A DNA stretch of 64,000 nucleotides, from positions 1-64,000 of the forward strand of contig NZ_BMLX01000002.1 of assembly GCF_014645535.1 (NCBI RefSeq), read 5' to 3'. Positions 1 through 64,000 of this stretch are shown here, piece by piece. A model generated the notes under the pieces. That model was not told where the DNA came from and made no database searches. It saw nothing but the letters and a program-made list of their open reading frames with translations. The DNA comes from Silvimonas iriomotensis. GTDB lineage: Bacteria > Pseudomonadota > Gammaproteobacteria > Burkholderiales > Chitinibacteraceae. How positions within the stretch are numbered: position 1 is the first letter of the stretch; the number at the start of each line of letters is the position of its first letter. The position numbers and the translations under genes are program-made.

Positions 1-24
1 GCTCAACATAGCCACGTCGATCAC
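1..24 (-). CDS. istA: IS21-family transposase IstA, first eight codons only
   Basis: Reading the minus strand from a GTG at 24-22 gives VIDVAMLS. This resembles the start of IstA proteins of the IS408-like branch of IS21, which begin with a similar I-D-V-A-x-L-S run before the helix-turn-helix. A GGGAG stretch at 32-36 lies seven bases upstream of the GTG and is a suitable ribosome site. Only eight codons are visible, so the call rests mostly on position: it sits directly inside the terminal repeats of the element and reads inward. Confidence 0.5.
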
Positions 25-127
25 TCCAGTACTCCCGCTCGTTACCTCGCGGGACAGTGTTCTACGTGGGTCAGTTTTCGGTGCAAATTACTGCATCAAG
101 TGGGTCAGGTTTGGGTGCAAATCAACA
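1..127 (-). mobile_element. IS21-family element, one end only (rest lies left of the window)
   Basis: Two near-identical 23-bp direct copies lie at 66-88 and 100-122 (gtgggtcag, three or four variable bases, then ggtgcaaat). Multiple subterminal repeats upstream of istA are typical of IS21-family ends. The second copy runs into caaatcaaca, and the complementary TGTTGATTTG would be a normal IS21 tip, so the element probably ends near 127. Just inside, the minus strand starts a reading frame that looks like istA. The other end and the target duplication are outside the window, so the exact boundary is inferred. Confidence 0.7.
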
Positions 128-404
128 AGCAGGCGCTAACATACATTTCCTCATTTTAACTTCCAACAAACGTCAGTTAATTGTTGGATTTACACCACAT
201 CTGTCAGAATTGGCAGTGGCCGGTTCCAAACCAAATCCTGTATTGCGCTACCAGAAACACTTTTTTTTGCAGATTGCAGGGAAAACTTGCCGCGCCGATT
301 CATGTTCAGTTGGAATCAAGACGCTTCGGAAAATTCTGCCCGCCATAACCACCACATCGCCCGTCTTAGATGGGAAGAGATCACAAATTTAATGGTCGAG
401 TTAC
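128..404. other. AT-richer stretch without a recognisable gene
   Basis: This is flanking DNA between the tip of the IS21-like element and the integrase remnant. It is visibly richer in A and T than the rest of the window. Short frames cross it on both strands, but none has a start, ribosome site or family motif that I can support. It may be further decayed island DNA. Confidence 0.4.
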
Positions 405-890
405 GTTCATATGATCATCTCCCATTCATCGTCATCCGCCACTTGGGGAGGTGTTTTAGCCTTGCCCAGCCAGATCTGGCGCAGAAGGTCGACAACATAT
501 CGGGGAGTAAGGCCTCTAGCGGCAAGGCCCCTATCGCTGGGAAAGCATATGGCGTCAGGGTGTTGATCCACTGCTGCCCGTGCTTGAAGTTTTCCCAGCC
601 CGGCCGCAGTTCTGCATGGAGGGTATGGGGGGTGGTCTCGAGGGTTGGTACGATGGAGGCGGCCGCCCGGGTTCTTCTGGCTTCCATCTGGTCGATGACG
701 GCGGCCGGTTGCCTGGGCATGTCTCGGCCTTGTCGCGGGCATTGGCAGCGTTCACTGCCGGGTAAACGGCCAGCCCGATATCACGGCGCTTGCCTGCGAC
801 CGGAGATACATATCGCAGCATCCACTTGTCACGCCTTTTCGTTCCGCTCGGCAACAGCGGGAGTCCGGTAACGCCGTTGTGCTACATCGG
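405..890 (-). pseudogene. Degenerate P4-type tyrosine integrase, N-terminal half
   Basis: Three minus-strand frames together read like the start of a P4-type prophage integrase. From about 890 to 700 one frame gives PSGTKRRDKWMLRY followed by GKRRDIGLAVYPAVNAANAR, the arm-binding DUF4102 domain. From 720 to about 495 another frame gives ELRPGWENFKHGQQWINTL and YAFPAIGALPLEAL, the core-binding domain. From about 495 to 407 a third frame continues with VVDLLRQIWLGKAKTPPQVA. Family members have about 400 residues and finish with an R-H-R-Y catalytic domain. That part is absent here, and at least two frameshifts separate the pieces. It is a dead relic of an integrated element; no tRNA gene or att repeat was seen next to it. 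Confidence 0.75.
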
Positions 891-1095
891 CCCGGTATCA
901 GGGCTGATCGTCCTTGCTCTGGTGTCTTTCAATTCTGACATTGTCGCTCTAAGCCCCCACATTCAGCCCCCCAAAAAAAAACGATTCCGGTGGAATGCCG
1001 TGGGACAGTGCAGAGCAAATTCAGCGATATAAGCCCGAAATTATTGGATAATTCATAAACATACAGGATCCAATGCAAGAATCCTGATGGCGGGA

Positions 1096-1443
1096 TCATC
1101 CGCCAGAACTCATTTCATCGTTGACCATGCGGCGGCATTCTTCCAGTTCACGCGCTTCATCGGCAGATAGCTGGCCTGCATGTTGCTGCTGGATCAGGGC
1201 CGCCATGCGGCGCAGGGCGGTGTCGTGGGCAGAAAGGCGGTAGACCGCGCCATCGATGCTGTTGCCGCCAAATACGGTGGCAAGGCGCGACACCATATGA
1301 GTCAGCGATCCGCCCTCGGCCAGCAGTTCCACCGCCAGGTCACTGCGTGCCCACAATGGCGGCAGCCCGGCCTGGCGCAGCGCGGCTTGCAGCGGCGCCA
1401 GTTGCTGAAAGGCATTGCGATCGGCTGACAGGTCTTCTTCCAT
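1096..1443 (-). CDS. Hypothetical protein (115 residues)
   Basis: A soluble, mostly helical protein with no signal peptide and no family that I recognise. The ATG at 1443 was chosen because AGGAG lies six bases upstream; the longer frame to 1533 adds a basic, low-quality N-terminus. The C-terminus (LSADEARELEECRRMVNDEM) looks like a helical hairpin. It follows the threonine aldolase gene on the same strand after a gap of about 125 bases and could be cotranscribed. The function is unknown. Confidence 0.6.
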   Translation of the reverse strand: MEEDLSADRNAFQQLAPLQAALRQAGLPPLWARSDLAVELLAEGGSLTHMVSRLATVFGGNSIDGAVYRLSAHDTALRRMAALIQQQHAGQLSADEARELEECRRMVNDEMSSGG

Positions 1444-1568
1444 GCGGTACTCCTGAAGCGGGCGGTGGGGCCGCCCTGGTTTACCCTTGCGGCAAACGGC
1501 GTCCTGCTTCAGTACAGCATGCCACGCCGACACTCCCCAAGGACGGGCGGACTGTCGGCGCGTATGTT

Positions 1569-2600
1569 TCAGGCGGCCAGTAATGCCTCAAAGGCGTCGG
1601 CAATCCGGGCGACCTCGGTTTTGCCGACTTGCCAATGTGTGACCAGGCGCATCAGGCCTTGTTCCGGCGGATTGGCTTTGATACCGCGCTCGGTCAGCCC
1701 CGCCATCAGCGCATCCACACTGATCGGCGCGGTCAGGCGGAACCACACCATATTGATATCGAGCGCATCGTGATTGATCTCGATCCCGCGGATTTCAGAC
1801 AGGTGCTGCGCCAGCAAACGCGCGTTGGCGTGGTCTTCAGCAAGGCGCTGCGACATCTCGTCAATGGCAATCAGCCCCGGCGCGGCCAGTACACCCGCCT
1901 GACGCAAGCCGCCCCCCATCAATTTGCGCTTCTTGCGGGCCACCTCGATAAAGTCTGCCTCGCCCACCAGCATGGAGCCAACCGGTGCGGCCAGGCCTTT
2001 GGACAGACAAAACATCACGCTATCGGCAAAGCGGGCGATCTCACGCGCGGGGACATTTAGCGCTGCTGCCGCATTGAAAATACGCGCGCCATCCAGGTGC
2101 ACCTTCAGCCCAGCCTCCTGGGCTACATCCCAGGCTGCGGCGCTATCGGCCACCGACACCACCTGGCCGCTGGAATAGGCGTTCTCCAGACACAGCAAAC
2201 GGGTGCGCGGCAGGTGGATATCACCCTCAGGGCGGATACGGCGGCGGATTTCCTGCGGGCTCAGCACGCCGCGTGGCGCGGGGATCGGCCGCAGGTTCAC
2301 GCCGGCAATCACCGATGCGGCGCCCACCTCGTGCCAGACAATATGGCTGTCTTCGCCGGCAATCACTTCGTCGCCCTGAGCGCAATGCGTGAACAGCGCC
2401 AGCTGGTTGCCAAACGTGCCGGACGGCACGAACAGCGCGGCCTCTTTGCCCAGCACCTCGGCGGCGCGTTTTTCCAGCGCGGCAACCGTAGGGTCGTCGC
2501 CGTAGACATCGTCACCGACCACGGCATTGGCCATGGCCTCGCGCATGGCGGGCGTGGGCTGGGTGACGGTATCGCTTCTTACATCAATCCATTGGGTCAT
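1569..2600 (-). CDS. ltaE: Low-specificity L-threonine aldolase
   Basis: A PLP enzyme that cleaves L-threonine or L-allo-threonine to glycine and acetaldehyde in the cytosol. The 343 residues match the usual family length. The N-terminus RSDTVTQPTPAMREAM, the GDDVYGDDP loop, His86 in EDSHIVWHE, HLDGARIFNA and the PLP lysine Lys201 in CLSKGLAAPVGS are all present. The start at MTQWIDVRSD (2600) fits homologues; the frame runs open for 36 more codons upstream without family similarity. It is divergent from the chitobiase gene, with 321 bases between them. Confidence 0.93.
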   Translation of the reverse strand: MTQWIDVRSDTVTQPTPAMREAMANAVVGDDVYGDDPTVAALEKRAAEVLGKEAALFVPSGTFGNQLALFTHCAQGDEVIAGEDSHIVWHEVGAASVIAGVNLRPIPAPRGVLSPQEIRRRIRPEGDIHLPRTRLLCLENAYSSGQVVSVADSAAAWDVAQEAGLKVHLDGARIFNAAAALNVPAREIARFADSVMFCLSKGLAAPVGSMLVGEADFIEVARKKRKLMGGGLRQAGVLAAPGLIAIDEMSQRLAEDHANARLLAQHLSEIRGIEINHDALDINMVWFRLTAPISVDALMAGLTERGIKANPPEQGLMRLVTHWQVGKTEVARIADAFEALLAA

Positions 2601-2921
2601 GGGTGTGTCCCTGTACGCCCGGGGCTGGCAGACCGGGTATGGCCTGCATCCGCCTGACGCACAAAAGTTCCTTGTTAAAACTGGCCGTTTCGATTTGATG
2701 CGAGGCAACGACAGCGCCGCAAAACCGGCCTACCGTTGTCGCACACGCGTTTTACCACGATTGCAGCAAGCCATGCACTCGCCATCTGCCCCTCGTTGAC
2801 CAGATTCCGTCCGCCCTCTTGTTGCCATTGCGCTAAACGCCTGGCACCGCACATCCCGCGCCAGTTCGCGCCCGGATGCGGCCTGCATCCATAACAAGTC
2901 GCACACAGAGGAACAATAACC
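2601..2921. other. Divergent intergenic region, ltaE / chitobiase
   Basis: This stretch must hold the promoters of both divergent genes. I found no convincing operator palindrome or well-spaced -35/-10 pair. The short frames running through it lack ribosome sites and family similarity. Confidence 0.4.
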
Positions 2922-5579
2922 ATGCAGCTCAGAACAAGCATTGTCGCCGTTTCAATGGCCTTATCGGGCCTGGCTTATGCCGCCACACCGGACGCAACCC
3001 TCACCAAAGAACTGGCCACGCAATTGCAGGTGCATTACGCGGTAGTGACCAACGGCCTGCCCGCCGCCCAGTGCGGCCCGCTGGGTGCAGACTGGGCCTC
3101 GTGCTACAGCGCCAACGTGACGCTGACCAACAGTGGTCCGGCGCTCAATGGCAAGCACTGGGAGATCTATTTCTCCAGCATCCGCCGAATTCTCAAACTT
3201 GATACCGACCAGTTCACCGTCACGCACCTGACTGGCGATCTGTACCGCTTGCAGCCAACCGACAAATTCCAGGGCTTTGGCGCGCACGCCAGTCTGACCA
3301 TTCCCATGACGCTGGAGTACTGGCAGATCAGCGAGTCCGACACCATGCCGCGCTGGTTTGTCAGGGCTGGCGATGCGCCCGCGCAAATCATTGCCAATAC
3401 CAATACCGAAGACCTGAGCCAGTTTGTCGCGCCGCTGGGCGACAACTGGAAACGCACGACCGATGACGCCAACGTGCTGATGAACGCCACCAATCGTTAT
3501 GCGCTGTACAGCCAGACGCCAACCCTGCCCGCCCAGGCCAGCGCAGCGCGCATCATTCCGGCGCCACTGACGCAGCAACTGACCGGGGGTGAAGTCACCA
3601 TCGCCCATGGTTTGCAACTGAAAACCAGCGGGCTGGATAAAACCAGCGTTGCCGCGCTGGAACAACGCATGGCCCAGTTGGGCGTGAAAGGCGGCGGCAA
3701 GGCCTTCCCGGTCAGCGTGAAGATCGACCCCGCCGCAGTGCCAGAAGCCGCGCGCAAGGCAGAGGGTTATGCGCTCACCATTACCCCGCAGGGCGCAACG
3801 ATTAACGGTTATGACAAGGCCGGCGCGTTTTATGGCGTGCAATCGCTGCTCTCGCTGATGCAGGTGTCCAGCACCACCACCGTACCAGCCATGACCGTGG
3901 CCGACGCCCCGCGCTTTGACTATCGCGGCTACATGGTGGATATCGCCCGCAATTTCCACAGCAAAGACGCCATCCTGCGGGCGATTGACCAGATGGCGGC
4001 CTACAAGCTCAACAAGCTGCATATGCACTTGTCTGATGACGAAGGCTGGCGCCTGCAGATTCCGGGCCTGCCAGAACTGACCGATGTGGGCGCCAAACGT
4101 TGTCTTGACCCGTCTGAAACCAGGTGTCTGCTGCCGCAACTGGGCCAAGGCCCCAACACCGATACCAACGGCAGTGGTTATCTGACCCGCCAGGATTTCG
4201 TCGATATCCTCAAATATGCGCAGGCCCGCCAGATTGACGTGATCCCTGAATTTGACATGCCAGGGCACTCACGCGCCGCTGTGGTCTCGATGGAAGCGCG
4301 CTACAAAAAGCTGATGGCCGAAGGCAAGACCGACGCCGCCAATGAATACCGCCTGGTTGATCCGGCTGATACCAGCTACATCAACACCGTGCAGTACTAC
4401 AACCGGCTTTCCACGCTGAACCCGTGCCTGCCTTCAACGCTGCGGTTTGCCGACAAGGTGATGGGCGAAGTCGCCGGCATGTATAAACAGGCCGGCGTGC
4501 CGCTAACGACCTGGCATTTTGGCGGTGACGAAGCCAAGAACATTTTCCTGGATGCCGGCTATGCCGAACAAGGCGGCAAAGAAACGGACGGCAAGGGGCA
4601 GGTTCCTGCTGCGCACCGTGATCGCCCGTGGGCGAAGTCGCCGGTCTGCCAGGCGCTGGTCCAGGCCGGCAAGGTCGAAGGCATGGAGCACCTGCCGGAT
4701 TACTTTGCCACGCAAGTCAGTGCGCTTTTGCCCAAGTACGGCATTGGCAATTTCCAGGCCTGGCAAGACGGGTTGAAGAATCTGCCCAATGCCAAATCAC
4801 TTTCTACCCCGACCCGCGTCAATTTCTGGGATACCCTTTACTGGGGTGGCGCAGACTCTGCAGCGAAATGGAGCGCCAAGGGCTACGGCGTAGTGATTTC
4901 CAACCCGGATTACGTCTACATTGATTTCCCCAATGAGATCGACCCGAAAGAAAGCGGTTATTACTGGGGCGCACGTTCCAATCCGGTGAAGAAGATCTTT
5001 ACCTTTGCGCCGGAAAATCTGCCGCAGAATGCCGAAACCTCGGTTGATCGTGATGGCAACGCCTTTGAAATCAAGTCGGGCGAGACCGCACCGCGCATTA
5101 CCGGTTTGTCGGCCCAGATGTGGAGTGAAGCGATCCGCACTGATGCGAAGATGGAATACATGATCTATCCGCGCATGATCGCCGTCGCTGAGCGCGCCTG
5201 GCACAAGGCCGCGTGGGAACTGCCTTATCAGGCCGGCACCACGTTCAAGCACGGTGTCACCCAGCATGTGGACAGCAAGGCGCTGAACCAGGATTACGCG
5301 GTGTTTGCCAATGCGCTGGGTGAACGTGAAATCGCCAAACTGGACAAGGCCGGTGTGGCCTACCGCCTGCCCATGGTGGGTGCGCGCGTGGTCGACGGCA
5401 AACTCTCCGCCCTGGCCGAGTTCCCGGGCGTACCGGTGCAATACTCGCTGGATAACGGCAAGAGCTGGCAGCGTTACGATGCCGCCCATGCCCCGGCAGT
5501 GAGCGATGCGGCGCAAGTGCAGGTGCGCACGGCCAGCCCGGATGGCAAGCGCTTTGGTCGCGCCAGTGGCCTGAACTAA
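2922..5579 (+). CDS. chb: Chitobiase, beta-N-acetylhexosaminidase (GH20)
   Basis: Hydrolyses chitobiose and short chitin oligomers to N-acetylglucosamine, probably in the periplasm or outside the cell. It has a Sec signal (MQLRTSIVAVSMALSGLAYA), an N-terminal carbohydrate-binding CHB_HEX domain (about 25-180), a GH20 b-domain, a TIM-barrel catalytic domain (about 335-780) and a C-terminal immunoglobulin-like domain. The catalytic Asp-Glu pair is D536-E537 in WHFGGDEA, and the HMHLSDDEGWRLQIPGL signature is intact. The length of 885 residues equals that of Serratia chitobiase. AGAGGAAC precedes the ATG. The nagD-type phosphatase gene converges from the right across a shared terminator, which suggests an aminosugar theme. 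Confidence 0.95.
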   Translation: MQLRTSIVAVSMALSGLAYAATPDATLTKELATQLQVHYAVVTNGLPAAQCGPLGADWASCYSANVTLTNSGPALNGKHWEIYFSSIRRILKLDTDQFTVTHLTGDLYRLQPTDKFQGFGAHASLTIPMTLEYWQISESDTMPRWFVRAGDAPAQIIANTNTEDLSQFVAPLGDNWKRTTDDANVLMNATNRYALYSQTPTLPAQASAARIIPAPLTQQLTGGEVTIAHGLQLKTSGLDKTSVAALEQRMAQLGVKGGGKAFPVSVKIDPAAVPEAARKAEGYALTITPQGATINGYDKAGAFYGVQSLLSLMQVSSTTTVPAMTVADAPRFDYRGYMVDIARNFHSKDAILRAIDQMAAYKLNKLHMHLSDDEGWRLQIPGLPELTDVGAKRCLDPSETRCLLPQLGQGPNTDTNGSGYLTRQDFVDILKYAQARQIDVIPEFDMPGHSRAAVVSMEARYKKLMAEGKTDAANEYRLVDPADTSYINTVQYYNRLSTLNPCLPSTLRFADKVMGEVAGMYKQAGVPLTTWHFGGDEAKNIFLDAGYAEQGGKETDGKGQVPAAHRDRPWAKSPVCQALVQAGKVEGMEHLPDYFATQVSALLPKYGIGNFQAWQDGLKNLPNAKSLSTPTRVNFWDTLYWGGADSAAKWSAKGYGVVISNPDYVYIDFPNEIDPKESGYYWGARSNPVKKIFTFAPENLPQNAETSVDRDGNAFEIKSGETAPRITGLSAQMWSEAIRTDAKMEYMIYPRMIAVAERAWHKAAWELPYQAGTTFKHGVTQHVDSKALNQDYAVFANALGEREIAKLDKAGVAYRLPMVGARVVDGKLSALAEFPGVPVQYSLDNGKSWQRYDAAHAPAVSDAAQVQVRTASPDGKRFGRASGLN

Positions 5580-5600
5580 GCAGCAAGGCTGTGTGCAAAC

Positions 5601-5633
5601 AAAAAGCCCGATCATCTGATCGGGCTTTTTTTG
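5601..5633. terminator. Bidirectional rho-independent terminator
   Basis: An inverted repeat AAAGCCCGATCA / TGATCGGGCTTT with a minimal loop and T runs on both sides. It lies between the convergent chitobiase and nagD genes and can serve both. Confidence 0.9.
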
Positions 5634-5654
5634 TGACGCCAGCGCGCAGGGAAA

Positions 5655-6425
5655 TTACAGCGCGGCGGGGTCGATCTCGCCCACGTTGTTGAAGATGTGG
5701 TCCGGCTTGTACGGAAAGGCCTTGATCGACTCTTTGGTACTGACACCCGAAAGCACCAGCGCCGTGGTCATGCCGGCTTCCATGCCGCCGACGATATCGG
5801 TATCCATACGATCACCGATCATCACCGCGTCGTCCGGATGCACGCCCAGCTTGCGCGTGGCCAGTGTCATCATCAGGGCGTTGGGCTTGCCCACAATGTA
5901 CGGCGTCTTGCCGGTGGCCGCGGCAATTGCGGCCAGGATGGTGCCGGCAGCGGGCTCGTTGCCGCCTTCCACCGGGTCGATCATGTCCGGATTGGTACCA
6001 ATGAACTTGGCGCCGCCATCAATCAGGCGCACGGCTTTTTTCAGTTGCTCGTAGGACAGGCTGGTGGTTTTGCCCACCACCACGTAATCCGGATTGGATT
6101 CCGAAATCGAGAACCCGACATTGTAGAGTTCGTTGATCAGACCGCCGCCACCCACCACGTACACGGTGGCATTTTCTTTCTGGCTTTTCAGGAACATGGC
6201 CGTAGCCATGGCACTGGTAATGAAGTTGTCTTCGCTAAGGCCCTTGATGCCCAGATGTTCCAGTTTCAGCTTCAGGTCCAGCGGCGTCTGTTCGGCGTTG
6301 TTGGTCAAAAACAGGAACGGCACATTGCCCTTGAGCAAGCGCTGCACGAAATCATTGGCGCCCGGGATCAAGGCTTTGCCCCGGTAAATCACGCCGTCCA
6401 TATCTGAAATGATGCTTTTGGTCAT
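5655..6425 (-). CDS. nagD: HAD-IIA family phosphatase NagD (UMP phosphatase type)
   Basis: A cytosolic nucleotide or sugar-phosphate phosphatase; E. coli NagD prefers UMP and belongs to the N-acetylglucosamine operon. The 256 residues match E. coli NagD (250). Motif I is D8-x-D10 in SDMDGVIYRG, motif II is FLTNN, the lysine motif is in GKPNALM, and motif III/IV is MIGDRMDTDIVGG. The start MTKSII at 6425 was chosen because the large upstream extension (to 7598) is antisense to srkA and meaningless. The ribosome site is weak. Chitobiase lies on the other side of the terminator, a sensible partner for N-acetylglucosamine use. Confidence 0.92.
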   Translation of the reverse strand: MTKSIISDMDGVIYRGKALIPGANDFVQRLLKGNVPFLFLTNNAEQTPLDLKLKLEHLGIKGLSEDNFITSAMATAMFLKSQKENATVYVVGGGGLINELYNVGFSISESNPDYVVVGKTTSLSYEQLKKAVRLIDGGAKFIGTNPDMIDPVEGGNEPAAGTILAAIAAATGKTPYIVGKPNALMMTLATRKLGVHPDDAVMIGDRMDTDIVGGMEAGMTTALVLSGVSTKESIKAFPYKPDHIFNNVGEIDPAAL

Positions 6426-6572
6426 GGCTTTGGTCTTTTTGATGATTCGGACTTCCGGATCATGCGGCCAGCGCCGCGAAAAAAGTTTGATCCGGATCGG
6501 CAACGCCATCAGCATGACGCCAAACCGCCTCTTGCCGCAAGTTGCTCGCGGCAAAAGCAGCACGCTGGCATC

Positions 6573-7580
6573 ATGTCGGACATGACCGAAACACAAGCCA
6601 CTCCCCCTTTCGCCGGGCTCACGCCCGATTGCGTGCTCAACGCGATTGATGCCACCGGTTTGCGTACCGACGGTCGCCTGCTGGCGCTTAACAGCTACGA
6701 AAACCGTGTTTACCAGATCGGCATTGAAGATGCCTCGCCCGTCGTGGCCAAGTTCTACCGCCCGGCGCGCTGGCAAGACGCCGCCATTGCCGAAGAACAT
6801 GCCTTCAGCGCAGAACTGGCCGAGGCAGAAATCCCCGTAGTAGCGCCGCTGACCATCAACGGCAGCACCCTGCATCAATTTGAAGGCTATCGCTTTGCCT
6901 TGTTTGCGCGGCGCGGCGGCCGTGCGCCAGAACTGGATAACCTGGATACGCTGGAATGGCTGGGCCGTTTCATGGGCCGCATTCACGCCGTGGGCGCGCG
7001 GACACCGTTCCAGTTGCGCCCGGCCATCAATCCGGACACTTTCGGCGTTGCGCCACGCCGCTTTTTGCTGGAAAACGGGTTTATTCCGGCCGACCTGCGT
7101 GAAGCGTGGGAAAGCGTCAGCACCCAGGCGCTGGAGGGCGTGCAGCGCTGTTACGAGCGCGCGGGCGATGTCGCCGCCATTCGCCTGCATGGCGACTGTC
7201 ACGCCGGCAACATCCTGTGGACTGATGACGGCCCGCATTTTGTCGACTTTGACGATTGCCGCAGCGGCCCGGCCGTTCAGGATTTGTGGATGATGCTGTC
7301 CGGCGAGCGCGCCGACATGACCGTGCAATTGTCCGCCATCATGGAAGGCTACGAAGCCTTTGCCGATTTCAACGCGCGCGAACTGCATCTTGTAGAAGCC
7401 CTGCGCACGCTGCGCCTGCTGCATTACAGCGCCTGGCTGGCCCAGCGCTGGGAAGATCCGGCGTTCCCGGTGGCGTTTCCTTGGTTCAACAGCCAGCGTT
7501 ACTGGCAAGACCGCGTGCTGGAACTGAGGGAACAAGTGGCGCTGATGGATGAACCGCCCCTGCCGTTGCGCGGATTTTGA
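6573..7580 (+). CDS. srkA: Stress response kinase A (SrkA/YihE/RdoA family)
   Basis: A Ser/Thr kinase-like protein with the aminoglycoside-phosphotransferase fold. In E. coli SrkA counteracts MazF-linked death after envelope and redox stress. It has 335 residues against about 328 in E. coli. Visible motifs are YENRVYQIG in the N lobe, the Brenner-type loop HGDCHAGN at about 206-213, and the metal-binding VDFDD at about 223-227. The start MSDMTET at 6573 is preferred over the upstream frame; an ATG at 6582 is possible. It is divergent from nagD. Confidence 0.9.
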   Translation: MSDMTETQATPPFAGLTPDCVLNAIDATGLRTDGRLLALNSYENRVYQIGIEDASPVVAKFYRPARWQDAAIAEEHAFSAELAEAEIPVVAPLTINGSTLHQFEGYRFALFARRGGRAPELDNLDTLEWLGRFMGRIHAVGARTPFQLRPAINPDTFGVAPRRFLLENGFIPADLREAWESVSTQALEGVQRCYERAGDVAAIRLHGDCHAGNILWTDDGPHFVDFDDCRSGPAVQDLWMMLSGERADMTVQLSAIMEGYEAFADFNARELHLVEALRTLRLLHYSAWLAQRWEDPAFPVAFPWFNSQRYWQDRVLELREQVALMDEPPLPLRGF

Positions 7581-7834
7581 CGCGTTCTGCTTTATCAAAC
7601 CGCCCGCCGTGGCATATCAATTTCTTATGGCCCGCCTCACGCCGTCAGCCCCTGGCTGACGGCGGCTAGCTGTCACCCGCCTATACCTTTTGCGTCAGTT
7701 GTCGTAGGCAAAACACCTGATCAAGGTCAACCCAATGCGGCAATCAGGGGTTAAATGGCGGGATTGGCCGGGATGAACGGTGTCGCAAGGCGCATACACT
7801 CCTTTGGCCCGATAACTAATAAGTCGCGGAATAT

Positions 7835-10729
7835 ATGCCAGTTGCTTACAATACTTGGCATAAGCAAGCAATCGAAATCACTGACGCCTTTGGCGAAGGG
7901 CAAACCGAGAAGATGGACCGGAACGCAGTACTGGCGCAAACCCGCAAGGAATTCCTCAAGGCCTTTGCCGAGGCCGTTGATGCGCTGACGCCGGTAACAA
8001 TGCAACGCCTGAACGAACTGGCCGACACGGCCGGTACGGCAGCGGAACGTTTTACCCGGTTTGACGCACGCACCGCCCTGTTCAAGCGCGAGGCCGAAGT
8101 ACGCCTGCAAATGAACCAGAAAATGGAGGCGCTGCTCAACCGCGCATTCCAGACGGCCTACAGCACCTTCCGCCCCTCCTTTGCCGATGCGTTCACCCAG
8201 ACCACGCTCAGCCTGATCGATACGTCCACGCAAGATGAAGAAATGCGCATGGACAACATCATGCGGCGTTACCGGAACTCTGCCGAACAGCAACTGCGCG
8301 ACCTCAATATCCGCATGGCGGTGCTGTTTGGCCAGGAAGACATCAAAGAGCGGGAAAACCCGTTCCGCCCTTACCTGTTTGTGCGCTGTATCAGCCAGAG
8401 CGTTGAAACGCTGCACCTGGAAGCTGAAACCGCCGCCGTACTCGGCGACCAGCTGGCCAGTGATCTGACCGAATGGGTCGTCCGCATTTACGAGACCCTC
8501 AACGAGAGCCTGGCCGATCAGGGCATCGCCAGTACCTTGCAGCTTAAAATCCGCCGCTCCAAGCCTTCGCCGTGGCAGCAGTCGCAGCAGATGCCTTCAC
8601 CGGCCCACGCGCCGGAACATGCCGACGCTGGCATGCATGAAGGCAATTATGTAGGCGAAATGCCGTTCAACCCGGCTGGTCTGGGCATGCCACCCGGTAT
8701 GCCCGGTATGCCGCCGGGAATGCAAGGTATGCCCGGCATGCCGGGGATGCCTGGCTTCCCGCAGGGCATGCAGCCCCCCGCGGCCGATCGCAGCGATCAG
8801 CTTTTGCAGTTTGTGCAGCATGCCCTTGGCCTGGGCCCGGAACCGGCCGCCATGCAGGCGCATGCGGCCCAGGGCGGCGGCATGATGCCTGGTGGTGGCA
8901 TCCCACAAGGCATGGGTGGCATGGGCGCCGGCGCGCCGGGTGGCCAGACGCCGGCCGGCTGGCCAGGTGGCTGGGGATCACCCGCTGCGGCAGGTGGCGA
9001 GGCTGGCGGCGGGCAATACCCGGCCGGCTCACCTTGGGGTGGCAATGCCGGGGCTGGCGCAGGTGCGCCCGCACCAGGCCAGCGTCGTAGCTGGTTGAGC
9101 GCCACCCAGGGGGTGGGCGAAGCGCTGCGCAACCTGTTTACCGGCAGTGGCCGTGGCAGCCAGGCGGCAGATGGCTACGCCGCAGAAGATCATCTGCAAT
9201 ACCACGACGGTGATACCAGTGCCGGCACAGGCGCTGGCAGCGCGGGCGCCATGGCGGGTTGGGACAGCTTCCAGCACACGCCGTTGTCCGGCATGGTGGA
9301 AGAGCTGCAATACGCGGCCACGCCCACTGTAGAACAGATCGTTGATAACGGCCGTGTCCGCAACCTGATCCTGGAAGCCCGTTCGCGCCTTGCCGACGTG
9401 GCCAAAGACAGCTCTGAACAGATGATCATCGATACGGTGGCCATGCTGTTCGAGTTCATCCTGAGCGATACCGAAGTCCCGGCCGAAGTACGGGCGCAAC
9501 TGGGCCGCCTGCAGTTCCTGGTGCTCAAAACCGCGCTGCTTGATCCGGAGTTCTTCACCCAGTCGCACCACCCGGCCCGCATGCTGGTCAACCGTATCGG
9601 TTCAATCTCGCTGGGCTTGCGCTCGCTGGACCCGAGCGGCGAACGCATCAGCGTTGAGATCCGCCAGATCATCGAGACCTTGCTGGCCGACAAAACAGAA
9701 GGTCTGGCGCTGTTTGGCGCCATGCTCGACGAGTTTGATGCCTTTATCGCCCGTGAGCTGCGTAATGCCAGCAGCGCGGTCGGCAAGGCGGTCGAAGCCA
9801 TTGAAAGCGCCGAAAACCACACGGTGGAATACGCGCGCATTACCGGCATGCTGGGCGATGCGCTTGGCAACTACCGGCTGGATGGCTTCTTGCAGGAATT
9901 CCTGGTCAATGACTGGACCCACGCCATTGAGCGCGTCAGTCGCATTGATCCGGAGCGCGCTGCGGGTTACCGCCAACTGGTCCCCGACCTGATCTGGAGC
10001 ATCGCGCCCAAGGTCACCCCGGGTGAGCGCAAAGAGCTGCTGGGCATGATTCCGGGCATTCTGGCCACCTTGCGTTCGGGCCTGGAAGAAACCGGGCTAT
10101 CCAAGGCTGAGCAACAGAAGGTCCTGGCCTGGCTGGCCGAATCGCACCGTCTGGCACTGTCGGCCAACCACGTGCCGGCACCGGTGCCACCGGTTGAAAT
10201 GGTGCGCGAGAACTTTACCTCGTTCATGACCGCAGAACCGGCGGAAGAATCTGCCACGGCGCAAACGCCGGTGTTCAATCGCCATATGGTGACTGAAGCC
10301 ATCAACGAGCTGGATGTGGAGCTGGACCTGATCGACCACATGCTGGAGGCCGAAGAACAACCGCTGCCCCCGACCCCGGCCGAAACCGTCACTACGGCCA
10401 CTGCCGAAGAGATTGCCCAGGACAAGGCGGTGGAAGAAGGCTTGCAAGGCGGCGTGACGGTAGAAGTCAATCTGGACGGCCACCCTTCACGTGCGCGCCT
10501 GGACTGGGTGAGCACCACGGCCACCACGCTGGTGCTGACGATCGAAGGTAACGACAAGCCTTCCGTGGTCAGCGTCAAGATGTTCAAGCGCCTGCTGGCC
10601 GCCGGCCGCGCCCGCTTCCTGGAAACCACGCCGCTGTTTGAACGCGCCATCAACGCGCTGCTGACTTCGGCCGACAAGCTTGATTCCGCCCCCAGCAACA
10701 GCCCGTTCGGGGGCAAGGCCGCCGCCTGA
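7835..10729 (+). CDS. DUF1631 family protein (964 residues)
   Basis: A large cytosolic protein of the DUF1631 family, found in beta- and gammaproteobacteria. Some databases wrongly label members thymidine phosphorylase. The conserved N-terminal block contains NPFRPYLFVRCISQS near residues 187-201. A Met/Gly/Pro-rich low-complexity linker (about 285-430) with repeated PGM units separates it from a helical C-terminal half that includes a long charged stretch. The last about 90 residues (EVNLDGHPSRARLDWVS) look like a PilZ-like or small beta domain. The ATG at 7835 has only a weak ribosome site; MDRNAV at 7913 is an alternative start. The molecular role is not known. Confidence 0.85.
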   Translation: MPVAYNTWHKQAIEITDAFGEGQTEKMDRNAVLAQTRKEFLKAFAEAVDALTPVTMQRLNELADTAGTAAERFTRFDARTALFKREAEVRLQMNQKMEALLNRAFQTAYSTFRPSFADAFTQTTLSLIDTSTQDEEMRMDNIMRRYRNSAEQQLRDLNIRMAVLFGQEDIKERENPFRPYLFVRCISQSVETLHLEAETAAVLGDQLASDLTEWVVRIYETLNESLADQGIASTLQLKIRRSKPSPWQQSQQMPSPAHAPEHADAGMHEGNYVGEMPFNPAGLGMPPGMPGMPPGMQGMPGMPGMPGFPQGMQPPAADRSDQLLQFVQHALGLGPEPAAMQAHAAQGGGMMPGGGIPQGMGGMGAGAPGGQTPAGWPGGWGSPAAAGGEAGGGQYPAGSPWGGNAGAGAGAPAPGQRRSWLSATQGVGEALRNLFTGSGRGSQAADGYAAEDHLQYHDGDTSAGTGAGSAGAMAGWDSFQHTPLSGMVEELQYAATPTVEQIVDNGRVRNLILEARSRLADVAKDSSEQMIIDTVAMLFEFILSDTEVPAEVRAQLGRLQFLVLKTALLDPEFFTQSHHPARMLVNRIGSISLGLRSLDPSGERISVEIRQIIETLLADKTEGLALFGAMLDEFDAFIARELRNASSAVGKAVEAIESAENHTVEYARITGMLGDALGNYRLDGFLQEFLVNDWTHAIERVSRIDPERAAGYRQLVPDLIWSIAPKVTPGERKELLGMIPGILATLRSGLEETGLSKAEQQKVLAWLAESHRLALSANHVPAPVPPVEMVRENFTSFMTAEPAEESATAQTPVFNRHMVTEAINELDVELDLIDHMLEAEEQPLPPTPAETVTTATAEEIAQDKAVEEGLQGGVTVEVNLDGHPSRARLDWVSTTATTLVLTIEGNDKPSVVSVKMFKRLLAAGRARFLETTPLFERAINALLTSADKLDSAPSNSPFGGKAAA

Positions 10730-10747
10730 TCCTGTCTGGACTGACCA

Positions 10748-10778
10748 CAAAAAAGCCGGCGTCATGCCGGCTTTTTTG
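10748..10778. terminator. Bidirectional rho-independent terminator
   Basis: AAAAAAGCCGGC, loop gtcat, GCCGGCTTTTTT lies between the convergent DUF1631 and benE genes, with T runs for both directions. Confidence 0.9.
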
Positions 10779-10789
10779 TATTTACCACT

Positions 10790-11965
10790 TTACGCCCGTC
10801 GGCCCGCGTTCAGCACCGCAATCGCCAGTGCCCCGGCCACAAGGCCCCAGAAAGCCGAACCGATACCAAACAACGAGGTACCGCTGGCGGTGACCAGAAA
10901 GGTGATCAACGCTGGCTCACGCAGGTGGTCTTCTTTCATGGCGGTGGCCAGACTGCCGGCAATGGTGCCGAACAGGGCAATGCCGGCAATCGCCATGACC
11001 AGTTCCTTGGGGAACGCGGCAAACAAGGCGCCGATGGTGGCCCCGAACAAACCTGCCAGCAGATAGAACACGCCGACAAACACCGCCGCCAGATAGCGCT
11101 GGGCCGGGTCTTCATGCGCATCCTTGCCCATACACAAGGCGGCAGAAATTGCCGCAAGGTTCACCGCAAAACACCCGAACGGCGCCAGCAGCAAGGTGGT
11201 CAGCCCGGTACCGGCAATCAGCGGCGATACCGGCGTGTCGTAACCGTTGGCCCGCATCACCGCCACACCGGGCACGTTTTGCGAAGCCATGGTCACCACA
11301 AACAGCGGAATGCCGACCCCGACCAGCACCTGCCAGGAAAACTGCGGCGTGATCCACACCGGCCGCGCCACTTGCAAGTGCACGCCATCCAGATGCAACT
11401 GGCCCTGTACTGCGGCAATCCCCGCCCCCAGCACCAGCACCAGCAATACCGCGTAACGCGGCCAGAAGCGCTTGAGCACCAGCCAGCCAACAAACATGGC
11501 CAGCACCAGAGCAAAGTCTGTTTTCATGGCCACAAACACGTTCATGCCAAAGTGCACCAGCACGCCACCCATCATGGCTGCGGCGACGGGTAACGGCAGA
11601 TGGTTCATGACTTTTTCAAACCAGCCCGTCAGCCCGCACAGCAGCATCAGCGCGCCACAAAAGACAAACGCACCCAGCGCATACGGTAGCGGCACCCCGG
11701 CCAGCGACGTCACCAGCAAGGCCGCTCCCGGGGTCGACCAGGCGGTGACTACCGGCTTTTTGTAATACAGGCTGAACCCGATACAGGTAATGCCCATGGC
11801 AAAACCCAGCGCCGCAATCCAGGACGACAACTCGGCCTGATCCGCCCCGGCGGCCAGCGCAGCCTGAAACACAATCGCCACCGAACTGGTAAACCCGACC
11901 AGCACGGTGACAAACCCGGCCGCCAGCGTAGAGAGCGGGAACGGGCGCGGCAAAGACAGCGACAT
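10790..11965 (-). CDS. benE: BenE-family benzoate/H+ symporter-type transporter
   Basis: An inner-membrane carrier of 391 residues with about 12 hydrophobic segments and no signal cleavage. The family signature FTSSVAIVFQAA near the N-terminus and the GITCIGFSLYYKKPVVTAWSTPGAALL region match BenE proteins, which import benzoate with protons. The start MSLSLPRP at 11965 is set by AGAGG six bases upstream. No ben/cat degradation genes are adjacent, so the real substrate may be another aromatic acid. Confidence 0.88.
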   Translation of the reverse strand: MSLSLPRPFPLSTLAAGFVTVLVGFTSSVAIVFQAALAAGADQAELSSWIAALGFAMGITCIGFSLYYKKPVVTAWSTPGAALLVTSLAGVPLPYALGAFVFCGALMLLCGLTGWFEKVMNHLPLPVAAAMMGGVLVHFGMNVFVAMKTDFALVLAMFVGWLVLKRFWPRYAVLLVLVLGAGIAAVQGQLHLDGVHLQVARPVWITPQFSWQVLVGVGIPLFVVTMASQNVPGVAVMRANGYDTPVSPLIAGTGLTTLLLAPFGCFAVNLAAISAALCMGKDAHEDPAQRYLAAVFVGVFYLLAGLFGATIGALFAAFPKELVMAIAGIALFGTIAGSLATAMKEDHLREPALITFLVTASGTSLFGIGSAFWGLVAGALAIAVLNAGRRA

Positions 11966-12121
11966 GACAAACCTCTGCGGGGTTGAATATGCGTTTGATA
12001 TTACGTTGCCATGACGCGGGGGTAACGGTACAGCTTGCGGGTAAAGTGGGCGAACAGACAGCGCGCAGGCCAATTCTGCCGCCAGGCGCGGCCGGCATGG
12101 CCGCAGAGTCTGGATGCGGCT

Positions 12122-12763
12122 TCAGAACACCTTGCGGAACGTGATATTGATCCGCAGGTTTCCCGTCTCCGGGTGGAAACCTTCCGCCACCGGCAGCACG
12201 CCGTGATAGGCAAACCGCGACGGGCCGCCCCAGACCACCACGTCACCATGTTCCAGCCGGTAGCGCGCGGGTTTGTCTGAGCGGGACAGACCGCCAAACT
12301 GGAATACCGCCGGCACCCCCAGCGATACCGAAACGATCGGCGCGGTGCGGTCGTTTTCGTCGCGGTCTTGATGCAGGGACAAGCGCGCGCCGGGCACGTA
12401 ACGGTTGATCAGGCAGGCATCGGGGTCAAAATCAGCAAAGCCGGCGGCCTCAGCCGCGCGGCGCGCCAGGTCGGCAAACGATTCAGGCAGATCGGGCCAT
12501 TGCCGGCCGGTTCCCGGATCGCTGCTGGCGTAACGGTAGCCGCGCGCTTCAGAAGTCCAGCCGATGCGCCCACAGTTGGTCATGGCCACCGACATGGTGT
12601 AGCCGCCCGGCGTAACCAGATGCCGGAACGGCGCGACTTGCGCTACACGGGCCACGTCTGCCAGCAAGGTGCTGGCCACGTCACGCGCAAAGCCGCGCAA
12701 CAACCAGGCCCCGGGCGCCAGTTGTTCGTGTCCTTCTGCCATGCCGCTGAACAAATCACCCAT
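12122..12763 (-). CDS. alkB: AlkB, Fe(II)/2-oxoglutarate DNA demethylase
   Basis: Repairs 1-methyladenine and 3-methylcytosine in DNA by oxidative demethylation. The 213 residues are close to E. coli AlkB (216). The iron ligands H131-x-D133 sit in LSLHQDRDEND and the distal His in FAYHGV. The 2-oxoglutarate-binding arginines are in RINITFRKV at the C-terminus, and the substrate lid GYTMSVAMTNCGRIGW is present. A GTG at 12769 is a second possible start and would overlap the ada stop (GTGA). The overlap implies translational coupling with ada. Confidence 0.95.
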   Translation of the reverse strand: MGDLFSGMAEGHEQLAPGAWLLRGFARDVASTLLADVARVAQVAPFRHLVTPGGYTMSVAMTNCGRIGWTSEARGYRYASSDPGTGRQWPDLPESFADLARRAAEAAGFADFDPDACLINRYVPGARLSLHQDRDENDRTAPIVSVSLGVPAVFQFGGLSRSDKPARYRLEHGDVVVWGGPSRFAYHGVLPVAEGFHPETGNLRINITFRKVF

Positions 12764-12765
12764 AC

Positions 12766-13869
12766 TCACTGCGAATTCTCCGCTTCCCGTTCCAGCAAGG
12801 CCCGCTTGCGCTCCACGCCCCAGCGATACCCTGACAACCCGCCGTCATTGCGCACCACGCGGTGGCACGGGATTGCCACCGCCAGTTTGTTGGCCGCGCA
12901 GGCTTGCGCCACCGCCCGTACTGCGCGCGGCTGGCCAATGCGCTCGGCAATCTCGGCATAGCTTACCGTCTGGCCTGGCGGGATGGCACGCAGCGCCTGC
13001 CACACGCGTTGCTGGAATGCCGTACCGCGGATATCCAGCGGCAAAGCCAGCCCCGCCGCGGGGTGATCCACAAAGCCGATCACTTGCGCCATCCATTGTT
13101 CAAACGCAGCGTCCGCGCCACTCAGGCTGGCATTGGGGAAGCGGTCTTGCAGATCGCGCACCAGCGCGTCCGGATCATCCCCCAGCAAGATGCTGCACAC
13201 GCCTTGTTCGGTGGCCGCGACCAGGATTGCCCCCAGCGCGCACTGCCCTACCCCAAAACGGATGGCCACACCCGCACCGCCACGCTGGTAGCCCTTGGGC
13301 TTCATGCCCAGCATTTCGGCAGATTTCTCATAAAAGCGGCCGCTGGAACCAAACCCGGCCTGGTAGAGCGCGTCGGTGACATGATCAGTGCGCTGCAACT
13401 CATCGCGCACGCGGTGAGCGCGGTGGGCCGCGCCGTATTCACGCGGCGTCACCCCGGTGATGTCCTTGAAGACATGATGAAAATAATAGCGGCTTAACCC
13501 TGCGGCGGCCGCCAGCTCGGCCAGTGTCGGCAGGCTTTCGGCAGATTCGATCAAGCGGCAGGCCCGCGCGACTGCGGCCGCATGCTGGCTGGCCAGAGAC
13601 GCCTCGTCCGGTTTGCAGCGTTTGCAGGCACGCAGGCCGGCTGCCTGCGCCGCTGCCTGGCTGCCATAAAAATGCACGTGTTTGCGCAAGGCATGCCGGG
13701 ACGGGCAAGACGGCCGGCAATAGATCCCCGTCGTGCTCACGCCGTACCAGAACTGACCATCGGCTGCGTGGTCACGCCGCTGGACCGCATCCCAGCGCGC
13801 ATCATCAGAGGTAAAGACCGCGGCAGGCGCGGCAGCAGGCTTGGCAGACATGGCAAGTTGGGCAGACAT
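12766..13869 (-). CDS. ada: Ada, bifunctional methyltransferase and activator of the adaptive response
   Basis: Repairs O6-methylguanine and methylphosphotriesters and, once methylated, activates alkylation repair genes. Its domains in order are: the N-terminal zinc domain with C51, C55, C82 and C85 (CRPSCPSR and ACKRC), an AraC-type helix-turn-helix (about 100-190), an RNase H-like domain, and the alkyltransferase domain with the acceptor C335 in AIPCHRVV. The 367 residues match full-length Ada (354 in E. coli). The start at 13869 has AGGAG five bases upstream. The stop overlaps or abuts alkB, so the pair forms one operon as in E. coli. Confidence 0.96.
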   Translation of the reverse strand: MSAQLAMSAKPAAAPAAVFTSDDARWDAVQRRDHAADGQFWYGVSTTGIYCRPSCPSRHALRKHVHFYGSQAAAQAAGLRACKRCKPDEASLASQHAAAVARACRLIESAESLPTLAELAAAAGLSRYYFHHVFKDITGVTPREYGAAHRAHRVRDELQRTDHVTDALYQAGFGSSGRFYEKSAEMLGMKPKGYQRGGAGVAIRFGVGQCALGAILVAATEQGVCSILLGDDPDALVRDLQDRFPNASLSGADAAFEQWMAQVIGFVDHPAAGLALPLDIRGTAFQQRVWQALRAIPPGQTVSYAEIAERIGQPRAVRAVAQACAANKLAVAIPCHRVVRNDGGLSGYRWGVERKRALLEREAENSQ

Positions 13870-14069
13870 GATGGCTCCTGGTTCATTGACGCCCCCATGG
13901 TCGATCAATGCCCGCGCAGGCGCACTCCGTGCCTTGCTTTCAAATTCCGGTAAACAGACCTGTCATTATGCGGGGTTTGCTACTGTCGTGGTGCGGGCAT
14001 ATGCTTGGTGCATAGTGCGTTCGTGCTGGTGCATACCGGGCGGGCGCTGATCCGGATTGGGGCAAGATC

Positions 14070-14438
14070 ATGCGTGGTACGAGCGTCGTACGGGTTCTGG
14101 CGCTGGCAGCACTCGTCATCATCATCGGACATTATTTCTTCCCGACGCAGTGGCTGCATGTCACCTACAACGGGCAGCCCGTGCCTTTGATCCCGGGCTG
14201 GGCCATGCTGGTCGGCAGCGTGTTGCTGGCCCTGCTGCTGGATGGCTTGCTGGTCACCTTGTTGATGACCCTGCTGGCCGGATCATCCATCTTGCTGCTG
14301 GGGCTGTTTTTGCTGCCGCTGCTGGCACTTGGCCTGATCATCTGCCTGATGTTGCCGCTGCTGTTGCCCGGCGCGCTGCTGGGTTTGTTTGTGGCAGTGA
14401 TTGTCATGCGCAACCGGGCGCAGCAACGCCGCGCCTGA
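14070..14438 (+). CDS. Small hydrophobic membrane protein, unknown
   Basis: 122 residues with three predicted membrane segments: about 8-24, 45-70 and 72-112, the last nearly continuous and Leu-rich. A short polar loop YNGQPVP lies after the first helix, and the tail RNRAQQRRA is basic, which suggests a cytoplasmic C-terminus. There is no recognisable family. The ribosome site (GGGGCAAG) is acceptable. It is convergent with the MFS gene that follows, only 15 bases away. Confidence 0.6.
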   Translation: MRGTSVVRVLALAALVIIIGHYFFPTQWLHVTYNGQPVPLIPGWAMLVGSVLLALLLDGLLVTLLMTLLAGSSILLLGLFLLPLLALGLIICLMLPLLLPGALLGLFVAVIVMRNRAQQRRA

Positions 14439-14453
14439 TCCGCACTACTGCAC

Positions 14454-15842
14454 TTAACCTGCTTTGGTCGCCGGCGTGGCATTCACGCCGCCCGCCATGC
14501 GCATGAAACTGACGCCCGCCGCGCAAATGGCAAACACAGCGGCGATCAGCAAGCTGCTACGCGTGCCATTCTGGCCAAACAAACCAAACATCAGCGCCAC
14601 CAGCGACGCCCCGACCGTTTGCCCGACCAGCCGCGCCGTACCCAGCATGCCGCTGGCGCCGCCGCTGCGGTGCGCCGGCGCAGATGACAAAATGGCAAAG
14701 TTGTTGGGCGACTGGAAGAAACCAAAGCCCACCCCGCACAAGGCCATACGCCAGATGATATCCAGATGCGTCGGATTGGCCGGCAACAAGCCCAGCAACA
14801 ACAGGCCGGCCGAGAACAGCGCCAGTCCGATCCCGCCCAGCATGCCCGGCGAGTATTTCTTCTCGACCAGACGGCCGGCCAATGGTGCGGTCACCATAAT
14901 GGCCAGCGGCCACGGCGTCAGCAACAGGCCGGTTTGCGTGGCAGAAAAATTGAGCGTCTCTTGCAGATAAAACGGCAATGACACCATGGCCAGCATTTGC
15001 GCGCTGAATGAACAGATCGAGGTACAGATCGACAGCGCAAACACCGGAATGCGCAGCAAATCGACAGGCAGCATCGGCGCGGCCAGCGTTAACTGGCGCC
15101 GCACAAACACGTATCCGACCGCCAGCGACACCAGCAGCATGGCCAGCACCAGCGGCTTGTTGGCGTTATGGCCCAGACCATCAATGCTGAAAATCAGCAG
15201 GCCGAAAGTCGCCGCATTCAGCAAGGCGCTTTTCAGATCAAACCCGTGCGTGCCCTGGTGTGCGTTGCCCGGCAAGGCTTTCATGGCGATCACGAATGCC
15301 AGCACGCCCAGCGGCAGATTGATGGCAAACAGCCACTGCCAGCTGGCCACCGACAAAATCCCCGCCGCAATGGTCGGGCCGGCGGCGGACGACAACGCCA
15401 CCACCAGCGAGTTGATCGCCATGCCGCGCCCCAGTTGTTGTCTGGGGTAAATCAGCCGCACCAGCGCGGTGTTCACGCTCATCAGCGCCGAGGCGCCAAA
15501 GCCTTGCAGGATACGGGCGATGGTCAAGGTCATCAGTGAGTCTGACAGCGCACAGAACACCGAGGTCACGGTGAACACGGCAAGGCCGATCTGGTAAATG
15601 CGGCGGTAACCGTAGATATCGCCCAGCGAGGCAAACGCCAGCAAAGACACCGTTGTGGCCAGTTGGTAAGCGTTCACCACCCAGATCGAGGCTGCCGGGC
15701 TGGCGTGCAGATCATGCGCGATGGCGGGCAAGGCGACGTTGGCAATGGCGCCGTCCAGCACCGCCATGCTGATGGCCAGCGCGATGGTCAGAATGGCCCA
15801 GTAGCGCGCGGGCAGCGGCAGGCCGTTGTGTTCGGATGACAT
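14454..15842 (-). CDS. MFS drug exporter, DHA2 (EmrB/QacA-like) family
   Basis: An inner-membrane proton antiporter of 462 residues with about 14 hydrophobic segments. Motif C-like residues (AINSLVVALSSAAGPTIAAGIL) and the motif-A loop (FASLGDIYGYRRIYQIG) fit drug exporters of this family. The start MSSEHNG at 15842 agrees with homologues; the 20 extra upstream codons do not. A LysR gene is divergent from it and probably controls it. The substrate is unknown. Confidence 0.88.
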   Translation of the reverse strand: MSSEHNGLPLPARYWAILTIALAISMAVLDGAIANVALPAIAHDLHASPAASIWVVNAYQLATTVSLLAFASLGDIYGYRRIYQIGLAVFTVTSVFCALSDSLMTLTIARILQGFGASALMSVNTALVRLIYPRQQLGRGMAINSLVVALSSAAGPTIAAGILSVASWQWLFAINLPLGVLAFVIAMKALPGNAHQGTHGFDLKSALLNAATFGLLIFSIDGLGHNANKPLVLAMLLVSLAVGYVFVRRQLTLAAPMLPVDLLRIPVFALSICTSICSFSAQMLAMVSLPFYLQETLNFSATQTGLLLTPWPLAIMVTAPLAGRLVEKKYSPGMLGGIGLALFSAGLLLLGLLPANPTHLDIIWRMALCGVGFGFFQSPNNFAILSSAPAHRSGGASGMLGTARLVGQTVGASLVALMFGLFGQNGTRSSLLIAAVFAICAAGVSFMRMAGGVNATPATKAG

Positions 15843-15930
15843 GGAGTTTCCAGGGGTGAACTGGCGCGCGGGCACAGGCGCGCCATTTGATTTCATTGGC
15901 AATCAAGTCTAGGAAAATCCGGTTTTTATG

Positions 15931-15947
15931 TCGATAATATCAATCGA
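15931..15947. promoter_or_regulatory. LysR-type operator candidate
   Basis: A perfect inverted repeat TCGAT-N7-ATCGA of the T-N11-A type lies between the divergent MFS and LysR genes, 33 bases before the LysR start. The surrounding AT-rich stretch (aatatcaatcgactcatttgatatg) could hold the second half site. Confidence 0.55.
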
Positions 15948-15979
15948 CTCATTTGATATGATTTCCGACTTAATCACCC

Positions 15980-16885
15980 ATGGAACTACGCCAGCTCCGC
16001 TACTTTGTGACCGTCGCCGAAGAACTGCATTTTGGCCGCGCAGCCGAACGCCTTGGCATGACCCAACCGCCGCTGTCGCAACAGATCCAGGCGCTGGAAC
16101 ACAGCATGCACGTGCGTTTGTTCAACCGGACCAACCGCCGCGTAGAGTTGACCGAGGCCGGGCGCACGCTGCTGGAGCATGCCCGGCGCATCCTGCAGCA
16201 GGTGGATCACGCGGTTGAACAAACGGTGCGCGCGCACCGCGGCGAATCGGGCGAATTGCGCATGGGGCTGACCGCCTCGGCGCCCTACACGGCGATTTTC
16301 GGGCGGGCCATTCATACTTTCCGTACCCGCCACCCGGCCGTGCAACTGACCCTGCGGGAAATGCCCACGCCGGAGCAGATCAAGGCCTTGCTGGAGCGCT
16401 GGCTGGATCTGGCGGTGATCCGGCCCATTGCCCTGCCCGACTCCCTGGACATGATCGAACTGATGCATGAACCGCTGGTGGTGGCCATGCACACCAGCCA
16501 CCCGGCGGCACGCAGCAAGCCGGGCGAGCCGGTGTCGCTGGCGCAATTTGCCGATGACGACTTTGTCATGCTGCCGCGCGGCATGGGGATCACCATGGCA
16601 GACCAGGTCTGGAACCTGTGCCGCGACGCCGGGTTTACGCCGCGTGTGGCCCAGGAAGTGCGTGAGACATCGACCCAGGTGGCGCTGATTGCCGCCGGCT
16701 TTGGCGTGGCCATCCTGTCTGCCCTGCAGCAGCGCATCCAGGTTGAAACCGTCACCTATCGCACCATTGCCGACCCTGCCGCGCAAACGGCGGTGTGGCT
16801 GGCCTGGCGCCGCGAAAGCCCGCCGCCACTGGTGCGCGCCATGCTGGATATCGCCCGGGCCGAGGTCCGCAAAGCCGGGGGCTGA
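15980..16885 (+). CDS. LysR-family transcriptional regulator
   Basis: 301 residues, with an N-terminal winged helix (MELRQLRYFVTVAEELHFGRAAERLGMTQ, then PPLSQQIQALE) and a two-lobed inducer-binding domain from about residue 90. It is closest in style to the BenM/CatM or AlsR subgroup (LRYFVTVAEE). It lies divergent from the DHA2 exporter with 137 bases between them, the classical arrangement of a LysR regulator and its target. The start is fixed by homology of the first codons. Confidence 0.92.
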   Translation: MELRQLRYFVTVAEELHFGRAAERLGMTQPPLSQQIQALEHSMHVRLFNRTNRRVELTEAGRTLLEHARRILQQVDHAVEQTVRAHRGESGELRMGLTASAPYTAIFGRAIHTFRTRHPAVQLTLREMPTPEQIKALLERWLDLAVIRPIALPDSLDMIELMHEPLVVAMHTSHPAARSKPGEPVSLAQFADDDFVMLPRGMGITMADQVWNLCRDAGFTPRVAQEVRETSTQVALIAAGFGVAILSALQQRIQVETVTYRTIADPAAQTAVWLAWRRESPPPLVRAMLDIARAEVRKAGG

Positions 16886-16980
16886 GCGATTATCCAGGCC
16901 ATTCTGGCGAAAACGCTGTATATCCCGCGCAACTCACGGGATAATTGCAAATCAAACCCGCTGTTATTCAAAGGATTGCA

Positions 16981-17754
16981 ATGGCCATTCAATTCAAGAC
17001 ACCCGAACAGATCGAATCCATGCGCGTGGCTGGCCGCCTTGCCGCTGAAGTGCTGGAAATGATCAGCGAGTACGTACAGCCGGGTGTCTCGACAGAAGAA
17101 CTGGACCGCCGCTGCTTTGATTACATCACCAAAGTACAGAAGACCATTCCGGCCAATGTCGGATATCACGGTTTTCCCAAGACCTTGTGCACCTCGGTCA
17201 ACGGTGTGGTCTGCCACGGTATTCCCAGCCCCAAGGAAATCCTCAAGGATGGCGATATCGTCAACATTGATGTCACCGTGATCAAGGACGGCTGGCATGG
17301 CGATACCAGCCGCATGTTCTACGCCGGTACGCCTTCCGAAGCCGCGCAGCGCCTGGTGGACACGACGTTTGAAGCCATGATGGCGGGCATTGAAGTGGTC
17401 CGCCCCGGCGCGACGCTGGGCGATGTCGGCCACGCGATCCAGACCCTGGCAGAAAGCCGCGGTTACTCTGTGGTGCGCGAATACTGCGGCCACGGCATTG
17501 GCCGCGTGTATCACGAAGAACCGCAAGTGCTGCATTACGGCCGCCCCGGCACCGGCCTGCGCCTGAAAAAAGGCATGACCTTTACGGTCGAGCCGATGAT
17601 CAATGCCGGTGAAGCCGGCGTGCGCTCGCTGGCGGACGGCTGGACCGTCGTCACACGCGACGGCTCGCTCTCGGCCCAGTGGGAACACATGATTGCCGTG
17701 ACGGATGACGGATTTGAAATCCTCACGCCGTGGCCGGAAAACTTTGTGCGCTAA
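16981..17754 (+). CDS. map: Methionine aminopeptidase, type I
   Basis: Removes the initiator methionine from nascent proteins. The 257 residues fit the type Ia family. Metal ligands and catalytic residues are all visible: the His in NVGYHGFPKT, the two Asp in NIDVTVIKDGWHGDTSRMF, the His in CGHGIGRVYHEEP, the Glu in TVEPMIN and the Glu in WEHMIAVTDDG. AAAGGA lies seven bases before the ATG. It is not next to rpsB, unlike the common arrangement, so the genome may carry another copy. Confidence 0.96.
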   Translation: MAIQFKTPEQIESMRVAGRLAAEVLEMISEYVQPGVSTEELDRRCFDYITKVQKTIPANVGYHGFPKTLCTSVNGVVCHGIPSPKEILKDGDIVNIDVTVIKDGWHGDTSRMFYAGTPSEAAQRLVDTTFEAMMAGIEVVRPGATLGDVGHAIQTLAESRGYSVVREYCGHGIGRVYHEEPQVLHYGRPGTGLRLKKGMTFTVEPMINAGEAGVRSLADGWTVVTRDGSLSAQWEHMIAVTDDGFEILTPWPENFVR

Positions 17755-17765
17755 AGCCATCCACA

Positions 17766-17797
17766 CAGCGCCCGCATGATCGGGCGTTGTTTTTTAG
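17766..17797 (+). terminator. Rho-independent terminator after map
   Basis: GCGCCCG, loop catgat, CGGGCGT followed by a run of six T. It lies 12 bases after the map stop and before the dbpA ribosome site. Confidence 0.8.
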
Positions 17798-17822
17798 AAC
17801 TGATTGATTGCAAGGACTGCCT

Positions 17823-19214
17823 GTGACCAGGAAGACCCCCTTCTCTGCTCTGCCGTTGTCGGCCGCGCAACTGGCCAACCTGGCCAGCCTTGAATACCAC
17901 GAAATGACGGACATCCAGGCCAGAAGCCTGCCGCTCATTCTGGAGCGCAAGGACGTCATCGCCCAGGCCAAGACCGGCAGCGGCAAAACCGCTGCGTTCG
18001 GCCTGGGTTTGCTGCATAACCTGAACCCGACACTGTTTGCCATCCAGGCGCTGGTGATCTGCCCCACGCGTGAACTGGCCGACCAGGTCGCCAAGTCGCT
18101 GCGGCAACTGGCACGGCACATGGACAACATCAAGATCCTGACCTTGTGCGGCGGCACGCCCATGGGCCCGCAGATCGGTTCGCTGGAGCACGGCGCGCAT
18201 ATCATCGTCGGCACGCCGGGCCGCCTGCACGATCACCTTGCGCGTGGCACGCTGGACCTGCGCCGCGTCAGCATGCTGGTGCTTGATGAAGCCGACCGCA
18301 TGATCGACATGGGTTTTTACGAGGAAGTGGTGAACATTGTCCGCCAGTGCCCCAAGCATCGGCAGACCATGCTGTTCTCTGCGACGTACACCGAAGATAT
18401 CCGCAAGCAAAGCGCCGGTTTCCTGCGCCAGCCGGTCGAGATCAAGGTGGAGTCTTTCCATGACGCCAGCCGCATCGAACAGCGGTTTTACGATGTCGAG
18501 CACACGGCCCGCAACGATGCCGCAGCGCAGATCATTGAGCACTTCCGCCCGGTGTCCACGCTGGCCTTTTGCAACACCAAGATCCACTGTCGTGAGCTGA
18601 CCCAGGCGCTGCGCGCCCGCGGGCTGTCCGCTGCGGCGTTGTACGGCGATATGGAACAGCGTGACCGTGATGAAATCCTGGTGCGCTTTGCCAACCGCAG
18701 TTGCTCTGTGCTGGTCGCCACCGACGTCGCTGCGCGCGGTCTGGATATTGCCTCGCTGGACATGGTGCTGAATGTGGATGTCTCTCGCGATGCAGAAGTG
18801 CACGTTCACCGTATCGGCCGGACTGGTCGCGGTAAAGAACGTGGTCTGGCAGTGACGCTGGCGGCGGCAGAAGAGAAAAAATGGGTGCGCCTGATCGAGG
18901 AATACCAGCAAGGCGTCAAAGCCGTGTGGCATCACCTGAACGAAGCCACGCCGGCCGACGGCAGAACCTTGCAACCGCCCATGTCGACGCTGGAAATCGC
19001 CTCTGGCCGCAAAGACAAACTGCGCCCGGGTGATGTGCTGGGCGCGCTGACGGGCGAAGCCGGCTTCAAGGGCGAGCAGATCGGCAAGATCAACGTGTTC
19101 GACTTCTCTACCTACGTCGCGGTGGAACGCAATATCGCGTTTGAGGCGCTCAAGCGGCTGGGCAACACCAATATCAAGGGCAAACGCTACAAGGTGCGCT
19201 TGATTGAGGAGTAA
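17823..19214 (+). CDS. dbpA: ATP-dependent RNA helicase DbpA
   Basis: A DEAD-box helicase used in 50S ribosome assembly, directed to hairpin 92 of 23S rRNA by its C-terminal domain. It has 463 residues (E. coli 457). Motifs present: TGSGKT, PTRELADQ, TPGR, DEAD in VLDEADRMIDMGF, SAT, ARGLDI and HRIGRTGR. The DbpA RNA-binding domain follows (about 390-463: KLRPGDVLGALTGEAG and NIKGKRYKVRLI). The GTG at 17823 was preferred over a TTG at 17808 because AAGGA lies six bases before it. Confidence 0.93.
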   Translation: MTRKTPFSALPLSAAQLANLASLEYHEMTDIQARSLPLILERKDVIAQAKTGSGKTAAFGLGLLHNLNPTLFAIQALVICPTRELADQVAKSLRQLARHMDNIKILTLCGGTPMGPQIGSLEHGAHIIVGTPGRLHDHLARGTLDLRRVSMLVLDEADRMIDMGFYEEVVNIVRQCPKHRQTMLFSATYTEDIRKQSAGFLRQPVEIKVESFHDASRIEQRFYDVEHTARNDAAAQIIEHFRPVSTLAFCNTKIHCRELTQALRARGLSAAALYGDMEQRDRDEILVRFANRSCSVLVATDVAARGLDIASLDMVLNVDVSRDAEVHVHRIGRTGRGKERGLAVTLAAAEEKKWVRLIEEYQQGVKAVWHHLNEATPADGRTLQPPMSTLEIASGRKDKLRPGDVLGALTGEAGFKGEQIGKINVFDFSTYVAVERNIAFEALKRLGNTNIKGKRYKVRLIEE

Positions 19215-19219
19215 ACACG

Positions 19220-19240
19220 GCGCGGCCTGCGCCGCGCTTT
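19220..19240 (+). terminator. Short GC-rich terminator-like hairpin after dbpA
   Basis: A perfect 7-bp stem GCGCGGC / GCCGCGC with loop ctgc and only three T follows the dbpA stop. It overlaps the end of the convergent HAD gene. Confidence 0.5.
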
Positions 19241-19871
19241 AACCCGCCAGCAGGCCGGGCAATTCATCCATGTGGTGAAACGCCCTTGCCCCTGCGGGCA
19301 CCGTATCGACCAGCCCGTGCGGCTGGTAAAACAGTGCCTGCATTCCCGCTGCCACCGCCCCGGTCACTCCGGTGGGGCTGTCTTCCACCACCACGCAGCG
19401 TGCAGGCGCGGCGCCATAGTGCGCGGCCACGTGCAGGAACAAACCGGGATCAGGTTTCCAGATACCCACGTCATACGCGCTGAACAGACGCTCGCCAAAC
19501 CAGGGCGCCAGCCCCGTGACGGCCAGCGCATGGCGCATTTTGGCCAGCGGACCGTTAGAGACCAGACAGAACGGCAGTTGTAACTGGCGGATCATGGCCA
19601 GTACGCCGGGCATGGGCTGCAGTTCTTCATCAAAGAGCTGCGCGACGCGGGCGCGATAGCGGGTTTCAAAGTCGGCAGGCAACGGCTGGCCGGTACGGCG
19701 GGCAAGGTCTGCGGCAATGGGCGCAAACTTCACGCCCCGGTAGCGCGCCACCATGCCTTCCAGCGTTTCATCCAGTTGCGGCAGCAATTCCAGGAAGGCC
19801 TGGTTACACAAGCGCTCGCTGTCGACCAGCGTGCCATCCAGATCAAAACAGACCAGTTCTACCGCAGACAT
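19239..19871 (-). CDS. HAD-superfamily phosphatase (beta-phosphoglucomutase/YieH-like)
   Basis: A small cytosolic phosphatase of 210 residues. Motif I is DLDGTLVDS near the N-terminus, motif II is LVSNGP, the lysine motif is KPDPGLF, and motif IV is VVVEDSPTG. The helical cap between motifs I and II places it in subfamily IA, with 6-phosphogluconate phosphatase and similar enzymes. The substrate cannot be told from sequence. The start MSAVELV at 19871 matches the family. Confidence 0.88.
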   Translation of the reverse strand: MSAVELVCFDLDGTLVDSERLCNQAFLELLPQLDETLEGMVARYRGVKFAPIAADLARRTGQPLPADFETRYRARVAQLFDEELQPMPGVLAMIRQLQLPFCLVSNGPLAKMRHALAVTGLAPWFGERLFSAYDVGIWKPDPGLFLHVAAHYGAAPARCVVVEDSPTGVTGAVAAGMQALFYQPHGLVDTVPAGARAFHHMDELPGLLAG

Positions 19872-19929
19872 CCCGTACGACCCCAAGCGTGAAACAGTCG
19901 CTCAGCATACCGGGCAGCGCGGTGGGTGA

Positions 19930-20235
19930 CTAGGCAACAGGTTGCGCTGCAGCAACGACAATTTCCTCGCCAAACAAGGTATGGATTTCCGGCTGGACCA
20001 GCGCCAGCATGCTGAAGGCAGTGCCGGTTTCCATAAAGCGATCTGCCGCCGCACGACAACTGGATTCGTCTTCCCACACCAGACGATCAAAGAAATAGCC
20101 GTCGCCTTCATACAGTTCATAGGCGACAAACCCAGCCTGGACGCGCAACCAGGCCAGCATGTCCTGTGTCAGGGCCAGAAAAACATCATGTGCATTGGGA
20201 TCTTTAAGGCGAGATTGAACCAGCTGGACAAACAT
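19930..20235 (-). CDS. ABM-fold (dimeric alpha-beta barrel) protein
   Basis: 101 residues. The opening MFVQLVQSRLKD, then AWLRVQAGFVAYELYEGDGYF and LVWEDESSCRAAADRFM have the spacing of antibiotic-biosynthesis-monooxygenase-like proteins, which form ferredoxin-like dimers acting on quinols or as stress proteins. CGGAG lies upstream of the ATG. It stands alone in a minus-strand series of small genes. The family assignment is by pattern only. Confidence 0.65.
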   Translation of the reverse strand: MFVQLVQSRLKDPNAHDVFLALTQDMLAWLRVQAGFVAYELYEGDGYFFDRLVWEDESSCRAAADRFMETGTAFSMLALVQPEIHTLFGEEIVVAAAQPVA

Positions 20236-20420
20236 GAATGCTCCGACAAAGTTTATTTCACATTGAATTACAGCTTACATATTAAACAAGAAATAAAAAA
20301 TGTGCTGGTCATTATGTAACAATACGCACCGCGCCAGCCGCAGCGTTAACCGCATTGCACAATGACATTAGCATGAACTGGTTGCCCGTAGATGTGATGC
20401 AAATCCCAATATCAACACAA

Positions 20421-20453
20421 CAAAAAAAGCACGCTGGCTGCGTGCTTTTTTTG
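20421..20453. terminator. Rho-independent terminator
   Basis: AAAAAAAGCACGC, loop tggct, GCGTGCTTTTTTT lies 17 bases beyond the stop of the minus-strand gene at 20470. The T run is good on both strands. Confidence 0.88.
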
Positions 20454-20469
20454 TTGGGGCAGCCGTGGC

Positions 20470-20880
20470 TTACTGGGCAGCCGAGGCGCGCGGCGCGCGT
20501 GCGCTGGTCGGTGTCGCCAGATCCCATTTGCCATCGCTGCCTTTGCAGTACGACGGGTTCATTGAATCGTTCTGTACCTTGTTGGAGAACTTGAGACTGA
20601 CCTGGCGGCAGCTCAAGCCATTGCGTTCAAACTCCCGCGTGGGCGTGATTTTGACGCTGGTCACGTTAGAGGTTTGCGTGTCGGCATTGCTCCACGTTTC
20701 ACTCTGGCCAATCTTGCTGTTCTCCAGCGCGTCTTCAATGCTTTTGTCCAGACTGGCAATTTCGTCAGGCTTGAGGCGGCTGAGCGGTGTATTGCTCATG
20801 AAACCAAGGCCAGCCGCGTGGACCTGGCCCAGCAAGACGGCACAGATCAATGCGGCGGTGATGGTGTAACGGGTTTGCAT
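20470..20880 (-). CDS. Secreted protein, 17-kDa surface-antigen-like
   Basis: 136 residues with a Sec signal (MQTRYTITAALICAVLLGQVHA). The mature part has the pattern of the C-terminal domain of the 17-kDa surface-antigen group: a substituted WENPDTG segment (ETWSNADTQTSN), then a PTREF strand, then SCRQVSL and YCKGSDGKWDL, where two cysteines may pair. The lipobox of true family members is missing, so it is probably periplasmic. The start at 20880 has AAGGA upstream. Confidence 0.6.
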   Translation of the reverse strand: MQTRYTITAALICAVLLGQVHAAGLGFMSNTPLSRLKPDEIASLDKSIEDALENSKIGQSETWSNADTQTSNVTSVKITPTREFERNGLSCRQVSLKFSNKVQNDSMNPSYCKGSDGKWDLATPTSARAPRASAAQ

Positions 20881-20968
20881 CCTTTTCTTCCTTTGTGTTT
20901 TGCGGCTCAACGCCCTTCATCTTAGAGCGCGCAGGGCGAGCTTGCTGGCAAACGCATGGCGCCCACGT

Positions 20969-22387
20969 TCAGACCGAGAAATCCGCAGCGTAATCCGCTT
21001 CTGTTCTGGCTTGCAGGCGGCCGGACCGGCAGGCTTTGGAAAACGCGTCGTAGTCGATATCAACCTGATCGGCATAGGCCATGGCATATCTGGCCAGTGC
21101 GGTGGCCATGCTGTCGCTCTTGCCGATATAGCCGCTGACCTCGGCCGCCATGCCACCGGCCCGGGCATGCGCCCGTGCCAGCACCCAGCCACACGCACGG
21201 GCATACCCTTTGAGGCGTTCCGTATCGTACAGATCGACCTGGGCGGAGACTTTCATGTCACGCAACTGGCGGAAATAAAAATGCCGCCCTGAAGGGCCGG
21301 TGGACCAGCCCAGGAAAATATCGCTGGAGGCCTGCATCATGCGCTGGCCATCCACCACGCGCCGGCCCTGGTGCTGCAGCGGCGATTTGCTTTTTACATA
21401 AGGCGCCAGCACCGAATCACGCGCTTCCTTGATCTGCATGAACAGCGGCTTGCCCTGGTCATCCATCAACAAAGCCACGAGGCAACGCGTGCCCACACTC
21501 CCGACGCCGACCACCTTGAATGCCATGTCATGCAATGAGAACCGTTCCAGCAACTGGCGGTGGCTGGGGGCGATGGTGCCCACATATTCTTTGTACAACT
21601 TCTTCATCAGCGCTTCCGGGCCGCCAAGTTGCACCCAGTCGTCCACCTCGTCAAACAAGGTGGTGTTGCTGTGAATGTGGAACACGGCTGGCGGCGCATC
21701 ACGGATTTTCCATTGCCCGTTATCCAGCACGCCCAGCTTGGGCAAAAGTTCTTCGCTGCTGCGCCGGTCGGCCTTGGCAATCCCTTCCTTGACGATCTTG
21801 CGGCCTTCGGCAGAACGGGATTGCTCCAGCAAGCGCTCGAAGGTGATCTGTTCGTACCAGACTTCCAGTTCACCCATTTGCGCGTATTCGGCCATGTATT
21901 GCTGGTAGGTGCGCGCGGCGGTGTAGGCCATTTCTTCTGCCGCCGGGTCACCATGCCCCAGGTGCCGCCCGGCTACGCCAAAACTGGCGCACAAGCGCTT
22001 GAGATCCCACTCCCACGGGCCGGGATGGGTTTCATCAAAGTCATTCACATCAAAAATCAGATTGCGTTCCGGCGTGGCAAACCCGCCAAAATTGGAGAGA
22101 TGACTGTCACCGCAAATCTGGAAATAAATGCCGGAATCGGGCGTGCCGGACAAATCATGCGCCTGCAAGATGGCACTGCCGCGAAAAAACGCAAAGGGCG
22201 AAGCCAGCATGCGGGCGTAGCGCAGCGGCACCAGCCGCGACACGCGGCCTTCGCTATTGGATTGCAGCAACAGGATCGGGTCCCGATCGCACTTGCCGGG
22301 ATGCTCATGCGCGCCGCGTTTGACGGCCTTGCGTGCCTGCAGACCGCGGTCAATCCGTTCTTCCAGGGTGGCTTGCTGTTTTTGCAT
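20969..22387 (-). CDS. DUF2252 family protein
   Basis: 472 residues, cytosolic. DUF2252 proteins are distant relatives of aminoglycoside-phosphotransferase-like kinases. Here the kinase-type residues appear as ICGDSHLSNFGGF (near 105-117) and FDVNDFDET (near 125-133), followed by the conserved PGPWEWDLKRL and GVGSVGTRC segments. No function has been established for the family. The start MQKQQATLEE at 22387 has AGGAG six bases upstream. Confidence 0.85.
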   Translation of the reverse strand: MQKQQATLEERIDRGLQARKAVKRGAHEHPGKCDRDPILLLQSNSEGRVSRLVPLRYARMLASPFAFFRGSAILQAHDLSGTPDSGIYFQICGDSHLSNFGGFATPERNLIFDVNDFDETHPGPWEWDLKRLCASFGVAGRHLGHGDPAAEEMAYTAARTYQQYMAEYAQMGELEVWYEQITFERLLEQSRSAEGRKIVKEGIAKADRRSSEELLPKLGVLDNGQWKIRDAPPAVFHIHSNTTLFDEVDDWVQLGGPEALMKKLYKEYVGTIAPSHRQLLERFSLHDMAFKVVGVGSVGTRCLVALLMDDQGKPLFMQIKEARDSVLAPYVKSKSPLQHQGRRVVDGQRMMQASSDIFLGWSTGPSGRHFYFRQLRDMKVSAQVDLYDTERLKGYARACGWVLARAHARAGGMAAEVSGYIGKSDSMATALARYAMAYADQVDIDYDAFSKACRSGRLQARTEADYAADFSV

Positions 22388-22497
22388 TTGTGGCTCCTGC
22401 TGTGTTCTGGTGAGTTCATTCACGACAGATAGTCACAGGATAGCCCGCCCTGCGGCGATTGCCTGCAAGGCGCGACGTCACTCAGCCAGCAACGGGA

Positions 22498-23274
22498 TCA
22501 ATCAGGAAACAGCATGGAGGCAGTCAGGCGCACACCCCAGCCAGGCGCGCTGTCAGGGCGGCTGATCCAGTATTTGCCTTCCACGCCGAGCATGGCTTTC
22601 TCGCTGCCGACCGAGAACATGCGCGATAAACCCGCGCTGACCGGCACGGTCCAGACCTTGCCCAGCCAGTCGTACGTGGTTTCAGAGCCGACGGACCAGA
22701 CATAGCCCGAACTTTGGCTGAACGAGACAAAGGGCTGCACGGCCGAGGTACTGGCGTTGCCATGCAGCGCCGGTACGGTATACGACCAGATGTGATTGGC
22801 TTCGACGCCCCAGCTCCAGTGGTCGCTCTGCATCATCAGCACGCCAGACGGGCCGGCGCCCCAGCGCGGCAAGCCATTGGGGGAATTGAGCGTGCTTTCG
22901 CCCAGATACGCCGTGCCGCCACCCAGGACCCAGTCACCATCATTGACTTTGCTGGGCAACAGCAACAGGTTCTGTACGTCCTGGCCACTACCGTAGGGGT
23001 TGGAACCGGGCAAGAGATCAGAATGCGCACCGCTCAACAGCGGTTGCGACACCACCGACCACTGATTGCTGACAGCATAAGCAGACGGGCCAAAGCTGGC
23101 CCCTTTGGCATCCCAGGCGTTACCGGCGGTATTCAGGCCCAGCCGCGCCGGCACCAGCACGTTGTCGGTCGTGTCTGGCTGCACCGGGACAAAGTCCTCA
23201 TCGGCCCATGCCGCGCCGGCAAGGCAGGCGGCCAGCGCGCATCCCGCTCCAAGCTTGATCCAGCCCGTGTGCAT
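22498..23274 (-). CDS. Exported protein, probable outer-membrane beta-barrel
   Basis: 258 residues with a signal peptide (MHTGWIKLGAGCALAACLAGAAWA). The mature protein is rich in aromatic and glycine residues in alternating strands (for example QSDHWSWGVEANHIWSY), with a long strand-turn pattern. It ends in SMLFPD rather than a terminal Phe. It resembles proteins that databases call neuromodulin or transporter in outer-membrane solvent-response contexts, but I cannot name the family firmly. The ATG at 23274 was chosen because GGGAG lies six bases before it. Confidence 0.6.
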   Translation of the reverse strand: MHTGWIKLGAGCALAACLAGAAWADEDFVPVQPDTTDNVLVPARLGLNTAGNAWDAKGASFGPSAYAVSNQWSVVSQPLLSGAHSDLLPGSNPYGSGQDVQNLLLLPSKVNDGDWVLGGGTAYLGESTLNSPNGLPRWGAGPSGVLMMQSDHWSWGVEANHIWSYTVPALHGNASTSAVQPFVSFSQSSGYVWSVGSETTYDWLGKVWTVPVSAGLSRMFSVGSEKAMLGVEGKYWISRPDSAPGWGVRLTASMLFPD

Positions 23275-23584
23275 ACCCATCTCCCGGCCCGTTGCGCCAC
23301 GTTGGCGGCGGTACCGTTTTTTTTTCGATCTTGTATTTGTGCATGCAGGGTGGCGTGTGCAACATGCCCCCGGCGCATTGGTCATTGCTCACCCATAACG
23401 TTAGACGGTTGTAAGTCTTTGTGTTAGGCAGACTGTTGGAGAAACAACGCCGCCGGTCAGCCAGAGCGCGCTGTGCCGGGGTCAGCAGCGCCACCGTATG
23501 GCGCGCTGCGTCAATAACGACGCGGATCGCAGATATGACAAAGCCCGGCGAGCCGGGCTTTGCAGGCACTGACAGGAAAACGGA
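23275..23584. other. Intergenic stretch, no gene seen
   Basis: This lies between the start of the exported protein and the end of the MFS gene, both on the minus strand. Apart from the hairpin at 23540-23561 I see only a probable promoter region. Short frames across it have no family signature. Confidence 0.4.
23540..23561 (-). terminator. Terminator-like hairpin after the MFS gene
   Basis: AAAGCCCGGC, loop ga, GCCGGGCTTT is a strong stem but has a short T tail. It is located 24 bases beyond the stop of the minus-strand MFS gene. Confidence 0.6.
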
Positions 23585-24802
23585 TCAGGCGATAACCGGC
23601 GTACGCGGGTTGCGCTGATGCAACACCACCGTCAGCACCACGCCAGCCGCTGCGGCCAGCGCGGCAATGCAGAAGATCGCCGGGTAGCCATAACCACTGA
23701 TCACCAGCCCCGCCACCGGGCCGATCAACCCGAGCGCGACATCCAGGAACACCGAATACGCACCCAGCGCCGCGCCACGGCTGGCGGCCGGCACCAGCGC
23801 AACGGCCTCTACCCCCAGCGCCGGGAACACCAGCGAAAAGCCGATCCCGGTCAGCGCCGCACCCAGCAGCGCCATGGTCGGCGTCAGCGCGTTCCACAAC
23901 AGCGTCAGGCCGATGCACTCCACCACAAACGACACGATGGCGACCTTGAAACCGCCGTAACTGTTGATACTGCGGGCGAAGATCAGCCGCGTGCCGACAA
24001 AGCAGATGCCGAACATCGACAAGGTAAACGCCGCGTTGGGCCAGTGCCGGCTGGCGTAGAACAGCGTGACGAAGGTAGCAATGGTGCCAAAGCCGGCCGA
24101 GCCCAGCGCCAGGCCGGTGCCATAGGCAAACACCTTGCCCAGCACACTGCGGAACGGCAACCGCTCGCCATGCACAATCGGGGAGGCCTTGCGCGGCAAC
24201 GCCAGCACCACACCCACAACGCCCAGCAGCATCACCACGATACCGATCGACGCAAAGCCCAGATGCTGCGTCAGCAACACCCCCACCGGTGCGCCCACAG
24301 CCAGCGCGCCATACGTGGCCACGCCGTTCCAGGAAATCACCTTGGCAGTATGTTGCGCGCCCACCGTACCGATACCCCAGGTAATCGCCCCGGTACCGCA
24401 ACAGCTCTCGGCACAACCCAGCACCAGCCGGCCCAGCAGCAGCAAGGTCAGGCTCAGCCAGGGGATATGGGTGGTAAACGCCGCGGCCAGCATGAATACG
24501 CCGCTGACACCGGCAGCAGCCAGGCCATACAGGACGGTGCGCTTGGCGCCAATGGTGTCAGACATGCGACCGGCATGCGGGCGACTGGCCAGCGTTGCCA
24601 GGTATTGCGCGCTGATGGCCAGACCTGCCAGCACCGAGCCATAGCCCAGATCGTTATGCACGTAAGAGGGCAACACCGCCAGCGGAATCCCGATGGTCAG
24701 GTACGCCAGAAATGTAAACAGGACGATACTGACCACGCGCAGCGTGACGTTTTCGTCCTGGGGATTATTCGTAACAGGGGGAATGCTGGATTCTGAAGAC
24801 AT
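23585..24802 (-). CDS. MFS transporter, YhhS/YfcJ-like
   Basis: 405 residues, about 12 membrane segments. The N-terminal half carries [23 protein letters not shown] and the motif-A loop [13 protein letters not shown], followed by [22 protein letters not shown]. This fits the YhhS/YfcJ branch of sugar-efflux-like transporters, some of which export glyphosate or arabinose. The start at MSSESSIP (24802) is the first ATG. It is divergent from an EamA exporter. Confidence 0.85.
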
Positions 24803-24984
24803 GAGTTGCGGCCGGTCTGGTCAAACATGGTTATTGCAAAGGCACAAAACTGGACCGGTCGGTTTGATGCGGAGCAGCAAAATGTGCACAAACTGAATGA
24901 TAGGCCCAAACCTGACGGCGCTGTATCATTCATGCCCGAAAATGACCGTTTTCTTATTTACAAACTGTACAAACGTAAATACCT

Positions 24985-25845
24985 ATGCTCTATCTGCTTG
25001 TCATCAACGTGGTCTGGGCGCTGTCTTTCAACCTGATCGGCATTTTTCTGGCCGGCCATGTAGATAGCGACTTCGCCGTACTCACCCGCGTCGCCATCGC
25101 CGGCCTCGTGTTCTTGCCCTTCACTGCCTGGGCCGCCATTCCTGCCATGCGCAAGCTGGGTACCATGGCTGCCGGCGCCTTGCAGTTTGGTGTGACTTAT
25201 CTGCTGCTGTATCGCTCGTTTCACTTTGTCAGCGTGGCCGAAGTCCTGCTGTTCACCATCTTCACGCCGATCTACATCACCTTGCTCGATGACCTGTACC
25301 AGCGCCGCTTCAACCGCCGTGCGTTCGGTGCCACCTTGCTGGCGGTGCTGGGCTCGTTGATCATCCGTTACGATCATATCGACGCCAACGCGCTGACCGG
25401 CTTTTTGCTGCTGCAACTGGCCAACCTGACCTTTGCTGCCGGCCAGGTCGGTTACCGGCAACTGGTGCGGCGCTACCCGGTGAACCTGCCGGAGTACCGT
25501 TCCTTCGGTTACTTCTTTGCCGGCGCGCTGATCGTCGCCCTGCCCTCGTTCCTGATCTTTGGCAACCCGGCCAGACTGCCGACGCTGCCAGAGCAGTTTG
25601 CCGTGCTCGCCTTCCTGGGCCTGGCGTCATCCGCGCTGGGTTTTTACTGGTGGAACAAAGGCGCCTGCATGGTCGATGCCGGCACGCTGGGCGCCATGAA
25701 CAACATGCATATCCCGATCGGGCTGCTGATCAACCTGGTGTTCTTTAACCAGCATGCCGACGTGCCGCGGCTGGTGGCTGGGGGCGTGGTGATGCTGGGT
25801 GCGGTGTGGTATTCCCGCGCCGGGCGTGATCGCCAAGCTCGCTGA
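24985..25845 (+). CDS. EamA/DMT-family transporter
   Basis: 286 residues with ten hydrophobic segments in two related halves, as in the 10-TMS drug/metabolite transporters (RhaT/EamA type) that export amino acids or carboxylates. The second half has LGLASSALGFYWWNKG and the final glycine-rich GGVVMLGAVWYS helix typical of the family. No strong ribosome site is visible before the ATG, though the frame and length fit homologues. A terminator follows. Confidence 0.85.
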   Translation: MLYLLVINVVWALSFNLIGIFLAGHVDSDFAVLTRVAIAGLVFLPFTAWAAIPAMRKLGTMAAGALQFGVTYLLLYRSFHFVSVAEVLLFTIFTPIYITLLDDLYQRRFNRRAFGATLLAVLGSLIIRYDHIDANALTGFLLLQLANLTFAAGQVGYRQLVRRYPVNLPEYRSFGYFFAGALIVALPSFLIFGNPARLPTLPEQFAVLAFLGLASSALGFYWWNKGACMVDAGTLGAMNNMHIPIGLLINLVFFNQHADVPRLVAGGVVMLGAVWYSRAGRDRQAR

Positions 25846-25853
25846 CCCGATAA

Positions 25854-25883
25854 CAAAAAGCCCCGGAAACCGGGGCTTTTTGT
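25854..25883. terminator. Bidirectional rho-independent terminator
   Basis: AAAAAGCCCCGG, loop aaa, CCGGGGCTTTTT lies between the convergent EamA gene and the end of the RND efflux operon. Confidence 0.9.
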
Positions 25884-25899
25884 TGGGACCAACCCGCAA

Positions 25900-27372
25900 T
25901 CACCTGGCCGATGCGGTCTGGTTTTGCGTCATTTGCGAGGCCTGCCAGCCGCCGCCCAGTGCCTTGACCAGCAACACGTTGGCGGTAAAGCGCCGTTGTT
26001 GCAGGTCCAGCGCGCTGCGTTCTGCGCTCAGCAAAGAGGCCTGGGTGGTCGCGACGTTCACGTAAGTCGCGGTCCCGGCTTTGTACTGGTTCAGCGCCAG
26101 GTTGGCGGAATCCTGGGCGGCTTTCACGGCCAGGTCCTGGGTTTGCGCTTCGTCTTGCAGGATGCGCAGGGTAGCCAGGTTGTCTTCCACTTCCTGCAGG
26201 CCGCCCAGTACGGTCTGGCGGTATTCGGCAACGGTAGCGTCGTACTGGGCTTCCGCTTCTTGCTGGCCCGCTTTCAACAGGCCGCCTTCGAACAGCGGTT
26301 GCGTCAGGCCGGCACCCAAAGACCAGATGCGGTTGGGCAGATCAAACAGGCTGCCCCACTCATTGCCCTGATAACCGCCGGAGCCGGACAAGGTCAGCGC
26401 CGGGTACATGGCTGCGGTGGCAACGCCGACATTGGCGTTGGCTTGCGCCACGGCGCGTTCAGCAGCGGCGATGTCGGGGCGGCGTTGCAGCAGGTCAGAC
26501 GGTACGCCAGCCGGCACATCCGGCAGCGTGGCAGTCAGGGCCGGCTGGGCTTCCAGGCTGAAATTGGCCGGGGCCTTGCCCATCAGGATGGCGATGGCGT
26601 GCTCAAGCTGCGCGCGTGATACGCCCAGATCGGTCAGCGATGCCTGTGCGGTCAGCAACTGGGTCTGCGCCTGGGCCACATCGGCCCGGGTCACGATACC
26701 GGCCTTGTACTGGTTCTGCGTGAGCGTCAGCGACTTCTGGTAGGCATCCACGGTCTGGGTCAGCAGCACTTTCTGGGCGTCGATCACGCGCAGCTGGAAG
26801 TAATCCTGGGCCAGTGTGGCCTGGGCCGACAACAGCGCAGCAGCAAGGTTGGCGGCAGACGCCTGGGTGCTGGCGTCCTGGGCTTCCACCTGGCGGCGCA
26901 CCTTGCCCCAGATATCCGGTTCCCAGCTGGCGTTGAGCACGGCACCGTAGTTATTCTTCACAGCGCTGCGTTGTACGGTGGTCTGCGAGCCACCGGTACC
27001 GCTCACGGTACTGGTGTTGCTCTGGCTGCGCGAGGCAGACAGATCCAGCCCCAGCGTCGGCCAGTAGGCAGCGCGGGCGACATCGCCTGCGGCCTGGGCC
27101 TGGCGATACTGCGCTTCAAATTGCTTGACGGTCTGGTTGGTGACCTTGATCTGGTCCATCAGGCCATTGAGCGTGCTGTCACCGTAGATTTCCCACCAGT
27201 TGCCACGCGGCGCCAGGTCTTGCGGGTTGGCCTGTTTGAAGCCGGCCGCTTCCTTGAACGCCGTGCCGGTATCGATCTGCGGCGCGCCTTTGTAATCAGG
27301 CCCCACCGCGCAACCGGAAAGCGCAGCCACCATGGCGAAGGTCATCAGGGTCAATGTCAGATTGCGTTTCAT
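25900..27372 (-). CDS. RND efflux outer-membrane channel lipoprotein (NodT/OprM family)
   Basis: The outer-membrane duct of the tripartite pump encoded just upstream. It has 490 residues with a lipoprotein signal and lipobox LSGC (Cys21), and two repeated OEP domains rich in long helices (AQAAGDVARAAYWPTLGLDLSAS, then KAGIVTRADVAQAQTQLL). The start codon directly abuts the mdtC stop, so it is the last gene of the operon. The length and GC-rich style match OpmB/OprM channels. Confidence 0.93.
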   Translation of the reverse strand: MKRNLTLTLMTFAMVAALSGCAVGPDYKGAPQIDTGTAFKEAAGFKQANPQDLAPRGNWWEIYGDSTLNGLMDQIKVTNQTVKQFEAQYRQAQAAGDVARAAYWPTLGLDLSASRSQSNTSTVSGTGGSQTTVQRSAVKNNYGAVLNASWEPDIWGKVRRQVEAQDASTQASAANLAAALLSAQATLAQDYFQLRVIDAQKVLLTQTVDAYQKSLTLTQNQYKAGIVTRADVAQAQTQLLTAQASLTDLGVSRAQLEHAIAILMGKAPANFSLEAQPALTATLPDVPAGVPSDLLQRRPDIAAAERAVAQANANVGVATAAMYPALTLSGSGGYQGNEWGSLFDLPNRIWSLGAGLTQPLFEGGLLKAGQQEAEAQYDATVAEYRQTVLGGLQEVEDNLATLRILQDEAQTQDLAVKAAQDSANLALNQYKAGTATYVNVATTQASLLSAERSALDLQQRRFTANVLLVKALGGGWQASQMTQNQTASAR

Positions 27373-30300
27373 TTAGCGGGCTCCTGCGCCACTTTGCGCG
27401 TCAAACGTCGTTTGTGCTTCGGCCCGGCCCAGACGGCGCAGACACCAGAAACGGAAACGATCCAGATACAGATACATGACAGGGGTGGTGTACAGCGTCA
27501 GCACCTGGCTGACCACAAGACCACCAACGATTGAAATGCCTAACGGCTGACGCAGTTCAGCGCCATCTCCCTGCCCCAGTGCCAGCGGAATGGCCCCGAG
27601 GATGGCCGCCATGGTGGTCATCATGATCGGGCGGAACCGCAGCAGGCAGGCGTGATAGATGGCATCACGCGATTTCATGCCTTGCTTGCGCTCCGCTTCC
27701 AGCGCGAAGTCGATCATCATGATGGCGTTCTTCTTGACGATCCCGATCAAAAGCAACACGCCAATCAAGGCCACGATGGTGAATTGCGTTTTGAACAGCA
27801 TCAGCGCCAGCAACGCCCCGACCCCGGCCGATGGCAGCGTGGACAGAATGGTGATCGGGTGCACGTAGCTCTCGTACAAGATGCCCAGCACGATATACAC
27901 GGCCACAATGGCTGCCAGGATCAACAAGGGTTGCGAGTTCTGCGATTGCTGGAACGCCGCCGCACTGCCGGCAAAGCTGCCGTGAATGGACGTCGGCACG
28001 CTCAGGCGGTTCATGGCGTCTTCAATGGCGACCTGCGCTTCAGACAAGGACGTACCCGGGTCCAGGTTGAACGAGATCGTCGCCGCCACAAACTCGCCCT
28101 GGTGGTTCACCGCCAGCGGCGTAAACGTCGGGCCGTAAGAGGCAATGGTCGACAACGGCACCTGCGCGCCGGCAGCGGTAATGATGTAGATATTCTTCAG
28201 CGCTTCCGGGCTTTGCCAGTACTGCGGCGCCACTTCCATAACCACGTGATACTGGTTCAGCGGCTGGTAAATGGTGGAGACCTGGCGCTGGCCAAAGGCG
28301 TCGTTGAGCACCTGATCGACCTGCGTCACGGTCAGCCCCAGCCGCGCCATGGCGTCACGGTTCAGCGTCAGCGTGGTCTGCAAACCTTTGTCCTGCTGGT
28401 CGGTGTTCACATCTTTCAGGATGTCCACATTGGCCAGCGCGGCCTGGATTTTCGGCTGCCATTCACGCAAGACCGCCAGATCATCCGCTTGCAGTGTGTA
28501 CTGGTACTGCGCGTTGGAACTGCGGCCCCCCACGCGGATATCCTGGACGGATTGCAAGAACAACTGCGCGCCGGGCTCGTTGGCCAGCTTGCCACGCAAG
28601 CGGGCGATCACGGCATCGGCAGAGATCTTGCGTTCGCTCAAAGGCTTGAGTGACACAAACATGAAACCGCTGTTGCGCTGACCGCCGCCGGTATACGCCG
28701 TCACCACATCCACGGCCGGATCGCTCTTCACGATCTGCACAAAGTCAGACACTTTCTGGCGCATGGCCTGGAAAGAAATGCTCTGGTCCGCCTGCACGTT
28801 GCCGATAATCCGGCCGGTGTCTTGCTGCGGGAAGAAGCCCTTGGGGATGACGATATACAAATAGACGTTCAGGAACACCGTGATCAGCAGGATCAGCATG
28901 GTCAGCGGGCCGTGACGCAGCACCCAGGCCAGCGAACGGCTGTAGCCCTTTTGCATGCCGTTGAACACGGCTTCACTCCAGCGATACAGCCGGCCATGCG
29001 TCTTGCGTTCCGGGCGCAACAAGCGCGAGCACATCATCGGCGTAGTGGTCAGCGAGACAATCAGCGACACCAGAATGGCCACCGACAGCGTCACCGCAAA
29101 CTCGCGGAACAAGCGGCCGATAATCCCGCCCATCATCAGAATGGGAATAAACACCGCCACCAGCGAAATACTCATGCTGATGACCGTAAAGCCCACTTCA
29201 CTGGCCCCGGCCATGGCGGCCTGGAAGGGTTTCATGCCTTCCTCGATATGCCGCGAGACGTTCTCCAGCACCACAATCGCGTCATCGACCACAAAGCCTG
29301 TGGCAATGGTGAGCGCCATCAACGAGAGGTTGTTCAGGCTGAATCCGCACAGGTACATGGCGGCAAACGTGGCGATCAGCGACACCGGCACAGCCACCGC
29401 CGGGATCAGCGTGGCGCGGCAGTTACGCAGGAACAGGAACACCACCAGAATCACCAGGAACACCGAGATCACCAGCGTGCGCTCGACTTCACTGAGCGAC
29501 GCGCGGATGGTCGGCGTGCGGTCCAGCGCGACATCTACCTGGATGGCGGCCGGAATCTGCGCTTCAAGACGCGGCAGTTCCTTGTAGACCCGGTCGACGG
29601 TCTCGATGATGTTGGCGCCCGGTTGCCGCCGCAAAATCAGCAGCACAGAAGGTTTGCCGTTGGCCGAGCCCGCGTTGCGCACATCCTGCACCGAGTCTTT
29701 GACCTCGGCCACGTCCGACAATCTCACCGCATTGCCGTTTTTGTAGCTGATGATCAGCGGCAGATATTCCTTGGCCGTTTTGGCCTGATCGCTGGCATAA
29801 ATCTGCCAGTGCCGGTCACCGTCTTCAGCAAACCCTTTGGGCCGGTTGGCATTGGCCGCCGCCAGCGTGGTGCGCACGGTTTCCAGCGAAATACCGTACT
29901 GGTTCAGTTGCGTCGGGTTGAGTTCCACGCGCACAGCGGGCAAAGAACTACCGCCCACATCCACCTGCCCCACCCCGTCGATCTGCGACAGTTTCTGCGC
30001 CAGGATGGTCGAGGCCGCGTCATACATCTGGCCCTGACTCATGGTTTTTGAGGTCAGCGCCAGAATCATGATCGGCGCATCAGCCGGGTTCACCTTGCGA
30101 TAAGTAGGATTACTGGGCATGCCGGTGGGCAGCAGGCTGCGTGCGGCATTGATGGCGGCTTGAACGTCGCGCGCGGCGCCGTTGATATCGCGATCCAGAT
30201 CAAACTGCAGCGTAATGCGGCTGGAGCCCAGCGAGCTGGACGACGTCATTTCCGTCACGCCGGCAATGCGCCCGAGCGCACGCTCCAGCGGCGTGGCCAC

Positions 30301-30486
30301 CGTGGCGGCCATGGTATCGGGCGAGGCGCCGGGCAAGCTGGCTGAAACCGAGATCGTCGGGTAATCCACCTGCGGCAGCGGCGATACCGGCAACAGCATG
30401 AACGAGACGATCCCCGCCAGCGCAATGCCAAAAGTCAGCAATGTGGTGGCGACAGGCCGCTTGATGAAAGTGGCAGAAAAGCTCAT
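27373..30486 (-). CDS. mdtC: RND multidrug efflux permease, MdtC type
   Basis: An inner-membrane proton/drug antiporter subunit of 1037 residues. It has 12 membrane helices with two large periplasmic loops. The proton-relay aspartates lie in TM4 ([16 protein letters not shown]), and the HAE-1 start [22 protein letters not shown] is typical of MdtC/MuxC. In E. coli MdtB and MdtC form a B2C heterotrimer. The start overlaps the mdtB stop by one base (TGATG). Confidence 0.94.
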
Positions 30487-33400
30487 CAGCGCACGTCCGT
30501 CGAAGGCGTACTGACCTGACCGTTGCGGCGAGCTTTCCAGTCACGGAAACGGCCGCTGACACGATCAAACCACAGGTAGATGACCGGCGTGGTAAACAGC
30601 GTCAGCAACTGGCTGACCAGCAAACCGCCAACCATGGTCACACCCAGCGGGTGACGCAATTCCGCGCCTACGCCAGTACCCAGCATCAGCGGCAGCGCGC
30701 CCAGCAAGGCCGCCATGGTGGTCATCAGGATCGGCCGAAAGCGCAGCAGACACGCCTGGTAAATGGCCTCGCGCGGCGGCTTGCCTTCGTCACGCTCTGC
30801 CTGCAAGGCAAAGTCGATCATCATGATGGCGTTTTTCTTGACGATACCGATCAGCAACACAATGCCGATGATGGCAATCACCGATAGATCCGTACGCGCC
30901 AGCAGCAGCGCCAGCAGCGCGCCAATACCAGCCGAAGGCAGTGTCGAGAGGATGGTGATCGGGTGGATGTAGCTCTCATAGAGCACGCCCAGCACGATAT
31001 ACATGGTCACAATGGCGGCCAGAATCAGCCACAACTCGTTGGACAGCGCCGCCCGGAAGGCCAGCGCCGCACCCTGATAGCTGGTGGCGATCGAGATCGG
31101 CATGCCGATTTCTTTCTCGGCCTGATCAATCATCTGCACCGCTTCGCCCAGCGAGGCGCCCGAGGCCAGGTTGAACGACACCGTGGCCGACGGGAACTGC
31201 GCCAGGTGGTTGATCACCAGCGGCGTGTTCTGTTCCACCACGCGCGCCACGGCCGACAGCGGCACCTGCACGTTGTTGGTACCGGCCACATGCAGATCAT
31301 TCAGCGATTGCGGGCCGACCGCCTGATCGGGCGAGGCTTCCAGAATTACGCGGTACTGGTTGGCCTGGGTGTAGATGGTGGAGACCATGCGCTGGCCATA
31401 AGCGCTGTACAAGGCGTTATCGATGGCCGCCGGCGTAATGCCCAGGCGCCCGGCCGCATCGCGGTCGATATCGACATACGCTTGCAGACCTTTGTCCTGC
31501 ATGTCGCTGGCGACATCGGCCAGTTGCGGCAAGGCCGAGAGCTTGTCGACCAGTTTGGGAACCCAGGTAGACAGCTCGTTGATATCGGCTGTTTGCAGAG
31601 TGAACTGGTATTGCGTGCGCGCCACGCGGTCTTCAATGGTCAGGTCTTGCACCGGCTGCATGAACAGCGAAATACCCTGCACTTTGGCCACTTCCGGTTG
31701 CAGACGGCGAATGATCTCGCTGGCCGAGGACGAACGCTGATCATGCGCCTTGAGATTGATCAGCATGCGGCCGCTGTTCAGCGTGGCGTTGGTGCCATCC
31801 ACGCCGATGAACGAGGTCAGCGATTCGACATCCGGGTCTTTGAGGATCACATCGGCCAGTTGTTGCTGGCGGGCCGACATGGCTTCAAACGACACCGATT
31901 GCGACGCATCGGAAATCCCCTGGATAACGCCCGTATCCTGCACCGGGAAAAACCCCTTGGGCACGAACACGTACAACAGACCGGTAAGCACCACGGTGCC
32001 GACCGCGACAGCCAGCGTCAGGCGCTGGCGATCAAGCACCCAGGTCAGCCACTTGCCGTACTGGGCGATGACGCGATCAAAAAACGCGCCCACCCCGTGA
32101 TAGAACCTGCCCTGTTTTTCTTCCGGTACGTGCTTGAGCAACCGCGCGCACATCATCGGCGTGAGCGTCAGCGAGACTACCGCAGAGATCAGGATCGAGA
32201 CCGCCAGCGTGATGGCGAATTCCCGGAACAACCGGCCCACCACATCGCCCATGAACAGCAGCGGAATCAGCACGGCGATCAGCGAGAACGTCAGCGAAAT
32301 GATGGTGAAGCCAATCTGTTCCGCGCCCTTGAGCGCGGCGGTCATGGGTTCTTCGCCTTCTTCGATATAGCGCGCGATGTTCTCGATCATGACAATGGCG
32401 TCATCGACCACAAAACCGGTGGCAATGGTCAGCGCCATCAAGGTCAGGTTGTTGATGGAGAACCCGCACATGTACATCACGCCAAACGTACCCACCAGCG
32501 ACAACGGCACGGCCACGCTGGGGATGACGGTGGCCGAGACATTGCGCAAGAACACGAAGATGACCAGCACCACCAGCACAATCGCCAGCAAGAGCTCGTA
32601 CACCGTGTCAGTCACCGACGCGCGGATGGTGGTCGTGCGGTCCGTCAGCACTTGTACATCTACCGCGCCGGGCAGCGTGGCTTGCAGGGTCGGCAACAGT
32701 TTCTTGATGTTGTTGACCACCTGGATGACGTTGGCCCCTGGCTGACGCTGGATGTTCAGCAAAATGGCCGGTTTATCGTTGGCCCAGGCCGCCAGACGCG
32801 AGTTCTCTGCGCCATCAACAATAGTGGCCACATCAGACAAACGGATCGCCGCGCCATTCTTGTACGCCAGCACCAGGCTGTTGTACTCGGCTGCGCTCTT
32901 GAGCTGGTCATTGGCGTCGATGGTCGAGGCCCGCATCGGGCCATCAAAACTGCCCTTGGCCTGATTGGTATTGGCGTTGCCGATGGCGGTGCGTACGTCT
33001 TCGATATTAAGCCCGTACGACGCCAGTTGCTTGGGATTGGCCTGAATGCGCACGGCCGGGCGCTGGCCGCCCGACAAGCTGACCAGACCGACCCCCGGCA
33101 CTTGCGAAATCTTCTGCGCCAGCCGGGTATCCACCAGGTCTTCAACCTTGGGCAAGGTCATGGTGCCGCTGGTAATGGCCAGCGTCATGATCGGCGTATC
33201 GGCCGGGTTCACCTTGCTGTAGATCGGCGGCATGGGCAGATCGGTCGGCAGCAGGTTGCTGGCGGCATTGATGGCGGCCTGGACTTCCTGCTCGGCCACA
33301 TCCAGCCCCAGCGAGAGGTCAAACTGCAGCGTAATGACCGAGGCCCCGCCCGAGTTCACCGACGACATCTGCGACAGGCCCGGCATCTGGCCGAACTGGC

Positions 33401-33605
33401 GCTCCAGCGGCGCGGTAATGGATGACGTGGTGACATCCGGGCTGGCGCCCGGATACAGCGTGACCACCTGAATGGTCGGGTAGTCGACTTCCGGCAAGGC
33501 GGAAATCGGCAAAAAGCGCATGGCCACAAGGCCGGCCAGCAAGATGGCAACCATCAGCAAAGAGGTGGCCACCGGGCGCAAGATAAACAAACGTGACGGA
33601 TTCAT
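30486..33605 (-). CDS. mdtB: RND multidrug efflux permease, MdtB type
   Basis: The second permease subunit, 1039 residues, paralogous to the downstream mdtC. The start [25 protein letters not shown], the TM4 pair in [16 protein letters not shown] and the C-terminal [12 protein letters not shown] are typical of MdtB/MuxB. Its position directly after mdtA decides the B rather than C label. It would assemble with MdtC and link to MdtA and the outer-membrane channel to expel drugs, bile salts or flavonoid-like compounds; the substrate is not deducible. Confidence 0.94.
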
Positions 33606-33693
33606 ACGGGATTCTCAGACAGACCCACGGGCAGCATGGCAAGCACAGCGAAGCCCGGATCACACTGTGAATACAGGGTTCCGGGCATGTTCG

Positions 33694-35010
33694 TTACTCC
33701 TGGCTTTGCCTGTGCCGCCAGGCACCGCTGGCACCACTGGCGTGTTTGCCATGCGGCCGGCTGCCATTGCGGGCGCCCGGCTTCATGCCGGCTACACCGC
33801 TGGCGTTGGGCGAGATCACCTCAACCGGCGAGCCATCCTTGAGCTTGTCGCCGCCATCAATCACCACCACTTCACCCGGTTTCACGCCGGATTCCACGCC
33901 CACGTTTTCGCCATCCACCGGCCCCAGCTTGATCGGGCGCGCTTCCACCGACTGGTCCTGCCCCACCACAAACACAAACGTGCCGCTGGTGCCGCGCTGA
34001 ACCGCCGCGCTGGGAATGAGGGTCGCGTCGTGCCGGGTTTCGACCAGCAGGCGCGCATTCACAAACTGGTTGGGGAACAGCGAACCATCTTCATTCGCGA
34101 AGCTGGCCTTGAGCTTGAGCGTGCCGGTGGTGGTGTCGATCTGGTTATCGACCGTCAGCAACTTACCGCTGGCCAGCTTGATCTGCTGACCACGATCAAA
34201 GGCATCCACCGGCAAGGTGTTGCCCTTGTTCAATTGCGCCAGCACGCCTGACAAGGTGGTTTCCGGAATCGTGAACAGCACGGAAATCGGTGTGACCTGG
34301 TTGATGATCACAAGGCCATTGGTATCGGTGGCGTGAATCATGTTGCCCGGATCAACCTGGCGCAGACCCACCCGGCCCGGTGCCGGTGCGGTCACGCGGG
34401 TATAGGACAACTGCAGTCTGGCGCTATCCACGGCGGCCTGATCTGCCTTGACGGTGCCCTGATATTGCTTCACCAGCGCGGTCTGCTGGTCAACCTGCTG
34501 CTTGCTGATCGACTCTTGCGTCAGCAGCGTCTGATAGCGGGTCAGATCTTGCTGGGCACCCAGCAACTGGGCTTGATCGCGCACCAGCTGGCCTTCTGCC
34601 TGGGCGACGGCAACGGCGAACGGCGCGGGGTCGATCTGGGCCAGTACCTGCCCTTCTTTCACGATCTGGCCTTCGGTGAAAAACACCTTCTGCAGCAAAC
34701 CATCCACGCGGCTGTGCACCGTGACATTGTTGGCCGGTGTCACCGTGCCAAGGCCAGTCAGATACACATTCAGATCACCAGAGATCACCTTGCGGGCCTG
34801 AACCGGCATGGGTGCGCCACCCGGGCCGCCCATGCCACCGCCACGGCGGCCACCACCGGCCTGTGCGGCTGCACCTGGTTTGGCGTGGGTAATGAAGTAA
34901 CCCCCGACGCCAATCACGACCACTGCGGCCAGCAACCAGGGCCAGACAGCGCGGCGGCGCGGGGTGGGATCAGAAGAGGAGGAAGCGGGTTGGTGCGGGT
35001 CTGCAGACAT
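33694..35010 (-). CDS. mdtA: RND efflux periplasmic adaptor, MdtA type
   Basis: A membrane-fusion protein of 438 residues. It has an N-terminal membrane anchor (about 24-44), then a Gly-rich linker (GGGRRGGGMGGPGG). After this come the biotinyl-lipoyl-like half motif (NNVTVHSRVDGLLQKVFFTEGQ), a long coiled hairpin (about 140-215), and beta-barrel and membrane-proximal domains. The first gene of the four-gene operon. The start MSADPHQ at 35010 precedes the anchor; the frame is open further upstream without similarity. The C-terminal tail is basic. Confidence 0.92.
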   Translation of the reverse strand: MSADPHQPASSSSDPTPRRRAVWPWLLAAVVVIGVGGYFITHAKPGAAAQAGGGRRGGGMGGPGGAPMPVQARKVISGDLNVYLTGLGTVTPANNVTVHSRVDGLLQKVFFTEGQIVKEGQVLAQIDPAPFAVAVAQAEGQLVRDQAQLLGAQQDLTRYQTLLTQESISKQQVDQQTALVKQYQGTVKADQAAVDSARLQLSYTRVTAPAPGRVGLRQVDPGNMIHATDTNGLVIINQVTPISVLFTIPETTLSGVLAQLNKGNTLPVDAFDRGQQIKLASGKLLTVDNQIDTTTGTLKLKASFANEDGSLFPNQFVNARLLVETRHDATLIPSAAVQRGTSGTFVFVVGQDQSVEARPIKLGPVDGENVGVESGVKPGEVVVIDGGDKLKDGSPVEVISPNASGVAGMKPGARNGSRPHGKHASGASGAWRHRQSQE

Positions 35011-35439
35011 GGGAAATCCAGTTTTTATCCGGTATGGCTGATCGGTCAGGTCTTGTCGTGCCGCCGCCTGGGGCTGGAACACAGGCAACTGGCGGAAGAA
35101 TTTGCGCGGGCCGCTGTTTCAACGTCAGCATCTGTGCACGATCCCGTCACACCCCTCCTGCGCCAACGCAACAAACAGCCACGGCGGCAAGTCTGCCGGA
35201 ATTTGACTTAAGCCAGGGTTAGCCAAAAGTAAAAAATGTGTAAAGGCACTGGCGAGCCGGCGTTCTCATTGTAGAAGCGGGCTGGCGGCGTGTTGTTGCG
35301 CTGCACCAGAGGTGCGCCGCAGGAAAACCGACAACTGTACATACGCACGGTTACAGGCGCTGGTCATCGCGCGGGTGGCCAGGCACGTTGAATACACGTA
35401 AACCAGGCCCATCTGCCGGCCTTGCAAGGATACCCGTCC
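35011..35439. other. Divergent intergenic region, mdtA / DUF1800
   Basis: About 430 bases with no supported gene. It must contain the promoters for the efflux operon and for the DUF1800/DUF1501 pair. An AT-rich run near 35220-35245 is the likeliest promoter zone for mdtA, but I could not pick a well-spaced -35/-10 pair. Confidence 0.4.
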
Positions 35440-36963
35440 ATGCCGTTGACCCGCCCGCTACCCTTGCTGGCACTGACCATTGCGCTGATCAGCAGCCCGG
35501 CGCTGGCAGCCGATGCCGGCGCGACCCTGTCGCAGCCTGATCTGGACTGGCTGCAACGCGTCACCTGGGGCGTGGATGCCGCCACCGTTGCCCGGTTCCA
35601 TCAACTGGGCCGTAGCGGTTTTCTGGATGAACAACTCCACCCGCAAGGCGATGAGCGCCTGCCCGCCGCAGTCAAACAACAGATTGCCGCACTGGATATC
35701 ACCCGCCAGACTCCGCTGAACTACGAAGCACAGTATCGCGCGCTGAACGAGCAGCAAAAAAACGCGGCGACTGACGAAGACAAGCAAGCCTTGCAAAAAG
35801 CCCGCAACGATCTGGGCAACAACACCATCAACCAGGCCATGCAGCGCCATCTGCTGCGCGCGCTGTATTCGCCCGACCAGTTGCAAGAGCGCATGACGTG
35901 GTTCTGGCTGAACCATTTCAGTGTGTTTGCCGGCAAAAACAACCTGCGCACGCTGATACCGGATTACGAAGAATCCGCCATCCGCCCGCATGCGCTGGGG
36001 CATTTTCGCGACCTGTTGACCGCCACCATGCAAAGCCCGGCCATGCTGGTGTATCTGGATAACGCCCAGAACGCCGCCGGCCGCATCAACGAAAACTACG
36101 CGCGCGAGATCATGGAGCTGCACACCATGGGCGTGGGCAGCGGCTACAGCCAGCAAGACGTGCAGGAACTGGCGCGCATCCTGACCGGCCTTGGCGTGGA
36201 CTACAACACCGACAACCCGCGCCTGAAGCCGGAATTGATGCCACTGCTGGTGCGCGACGGCGCGTTTGAGTTCAACCCGCAGCGGCATGATTTCGGCAAC
36301 AAGACTTTTCTGGGCCAGAGCATTGCCGGCAAAGGCTTTGCCGAGATCAACCAGGTGGCCGCCATTCTGGCCAGCCAGCCGGCCACCGCCCGTTTTGTCA
36401 GCCGGCGCATGGCCACTTACTTCATGGCGCAAACCCCGCCAGAACGCGTGGTTGATGACATGGCCCGCACCTGGCAACACAGCGATGGCGATCTATCCGC
36501 CGTGCTCAAGGCGCTGCTGACCAGCAAGGATTTCACTGCCTCTTTGGGCAAGCAGTTCAAAGACCCCATGGCCTATACGCTCAGCGCCTTGCGGCTGGCC
36601 TATGACGGCCGCCAGATCATCAACCTGCGCCCGGAAATCAACTGGCTGTATGGCCTGGGCGAGCCCTTGTATGGCCGCCTTACGCCTGATGGCTATCCGC
36701 TCACGGCCGAGGCATGGTCCAGCTCTGGCCAGATGGTCAAACGCTTTGAAATTGCCCGCGCCATCGGCTCTGGCAACGCCGGTTTGTTTGACTTGCCTGA
36801 CGGCACCAAGGGCAGCGGGTTTCCCATGCTGACCAACCGGTTGTACTACCAGGTCTTCGACCCCTATGTCAGCGGCAATACGCGCAACGCGCTGACCCAG
36901 GCCAACTCGCAGCAAGAATGGAACATGCTGCTGCTCTCGTCCCCGGAGTTCATGTATGACTGA
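35440..36963 (+). CDS. DUF1800 family exported protein
   Basis: 507 residues with a Sec signal (MPLTRPLPLLALTIALISSPALAA). The mature part is helical and carries the family signatures RMTWFWLNHFSVFAGK, NENYAREIMELHTMGV, FNPQRHDFGNKTFLG and GYPLTAEAWSS. DUF1800 proteins usually come with a DUF1501 partner, as here. Their function is unknown, though links to exopolysaccharide or cell-surface processes have been proposed. AGGA lies nine bases before the ATG at 35440. The 3' end overlaps the next gene by eight bases. Confidence 0.9.
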   Translation: MPLTRPLPLLALTIALISSPALAADAGATLSQPDLDWLQRVTWGVDAATVARFHQLGRSGFLDEQLHPQGDERLPAAVKQQIAALDITRQTPLNYEAQYRALNEQQKNAATDEDKQALQKARNDLGNNTINQAMQRHLLRALYSPDQLQERMTWFWLNHFSVFAGKNNLRTLIPDYEESAIRPHALGHFRDLLTATMQSPAMLVYLDNAQNAAGRINENYAREIMELHTMGVGSGYSQQDVQELARILTGLGVDYNTDNPRLKPELMPLLVRDGAFEFNPQRHDFGNKTFLGQSIAGKGFAEINQVAAILASQPATARFVSRRMATYFMAQTPPERVVDDMARTWQHSDGDLSAVLKALLTSKDFTASLGKQFKDPMAYTLSALRLAYDGRQIINLRPEINWLYGLGEPLYGRLTPDGYPLTAEAWSSSGQMVKRFEIARAIGSGNAGLFDLPDGTKGSGFPMLTNRLYYQVFDPYVSGNTRNALTQANSQQEWNMLLLSSPEFMYD

Positions 36964-38164
36964 CCGGCATGATGATGTCCAGGCAGACCGCCGCCGCTTG
37001 CTGCAATGGCTGGGCGCAGGTGCGGCCGCCAGTACGCTGACGTGGTCGGGCAAGCTCTTTGCCGCGGCCAGCAATACCGACACGCGCTTTTTGCTGGTGT
37101 TTCTGCGCGGCGGTTATGACGCCAACAGCCTGCTGGTGCCGGTCAACAGCGCGGATTACTACAGCGTGCGCCCCAATATCGCCATCAGCAAAACCGACGC
37201 CCTGGCACTAAGCAACGACTGGGGCCTGCACCCGGCGCTGAAAGATTCGCTCTACCCATTGTGGCAACGCTCGGAAATCGCCTTTGTGCCTTTTGCCGGC
37301 ACCGACGACCTGACCCGCAGTCATTTTGAAACCCAGGACAGCATTGAACTGGGCCAACCCACCAGCGGCCACCGCAATTACCAGAGCGGCTTCATGAACC
37401 GTCTGGCCCAGCAAATCCAGGGCGTACCGGCGATCTCTTTCACCGGCACCCTGCCCGTGTGCTGCACCGGCCCGGTGAACATTCCCAACGTGGCCTTGCA
37501 AGACGCCAACCGCGCGCCGTTTGACGAGCGCCAGAGCAAACTGCTGGCTGCCATGTATGACAACCACCCGCTGGGCGCGCAAGTCAAAGAAGGGCTGAAC
37601 CTGCGCCAGGGCGTAGCCAGAATGCTGCAGGATGAAATGACCGCCGCCAATCGTGGCGCAGTCTCTACCCGCGGCTTTGAAGACCAGGCCCGCCGCATGG
37701 GCCGGCTGATGCGCGAGCAATACCGCCTGGGGTTTGTGGATGTAGGCGGCTGGGATACCCACGTTAACCAGGGCAACGCCAACGGCGCGCTGGCCAACAA
37801 CCTCAATAGTCTGGGCAAGGGTCTTGCGGCATTTGCGCAGGAATCTGGCGAGGCCTGGAACAAGACGGTGGTGGTCGTGGTGTCTGAATTTGGCCGCACC
37901 TTCCGCGAAAACGGCAACAAAGGCACCGATCACGGTCATGGCAGCGTGTACTGGGTGCTGGGCGGCGGCATTCACGGCGGGCAGATTGCCGGCGAACAGC
38001 AAGAGGTCTCGATCCCCAAACTGTTTCAGAACCGCGACTGGCCGGTGCTGAACGACTACCGTGCCATGCTGGGCGGGATGTTTACCCATATGTACGGGTT
38101 TAACAGCCAGCAGCTGGAGGCGGTTTTCCCGGGGGTGAAGCCGGTTGATTTGAAGCTGGTTTGA
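36956..38164 (+). CDS. DUF1501 family exported protein (Tat-type signal)
   Basis: 402 residues with a twin-arginine-like N-terminus (ADRRRLLQWLGAGAAASTL), implying export in folded form. DUF1501 proteins belong to the alkaline-phosphatase/sulfatase-like fold. Conserved blocks seen are RFLLVFLRGGYDANSLLVP, HFETQDSIELGQ, GFVDVGGWDTHVNQG, VVVSEFGRTFREN and GTDHGHGSVYWVLGG, with the Asp/His residues expected of metal ligands. It starts inside the DUF1800 gene (ATGACTGA), so the two are translationally coupled. Confidence 0.9.
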   Translation: MTDRHDDVQADRRRLLQWLGAGAAASTLTWSGKLFAAASNTDTRFLLVFLRGGYDANSLLVPVNSADYYSVRPNIAISKTDALALSNDWGLHPALKDSLYPLWQRSEIAFVPFAGTDDLTRSHFETQDSIELGQPTSGHRNYQSGFMNRLAQQIQGVPAISFTGTLPVCCTGPVNIPNVALQDANRAPFDERQSKLLAAMYDNHPLGAQVKEGLNLRQGVARMLQDEMTAANRGAVSTRGFEDQARRMGRLMREQYRLGFVDVGGWDTHVNQGNANGALANNLNSLGKGLAAFAQESGEAWNKTVVVVVSEFGRTFRENGNKGTDHGHGSVYWVLGGGIHGGQIAGEQQEVSIPKLFQNRDWPVLNDYRAMLGGMFTHMYGFNSQQLEAVFPGVKPVDLKLV

Positions 38165-38310
38165 TTTTCGGGTGCGGGGGCCGGCTGGCTTCCGGCCCCG
38201 GCCGCAATGACGAACCAGCAGCACCAGCGCCCCGATCCACCCTGCCCACGCCTTGGCCGCCAGGCTAAAATAAGCTATCGCCTCCAATCTGCCGCCAGCG
38301 CAAAGCAACC

Positions 38311-38958
38311 ATGAACAGCCCCCGCAAAGCCCCCACCTTTGAAACCATCAGCATCAACGGCCCGGCCGGCAAACTCGAATGCCTCAAGCTTGAATCCGCC
38401 CTGCCCGAGACCCGTGGTATTGCGCTGGTTGCCCACCCCAATCCGCTCGAAGGCGGCACCTTTACCAACAAGATTGTCACCACGCTGGCCAAAACTCTCT
38501 CTCGCCTGGGTTACGTGGCGTACTGCCCTAACCTGCGCGGCGTCGGCAACTCGGAAGGCGAACATGCTTACGGCAAGGAAGAGCCCGACGACATGGCCGC
38601 CGTGCTGGCCCAGGCCCGTGCAGAAAACCCCGGCGTGAGCGGCCTTGTGCTGTCAGGGTTTTCGTTCGGCACGTATGTGCAATCGCAATTTCGCCAGCGC
38701 CTCTCTGATGATGAAGTTGAAGGCATGATCCTGATCGGCCCTTCGGTTACCCGCCAGGCGTTCCCCAATGTGCCGGCCGATACCATCATCATTCATGGTG
38801 AACAGGACGAAGTGGTCGACCTGCACCGCGTTTTCGACTGGGCGCGGCCACAGCAACTGCCGGTCATTGTTGTGCCCGGCGTGGGGCATTTTTTCCATGG
38901 CCGGCTGACGCAACTGGCAGATCTGGTTGATCGCGAATGGCGCATCCGGCTGCTGTAA
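38311..38958 (+). CDS. Alpha/beta hydrolase (YfhR/DUF-type small serine hydrolase)
   Basis: 215 residues, cytosolic. It has the HPNPLEGGTFTNK oxyanion-loop segment typical of a conserved proteobacterial hydrolase family, the nucleophile in SGFSFGTYVQ, an acidic residue in IHGEQDEVV and the catalytic His in GVGHFFHGRL. The substrate is unknown. The next gene starts 13 bases later and is probably cotranscribed. Confidence 0.88.
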   Translation: MNSPRKAPTFETISINGPAGKLECLKLESALPETRGIALVAHPNPLEGGTFTNKIVTTLAKTLSRLGYVAYCPNLRGVGNSEGEHAYGKEEPDDMAAVLAQARAENPGVSGLVLSGFSFGTYVQSQFRQRLSDDEVEGMILIGPSVTRQAFPNVPADTIIIHGEQDEVVDLHRVFDWARPQQLPVIVVPGVGHFFHGRLTQLADLVDREWRIRLL

Positions 38959-38971
38959 TGCCCACACCCGC

Positions 38972-39634
38972 ATGAACCTTGTCGCCGCCCATTTTCCGCA
39001 ATCCTGGCTGATTGCCGCCTGGGTGCTTGCCGGCGCGCTGCTGATCCGTTCAGCAGTGCGCGTGCCGTGGTTCAAGCTGCCGCAAGCCGATATGACCTGC
39101 TGGTTTGGCGGCGTGGTAGCCGTGCTGATCGCATGGCAAATGAAAGCCAGCCTGCAACCGGGGCTGGCTTTTCATTTGATCGGTGCGGCAGCGCTCACGC
39201 TCATTGCCGGGCCGGATCGCGCGCGGCTGGGGCTGGCCGTGGCCCTGGCGGCAGATATCTACGACGGTCACGGCAACTGGGCCAGCATGGGTTTGTCCTG
39301 GCTGATCGTCGCCGCCGTCCCCACCACGCTCACCTGGCAATTGCTGCGCTTTGCGCAAAAGAAAATGCCGCTGAACTACTTCACCTATATTTTCGTGAAC
39401 AGTTTTGCGGCCGGGGTGTTGTCGATGTGGATGGCAGGCTTGCTGACCTGCGGCTTGTTGTCGCTGGCCGGGGCGTATGACTTTGGCTTTCTGGTGGATG
39501 AACAACTGCCGTATTACTTCTTGATGGGCTGGCCCGAAGGCTTTACCACCGGCATCGTCATGACCTTGCTGGTGGTGTATTTCCCGCAATGGGTGGCGAC
39601 GTTTGATGACGCGCTGTACCTGCAGGACAAGTAG
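38972..39634 (+). CDS. CbiM-like membrane protein (energy-coupling-factor S component type)
   Basis: 220 residues with about seven membrane segments. The motif NYFTYIFVNSFAAGVLSMW and the closing LPYYFLMGWPEGFTTGIVMT resemble CbiM/NikM-like substrate-binding membrane proteins for cobalt or nickel uptake. No CbiN, Q or O partners are nearby, so it may work alone or with partners elsewhere. The start at 38972 matches the family and follows the hydrolase stop after 13 bases. The TAG stop is immediately followed by a heptamer repeat array. Confidence 0.8.
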   Translation: MNLVAAHFPQSWLIAAWVLAGALLIRSAVRVPWFKLPQADMTCWFGGVVAVLIAWQMKASLQPGLAFHLIGAAALTLIAGPDRARLGLAVALAADIYDGHGNWASMGLSWLIVAAVPTTLTWQLLRFAQKKMPLNYFTYIFVNSFAAGVLSMWMAGLLTCGLLSLAGAYDFGFLVDEQLPYYFLMGWPEGFTTGIVMTLLVVYFPQWVATFDDALYLQDK

Positions 39635-39690
39635 TGAGGTGTGAGGTGTGAGGTGTGAGGTGTGAGGTGTGAGGTGTGAGGTGTGAGGTG
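39635..39690 (+). repeat. TGAGGTG heptamer array, eight copies
   Basis: Eight perfect tandem copies of TGAGGTG start on the base after the TAG stop of the CbiM-like gene. They lie between two convergent genes. The same heptamer is found after three other stop codons in this window. Confidence 0.95.
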
Positions 39691-39740
39691 TGCCGAGTGT
39701 ACGGCGGGGTTTGCCGGGTGCAACTGCTGTTTCACGCGCC
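39691..39740 (+). repeat. 50-bp tail of the heptamer element, copy 1
   Basis: This segment (tgccgagtgtacggcggggt onward, ending gcgcc) matches 41819-41868 at all but two positions. It follows the heptamer array in both places, so array plus tail form one dispersed element. Confidence 0.9.
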
Positions 39741-39795
39741 GCCACTTTCCTGCACCGCAGGCGCTGTCCACCAAGCCGCGAATCAGGAACGCCGG

Positions 39796-40341
39796 TTACC
39801 CCTCACGCATCAACTTCTGCCATCCTTCCAGCCCGATCCGCCGCATGGTCTCCATATTGCGCTCAAAGATCACCGACGCATCCGGAAACGCGGCCACAGC
39901 GCGTTCAATGCTGGCCTCGCGGATCAGATGCAGAATCGGATATGGCGCGCGGTTGGTGTAGTTCTCAATGTCATCTGCACCGGTGCCGGCAAACTGGTAT
40001 TGCGGGTGAAAACTGGCCAGTTGGTACTTGCCTCTGAAACCCATCATGTCGACCAGCGCGTCGGCCTGGTGAATGAAATCGTTAAAGTCCAGAAAGTCGG
40101 CAAATAGCTGCGGGAAGATCAAGAGCGTGGTATCGACCACGGCTGGGTCAGCGTCGTTCAGTTCCAGCAGCGCCAGTTCCAGATCCCCTTCCGCCGCGTC
40201 AGCATCCGTCGCTGCACTGATGACGTAGCGGATCTGCTGTTTGACATGCACGGCCTTGGCAAACGGGCACAGGTTCAGGCCGATGATGGCGCGTTCCAGC
40301 CAGCGGCGGGTGTCATCAAGAATGCGTTGAGAGTCGATCAT
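39796..40341 (-). CDS. DUF1415 family protein
   Basis: 181 residues, cytosolic. The opening RRWLERAIIGLNLCPFAKAV, the FPQLFADFLDFNDF segment, the FHPQYQFAGTGADDIENYTNRAPYP block and a helical tail are the hallmarks of DUF1415. The family is widespread in proteobacteria and has no assigned function. The conserved Cys-Pro and His-Pro residues suggest an enzyme. Confidence 0.9.
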   Translation of the reverse strand: MIDSQRILDDTRRWLERAIIGLNLCPFAKAVHVKQQIRYVISAATDADAAEGDLELALLELNDADPAVVDTTLLIFPQLFADFLDFNDFIHQADALVDMMGFRGKYQLASFHPQYQFAGTGADDIENYTNRAPYPILHLIREASIERAVAAFPDASVIFERNMETMRRIGLEGWQKLMREG

Positions 40342-40393
40342 GGCGGGGCGGCTTGAGGTTGCAGCCCGCCATTTTACCGCTTACCGAGCGCGC

Positions 40394-40867
40394 TCAGGCC
40401 TTTTTGGCCGAGACCCACATGGTAACCGTGGCCAGCAACACAATCTGGTCATTGGTATCGAGCACTTCTACCTGCACGGGCAAGTTGATGCCGGTGCCCC
40501 AATCGGCCGGCGCTTCGACCGTGGCAATGGCGCGCAGGCTGGTTTCGGCCTTTTTGACGTACTCCACCGTCATGCCTTTGGGAATCCAGCGGTGGCTGGC
40601 GGGAATAGTCACATCCGTCATGGTGCCAGCGGCCAGTTCCGCCATATTGCACATGGCAATGGCGTGCACGGTGCCAATATGGTTCTGCACTTTGCGCCGT
40701 TTCTTGATGGAGACCTGGGCGCGGCCCGCTTGCAGCACATCAAAGCGCGGGCTGATCGAGGCAAAGTACGGCGCCTTCAGGCAAACCAGCCGCGAAAACA
40801 GCCACTTGCCAGCCGGCAGGCCGGAGAATTTTTGCCACATGTTCAGAAGTGCATTGGGGCGAGCCAT
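40394..40867 (-). CDS. Hotdog-fold protein (DUF4442-like thioesterase)
   Basis: 157 residues. The segment QNHIGTVHAIAMCNMAELAAG is the hotdog helix with the expected His/Asn and acidic residues, and the following strands (GMTVEYVKKAETSLRAIATVE) fit DUF4442 or PaaI-like acyl-CoA thioesterases. The start MARPNALL at 40867 was chosen by homology and an AAGG upstream. The substrate is unknown. Confidence 0.82.
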   Translation of the reverse strand: MARPNALLNMWQKFSGLPAGKWLFSRLVCLKAPYFASISPRFDVLQAGRAQVSIKKRRKVQNHIGTVHAIAMCNMAELAAGTMTDVTIPASHRWIPKGMTVEYVKKAETSLRAIATVEAPADWGTGINLPVQVEVLDTNDQIVLLATVTMWVSAKKA

Positions 40868-41027
40868 GGTCGTGCCTTGTTGTGATTTATGAGCGCAGCA
40901 TTTCACACATCAGCCCGCATCACCAATTGGGGTGCGGCCTTAGCGCGGCGTTTGAAATTGGCCCCGATGCGTTTGCAGCATCGGCCGGTTTTGGCACACT
41001 GGCGTTTTGACCCGCCGCCGCCCCGCC

Positions 41028-41765
41028 ATGGAACCGCTTGATCACCTTGCCCGCCTTATCCAGAACGCCAGTCACATTGCCGTGTTGTCCGGAGCCGGGA
41101 TGAGCACCGAATCGGGCATTCCGGATTTTCGCTCCGCCAATGGCCTGTTCACCCAGAACCGCAGCTTTGCCGAGGTGGTATCGATTGATTACTTCCTGGA
41201 TTGCCCGGACGGTTTCTGGGATGCGTTCCGCGATATCTTCAAGCTCAAACTGGCTGGCCAGTACGAACCCAACGCCGGCCACCGTTTTCTGGCCTGGCTA
41301 GAGCAACAAGGCAAACGCGTCAGCGTGCTCACCCAGAATATCGATGGCCTGCATCACAAGGCCGGCAGCACCGAAGTGCTGGAAATGCACGGCAGCCTGA
41401 TGGGCGCCAGTTGCCTCTCTTGCGGTACGCAGCATGATCTGGCCTGGGTGCAGCAACATGCCGTGCCGCATTGCCGCCGTTGCAACGAAGTGATCAAGCC
41501 GGACGTGGTGCTGTATGGCGAAGCCGTGCCGCTGATCGAGCGCGCGTTTGATCTGGCGGTGAATGCCGATCTGGTGCTGGTCATGGGTTCATCGCTGGAA
41601 GTCGGCCCGGTGAACATGATTCCGGTAGAGGCGGCGCGCTATAACGTGCCGTGCGCGCTGATCAACCTGTCTGATACCCGGCTGGACCGCTTCTTTGAAG
41701 TGATTATCCGCGCGCCAATCGGGGAGACTTGCCTGGCACTGCAGACGCAACTGGGCGCGGAGTGA
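41028..41765 (+). CDS. cobB: NAD-dependent protein deacylase, sirtuin (SIR2) family
   Basis: Removes acyl groups from protein lysines using NAD. The 245 residues include GAGMSTESGIPDFRS, TQNIDGLHHKAG with the NAD ribose contacts, the catalytic His in EMHGS, a zinc module with paired cysteines (CLSC and CRRC), and the MGSSLEVGPVNMIP segment. The start at 41028 has no clear ribosome site; a TTG at 41007 would add seven residues. Its TGA stop is also the first three bases of a TGAGGTG array. Confidence 0.9.
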   Translation: MEPLDHLARLIQNASHIAVLSGAGMSTESGIPDFRSANGLFTQNRSFAEVVSIDYFLDCPDGFWDAFRDIFKLKLAGQYEPNAGHRFLAWLEQQGKRVSVLTQNIDGLHHKAGSTEVLEMHGSLMGASCLSCGTQHDLAWVQQHAVPHCRRCNEVIKPDVVLYGEAVPLIERAFDLAVNADLVLVMGSSLEVGPVNMIPVEAARYNVPCALINLSDTRLDRFFEVIIRAPIGETCLALQTQLGAE

Positions 41766-41818
41766 GGTGTGAGGTGTGAGGTGTGAGGTGTGAGGTGTGA
41801 GGTGTGAGGTGTGAGGTG
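41763..41818 (+). repeat. TGAGGTG heptamer array, eight copies
   Basis: Eight perfect tandem TGAGGTG units. The first unit contains the sirtuin stop codon. The copy number and unit are the same as at 39635. Confidence 0.95.
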
Positions 41819-41868
41819 TGCAGAGTGTACGGCGGGGTTTGCCGGGTGCAACTGCTGTTTCAGGCGCC
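41819..41868 (+). repeat. 50-bp tail of the heptamer element, copy 2
   Basis: Matches 39691-39740 except at two bases (tgcagag for tgccgag and caggcg for cacgcg). The following cacttcgtcattccg resembles cacttcgtcgttccg at 51214-51228 after the array at 51143. Confidence 0.9.
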
Positions 41869-41879
41869 CCACCACTTCG

Positions 41880-42539
41880 TCATTCCGCCGCGGGTACGAT
41901 ATCGGCCAGCAAATGCACCGCCACCCCCGGCAAACTTTGGCGCAGCGCTTGTTGCACGCGCAGTACGTGCGATAGCCCGATGACCACCACCAGCCGCCCT
42001 GGCGTTGCCGCAACCGCCGCCACTTGCTCGACGATGGCCTGATTGATACGCAGGGCGCGCTGCCGGTAAAAGTCTGCCAGCGGTGCAAACGGGCCGCTGC
42101 ACCAGTCGTAAAAGGTGATCCATTGCCCGGCCAGTTGCAGCGCTTGCGGGCTGTTCATGGCAAAGAGGTCATGGTCTTGCAGGAACGGCGCCAGTTCCTG
42201 GTTGTAGCGCGCATAAAAGGCTTGCCCTGCGGGCGGCAGATCAGCGCTACCAAGCTGTGCGGACAGGTTTTGTTGCTCGGCAAGGCGTGCCGCAACGGCG
42301 GTTTCATCCCCTTCACCCAGCCAGTCAAACCCGTGCGCAATGGCTGCGTAGCCTTGCGCCAGCAGGCACATCTCCGGCGCGTAACGGCCCGGGCTGGCCG
42401 TGGGCCGGGCCAGATCGGCCGGGCGGATTTCCAGCAGCAAGCGCGCAGGTTGCAACTGCACCAGCACGCCCTTGAGTTGCCGCACCATCAAGTTGTGCGT
42501 ATCGGCCAGATGGTTGGTGCCAATCAGAAAAACCTGCAT
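41880..42539 (-). CDS. TraB/ChaN-like protein, unknown substrate
   Basis: 219 residues, no signal peptide. It has IGTNHLADTHN at the N-terminus, an LLLEIRP segment and a late VIGLSHVLRVQ. These have the spacing of the GTxH, E and GxxH motifs of the EreA/ChaN/TraB (TIKI) metallohydrolase-like superfamily. It is followed by a NUDIX hydrolase upstream on the same strand, 72 bases away, and may be cotranscribed with it. The function is unknown. Confidence 0.65.
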   Translation of the reverse strand: MQVFLIGTNHLADTHNLMVRQLKGVLVQLQPARLLLEIRPADLARPTASPGRYAPEMCLLAQGYAAIAHGFDWLGEGDETAVAARLAEQQNLSAQLGSADLPPAGQAFYARYNQELAPFLQDHDLFAMNSPQALQLAGQWITFYDWCSGPFAPLADFYRQRALRINQAIVEQVAAVAATPGRLVVVIGLSHVLRVQQALRQSLPGVAVHLLADIVPAAE

Positions 42540-42611
42540 GCTGCGCCCCGGAACCGGATCAATCCTCCAGTCTGGCAGAAAGCGCGGCGGGCGCTCTGTG
42601 CAGCAATACCG

Positions 42612-43013
42612 TCAGGCGGCGGCGCGCAGCACGTCCAGCAAGGGGCCTTCTGCCAGCAAGGGCGCCAGCGGTACGTCGAACGGGCCGGCCAGGGGCAGCC
42701 AGCGGTATTCTTCGATTTCTGCGGCCAGTTGCAGCGGGCCGGTGATTTCGCCCACAAAGACATCGGCCCGTACGCGCCGGCCGGCTTCATTGGCGGCCAC
42801 GCCTTCAAACTGGCCAATGGCGCGCAGGCTGGCGGTCTGCACCGTGCATTGCAGTTCTTCGAAAATCTCGCGCGTCAGGCAAGCGATAGCGGTCTCGCCG
42901 GCTTCGGGCTTGCCGCCTGGCAGCATGAAGCGCTGCGTACCGCGCTTGCGTACGCACAACACCAGGCCAGCGCGGATCACGGCCAGCGTGGCGACATGAA
43001 TCACATCAGACAT
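42612..43013 (-). CDS. NUDIX hydrolase
   Basis: 133 residues. The NUDIX box is GGKPEAGETAIACLTREIFE followed by EL, matching GX5EX7REUXEEXGU apart from the usual final variation. It hydrolyses a nucleoside diphosphate linked to another group; candidates are damaged nucleotides, dinucleotides and ADP-sugars. The N-terminus MSDVIHVATLAVIRAG has the expected first strand. It lies between the TraB-like gene and the GntR regulator. Confidence 0.9.
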   Translation of the reverse strand: MSDVIHVATLAVIRAGLVLCVRKRGTQRFMLPGGKPEAGETAIACLTREIFEELQCTVQTASLRAIGQFEGVAANEAGRRVRADVFVGEITGPLQLAAEIEEYRWLPLAGPFDVPLAPLLAEGPLLDVLRAAA

Positions 43014-43068
43014 ACAGAACGATCACGCAAGGATAAACGGCCCGGCAGCATAACGCGCGGGCGGGCGA

Positions 43069-43827
43069 TCAGTCATCCGCATCTACTGTGCCTTGCCCCG
43101 GCACGCCGGACAAACCACGCAGGAACGCCTTGCGCACGTCGCTTAAATGGCGGCGCATGGCGGTGCGGGCAGCGGTGCTGTCGCGCTGGATGATGGCATC
43201 CAGAATGCGGCGGTGATCCTGGCTGGTGTCTTCAAACAGCCGTTGCGTGACAAAGTGATCTTCAAAGCGCGCAAACACCGGGCTGGCGCGCTGATCCCAT
43301 AACTGGGCGATCAGATGCACCAACGCCTGGTTGCCGCTCATCTCGGCAATCTTCATGTGAAACCGACGATCGGCGGGCTGGATGTGGTGCAAACGCCGGT
43401 GTTCGTCGGCAATGTCGCCCAGCATGGCTTCCAGGATATCGATATCCGGTTGCGTCGCACGCCGGGCGGCAAGCGCGGCGGTTTCGCATTCGACCAGAAT
43501 GCGTGCTTCCAGCAACTCCAGCGGGCCGACATCAGGCCAGCCGTTTTGCTGCGACGCGTCAGCCATTGGCGTGGTGGCAGTGGCAGCCGGTTTGTCCAGC
43601 ACCGTGACGCCGTTGCCCACCTTGACCGAGACCCGCCCTTCTACTTCCAGCGCGATCAGCGCCTCCCGCACCGAAGCACGGCTCACGCCCAGTTGTTCTG
43701 CCAGTTCACGCTCTGCCGGCAACAAACTGCCAGGCGGAAACTGCCCGCTGTCGATATGCCGCAGGATCAATTCCGCAATCTGCCGATACAGCCGTCTGGA
43801 TTCAATCTGCGGCAGCCGGTTCGTCAT
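43069..43827 (-). CDS. GntR/FadR-family regulator (FCD domain) of the sugar operon
   Basis: 252 residues. The N-terminal winged helix (RLYRQIAELILRHIDSGQFP, PPGSLLPAERELAEQLGVSR) is followed by an FCD ligand domain with the acidic and three His residues that bind a metal (for example DRRFHMKIAEMSGN). FCD proteins sense sugar acids and related carboxylates. It is divergent from the dehydratase-SDR-ABC operon at 44069, so it most likely represses it until a pathway intermediate appears. Confidence 0.9.
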   Translation of the reverse strand: MTNRLPQIESRRLYRQIAELILRHIDSGQFPPGSLLPAERELAEQLGVSRASVREALIALEVEGRVSVKVGNGVTVLDKPAATATTPMADASQQNGWPDVGPLELLEARILVECETAALAARRATQPDIDILEAMLGDIADEHRRLHHIQPADRRFHMKIAEMSGNQALVHLIAQLWDQRASPVFARFEDHFVTQRLFEDTSQDHRRILDAIIQRDSTAARTAMRRHLSDVRKAFLRGLSGVPGQGTVDADD

Positions 43828-43950
43828 AGTCCACCCCTGTGTCTGGCTTTTTTTGCCATTAAATCATTGCGATGCAGCACGGTGCAGTCATGAAATTTTC
43901 ACTACAAAGCGCTTGACATGCAGTGCGTCTGATACCAGGCTTTGGCTCAA

Positions 43951-43961
43951 TGGTCAGACCA
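43951..43961. promoter_or_regulatory. GntR/FCD operator candidate
   Basis: TGGTCAGACCA is a perfect palindrome around a central A. It fits the TGGTnnnACCA form used by FCD regulators such as LldR, PdhR and UxuR. It lies between the divergent regulator and sugar operon, 108 bases before the first operon gene. Confidence 0.65.
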
Positions 43962-44068
43962 ATAGACCTTCGAACCAAGTATACAACGGATGTAGTCAAT
44001 TTATCGCCGACAGGCAAATACGCTGACTGGAGATACACCGTGATGCGGCAACACCCAGGTTCCCGAAC

Positions 44069-44386
44069 ATGAGCAAAGAGACCGACCGCCGCCTGTTGCT
44101 CATCGGCCAGGAAGACAACTGCCTGATCGTCTGCGCCCCGCTGGCCGCCGGTGAAACCGTGCTGGTCGAAGGCCAGAGCGTGACGTTGCCGCACGCCATT
44201 GCCATTGGTCACAAGCTGGCGCGTAGCGCGCTGCACACCGGCGACAAGGTGGTGCGTTACGGCGCCATCATCGGTAGCGCCACCCGGCCGATTGCCCAGG
44301 GCGAACATATTCACACGCACAACCTGGCCAGCGATTACCTGCCCACCTACACGCTTGAGGAAGGTCAGAGTTATGTCCACCACTGA
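44069..44386 (+). CDS. UxaA-family dehydratase, small SAF-domain subunit
   Basis: 105 residues forming the SAF domain that is the N-terminal part of single-chain altronate and galactarate dehydratases. It contains GHKLARSALHTGDKVVRYG and the histidines EHIHTHN that help bind the metal. Here it is a separate subunit encoded just before the large one, whose ATG overlaps its last codons by 14 bases. The pair dehydrates a sugar acid; in this context L-fuconate, D-arabinonate or L-galactonate are likely. Confidence 0.88.
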   Translation: MSKETDRRLLLIGQEDNCLIVCAPLAAGETVLVEGQSVTLPHAIAIGHKLARSALHTGDKVVRYGAIIGSATRPIAQGEHIHTHNLASDYLPTYTLEEGQSYVHH

Positions 44387-45596
44387 ACCCAACGCCCCTT
44401 TGCAAGGCTGGCTGCGCAGCGACGGCCGCAAGGGCATCCGCAATGTGGTGGCCGTGGCTTACCTGGTGGAATGCGCCCATTTTGTCGCCAGCGAGATCAC
44501 CCGGCATTTTCGTGACCAGCCGGTGCATCTGATCGGTTTTCCGGGCTGTTATCCCAACGCCTATGCCGACAAGGTCATGCGCCAGCTGGCCACGCACCCC
44601 AATGTCGGCGCCGTGTTGCTGGTGTCGCTGGGGTGCGAGAGCTTTGACAAGCGCGGTCTGGAAAGCCATATCGCGCAGACTGATCGCCCGGTCCACACGC
44701 TTACCATTCAGGACAAAGGCGGCACCCGCAGCACCATTGCCCAGGGCGTGGAATGGGTGCAATGGGCCGTCGAGCAACTGGCAGAACAGGCGCGTGTGCC
44801 GATGCGCTGGGATGAACTGGTGGTCGCCACCATTTGCGGTGGCTCTGACGGCACCAGCGGCATCACCGCAAACCCCGCGGTCGGCCGGGCGTTTGACCGG
44901 CTGATTGATGCAGGCGCGGCCTGTATTTTTGAAGAAACCGGCGAACTGGTTGGCTGCGAATTTCACATGAAACGCCGCGCCGCCACGCCGGAACTGGGCG
45001 ACGAGATCGTCCGCACCGTGGCCAAGGCCGCGCGTTACTACGCCACGCTGGGCCACGGCAGTTTTGCGCCAGGCAATGCCGATGGCGGCCTGACCACGCA
45101 AGAAGAAAAGTCTTTGGGCGCGTATGCCAAAAGCGGTGACTCAGAGATCGCCGGCCTGATCAAACCGGGCGATGTGCCCCCCACCGGCGGGCTGTATCTG
45201 CTGGATGTGGTGCCTGATGGCGAGGTGCGCTTCGGCTTTCCCAATATCTCTGACAACGCCGAGATCGTGGAGCTGATGGCTTGCGGTGCGCACGTCACCC
45301 TGTTTACTACCGGGCGCGGTTCGGTGGTGGGTTCTGCCATCGCCCCGGTCATCAAGATTTGCGCCAATCCACAGACGTATGCGCGGCTGGCGGAAGACAT
45401 GGATGTGAACGCCGGCCGTTTGCTGAACGGCGAGGCCACGCTGGATGAACTGGGTGCGGAAATTGTCGGGCTGGTGCATGAGGTGGCCAACGGGGCGCCG
45501 AGCAAGTCTGAGGCACTGGGTCATCAGGAGTTTATTTTGACTTACAAGCAGTTTGAGCCGTTGGGGCCGGCGTGTTTGCCGGTGCGGGGTGTTTGA
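44373..45596 (+). CDS. UxaA-family sugar-acid dehydratase, large subunit
   Basis: 407 residues, the C-terminal catalytic part of the D-altronate dehydratase family. It has RSDGRKGIRNVVAVAYLVEC, FPGCYPNAYADKVM, LGCES, ICGGSDGTSGITANPAVGR, TGELVGCEF and TTGRGSVVGSAIAPVIKIC. The cysteine- and glycine-rich segments are those of the metal centre. Family members dehydrate altronate, galactarate, L-fuconate or D-arabinonate to 2-keto-3-deoxy acids. The start at 44373 has GAGGAAGG upstream; the long frame from 44199 is out of register with the small subunit and rejected. Confidence 0.88.
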   Translation: MSTTEPNAPLQGWLRSDGRKGIRNVVAVAYLVECAHFVASEITRHFRDQPVHLIGFPGCYPNAYADKVMRQLATHPNVGAVLLVSLGCESFDKRGLESHIAQTDRPVHTLTIQDKGGTRSTIAQGVEWVQWAVEQLAEQARVPMRWDELVVATICGGSDGTSGITANPAVGRAFDRLIDAGAACIFEETGELVGCEFHMKRRAATPELGDEIVRTVAKAARYYATLGHGSFAPGNADGGLTTQEEKSLGAYAKSGDSEIAGLIKPGDVPPTGGLYLLDVVPDGEVRFGFPNISDNAEIVELMACGAHVTLFTTGRGSVVGSAIAPVIKICANPQTYARLAEDMDVNAGRLLNGEATLDELGAEIVGLVHEVANGAPSKSEALGHQEFILTYKQFEPLGPACLPVRGV

Positions 45597-45658
45597 CGCT
45601 GGAGGGGTTAGCGCCTGACGGCGCGGGGTTTTGCATACCCGGGGGTGCCCGGGAGCAC

Positions 45659-45692
45659 GACACTTTTCTTTGGACCGCCAAAGAAAAGTGTC
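45659..45692. repeat. Perfect 15-bp hairpin, REP-like
   Basis: Arm GACACTTTTCTTTGG (45659-45673), loop accg, arm CCAAAGAAAAGTGTC (45678-45692). The stem has no mismatch. A related, less perfect TTTCTTTGG / CCAAAGAAA pair occurs at 53560-53610 in the same operon. Confidence 0.9.
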
Positions 45693-45807
45693 CAAAAGAA
45701 AGGCGGCCCCCGGACTTTTGCCCTCCGGGCTTCCCTCAATCCGTCGGGAGCCTGGGGTCTCCCTCCCTCAATCGGAAAAGTCCTTGAAAGGGGGAGAAAG
45801 TCAAAAG

Positions 45808-45888
45808 CAACTGCAACTGCAACTGCAACAGCAACAGCAACAACTGCAACTGCAACAGCAACAGCAAACGTGACTGCAACTGCAACAT
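45808..45888 (+). repeat. CAACTG/CAACAG hexamer array
   Basis: About thirteen imperfect units of CAACTG or CAACAG with one 3-base slip (caa at 45838-45840). It ends 14 bases before the SDR start codon. It leaves no classical ribosome site close to that start. Confidence 0.9.
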
Positions 45889-45902
45889 TGGGACTGACTG
45901 GG

Positions 45903-46640
45903 ATGACACAAAGACTTGCGGGCAAAACGGCGTTTATCAGCGCTGCAGGCCAGGGTATGGGGCGTGCTGCGGCGTTGGCGTTTGCTGAAGAAGGTGCTCA
46001 GGTGTGGGCGACCGATATCAATGCCGAGGCGCTGGCGACGCTGGATCATCCGCGCATCCGCACCCGTGCGCTGGATGTGCGTAACAGTGCCGAGGTGGCG
46101 CTGGCGGCGGCTGATATCGGTGTGATCGATGTGTTGTTCAACTGTGCGGGCTTTGTACACAACGGCAGCATTTTGCAATGCAGTGAGGACGACTGGGATT
46201 TCAGCGTTGATCTGAATCTGAGCAGCATGTTCCGGGTTACCCGCGCGTTATTGCCGGCCATGCTGGAACACGGTGGCGGGTCGATCATCAACATGGCGTC
46301 AATGGCGTCCAGCCTGAAAGGCTTTCCCAACCGCTTTGTATACGGCACCACCAAAGCGGGCGTGATCGGGTTTACCAAGGCGGTGGCGGCGGATTTTGTA
46401 AAACAGGGGATTCGCAGCAATTGCATCTGCCCGGGGACGGTCGACACCCCTTCCCTGCGCGGCCGCATTGCCAGCGCGGCAGACCCGGTGCAGGCAGAAA
46501 AAGACTTCATCGCCCGCCAGCCCATGGGGCGGCTGGCGACGGTCGACGATATCTCCCCCTTGCTGGTGTACCTGGCCAGCGATGAATCGAAGTTTGTCAC
46601 GGGCGCGGCGCTGTCAGTCGATGGCGGCGTCACGATTTGA
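45903..46640 (+). CDS. SDR oxidoreductase, probable 2-keto-3-deoxy-L-fuconate dehydrogenase
   Basis: 245 residues. Features: Rossmann motif SAAGQGMGRAAAL near the N-terminus, NCAGFVHNG, the catalytic Tyr-x3-Lys in YGTTKAGV with the upstream Ser in NMASMASS, and PGTVDTPSL. Close in style to the family that oxidises 2-keto-3-deoxy-L-fuconate at C4 to the 2,4-diketo acid. It lies two genes after the regulator, and its role follows from the dehydratases and FAH hydrolase in the operon. The start MTQRLAGK was chosen by family length; the ribosome site is weak. Confidence 0.88.
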   Translation: MTQRLAGKTAFISAAGQGMGRAAALAFAEEGAQVWATDINAEALATLDHPRIRTRALDVRNSAEVALAAADIGVIDVLFNCAGFVHNGSILQCSEDDWDFSVDLNLSSMFRVTRALLPAMLEHGGGSIINMASMASSLKGFPNRFVYGTTKAGVIGFTKAVAADFVKQGIRSNCICPGTVDTPSLRGRIASAADPVQAEKDFIARQPMGRLATVDDISPLLVYLASDESKFVTGAALSVDGGVTI

Positions 46641-46657
46641 GCGTGAGGCGTGAGGTG
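46638..46657 (+). repeat. Short degenerate TGAGGTG array at the SDR stop
   Basis: TGAGCG-TGAGGCG-TGAGGTG starts with the stop codon itself. It is the same unit as at 39635 and 41763 but only about three copies, the first two altered. Confidence 0.8.
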
Positions 46658-46781
46658 GGAGGAATACAGACCCGCCCCTGACCGCCGCGCGAAGGGCATT
46701 GGACATTGCAACGATAGAAGGAGCGGGCTGCAGCAGGTGAAGTGTGAAAAACAAGGCGGACCACCCTGGCATACGGGTTTT

Positions 46782-46811
46782 ACACCTCACTCATTGCGCC
46801 TCACTCCTCAC
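46782..46811 (-). repeat. Inverted TGAGG copies before the ABC ATPase gene
   Basis: On the minus strand this reads GTGAGGAGTGAGGCG, then AATGAGTGAGGTGT. It faces the array at 46638, and together they could pair in the mRNA between the SDR and ATPase genes. Confidence 0.7.
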
Positions 46812-46822
46812 AGGGAAACCCC

Positions 46823-47929
46823 ATGGCTTCTGTAACACTGCATCAGGTCAAGAAAAGCTACGGCGACACGGACATCATCCACGGCGTGGATCTGGCTATT
46901 GCCGATGGCGAGTTCGTGGTGCTGGTCGGGCCGTCCGGCTGCGGCAAGTCTACCTTGTTGCGCATGCTGGCCGGGCTGGAGGATATCTCTGGCGGGCAGA
47001 TCCGGATTGGCAACCGCGTGGTCAACGGCTTGCCGCCGCGCGATCGTGACATCGCCATGGTGTTCCAGAACTACGCGCTTTACCCGCACATGACGGTGGG
47101 CGAGAACATGACGTTTGCGCTGCGCCTGAAAAAGCAGCCAGAAGATGAAATCCGCCGCCGGCTGGACCAGGCCGCCACCATGCTGGGACTGGCGCATTTG
47201 CTGGAACGCTTTCCGCGCCAGCTCTCCGGCGGCCAGCGCCAGCGCGTGGCAATGGGCCGGGCCATTGTGCGTGATCCGCAGGTGTTTTTGTTTGACGAGC
47301 CGTTATCGAACCTGGACGCCAAATTGCGTGTGCAGATGCGGGCGGATATCAAGGCCTTGCATCAGCAACTGAAAACCACCTCGGTCTACGTCACGCATGA
47401 TCAGATCGAAGCCATGACCATGGCCGACCGCATTGTGGTGCTGCATGACGGCCTGATTGAACAAGTCGGCACGCCGCTGGCCTTGTACGACAATCCGGCC
47501 AACAAGTTTGTCGCGGGGTTTATTGGCTCGCCCGCCATGAATTTCTTGCCGGGCGCGTTGCGTCATGTTGCCGGTGGCACGGTGATTGATCTGGAAGATG
47601 GCCAGCACTGGCAAGTCAGCGCTCAGGAAGTCGGCGCGGTGGGCCAGAAAGTATGGCTGGGATTGCGGCCAGAGCATCTGCAGGTGGTGGAGGGGCATGG
47701 CCTGAATGCCACCATCCGCGTGGTCGAGCCCACCGGGGCCGATACGCATCTGATCATGAAACTGGGCCAGACCGAACTCTGCGCCACCGTGCGCGACCGT
47801 ATCAACGCGCAGTCCGGCCAGACCCTGCAACTGGCGCCCATGCCGGGCAAGGCTTATCTGTTTGATCACGCCACCGAGGCGCGCATTGCGCTGACTACCC
47901 CTGCCGCCACGCCGGAGGTGGTGCAATGA
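46823..47929 (+). CDS. ABC sugar importer ATPase (UgpC/MsmK/MalK type)
   Basis: 368 residues. Walker A is [11 protein letters not shown], the Q-loop is in [12 protein letters not shown], the signature is LSGGQRQR, and Walker B is [16 protein letters not shown]. The H-loop is [12 protein letters not shown]-terminal TOBE domain (about 240-360) is typical of CUT1 sugar importers and is where regulators can bind. It energises the two permeases at 51311 and 52215. Its stop overlaps the next start (ATGA). Confidence 0.94.
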
Positions 47930-48936
47930 AAGTGACCGACCGGCGCGTGCTGGGGCGCAGCGGCATCGAAGTCACCGCCTTTGGCCTGGGCGGCGCGCCG
48001 CTGGCCGGGCTGTATCACGATGTGAGTGAGGCCGATGCCCGCGCCGCCATTGATGGCGCCTGGGACGCTGGCCTGCGGTATTTCGATACCGCGCCCTACT
48101 ACGGCTACACCAAGTCCGAACATCGCTTTGGCCAGGCGCTGCGGCAACATGCGCGCAGCGAGTTTGTCTTGTCGACCAAAGTGGGCCGCTTGTTGAAACC
48201 GGGCAACCCGCAAAGCGACGAAAACGGCTGGGTCAACCCGCTGCCGTTCGAGCCGCATTACGACTACAGCTACAGCGGCATCATGCGCTCGTATGAAGAC
48301 AGCCAGCAGCGCCTGGGCATGACGCAGATCGACATCCTGCTGGTGCACGATATCGGCCGGACCACACATCATGGCGAGCACGATCACTACATCAACCAGC
48401 TTACCGCCGGTGGCGGCTTGCAGGCGCTGGATGAACTGCGCAACAGCGGACAGATCCGCGCCGTCGGGCTGGGCGTGAACGAGTGGGAAATCGTCCACGA
48501 TGTCATGCAGGTGTTTGATCTGGACTGCTGCTTGCTGGCCGGCCGCTACACGCTGCTGGAGCAACAAACGCTCTCGCCGTTTCTGGACAACTGCGTGGCG
48601 CGCGGCGTGGGGATCATTCTGGGCGGGCCGTTCAACTCTGGCGTGCTGACCGGTAACCGCAAATACAACTACGCCGAGGCCCCGGCGCGCGTGCTGGAAC
48701 GCGTAGCCGCGCTGCAAGCGGTGAGCGATGAATTCGGCGTGCCCTTGCCGGCCGCGGCGTTGCAGTTTCCGCTGGCACACCCGGCGGTGGCCACCTGTAT
48801 TCCCGGTGGCAAAACCCTGGCGCAATTGCAGCAGAACTGCGCGTGGTTTGAACAAGCCATCCCGGCTGCGTTCTGGCAAACGCTGAAACAGCGCGGCCTG
48901 TTGCATGAAGCCGCCCCGCTGCCTGGCGAGGCCTGA
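47926..48936 (+). CDS. Aldo/keto reductase, probable L-fucose (D-threo-aldose) 1-dehydrogenase
   Basis: 336 residues, a TIM-barrel NAD(P) enzyme. It shows [20 protein letters not shown] with the catalytic Asp and Tyr, STKVGR with the Lys, and the His in [10 protein letters not shown]. This AKR branch includes D-threo-aldose 1-dehydrogenase and pyridoxal 4-dehydrogenase. In this operon it would oxidise the free sugar at C1 to the lactone, the first step of a non-phosphorylated pathway. It is translationally coupled to the ATPase gene by a 4-base overlap. Confidence 0.88.
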
Positions 48937-48938
48937 CC

Positions 48939-49793
48939 ATGCGCATTGATGCCCACCAGCATTTCTGGGATCTCTCGCTGGCCGGTTACGACTGGCCCAC
49001 GCCAGAGCTGACCGCCATCTACCGCAGTTTCCGGCCGCTGGACCTGCAACCCCTGCTGGCCGCCAACGGTATTGACGGCACGGTGCTGGTGCAAACACGG
49101 CCATCAGTGGTCGAGAACTTTTATCTGACCGATCTGGCCGCGCGCCACCCGTTTATCCTGGGCGTCGTGGGCTGGCTGGATCTGGCCGCGCGCGACGCCC
49201 CGATCCGTATTGCCAAATGGGCCGAACAGGACAAGTTCAAAGGCGTGCGTCCCATGCTGCAAGGGCTGGATGACGACCGCTGGATTCTCCAGAGCGGGCT
49301 GGAGCCGGCCATTCGCGCACTCATGGCGCACGGCCTGAGCTTTGACGCGCTGGTCCTGCCCCGACACCTGCCCCATCTGGCGGTGTTTGCGCAGCGCTAC
49401 CCGGAACTGCCCATTGTCATTGATCACGCGGCCAAACCGGACATCGCCGCGCAAATCCTTGAGCCGTGGCGTGAAGACATTGCCGCGCTGGCCGCGCTAC
49501 CCAATGTGCATTGCAAATTCTCAGGCCTCGTGACGGAGGCGGCCACCGACTGGCACACCGATCACCTGCGCCCGTATTGCGAACATCTGCTGTCCATGTT
49601 CGGCCCGCAGCGGCTGATCTGGGGCAGCGATTGGCCGGTGTTGCGTCTGGCGGGGGATTACGCCCGCTGGTGCAGCACCACGGATGAATTGCTCGCCCCG
49701 CTAGACCCGACACAGCGCGCAGCCATCCTGGGCGATAACGCCGTCGCCTTCTACCGGCTTGCCGCTGCGCAGCCGGACACCACAAAAGCATGA
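48939..49793 (+). CDS. Amidohydrolase-2 family sugar lactonase (L-fuconolactonase type)
   Basis: 284 residues. It opens with the metal-binding IDAHQHFWD (His6, His8), then has a VIDHAAKPD strand, a KFSGLVTEA segment and the closing WGSDWPVLRL with the catalytic Asp. This matches the COG3618 lactonases that open L-fucono- or L-rhamnono-lactone. It starts two bases after the reductase stop, so the lactone made by the reductase is handed on directly. Confidence 0.9.
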   Translation: MRIDAHQHFWDLSLAGYDWPTPELTAIYRSFRPLDLQPLLAANGIDGTVLVQTRPSVVENFYLTDLAARHPFILGVVGWLDLAARDAPIRIAKWAEQDKFKGVRPMLQGLDDDRWILQSGLEPAIRALMAHGLSFDALVLPRHLPHLAVFAQRYPELPIVIDHAAKPDIAAQILEPWREDIAALAALPNVHCKFSGLVTEAATDWHTDHLRPYCEHLLSMFGPQRLIWGSDWPVLRLAGDYARWCSTTDELLAPLDPTQRAAILGDNAVAFYRLAAAQPDTTKA

Positions 49794-49819
49794 AGTGCAC
49801 ACGACTCTGGAGGCCTGAG

Positions 49820-51145
49820 ATGAAGAACCAACCGTTTGTTGCATCGCTGACGCTGTTATCGACCCTGGCCGCAACCCTGGTCATGCCCGCTGCCTGGGCC
49901 GGCCCGTATGACGGCTATACCCTGCGCGTGAAACTGATTGGCGGCGAGCAGTACGAGCCGCTGTATTCGGTGATCCCGGAGTGGGAAAAGAAAACCGGCG
50001 CCAAAGTGCAGATCGTATCGAGCAAGAGCCATTTCGAGCTGGACCGCGAACTCAAGCAGGACATCGCGTCGGGCAAGATCGATTACTGTCTGTTCTCTAA
50101 CCACACCAACTTTGCTGCGCAATACGTCACCATCACCCGCGACCTCAAACCGCTGGTGCCGGCTGATTTTGTCAGCAAGTTCTCGCCGCGCGTGATCCAG
50201 CAATCCACCATCAAGGGCAAGCTGCTGGAGATCCCGCGTCACTCTGACATCAGCGAGTTGTATTACAACAAGAAAGCGTATGACGACCCGGCCAACAAGG
50301 CCGCGTACAAGGCCAAATTCGGCAAGGATCTGGCCCCGCCGCAAACCTGGGATGAAGTCGCCCAGCAAGCGAAATTCTTTGCCAAACCGCCCAACTTTTA
50401 CGGCACACAATTTGCCGGCAAAGATGAAGCGATCACCGGCCGCTTCTATGAAATGCTCGTTGCCAATGGCGGGCAGTTGTTCGACAAGAACTTCAAGCCC
50501 ACCTTCAACAGCCCGGCGGGTGTGAAGTCGCTCAACTGGTTTGTTGATCTGTACAAATCCGGCGCCGTACCCAAAGGCGCGCCCAACTATGTGTGGGATG
50601 ACCTGGGCAACGGCTTTGCCAGCGGCACGGTGGCGCTGGATCTGGACTGGGGCGGCTGGGCCAGCTTTTTCAACGATCCCAAGAGCAGCAAGATCGCCGG
50701 CAATGTCGGCATTGTCCGCGCGCCCAAGGGCTCGTCTGGCAAGCGCACCGGCTGGTCTGGTTCGCACTCGTTCTCTATCACCCAGTCTTGCGACAACCCC
50801 AAGGCCGCAGCTGATTTCCTGATGTTCATTACCGGCTTTGACGCCCAGATGCTGGAAGCCCGCCGTGGCCTGATGCCAACCCGGCTGGATGCCCAGCAGG
50901 CCGCCCTGGCCGAGTTCAAAGCCAAGAACGAGACCTATCTGACCGAGGTGTTCAACACCTTTGCCGCCGGCATGCGGGAAGATTCGTTCACCCCGCCGCT
51001 GATCCCGGAATGGGTTGAGGTCTCCAACAGCATCTGGCCAGAACTGCAAAAGGCGATTGTCGGCGACAAGACCAGCAAGCAGGCGCTGGACGATGCCGCG
51101 AAAAAAGTCGAGGCCTTGATGGATGACGCCGGGTATTACAAGTGA
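49820..51145 (+). CDS. ABC sugar importer periplasmic binding protein
   Basis: 441 residues with a Sec signal (MKNQPFVASLTLLSTLAATLVMPAAWA), which is followed by a family-1 (MalE-like) two-lobe binding protein. Features: FSNHTNFAAQYV, EIPRHSDISELYYNKKAYD, a Trp-rich segment WGGWASFF and the helix SHSFSITQSCDNPKAAADFL. The GGAGG ribosome site at seven bases from the ATG is the strongest of the operon, in keeping with the high level needed for a binding protein. The TGA stop forms the first bases of a heptamer array. Confidence 0.93.
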   Translation: MKNQPFVASLTLLSTLAATLVMPAAWAGPYDGYTLRVKLIGGEQYEPLYSVIPEWEKKTGAKVQIVSSKSHFELDRELKQDIASGKIDYCLFSNHTNFAAQYVTITRDLKPLVPADFVSKFSPRVIQQSTIKGKLLEIPRHSDISELYYNKKAYDDPANKAAYKAKFGKDLAPPQTWDEVAQQAKFFAKPPNFYGTQFAGKDEAITGRFYEMLVANGGQLFDKNFKPTFNSPAGVKSLNWFVDLYKSGAVPKGAPNYVWDDLGNGFASGTVALDLDWGGWASFFNDPKSSKIAGNVGIVRAPKGSSGKRTGWSGSHSFSITQSCDNPKAAADFLMFITGFDAQMLEARRGLMPTRLDAQQAALAEFKAKNETYLTEVFNTFAAGMREDSFTPPLIPEWVEVSNSIWPELQKAIVGDKTSKQALDDAAKKVEALMDDAGYYK

Positions 51146-51177
51146 GGTGTGAGGTGTGAGGTGTGAGGTGTGAGGTG
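51143..51177 (+). repeat. TGAGGTG heptamer array, five copies
   Basis: Five perfect tandem units that begin with the stop codon of the binding-protein gene. It lies at the junction to the first permease gene. Confidence 0.95.
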
Positions 51178-51194
51178 TGCCGGATTGTGCGGGC

Positions 51195-51207
51195 CACCTC
51201 ACCTCCC
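51195..51207 (-). repeat. Inverted heptamer copy (CACCTCACCTCCC)
   Basis: The complement reads GGGAGGTGAGGTG, the same unit as in the array 18 bases upstream. An mRNA stem between the two is possible, just after the binding-protein stop codon. Confidence 0.8.
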
Positions 51208-51310
51208 GCGCCATCACTTCGTCGTTCCGGCACGACCTTGCTGACCGTACAACGCAGGATTCACGCCTTCGGTTTGATCGGGGCGACAAGATGACGAAAC
51301 GGACCCAACC

Positions 51311-52213
51311 ATGAAACTGTTGCGAAAACTCCCGCCAGAAGCGCGCCTGTTGTTACCGGCGTTTGTGGTCATCCTTGTCGTGGTGGCGGTGCCGCTGCTG
51401 TTCTCGCTGTACACCAGTTTCACCAGTTACCGCCTGGTGCGGCCAGAAACCATCTGGAACGTGGTCTGGTTCAAAAACTACATCAAGTTGTTCGGGTCGA
51501 GCGATTTCTGGTGGGCGTTTGGCCGCACGGTGCTGTTCCTGACCGTGGTACTCAACCTGGAAATGCTGTTTGGCCTGGCGCTGGCCTTGCTGGTCAACCA
51601 GGTCACGCGCGGGCAGCGCATGCTGCGCACCATCATGATGTTCCCGATGATGTTCTCGCCGGTGCTGGTGGGGTTCCAGTTCAAGTTCATGTTCAACGAC
51701 AACATCGGCATCGTGAACCATATCTTGCAGAACTGGTTTGGCGTCACCCAGGCGATTCCATGGCTGGTAGAAAGCCACCTGGCGTTTTTCTCGCTGGCCT
51801 GTGCAGAAATCTGGAACAGCACCGCCGTGTTTGCCATCTTGCTGCTGGCCGGGCTGATGGCCATGCCGCAAGACCCGCTGGAAGCCGCGCGGGTAGACGG
51901 CTGCACGCCGTGGCAGGCGTTCCGGCACGTCACCCTGCCGTTCCTGATGCCGTTTGTGTATATCGCCATGACCATCCGCTCGCTGGATGTCGGGCGGGCG
52001 TTTGATATCGTCAAGATCATGACCAATGGCGGCCCGGCCGGCCGTACCGAACTGATCTGGACCCTCTCTGCCCGCGCCGGTTATGAAGACGCGCGCATGG
52101 GCTACGCCAATGCCATGTCTTATGTGGCGGTGCTGCTATCAATTGCCTTCACCGTGCATTTCTTTCGCAAGCTCAATGCCTCCCGCCAGTTCCTGAACGA
52201 AGTGGATGCCTGA
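51311..52213 (+). CDS. ABC sugar importer permease 1 (MalF/UgpA type)
   Basis: 300 residues, six membrane helices. The EAA loop that docks to the ATPase is EAARVDGCTPWQAFRHVTLP, and MMFPMMFSPVLVGFQFK is a typical core helix. It forms the membrane channel with the following permease. The gap of 165 bases after the binding-protein gene carries the heptamer element and may set different expression levels. Confidence 0.92.
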   Translation: MKLLRKLPPEARLLLPAFVVILVVVAVPLLFSLYTSFTSYRLVRPETIWNVVWFKNYIKLFGSSDFWWAFGRTVLFLTVVLNLEMLFGLALALLVNQVTRGQRMLRTIMMFPMMFSPVLVGFQFKFMFNDNIGIVNHILQNWFGVTQAIPWLVESHLAFFSLACAEIWNSTAVFAILLLAGLMAMPQDPLEAARVDGCTPWQAFRHVTLPFLMPFVYIAMTIRSLDVGRAFDIVKIMTNGGPAGRTELIWTLSARAGYEDARMGYANAMSYVAVLLSIAFTVHFFRKLNASRQFLNEVDA

Positions 52214-52214
52214 C

Positions 52215-53186
52215 ATGACCCAGTCCGCCCTTACCCTTGACCGCAACCCGGCGCTGGCCCGCACGCTGGAAACCACCCCGCCCGGCGGCGCGCTGCCAGA
52301 ACTCTCCGGGCTGGATGACGAACCGGTCAAGGAACCCTGGCTGCCCGCCGCGCTGCTGATGCGCTGGGGCGTCCGGGTGTGCGTGTTCATCGCCATGTGC
52401 CTGATCATGCTGCCTGGCTTGTGGGTCATGCTCAACGCGTTCCGCACCAACGTCGCCATCCTGGCGCGCGACAGCATTTTTGCGGCGACCAGCTATACGC
52501 TGGACAACTTCCGCGACGTCTTCGGCATGGGCGATACGGCGGGGATTCCGGTCAAGGCGTACTTTGTGAATTCGCTGGTGATCTCCGTCACCAGCACGGT
52601 GATCGCCATCGCCATTGGCCTGGCCGGCGGTTACGCCTTTGCCCGCTACAAGTTCCGCTTCAAGAAAACGCTGTTTGTCGGCCTGATGCTCAGCCGCGCG
52701 GTACCGGGCATTGCGCTGTCTTTGCCCGTGTTCATCATCTGGTCCTGGCTGGGGCTGATTGATACCAAGGTCGGCACCATCATTGTGTACGTCGCCATGA
52801 ACGTGCCGTTCTCGGTCTGGCTGATTGACGGGTTTTTCCGGCAGATTCCCAAAGAACTGGCCGAAGCCGCCGAAATTGACGGTTGCACACGCTGGCAAGC
52901 GTTCTGGCAGGTGGAGTTTCCCATGGCCAAATCCGGCATTGCCTCTGCCGCCATCTTTGCCTTTCTGACCGCCTGGAACGAGTTCGCCCTGGCATCACAA
53001 CTGACCCGCAGCACCGACACCAAAACCCTGCCGGTGGGGCTGATGGATTTCACCGCGCAATTCACCATCAACTGGGCCGGCATGTGCGCGCTGGCGGTGA
53101 TCATCATCATCCCCGCGCTGATCCTGACTTTTATCGTGCAAAAGCACCTGATTGCCGGGCTGACTTTTGGCGGCGTGAAGGGGTAA
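52215..53186 (+). CDS. ABC sugar importer permease 2 (MalG/UgpE type)
   Basis: 323 residues with a long polar N-terminus (about 50 residues) and six membrane helices. The EAA loop is EAAEIDGCTRWQAFWQVEFP, and the C-terminal segment AFLTAWNEFALASQLT is typical of MalG-type subunits. The start at 52215 follows the permease-1 stop directly; an ATG at 52206 inside that gene would add three residues. It completes the importer. Confidence 0.92.
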   Translation: MTQSALTLDRNPALARTLETTPPGGALPELSGLDDEPVKEPWLPAALLMRWGVRVCVFIAMCLIMLPGLWVMLNAFRTNVAILARDSIFAATSYTLDNFRDVFGMGDTAGIPVKAYFVNSLVISVTSTVIAIAIGLAGGYAFARYKFRFKKTLFVGLMLSRAVPGIALSLPVFIIWSWLGLIDTKVGTIIVYVAMNVPFSVWLIDGFFRQIPKELAEAAEIDGCTRWQAFWQVEFPMAKSGIASAAIFAFLTAWNEFALASQLTRSTDTKTLPVGLMDFTAQFTINWAGMCALAVIIIIPALILTFIVQKHLIAGLTFGGVKG

Positions 53187-53190
53187 GCAC

Positions 53191-53520
53191 ATGCAACGCA
53201 TGGGCATGGTGATTGGCATCAAGCCGGAACTGATCGACGAATACAAACGCCTGCACGCAGCGTGCTGGCCAGAGATTCTGGCCGGTCTGGCTGCGGCCCA
53301 TGTGAAGAACTACAGCATCTTTTTGCGCGAGCCGGAAAACCTGCTGTTCGGGTATTGGGAATACCACGGTGCAGACTTTGCGGCGGATATGAAATCCATT
53401 TCTGATCAGGACGTTACCCGACGCTGGTGGGCGCTGTGTTCGCCTTGCCAGGTGCCGCTGCCAAGCCGCAATCCCGGGGAGCATTGGGCGGGGATGGCGC
53501 TGGTGTTTCATATGGATTGA
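53191..53520 (+). CDS. RhaM-family sugar mutarotase
   Basis: 109 residues. It resembles L-rhamnose mutarotase: the N-terminal GMVIGIKPELIDEYKRLHAACWPEI, the NYSIFLREPENLLFGYWEY strand and the VTRRWWALC helix with the conserved Trp residues. Such enzymes exchange alpha and beta anomers so that the correct one reaches the dehydrogenase. The ribosome site AAGGGG lies within the permease stop region, so translation is coupled. In this operon the substrate is more likely L-fucose than rhamnose, as no rhamnose isomerase or kinase genes are present. Confidence 0.88.
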   Translation: MQRMGMVIGIKPELIDEYKRLHAACWPEILAGLAAAHVKNYSIFLREPENLLFGYWEYHGADFAADMKSISDQDVTRRWWALCSPCQVPLPSRNPGEHWAGMALVFHMD

Positions 53521-53556
53521 TGCCGGTTGGCGGCATGGCGAGAAAAAGTCCGGGGC

Positions 53557-53613
53557 AGCTTTCTTTGGCCCACTTTTCCTGGGGCTGCCAAGGTTGCCAA
53601 CCCAAAGAAAAAC
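53557..53613. repeat. Imperfect inverted repeat related to the 45659 hairpin
   Basis: TTTCTTTGG (53560-53568) pairs with CCAAAGAAA (53602-53610) across a 33-base loop rich in G and C. The same arms form the perfect hairpin at 45659. It lies in the 183-base gap between the mutarotase and the enolase-type dehydratase. Confidence 0.7.
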
Positions 53614-53703
53614 GGCTTGTTCCCGGCCCCGGGGTAGAAAAGCTTTTACGCGCGCCAAAGGCGCTAACAACCGTCTTTCGCAAAAAGGCAAAGCCACATC
53701 ACC

Positions 53704-54807
53704 ATGGCCAAAATCACCGCAGTCCACCTTTACCTTGTTAACCTGCCCCCCAAAACAGTCAGAACGGATGCCATCCAGTCGTTCGTGACCCAGGAAACGC
53801 CCATCGTCCGCATCGTCTGCGACGACGGTTCTGAGGGCATCGGCTACAGCTATACCATCGGCACCGGTGGTTCCTCAGTCATTGCCCTCATCAAAGACCA
53901 CCTCGCCCCACAATTACCTGGCCGTGATCCGGCCTGCGTCGAGGCCATCTGGCGTGACTTGCTGTTTCATACGCATGCCACCGCCGTCGGCGCGATCACC
54001 AGCCTGGCACTGGCCGCCATCGATACCGCCTTGTGGGACTGGCGGGCCCGGCGCGCAGATTTACCGCTCTGGCAATTGCTGGGTGGGGCGCAGCCGCAAG
54101 TGCCGGTCTACACCACCGAAGGCGGCTGGTTGCAGTTACCGCAATCGGCGCTGGTAGAACAAACACTGGCCGCCCGGGCCGCCGGCTTCAAAGGCGCCAA
54201 ACTGAAAGTGGGCAAACCGCATCTGGCCGAAGACGTGCGCCGCCTGCATGCCGTGCGCGAGGCGGTGGGTGATGACTTTGAATTGATGGTGGATGCCAAT
54301 CAGGCCTTCAGCGTTTCTGAAGCAATGCGCCGCGCCGACGTGCTGGCGGGCGTCAATCTGGCCTGGCTGGAAGAACCCCTGCCCGCCGATAACGTCGCCG
54401 GCCACACCCAGCTGGCCGCGCACAGCCGTATTCCGATTGCGGTGGGTGAATCGCTCTACAGCCCCGGGCAGTTTGCGGATTACATCCAGCACAAGGCGTG
54501 TTCAATCATCCAGGTGGACGTTGCGCGCGTGGGCGGAATTACGCCATGGCTGAAAGTGGCGCACATGGCCGCTTGCCACAATCTGGCGGTGTGCCCGCAC
54601 TTTTTGATGGAATTACACGTGAGCTTGTGTTCTGCCGTGCCCAACGCAGCGTGGCTGGAATATATTCCGCAACTTGATGACGTGACCGCCCGCCCCATCC
54701 GCATTACCGATGGCATGGCAACGCCGCCAGATGAAGCCGGTCTTGGCATCGCCTGGGACTGGCCGGTGCTGGAAAAGCGCAGCCTCTTTCGTCATACCCT
54801 TTCTTGA
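53704..54807 (+). CDS. Enolase-superfamily (mandelate racemase type) sugar-acid dehydratase
   Basis: 367 residues. The N-terminal capping domain leads to a barrel with KLKVGKP (the Lys of the K-x-K pair), the metal ligands in DANQAF, LEEPLP and GESLY, and the His in PHFLMELH. This set is that of the mandelate racemase subgroup. It is shorter than the typical L-fuconate dehydratase of Xanthomonas (about 440 residues) and could dehydrate another acid or isomerise a lactone. It is the second candidate dehydratase of the operon. Confidence 0.9.
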   Translation: MAKITAVHLYLVNLPPKTVRTDAIQSFVTQETPIVRIVCDDGSEGIGYSYTIGTGGSSVIALIKDHLAPQLPGRDPACVEAIWRDLLFHTHATAVGAITSLALAAIDTALWDWRARRADLPLWQLLGGAQPQVPVYTTEGGWLQLPQSALVEQTLAARAAGFKGAKLKVGKPHLAEDVRRLHAVREAVGDDFELMVDANQAFSVSEAMRRADVLAGVNLAWLEEPLPADNVAGHTQLAAHSRIPIAVGESLYSPGQFADYIQHKACSIIQVDVARVGGITPWLKVAHMAACHNLAVCPHFLMELHVSLCSAVPNAAWLEYIPQLDDVTARPIRITDGMATPPDEAGLGIAWDWPVLEKRSLFRHTLS

Positions 54808-54825
54808 TCCACTGGAAACAACCTC

Positions 54826-55683
54826 ATGAAATTGCTGCGATACGGCCCCATCGGCCATGAAAAACCCGCCGCCCTGGACGCCAGCGGCCAGATCCGTGAT
54901 CTGTCCATGCTGCTACCCGACATCACGGGCAAACAGCTGGATGCAGTCACGCTCAATGCGCTGGACGCCCTGGACCTGAGCCGACTGCCGGTGGTGGATC
55001 AGGGCGTGCGGATTGGCTGCCCGGTGGCGGGCGTCGGCAAGATCATTTGCGTGGGTCTGAACTATGCCGACCATGCGCGCGAATCGGGCCTGGAACCGCC
55101 ACCAGAACCGGTGCTGTTCATGAAGCCGGCCAGTTCCATCGTCGGCCCTGCTGACAACGTGATCATCCCGCGTGGCTCGGTGAAAACCGACTGGGAAGTG
55201 GAACTGGGTGTGGTGATCGGCAAGGCGGCCAGTTATGTCGATGAGGCCGCGGCGCTGGATCATGTGGCAGGTTATGTGGTGATCAACGATGTGTCAGAGC
55301 GCGAGTTCCAGCTGGAGCGTGCCGGCCAGTGGGACAAGGGCAAGGGCTGCGATACGTTCTCCCCCATCGGGCCATGGCTGGTCACGCGCGATGAAGTGAC
55401 CGACCCGCACCAACTGAACCTGTGGCTGGAGGTAAACGGCCGCCGCGTGCAGGACAGCAGCACCAGCCAGTTCATTTTCGGCATCCCCAAACTGGTGTCA
55501 TACATCAGCCAGTTCATGACGCTTCATCCCGGGGACATCATCAGCACCGGCACCCCGCCGGGCGTGGGGCTGGGGCAGAAACCCGCACCGTGGTATCTGC
55601 AAGCCGGCGACACCATGCGCCTTGGCATTGCCGGCCTGGGCGAGCAGCAACAAACGCTGGTGGCCTGGTCGCGGGCAGACTGA
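54826..55683 (+). CDS. FAH-family hydrolase, probable 2,4-diketo-3-deoxy-L-fuconate hydrolase
   Basis: 285 residues. The metal ligands appear in KTDWEVELGVVIGK and INDVSEREFQ. The segment GLNYADHARESGLEPPPEPVLFMK and the C-terminal GDIISTGTPPGVGLGQKP are typical of the fumarylacetoacetate hydrolase fold in sugar pathways, where it splits the 2,4-diketo acid to pyruvate and L-lactate. It starts 18 bases after the dehydratase gene. It is the last gene of the operon and completes the pathway. Confidence 0.9.
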   Translation: MKLLRYGPIGHEKPAALDASGQIRDLSMLLPDITGKQLDAVTLNALDALDLSRLPVVDQGVRIGCPVAGVGKIICVGLNYADHARESGLEPPPEPVLFMKPASSIVGPADNVIIPRGSVKTDWEVELGVVIGKAASYVDEAAALDHVAGYVVINDVSEREFQLERAGQWDKGKGCDTFSPIGPWLVTRDEVTDPHQLNLWLEVNGRRVQDSSTSQFIFGIPKLVSYISQFMTLHPGDIISTGTPPGVGLGQKPAPWYLQAGDTMRLGIAGLGEQQQTLVAWSRAD

Positions 55684-55780
55684 GTGTCGGGCAAGCGGGG
55701 CAGCCGGTATACTGTTGGCCCGCCAGGCCGGCTATGATCGGAGCTGGCCCCCACTCCACCCTGACTGCCTGACGCCGCCC

Positions 55781-56422
55781 ATGACCTGGACACAACTGCT
55801 TGATATCAGCCTGCACTTTGATCAGCACCTGGGCGGGCTGATTACGCAATATGGCGCGGCCGTGTATGCCTTGCTGTTTGCCATCGTGTTTTGCGAGATC
55901 GCCTTTCTGCCGCTGTTTTTCCTGCCAGGCAACCCGCTGCTCATGCTCTGCGGCGCATTCTGCGCGCGCGGGCAGTTGAGCATGCTGATCATGATCCCGC
56001 TAATGTTCTCTGCCGTTTTGCTCGGCAGCATGGTGAATTACCGTATTGGCAGAAAACTGGGTTATACCTTGCTCACCAGAGAGCGCGCCTGGCTTGATCG
56101 ATCCGCCCTGCAAAAGGCACATGCCTTCTATGAAGCACGCGGCGGGGCGACGTTCCTGATCTCGCCGTTTCTGGGCATGATCCGTACGCTGGCGCCCTTC
56201 GTAGCGGGTGTAAGCGCCATGACACCACATCGTTTTGTGCTGTTTGTGGCAGCTGGCGCTGTGCTGTGGAGCTCCAGCGTTGTAACTGCAGGGTATTTCT
56301 TTGGCAACGCCCCTTTCCTGCGGGATCACATGGGTACGCTCACCCTCTTCGGCGTAGCTGTGGCCTTGTGCGCGCTGATCATCAGCAGCGGCTGGCGTTT
56401 GATCAAAACCCGTTTGCGCTGA
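55781..56422 (+). CDS. DedA family membrane protein
   Basis: 213 residues with several hydrophobic segments. The signature FCEIAFLPLFFLPGNPLLMLCGAF and the later FYEARGGATFLISPFLGMIRTLAPFVAGV block with its conserved Arg are those of DedA proteins, which affect membrane lipid flipping, proton balance and cell division. The start MTWTQLLD at 55781 fits; the upstream frame is out of family. A terminator follows. Confidence 0.9.
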   Translation: MTWTQLLDISLHFDQHLGGLITQYGAAVYALLFAIVFCEIAFLPLFFLPGNPLLMLCGAFCARGQLSMLIMIPLMFSAVLLGSMVNYRIGRKLGYTLLTRERAWLDRSALQKAHAFYEARGGATFLISPFLGMIRTLAPFVAGVSAMTPHRFVLFVAAGAVLWSSSVVTAGYFFGNAPFLRDHMGTLTLFGVAVALCALIISSGWRLIKTRLR

Positions 56423-56434
56423 ACCAGTCAGGCA

Positions 56435-56465
56435 ACAAAAAAGCCCGCCAGAGCGGGCTTTTTTG
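56435..56465. terminator. Bidirectional rho-independent terminator
   Basis: AAAAAAGCCCGC, loop cagag, GCGGGCTTTTTT lies between the convergent dedA-type and MFS genes. Confidence 0.9.
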
Positions 56466-56481
56466 CGTAACCACCAATGCC

Positions 56482-58026
56482 CTAGCGGGCGCATTCCGTC
56501 ACCGGCACCAGTTGCGGGTCTGCAGCCTTGTGCGCCGGCGCCCGGCGCAGTGTAAAGAACGCGACCAGCCCGGCGGCCAGCGTCAGAGCGGCCAGCACCA
56601 AGGTGACCAGGTGAAACGCCTCGCCATACAATCGCAGCCATTGGCCGTGCGACACACTCGGCAGCATGTGGCTGGCGCTGGCCAGATCGCCCGCCGCCAG
56701 CGCGTTGCCCAGATCCACCACCGGCAAAGCATTGCCTGCATGCTGCGTGATCACCAGTTGCAGCACCGCCGCCAGTACCGCCGCAACCACCGCCAGCGCA
56801 ATGGATTCACTGGCCAGCCGCACGGTTGCAAAGAAACCGGCCGCCATACCGGCCCGCTCTTTGGGCACGACGCTGATCGCCAGGTCATCCATCAGACCCC
56901 ACGGCAGGCTGGCACCAAAACCAATCAACAACAGCGGCAAGACAAAGTCAGCATGGGCCGCGCCCGGTGCCACCTGCCCCAGCCAGACAAGGCCGATGGC
57001 AGAGAAGCCAAAGCCGATCAGACACAGCGTGCTGGCGGCAATCCAGCGCGTGGCCAGCGCGCCCAGCAAGGGCACGATCAGCATGGGGGCAGAAAGCGGC
57101 ACCATCATCAGCCCGGCCGTGACCGGGTTGTAGCCTTCAATGCCGATAAAGCGTACCGGCAGCATCACCAGCGGGACCACAAAACTGAATGCCGTGCCTG
57201 AGGGCAGCGCCTGCGCGCCAATAAAACGCGCGTTACGGAACAGCGACAGATCAAGCATGGAGCGCGGGTGCGTGCGCTCGACCTGGATGAACACCACCAG
57301 CGCCAGCACCGCACCACCCAGCAAGGCCAGCGTCGGCCAACTGGCCCAGCCACTTTGCGGACCTTGCAAAATGCCCAGCGTGAGCAACAACAAGGTGGCG
57401 GTAAACGTCACCGTGCCCCAGATATCCACGCCTCTGGCGTTGGGGTCACGCGACTCTTGCATGCGCGGCACGCCAAACAGCAAGACCAGCACCGACATCA
57501 CCACGCAGGTGAGGAAAATCGCCCGCCAGCCAAATGCATCAATCAGAAACCCCGCCCACAGCGGCCCGACCGCCAGGCCCGCGCCAAAACTGGTGCCCAG
57601 CAGCGAATACGCATGCGTGCGCGCGGCACCATCAAATTCATGCGCCAGCGAGGCCGAGCCGCCGGCCATGGCCATGGCGGCGGCCACGCCCTGCAGCGCG
57701 CGCAGCACATTGAGCGTCAACAGATTGGGCACAAACACTTGCGCCAGCGAGATCAGCCCGAACGCCACCACGCCCAGGGTAAACATGCGCTTGCGGCCAA
57801 AGCGGTCTGCCAGTGCCCCGGCAGCCATCACTGCGCTGCCAAACGCCAGAATGAAAATGTTCACCACCCAGGCCAATGAGAGCGCGTTACCGCCCAGATC
57901 GTGGCTGATGGCCGGCAAGGCAATGCCGGGCGCGGTAAACGCCAGCGGCATCATCATGCCCGCAAGGCAGACGGCGGCCAGCACCAGCCATTTGCCATGC
58001 GGATGCGCGTGTGTCTGATTGTCCAT
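56482..58026 (-). CDS. MFS drug exporter, DHA2 (EmrB/QacA) family
   Basis: 514 residues, about 14 membrane helices. Motif A is AGALADRFGRKRMFTLG, and motif C is YSLLGTSFGAGLAVGPLWAG. The His-rich N-terminus MDNQTHAHPHG is soluble. It is probably a proton-driven exporter of hydrophobic or cationic drugs. The start at 58026 has GGAG upstream. A TetR regulator lies divergent. Confidence 0.9.
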   Translation of the reverse strand: MDNQTHAHPHGKWLVLAAVCLAGMMMPLAFTAPGIALPAISHDLGGNALSLAWVVNIFILAFGSAVMAAGALADRFGRKRMFTLGVVAFGLISLAQVFVPNLLTLNVLRALQGVAAAMAMAGGSASLAHEFDGAARTHAYSLLGTSFGAGLAVGPLWAGFLIDAFGWRAIFLTCVVMSVLVLLFGVPRMQESRDPNARGVDIWGTVTFTATLLLLTLGILQGPQSGWASWPTLALLGGAVLALVVFIQVERTHPRSMLDLSLFRNARFIGAQALPSGTAFSFVVPLVMLPVRFIGIEGYNPVTAGLMMVPLSAPMLIVPLLGALATRWIAASTLCLIGFGFSAIGLVWLGQVAPGAAHADFVLPLLLIGFGASLPWGLMDDLAISVVPKERAGMAAGFFATVRLASESIALAVVAAVLAAVLQLVITQHAGNALPVVDLGNALAAGDLASASHMLPSVSHGQWLRLYGEAFHLVTLVLAALTLAAGLVAFFTLRRAPAHKAADPQLVPVTECAR

Positions 58027-58107
58027 GGGTTCTCCGGAAGACTTGAGGATGACGCCGAACCATTTGCCAGCCAGGGTTGCAAGCCGGGTTCAGCGTCGCC
58101 ATAATTT

Positions 58108-58123
58108 TGTAGTGATCGACACA
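58108..58123. promoter_or_regulatory. TetR operator candidate, site 1
   Basis: TGTAGTGATCGACACA is an imperfect palindrome around GATC that matches site 2 (58165-58180) at 13 of 16 positions. It is nearer the MFS gene. Confidence 0.6.
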
Positions 58124-58164
58124 AATATAATTGCGGCATACAAATGCTGCTGTCAATCACTTTA

Positions 58165-58180
58165 TGTATTGATCGATACA
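58165..58180. promoter_or_regulatory. TetR operator candidate, site 2
   Basis: TGTATTGATCGATACA is a near-perfect palindrome with arms TGTAT and ATACA. It ends 20 bases before the TetR start codon, so it can also serve autoregulation. Confidence 0.7.
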
Positions 58181-58199
58181 GAATTCAGGACCAACGGAT

Positions 58200-58838
58200 A
58201 TGGCAGAAAGAGGCCGACCCCGCTGCTTTGATCGTGAAGCAGCGTTGAACAAGGCAATGGACGTGTTCTGGCGCAATGGCTACGAAGGCGCCTCGCTGGC
58301 GCAACTGACCGAGGCCATGGGCATCAATTCGCCCAGCCTGTATGCCACTTTTGGCTCGAAAGAAGCGCTGTACAAAGAGGCGGTCGAACAATACGACGCC
58401 GAGATAGGGGCCGACATCAATGCCAGCCTGAGTGCGGATACCGATGTGCGCACGGCGGTTTACGAGACCATGCGCATTACCGCTGAATATTTTTCCGACC
58501 CGGAGCGACCGGCCGGCTGCATGGTGCTGTTGTCGGCGCTGAACTGTACGCCAGAGAATGCCAGCGTAGCGCAGCATATGTGCGACCTGCGCAAGCGCTC
58601 CGGCAACATCCTGCGCCAGCGCCTGCTGCGGGCGCAGGCAGCTGGAGAGATCGCCGCGACGGCCAATATCGAGCAATTGACCGCGTTTATCATGAGTGTG
58701 CGCCAGGGGATGTCGATCCAGGCGCGGGACGGGGCCGGACGTACCGCACTATTAGCGATTGCCGATGCCACGCTGGTGGCATTTGATGCGATGACCGCAT
58801 CGGCAAAAGCCACCGCCCAGGACTTGCATGGCGACTGA
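58200..58838 (+). CDS. TetR-family transcriptional regulator
   Basis: 212 residues. The helix-turn-helix is ALNKAMDVFWRNGYEGASLA followed by QLTEAMGINSPSLYATFGSK. The C-terminal ligand domain has RPAGCMVLLSALN and FIMSVRQGMSIQARDGAGR, typical of the AcrR/YezE-like branch with the TetR_C_16/AefR-type core. It is divergent from the MFS exporter and likely its repressor. Confidence 0.92.
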   Translation: MAERGRPRCFDREAALNKAMDVFWRNGYEGASLAQLTEAMGINSPSLYATFGSKEALYKEAVEQYDAEIGADINASLSADTDVRTAVYETMRITAEYFSDPERPAGCMVLLSALNCTPENASVAQHMCDLRKRSGNILRQRLLRAQAAGEIAATANIEQLTAFIMSVRQGMSIQARDGAGRTALLAIADATLVAFDAMTASAKATAQDLHGD

Positions 58839-58847
58839 ACTGCGCGC

Positions 58848-59114
58848 TTAGTGCAGCAGTTTCTGGCGCATGCCGATGTCGGTCACGGTGCCATCGTCGT
58901 TCACCCGCACAAACATGCCCAAGAGGCGCTCGGCATCGGCCTTGAGTGAGGAATCCATCTGCGCCAGGTCAGTGTGGTGCAACCAGCGGATACCAAACGC
59001 AGCATCTTCACGCGCTTGTTGTACCAGATGTTCAATGATGGCAGCCGGTACACGCAGTACTTGCTTGTGAATGGCGGCGGAGTCGGTCATACGAAAACGG
59101 GTACGGGTTTGCAT
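58848..59114 (-). CDS. Small hypothetical protein (88 residues)
   Basis: It opens MQTRTRFRMTDSAAIHKQVL and contains a helical segment AAIIEHLVQQAREDAAFGIR and a DDGTVTDIGMRQKLLH tail. The start was chosen because GAGGAA lies before the ATG at 59114. No family was recognised. It stands alone and convergent with the TetR gene. The region upstream to 59352 is AT-rich and shows no gene. Confidence 0.6.
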   Translation of the reverse strand: MQTRTRFRMTDSAAIHKQVLRVPAAIIEHLVQQAREDAAFGIRWLHHTDLAQMDSSLKADAERLLGMFVRVNDDGTVTDIGMRQKLLH

Positions 59115-59352
59115 GGCTGGTTCCTCGTGTAGAACAATCGTTCTATACATTCTTAACCAGCATTTCCCCATGCCGCAAGCATTATTTTTGCGATTCCCGA
59201 TATTTTTTCCAACATGATGATTATTAAAAGAAAATAATTTCAATAATCATCAAAAAAAGACACGACCAACGGCCAGGCCAACCGGCTCTGGCAATCAGGC
59301 CATCGGCCGATCAGTCGAACCCCCGTTCTACGGATACGGCCAGCGCAAACGC

Positions 59353-62300
59353 TCAGTCTGCCGGCGGCAAAGCATCGCTTGCGGCGGGGCCACGGCGCTT
59401 GAACAGCATGCGCCACAGCCGCAACACCCAGCCGGGCGCAAGGTAGATTTTGTGGCCAGGAATGGCCACCGTGACCTGCGTGCCCGCCCCGACCCGGGTC
59501 TCGATAAACAACACACCACCCAGCTTTTGCGCACGCTCCCGCATGCCGGGAATACCCCAGTGCCCCTCACGCTGGTCTTGCAGCAATTCCAGATCGGCAA
59601 TGCCGCGGCCGCCATCGCGCACTTCGCAGATCAGAAAGCGGCGGCTGTATTCCAGCTGGACCTCAATGAACTGCGCGCCGGCATGGCGGGCGGCATTGAC
59701 CATGGCTTCGCGCACAATGGCAAAGATTTCTGCAGCCGCCCCCTCGCGCAGCGGGCGGCGTTCGGTATTGCAGGTGACGAAGATATCAATGCCGTACTGG
59801 CGCGTCAGGTGGGTGGCCGCCTCTTTCAGGGCATGCGACAGCTCATGCTTCAGTTCACTGCCGCTGCGCAGGTCACGCACCTGGTCACGCCCCTGGCTGA
59901 GCAGTTGCTCGGCATGGTTGAGCGAGTCTTCGATCATGGCCTCGCCGCGCTGAAAGTCGGTGCGCATATAGCGCGTGGCGGTATTGACGCTGAGGATCAG
60001 CCCTTGCACGCCTTGCAACAGGGTGTCGTGCAAGGCACGGGCGATGCGTTCACGTTCCTGCACCCGCTCATGAATGCGCTCACGCATGCGGGCGGTCAGG
60101 TAGCGCACGCGCCACAGGTAAAGCAAACCGGCCAGCAGCATCAGTCCGAACACCAGCAAGGCAATAAACCAGCGGCTTTGCACAAAGGTGGGCGGGATAT
60201 AAAAATCAATGCTGGCGCCAACGATGTTCCAGACGTCGTCTTCATTGGCGGCAATCACGGTAAAGCGGTAATTGCCCGGCGCCAGGTTGGTATAAAAGGC
60301 CTCGCGCCGGTTGCCCACGTCCTGCCAGGTGTTATCCACGCCGGTCAGCTGGTATTTGAAATGCATGCGCTGCGGCAAGGTCAGGCCCAGCGCGGTGAAG
60401 CTGATCTGCAGATTGCGGGTATTGCGCGGTAACGAGACATTGTCGTCGCGGTAAACCACATCGTCGGCTTTCAGGCGGGTAATCAGGACCGGCGGCATGA
60501 TGCTGTTGCGGCGGATGTGGGCCGGGTCCAGCCAGCCGACGCTGTCATCGGTGGCGTACCAGATGCGGCCATCGGTGGCTTCAATCAGCGAGGACACCGG
60601 CCGCAGTTGCGCCGGCACGCCGACAAGACCGTTGCGGTAGTCAAAGCGCTCTGCCGGGACTTCGGTCAGCCCGGCGCGCAGCACTTGTTGCATGATCGTG
60701 GCATCAATGCGGTTCAGCCCGTCCACGCCATACAGCCAGAGTTCGCCATTGGCGCGCTGTACGATGCCGGATACCCCGGCAAAATTGTGGCCGTCCGCGT
60801 CACGCAGCGGCACAAACGTGCGGCCGGACAACCGCGCCACACCGGTCTCGCCACCAGCCCAGAGCACGCCGTCACGCTCGTACAGACTCAGCACATTGCC
60901 CAGGCTCAGGCCGTCGCGCGACTCGTAGTTCACCACTTTGTCGCCATCCACCATGGTGATGCGGCTTTCGCTGAAACCCAGCCATAGCCGATGCTGTGAA
61001 TCCAGCAGCATGGAGGTCGGGGACAAATCCGGGATATCCAGCCGGCCGGCGCGGCGACGCCACTCGCCATCTTGCAGCAAGAACAGCCCCAGCCGGGTGA
61101 TCGAGACCCAGACGCCGGTCCCGCTGGCGGCCGGCGCCATGGCCATGATGGGCTTGCCGGTCAGGTCTTTGGGCAAGGCCCAGAACTGCATTTCTGCGCC
61201 GCGCTTGCGCCAGACGCCGGTCTCCGAGCCAAACCACACCACGCCATCGGCCGCGCGCACGCTGGCGGTAATGCCGGAAAGCCCGGAATAACTGAAGTGG
61301 CCTTGCGGATCGAGTTCCATCAGCGAGGTATCGTGATCGCTGGTCACCCAGACCCGGCCATCCTCCCCCGCCGTCAGGCCGGTCTGGGTGGTGCCGGGCG
61401 GCAGGATCACCTGGGTGAGCGTGCTCAGATACATGCGATCAAGGCCACCCGTGGTGCCCACCCAGATATTGCCTTCGCGGTCTTCCAGCAGATTGCTTAA
61501 CACATGCTCGCCGCTCAGACCGTTCTGCACGGTAATGCGCGCCAGCGAGTGCATGGAGTTGGGGTTGTCGACGAGTTCGATCGACCCGATGCGGTTGAGC
61601 AGCATCTGCCCGTTGCGCTGGAAATCCACCGCCAGCGGGCCGCTGTTGCTGCCAGCGGGCAACACCGGCTCAAACTGGCGGCGCAGCGGGTCACTGCGCA
61701 ACAGCCCGATGGAGCGGCCGGCAATCCAGATATCGCCCATCGGGCTGATCGCCATGCTGGCATCGGGCGAGCGGTACACCGTATCAAAGCGGGTGCCGCC
61801 TGGTACGTTCACCTGAATGTCGCCATAGGCGTTGACCCAGAGCGCGCCATGCTGGTCAAAAAACATCTTGTTGGCCTGCATGCCGCCATAGCCGCCATTG
61901 GGCCAGAAATGAACCCAGTGCTGGCCATCCAGGCGGCCAATGCCGCCGTTGCCGCCCGCGTACATCTTGCCGTCCGGGCCACGGGCAAACCCGAAAATGG
62001 CGCCCGGTGGCAGGCCGTCCAGCTCGCTGAAATGGCGCACGCTTTTACCATCGAACACGCTGGCGCGGCCATATTGATAGCCGATCCACAAGGTATTGCC
62101 TTCGGCGTACAAACTGGAAATCACATTGGATTTGAGCGGATGACCACCCAGTGTGGTGATCTGCTCGAACTTGATGCCGTCAAAGCGGAACAAGCCGCTG
62201 GCCGAGCCCAGCCAGAGCCAGCCGTCTGCAGTCTGCGCAATGGCATTGATGAAACCGGGCGCGCCGTCGGCGTGTTTCCAGCCGGTGTGCTGGTACACCG

Positions 62301-62445
62301 TGGTCGCCAGGTAGTTGTTTTCCTGTTCCGGCAAGATGGCACTGCCCGCACAGGCCGCCAGCGCCAGGCACCAGCCGCAAAGCAGCAAACACCCATGCTG
62401 AAGCAGGCGCTGCCAGCAGGAAGATTCATCACGTCTACATCGCAT
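59353..62445 (-). CDS. Sensor histidine kinase with periplasmic Reg_prop propeller
   Basis: 1030 residues. The signal/anchor is HGCLLLCGWCLALAACAG near residue 20. Repeated two-component-regulator-propeller blades (for example GWLWLGSASGLFRF, GNIWVGTTGGLDRM, RLWLGFSESRI) cover about 40-690. A Y_Y_Y domain follows (TGVDNTWQDVGNRREAFYTN), then one membrane helix (about 759-778). The kinase core has the H-box His806 in ARALHDTLLQG and the ATP-binding block IVREAMVNAARHA, VRDGGRGI and WGIPGMRER, which place it in the HPK7 (NarX-like, HisKA_3) group. It likely senses a polymer breakdown product. The start at 62445 has AGGTGAAG upstream. Confidence 0.9.
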   Translation of the reverse strand: MRCRRDESSCWQRLLQHGCLLLCGWCLALAACAGSAILPEQENNYLATTVYQHTGWKHADGAPGFINAIAQTADGWLWLGSASGLFRFDGIKFEQITTLGGHPLKSNVISSLYAEGNTLWIGYQYGRASVFDGKSVRHFSELDGLPPGAIFGFARGPDGKMYAGGNGGIGRLDGQHWVHFWPNGGYGGMQANKMFFDQHGALWVNAYGDIQVNVPGGTRFDTVYRSPDASMAISPMGDIWIAGRSIGLLRSDPLRRQFEPVLPAGSNSGPLAVDFQRNGQMLLNRIGSIELVDNPNSMHSLARITVQNGLSGEHVLSNLLEDREGNIWVGTTGGLDRMYLSTLTQVILPPGTTQTGLTAGEDGRVWVTSDHDTSLMELDPQGHFSYSGLSGITASVRAADGVVWFGSETGVWRKRGAEMQFWALPKDLTGKPIMAMAPAASGTGVWVSITRLGLFLLQDGEWRRRAGRLDIPDLSPTSMLLDSQHRLWLGFSESRITMVDGDKVVNYESRDGLSLGNVLSLYERDGVLWAGGETGVARLSGRTFVPLRDADGHNFAGVSGIVQRANGELWLYGVDGLNRIDATIMQQVLRAGLTEVPAERFDYRNGLVGVPAQLRPVSSLIEATDGRIWYATDDSVGWLDPAHIRRNSIMPPVLITRLKADDVVYRDDNVSLPRNTRNLQISFTALGLTLPQRMHFKYQLTGVDNTWQDVGNRREAFYTNLAPGNYRFTVIAANEDDVWNIVGASIDFYIPPTFVQSRWFIALLVFGLMLLAGLLYLWRVRYLTARMRERIHERVQERERIARALHDTLLQGVQGLILSVNTATRYMRTDFQRGEAMIEDSLNHAEQLLSQGRDQVRDLRSGSELKHELSHALKEAATHLTRQYGIDIFVTCNTERRPLREGAAAEIFAIVREAMVNAARHAGAQFIEVQLEYSRRFLICEVRDGGRGIADLELLQDQREGHWGIPGMRERAQKLGGVLFIETRVGAGTQVTVAIPGHKIYLAPGWVLRLWRMLFKRRGPAASDALPPAD

Positions 62446-62815
62446 CAAGTCTTCACCTGCCGCCCGGGGTGTGGGCGGATCACCTTGTCCACGGCCGGAC
62501 ACAGCCGGTCGGGCCAGATCCACGCGGGCAGATTGTATTGTTGTCATGTGGATTGGCAATGCATGGTGGGTACACGTCCTGCTGTACGCCCGCCCCGGCC
62601 ATGCCATGGGGTCATCCGGCCTGTAGTCTGGGCGTTTCCGGATACGCAGAATATAGCGAGAAAGGGGGAATTTCATCGCCAGACTGCCGCGACGGGTGCA
62701 TCGTGCCCGATGGCGCCAACAAGGAGAACCCCGCACGGGAGCACGTTGGCAGAAAACAACAACGCCAGCCCGGTATGGCGGCTGGCGTGGTCATGCTGGC
62801 GGCGGGTTATCACTC
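62446..62815. other. Gap between the kinase start and the response regulator end
   Basis: 370 bases on the minus-strand path with no supported gene. The kinase frame stays open up to 62736, but the stretch before 62445 shows no family similarity and has a poor amino-acid make-up. It may hold the kinase promoter. Confidence 0.4.
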
Positions 62816-63535
62816 TCAAAGCGTGCTGGCGACGCTGGCCTGGCTGGCCATGCGTGATGGCGGCAGCGGCGCGGACGTGCCGGCAGACAGCACCGGCGCC
62901 GCGTGACGCAAGCCGGGCACGCCAATCAGCCCGCGGGCGCGGGCAATGGCTACGGCTTCGGTCCGCGTGGCTGCACGCAGTTTCGACAAAATGGCGCTGA
63001 CGTGCGTTTTGATGGTGCCCGCTGAAATACCCAGCGCCTGGGCAATGGCCTGGTTGCCCAGGCCCAGCGCCACATTCTGCAAGACATCCATCTCGCGCAG
63101 GGTCAGCGATTCATGCCCCAGACTGTTCACCAGTTTCTGGGCGATGGATTTGCAGACATACGGGCTGCCTTCCACCAGTTTTTCTACCGCCGTGATCAAC
63201 TCTTGCGCATCGCAATTGCAGATCATGTACCCGTGCACACCCACGCTCATGGCCTGGTGGACATCCCACTCCAGATCACGCGCGGTCATCACCAGCACGC
63301 GCGGCGCACGGCTGGGATACCAGGCGCTGCCTTTGTGGCGGCGGATAAACTGCGTCGCAAAGTCATAGTCTGCAATCAGCACATCTGCTTTCATCATGTC
63401 CAGCGTGGCATCCCCGCCACTGGCCCGCATTCTGGCCCGGATACCGGGCACGCCCGCAAGAATGGCCATCAGGCCCCAGGCGATGACGGGATCGCAGTGC
63501 GCTACTTCTACTTCGACAGTCATATCGGCTCTCAT
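62816..63535 (-). CDS. LuxR-family response regulator with degenerate receiver
   Basis: 239 residues. The receiver keeps an acidic D15, the probable phospho-acceptor D56 (VLIADYDF) and T84. The usual acidic pair is reduced to HCDP, and the conserved Lys before the last helix is replaced in GYMICNCDA (Cys106 at its place). A LuxR helix-turn-helix follows (SLTLREMDVLQNVALGLGNQ, AIAQALGISAGTIKTHVSAI). The start at 63535 has GGAG six bases upstream. It precedes the kinase gene on the same strand. Confidence 0.85.
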   Translation of the reverse strand: MRADMTVEVEVAHCDPVIAWGLMAILAGVPGIRARMRASGGDATLDMMKADVLIADYDFATQFIRRHKGSAWYPSRAPRVLVMTARDLEWDVHQAMSVGVHGYMICNCDAQELITAVEKLVEGSPYVCKSIAQKLVNSLGHESLTLREMDVLQNVALGLGNQAIAQALGISAGTIKTHVSAILSKLRAATRTEAVAIARARGLIGVPGLRHAAPVLSAGTSAPLPPSRMASQASVASTL

Positions 63536-63954
63536 GACACACTCCACTGTTTTGAATTCGTTGCAAGTCTCCATCCGGTGGCATGCAATCCGTGGATTCT
63601 GCTGATCCCGTCCTGCCGCATTGCCGGCAGCGCGCTTGCCCCGAGGAGAAAGATACCGGTTTGTATCAAAGCGCAAATCCCCGATGCGAACGCACTTGAA
63701 ACCCCACTTTCGTGCTAGCCGGCATTGCCCGCCCTTCCCGCCCGCCCGCCTTGTGCTGCCATGCCTGCAGCCGCTGCCGCCACCGGCCGGCCTTGTCTGG
63801 ACGGACGTACCTGACCTGATACAAACTCCCCTGAAAGGGGCATGCCAATGTATTAACCGGCATGCCACACTACCGCCCGGACTAGCCCATGCTGGCCGGA
63901 TTTTGCCCAGACCAGCCGGATACCCCGCTGGACTTTCTGCGTTCAGGAATGGCC
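63536..63954. other. Divergent intergenic region between two response regulators
   Basis: About 420 bases with no supported gene. It must contain promoters for the divergent regulators at 63535 and 63955. The open frames across it are basic and proline-rich, without a family match. Confidence 0.4.
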
Positions 63955-64000
63955 ATGAACCCCATTACCATCATGACGGTCGATGACCACCCGCTGCTGC
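63955..64000 (+). CDS. Response regulator, N-terminus only (cut by window end)
   Basis: The visible residues MNPITIMTVDDHPLL are the first strand and acidic DDHP loop of a NarL/LuxR-type receiver. AGGA lies six bases before this ATG; an ATG at 63949 is the alternative. It is probably the cognate or second regulator of the kinase at 59353. The rest is outside the window. Confidence 0.8.
   Translation, partial: MNPITIMTVDDHPLL

Follow-up and report, generated by a model that had tools for sequence, protein, structure and literature searches.

Mycobacterial interspersed repetitive units (MIRUs) occupy overlapping stop/start DTGA sites, and the GTGAGGT arrays described here resemble them in being tandem intergenic repeats with a GTGA at the stop, although a MIRU unit spans tens of bases. 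Xanthomonas and Nostoc carry GGGNATC heptamers that, on the sense strand, lie close to stop codons or overlap them (Rehm 2015, PMC4692102), and the TAACTGA heptamers of Beggiatoaceae are found mostly just upstream of start codons (MacGregor 2015, PMC4679880). CGTC-tagged REPs, which include the dRS3 repeats of Neisseria, are palindromes for which no dedicated transposase has been found; their CGTC-1 dimers in H. neapolitanus sit within flanking palindromes, and the termini of another class, the GTAG REPs, often provide a TAG stop (Di Nocera 2013, PMC3733652). In E. coli, the structure between malE and malF protects the malE mRNA (PMC5927463), and stop-proximal REPs can stall ribosomes if they are located no more than 15 nt from the stop (PMC12306157). 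The element reported here unites CGTC REPs and stop-proximal heptamers. A literature search, outside which most subscription journals lay, returned no prior description of such an element and no paper on the array sequence itself.

The copy from which we started lies in a stretch of 64,000 nt of the Silvimonas iriomotensis genome (contig NZ_BMLX01000002.1, positions 1 to 64,000), referred to as the window. The relevant features of the window are as follows.

49790-51145, plus strand: ABC sugar-binding protein gene, an open reading frame (ORF) whose best phmmer match among solved maltose/sugar-binding proteins has an E of 1.2e-27
51142-51179, plus strand: heptamer array (GTGAGGT)5.4, outer end of the composite repeat
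51180-51219, plus strand: element core, variant GTGCCGGATTGTGCGGGCCACCTCACCTCCCGC..., related to the core at two loci of the congener G042
51195-51202, minus strand: inverted copy CACCTCAC, within the core and able to pair with any heptamer
51220-51231, plus strand: truncated CGTC-REP remnant CGTCGTTCCGGC, of which the G042 ortholog keeps the whole palindrome
51286-51310, plus strand: native sequence, restarting at about 51286 by homology to the array-free congener G040
51311-52213, plus strand: first permease gene (BPD_transp_1)
39634-39692, plus strand: GTGAGGT array of 8.4 units, then core, placed right on the TAG that ends a CbiM-like gene (39632-39634)
41762-41879, plus strand: GTGAGGT array of 8.4 units (41762-41820), running from the TGA that ends a SIR2 gene, and the start of a CGTC palindrome
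46643-46812, plus strand: degenerate family member that shares an operon with the 51142 copy and separates the ABC ATPase gene from the gene before it

Reading of the sequence and TRF both gave a perfect period-7 array at 51142-51179, which starts 169 nt 5' of the permease ATG. The TGA at 51143-51145, within its first heptamer, is the in-frame stop of the 451-codon sugar-binding protein ORF, as the sequence-only reading had stated. That reading also saw an inverted copy 18 bases beyond the array; CACCTCAC is indeed present, separated by 17 nt from the closest unit with which it can pair (51170-51177). The array is not a product of chance, since the doublet GTGAGGTGTGAGGT has 21 matches with up to 2 mismatches in the window versus 0.28 expected in shuffles. 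The sugar-binding protein gene itself had no Pfam hit at E<=1e-3, and its neighborhood encodes two downstream permeases, an ABC ATPase, an aldo/keto reductase, an amidohydrolase, a mandelate-racemase-type enzyme and an FAA hydrolase. Rfam gave no matches at gathering scores in the window, and a consensus scan of 50900-51500 found neither an intrinsic terminator nor a promoter. A probably spurious minus-strand ORF of 477 codons (49856-51289) crosses the gene end and is lengthened because the array carries no stops on that strand. Just before the permease there is a micro-ORF, MTKRTQP* (51291-51314), whose TGA and the permease start codon overlap in an ATGA; a counterpart, MTTRTQP*, is present in G040, and none was seen in G042.

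The architecture of the element is visible in complete copies (C5:42747-43143, C5:80462-80787, C5:83553-83934 and C1:244206-244528). Their left part consists of (GTGAGGT)n, a core beginning GTGCAGAGTGTACGGCGGGGTTTGCCGGGTGCAACTGC..., a palindrome (CGTCATTCC...GGAATCCAG) and an inner segment, and their right part of a palindrome (CTGGATTCC...GGAATGACG), a core ending ...GGTATGCACGCCTCCCC and an inverted array, (CTCCTCA)n. The right-end array is the inverted GTGAGG[A/C/T], and the interior is made up of the two cores and two opposed CGTC-type REP palindromes, which in the C5 and C1 copies form a dimer around the inner segment. This segment was found in both orientations (C5:83553-83934 versus C5:42747-43143), which suggests inversion between the CGTC palindromes. 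The copy at 51142 has its own core variant with CACCTCAC, followed by half a palindrome, and the second array is absent. Palindromes with a CGTC, TGTC or CCTC tag, a stem of 8 to 9 bp starting with AT, a loop of 4 to 5 nt and a CCA tail are present elsewhere in the genome and in the G042 ortholog (CGTCATTCCGGCCCTGAGCCGGAATCCAG); the 51142 copy does not have this form and, since only CGTCGTTCCGGC of the CGTC-REP is left, is by itself a remnant. Taken together, the feature is very likely one truncated member of a non-coding composite repeat that is dispersed in Silvimonas and its relatives.

Like CGTC-tagged REPs, this repeat has palindromes of the form CGTC-ATTCCGGC-loop-GCCGGAAT-CCA in opposed pairs, lies between convergent or co-directional genes near their 3' ends and has no dedicated transposase that could be found. 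Unlike them, its outer ends are heptamer arrays that supply a TGA, and the 51142 copy retains only half a palindrome. With the GGGNATC heptamers, it shares seven-base units in variable number, a genome-wide intergenic distribution and a downstream position, mostly <50 bp from the stop on the sense strand and in some cases overlapping it; however, GTGAGGT has GG runs only, with no three-G tract for a G-quadruplex, and its arrays stand exactly in stop register and are part of a composite repeat. The TAACTGA heptamers are likewise intergenic direct repeats that contain stop triplets and occur many times per genome, but they have another unit and another preferred position, at starts (PMC4679880). 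The malE-malF REP also forms a hairpin between a binding protein gene and the first permease gene (PMC5927463), whereas the Silvimonas element belongs to a different repeat family and is not conserved at the junction.

Approximately 22 GTGAGGT arrays are present in the whole S. iriomotensis genome, 18 of them ending in GTGAGGTGTGB, and a reversed control pattern had no occurrence genome-wide. In a survey of 864 kb, comprising the window and further genome sequence, all 18 period-7 arrays of at least three units were intergenic and none was coding, even though this DNA is 85 to 88% coding. Two of the copies in the window fill their gaps: at 41762-41879, the TCA of the palindrome is the stop of the convergent gene, and the gap is filled from stop to stop; at 46643-46812, heptamers begin 2 nt past the stop of the upstream gene, and the inverted ones leave about 11 nt to the start of the ATPase gene. 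CGTC-bearing sequences gave 47 matches in S. iriomotensis and 70 in G042 and are rare in G040 (12) and G041 (13). Arrays of periods 4, 6 and 12 also occur in the 864 kb, those of period 6 in genes as well as between them. A second intergenic class with six-base units of the CAACNG type was observed at 45807-45887 and at 13 intergenic sites of the survey, several of its arrays being preceded by AACCCCGAAAAT. A two-unit array at C2:791119 (L117) lies directly upstream of an apparent dnaJ gene on the other strand and is absent in all three congeners examined.

The arrays hold a strict register on stop codons. We call the register +4 when the first heptamer provides the TGA at which a gene stops, +11 and +18 being the other two frames; a gene entering an array at random would stop in each of the three equally often. 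Among 22 arrays of at least two units, 12 are at +4, and in 2 the TGA belongs to a partial first unit; another 4 come to within 2 nt of a stop, and the remaining 4 are not next to one. A stop is touched by 18 of the approximately 22 arrays, and the array itself supplies the TGA in 14. The probability of finding 12 of 12 arrays in one frame by chance is 1.9e-6. A recount limited to S. iriomotensis arrays of at least three units gave 10 at +4 and none at +11 or +18, and 16 of 19 such arrays had a sense-strand stop no more than 17 nt away; the stop was TGA in 14 of the 16 genes, versus 54% genome-wide. One +11 case in G042 (L211) was set aside, as its gene aligns without gaps to an S. iriomotensis gene ending at +4. 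Right-hand arrays have the same register on the stops of convergent genes, and therefore some elements take up all the sequence between two stops. This register is held by the array rather than by the REP, because the seven array-free CGTC clusters with a neighboring stop sit 31 to 339 nt from it.

Sites orthologous to those of S. iriomotensis were located in the congeners G040, G041 and G042 by a concatenated query, which found nearly all of them, and were then read. G042 has elements or cores at about 15 of 21 sites, and unit numbers at shared sites differ, for example, 16 versus 1 and 4 versus 10. G040 and G041 are without arrays at these sites and often have a TAA or TAG stop there. At two sites, TAA is present in both G040 and G041, while S. 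iriomotensis and G042 have TGA plus the element, a pattern which suggests that the TGA arrived together with the element. Quartet counts for the four-congener tree were 315, 286 and 269, too close to decide, and hence the sharing between S. iriomotensis and G042 may reflect descent or parallel insertion. A different dispersed inverted repeat, TAGGGTGGATTCG...CGAATCCACCCTA, was noticed in G040 and G042 at 10 to 35 nt past stops, and it occupies orthologs of S. iriomotensis heptamer-element sites.

Arrays of at least four units were detected in 9 of 43 Chitinibacteraceae genomes, representing 5 of 11 genera, and in none of 368 genomes of the class outside this family. Across 84,980 species genomes there were 50 array stretches in all, some of them from S. 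terrae and Andreprevotia. Of the 20 arrays belonging to other genera of this family, 13 are no more than 18 nt from a stop, 5 of them at +4; the stop-abutting ones carry unrelated interiors, and the Silvimonas core was not found in the four genomes of other family genera that were searched. The corresponding figures for unrelated taxa are 5 of 31 arrays within 18 nt, 4 of them at +4. It is conceivable, though doubtful, that the arrays are the recognition ends of a mobile element that targets stop codons, joins the first base or the TGA and thereby turns TAA or TAG into TGA, its interiors differing among Chitinibacteraceae genera.

The sequence-only reading had likened the element to the REP hairpins at the malE-malF junction and had suggested an independent solution to the same task. 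The likeness is borne out insofar as full copies contain CGTC-type REP palindromes, the location is the 3' end of the binding-protein gene and a stop-proximal hairpin is possible. The idea of an independent solution finds no support: the element also sits on the stops of unrelated genes, including the CbiM-like and SIR2 genes and others, and a further copy takes up another gap within this operon (46643-46812). Since about 20 copies are placed on the stops of unrelated genes, the element is not a switch built for this junction. Nor is the junction stable among congeners. It carries an array in G042, a degenerate array and a hairpin of its own in G041, and no array in G040, where an unrelated palindromic repeat is present instead; the stop-to-ATG spacing is 169 nt in S. 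iriomotensis, 129 nt in G040 and approximately 390 nt in G042, and the core variant with the inverted copy recurs at another G042 locus.

In mechanistic terms, the idea of a solution for this junction would have a hairpin between the array and CACCUCAC keep 3' exonucleases off the binding-protein segment and reduce expression of the permease. This would fit the location, and differential decay with stabilized binding-protein mRNA is known from several ABC operons of E. coli (PMC5927463). A hairpin between a heptamer and CACCUCAC is predicted, with a 130-nt fold of -60.6 kcal/mol (z -3.0), and some structured repeat is found at the junction in all four congeners, the z values being -3.0 in S. 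iriomotensis, -4.8 in G040, -3.3 in G042 and -3.7 in G041, with repeats that are unrelated. This makes a weak case that some hairpin may be useful there. However, 28% of 110 comparable S. iriomotensis gaps reach z <= -2.9; with this baseline the fold is ordinary for the genome, and folding was dropped as a sign of function. Together with the copies behind unrelated genes and the differences among congeners, this leaves a junction-specific stabilizer decidedly unlikely. REP-like effects on mRNA are possible in themselves but would not be the reason why the element is present here.

Two further explanations dispense with a moving element or give the arrays a role of their own. Slippage-prone seven-base arrays could have grown by chance from TGAGG at stops; heptamers are the commonest long repeat class in most genomes studied, with slippage proposed as the cause (cited in PMC4679880 and PMC4692102), and the 864-kb survey, with periods 7 and 6 abundant, had no arrays of period 5, 8 to 11 or 13 to 21. 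Yet at most sites an array leads into the shared core and CGTC palindromes, inverted arrays close the far end of several copies, and 4.3% of genes end in TGAGG, few of them with arrays. A purely mutational origin is thus unlikely. Maintenance of the arrays as fail-safe translation terminators, acting against read-through and frameshifted ribosomes, appears very improbable. The arrays stand on stops in sense orientation, and (GTGAGGT)n has a stop in every sense-strand frame and none on the opposite strand; as each heptamer carries a TGA, three units close all three frames. On the other hand, GTGCGGT variant arrays without TGA exist (L126), array length varies and is not conserved, and a genome-wide study reported that eubacteria show no selection for extra stops (PMC6764699). 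With regard to the stop register only, the element might instead land anywhere in a 3' gap, with recombination at TGA-like microhomology then deleting the spacer up to the stop. Up to about 120 nt of native spacer, sometimes with a terminator, is unaligned in S. iriomotensis at several sites, and in-frame TGA junctions fit microhomology at the stop, but insertion and later deletion both predict an in-frame TGA, and spacer loss is indistinguishable from divergence. Moreover, some sites had little or nothing to delete: at one (W41) the native gap is about 4 nt, and at another (L114) native sequence restarts 12 nt past the stop. We regard such a deletion ratchet as possible but not probable.

The reading that we favor, a dispersed composite repeat, can be outlined as follows. 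The repeat would spread as a passenger of some helper enzyme, in the manner of REPs or MITEs, and its heptamer arrays would lengthen and shorten by slippage. It would land, or be retained, at stops, the junction being made on the T or the TGA of the stop, presumably because an array there closes the frame and leaves the protein unharmed. Its RNA would form a stop-proximal hairpin, and mild REP-like effects on decay or termination may arise as side effects. No target duplication was found. Transposition of the REP/RAYT kind was considered and rejected, as a search for the Y1 transposase (PF01797) at E<=1e-3 had no hit in S. iriomotensis or G042 but succeeded in 5 of 14 control genomes.

In summary, this locus cautions against taking a repeat at a suggestive junction for the regulator of that junction, as the same repeat stands behind genes that have nothing in common. 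Since unit numbers differ between close species, the arrays could be of use as typing markers. If insertion itself sets the register, bacteria would have here a repeat able to locate stop codons to the single base, and such a repeat, if real, would help to explain how compact genomes fill up with repeats without damage to their proteins.
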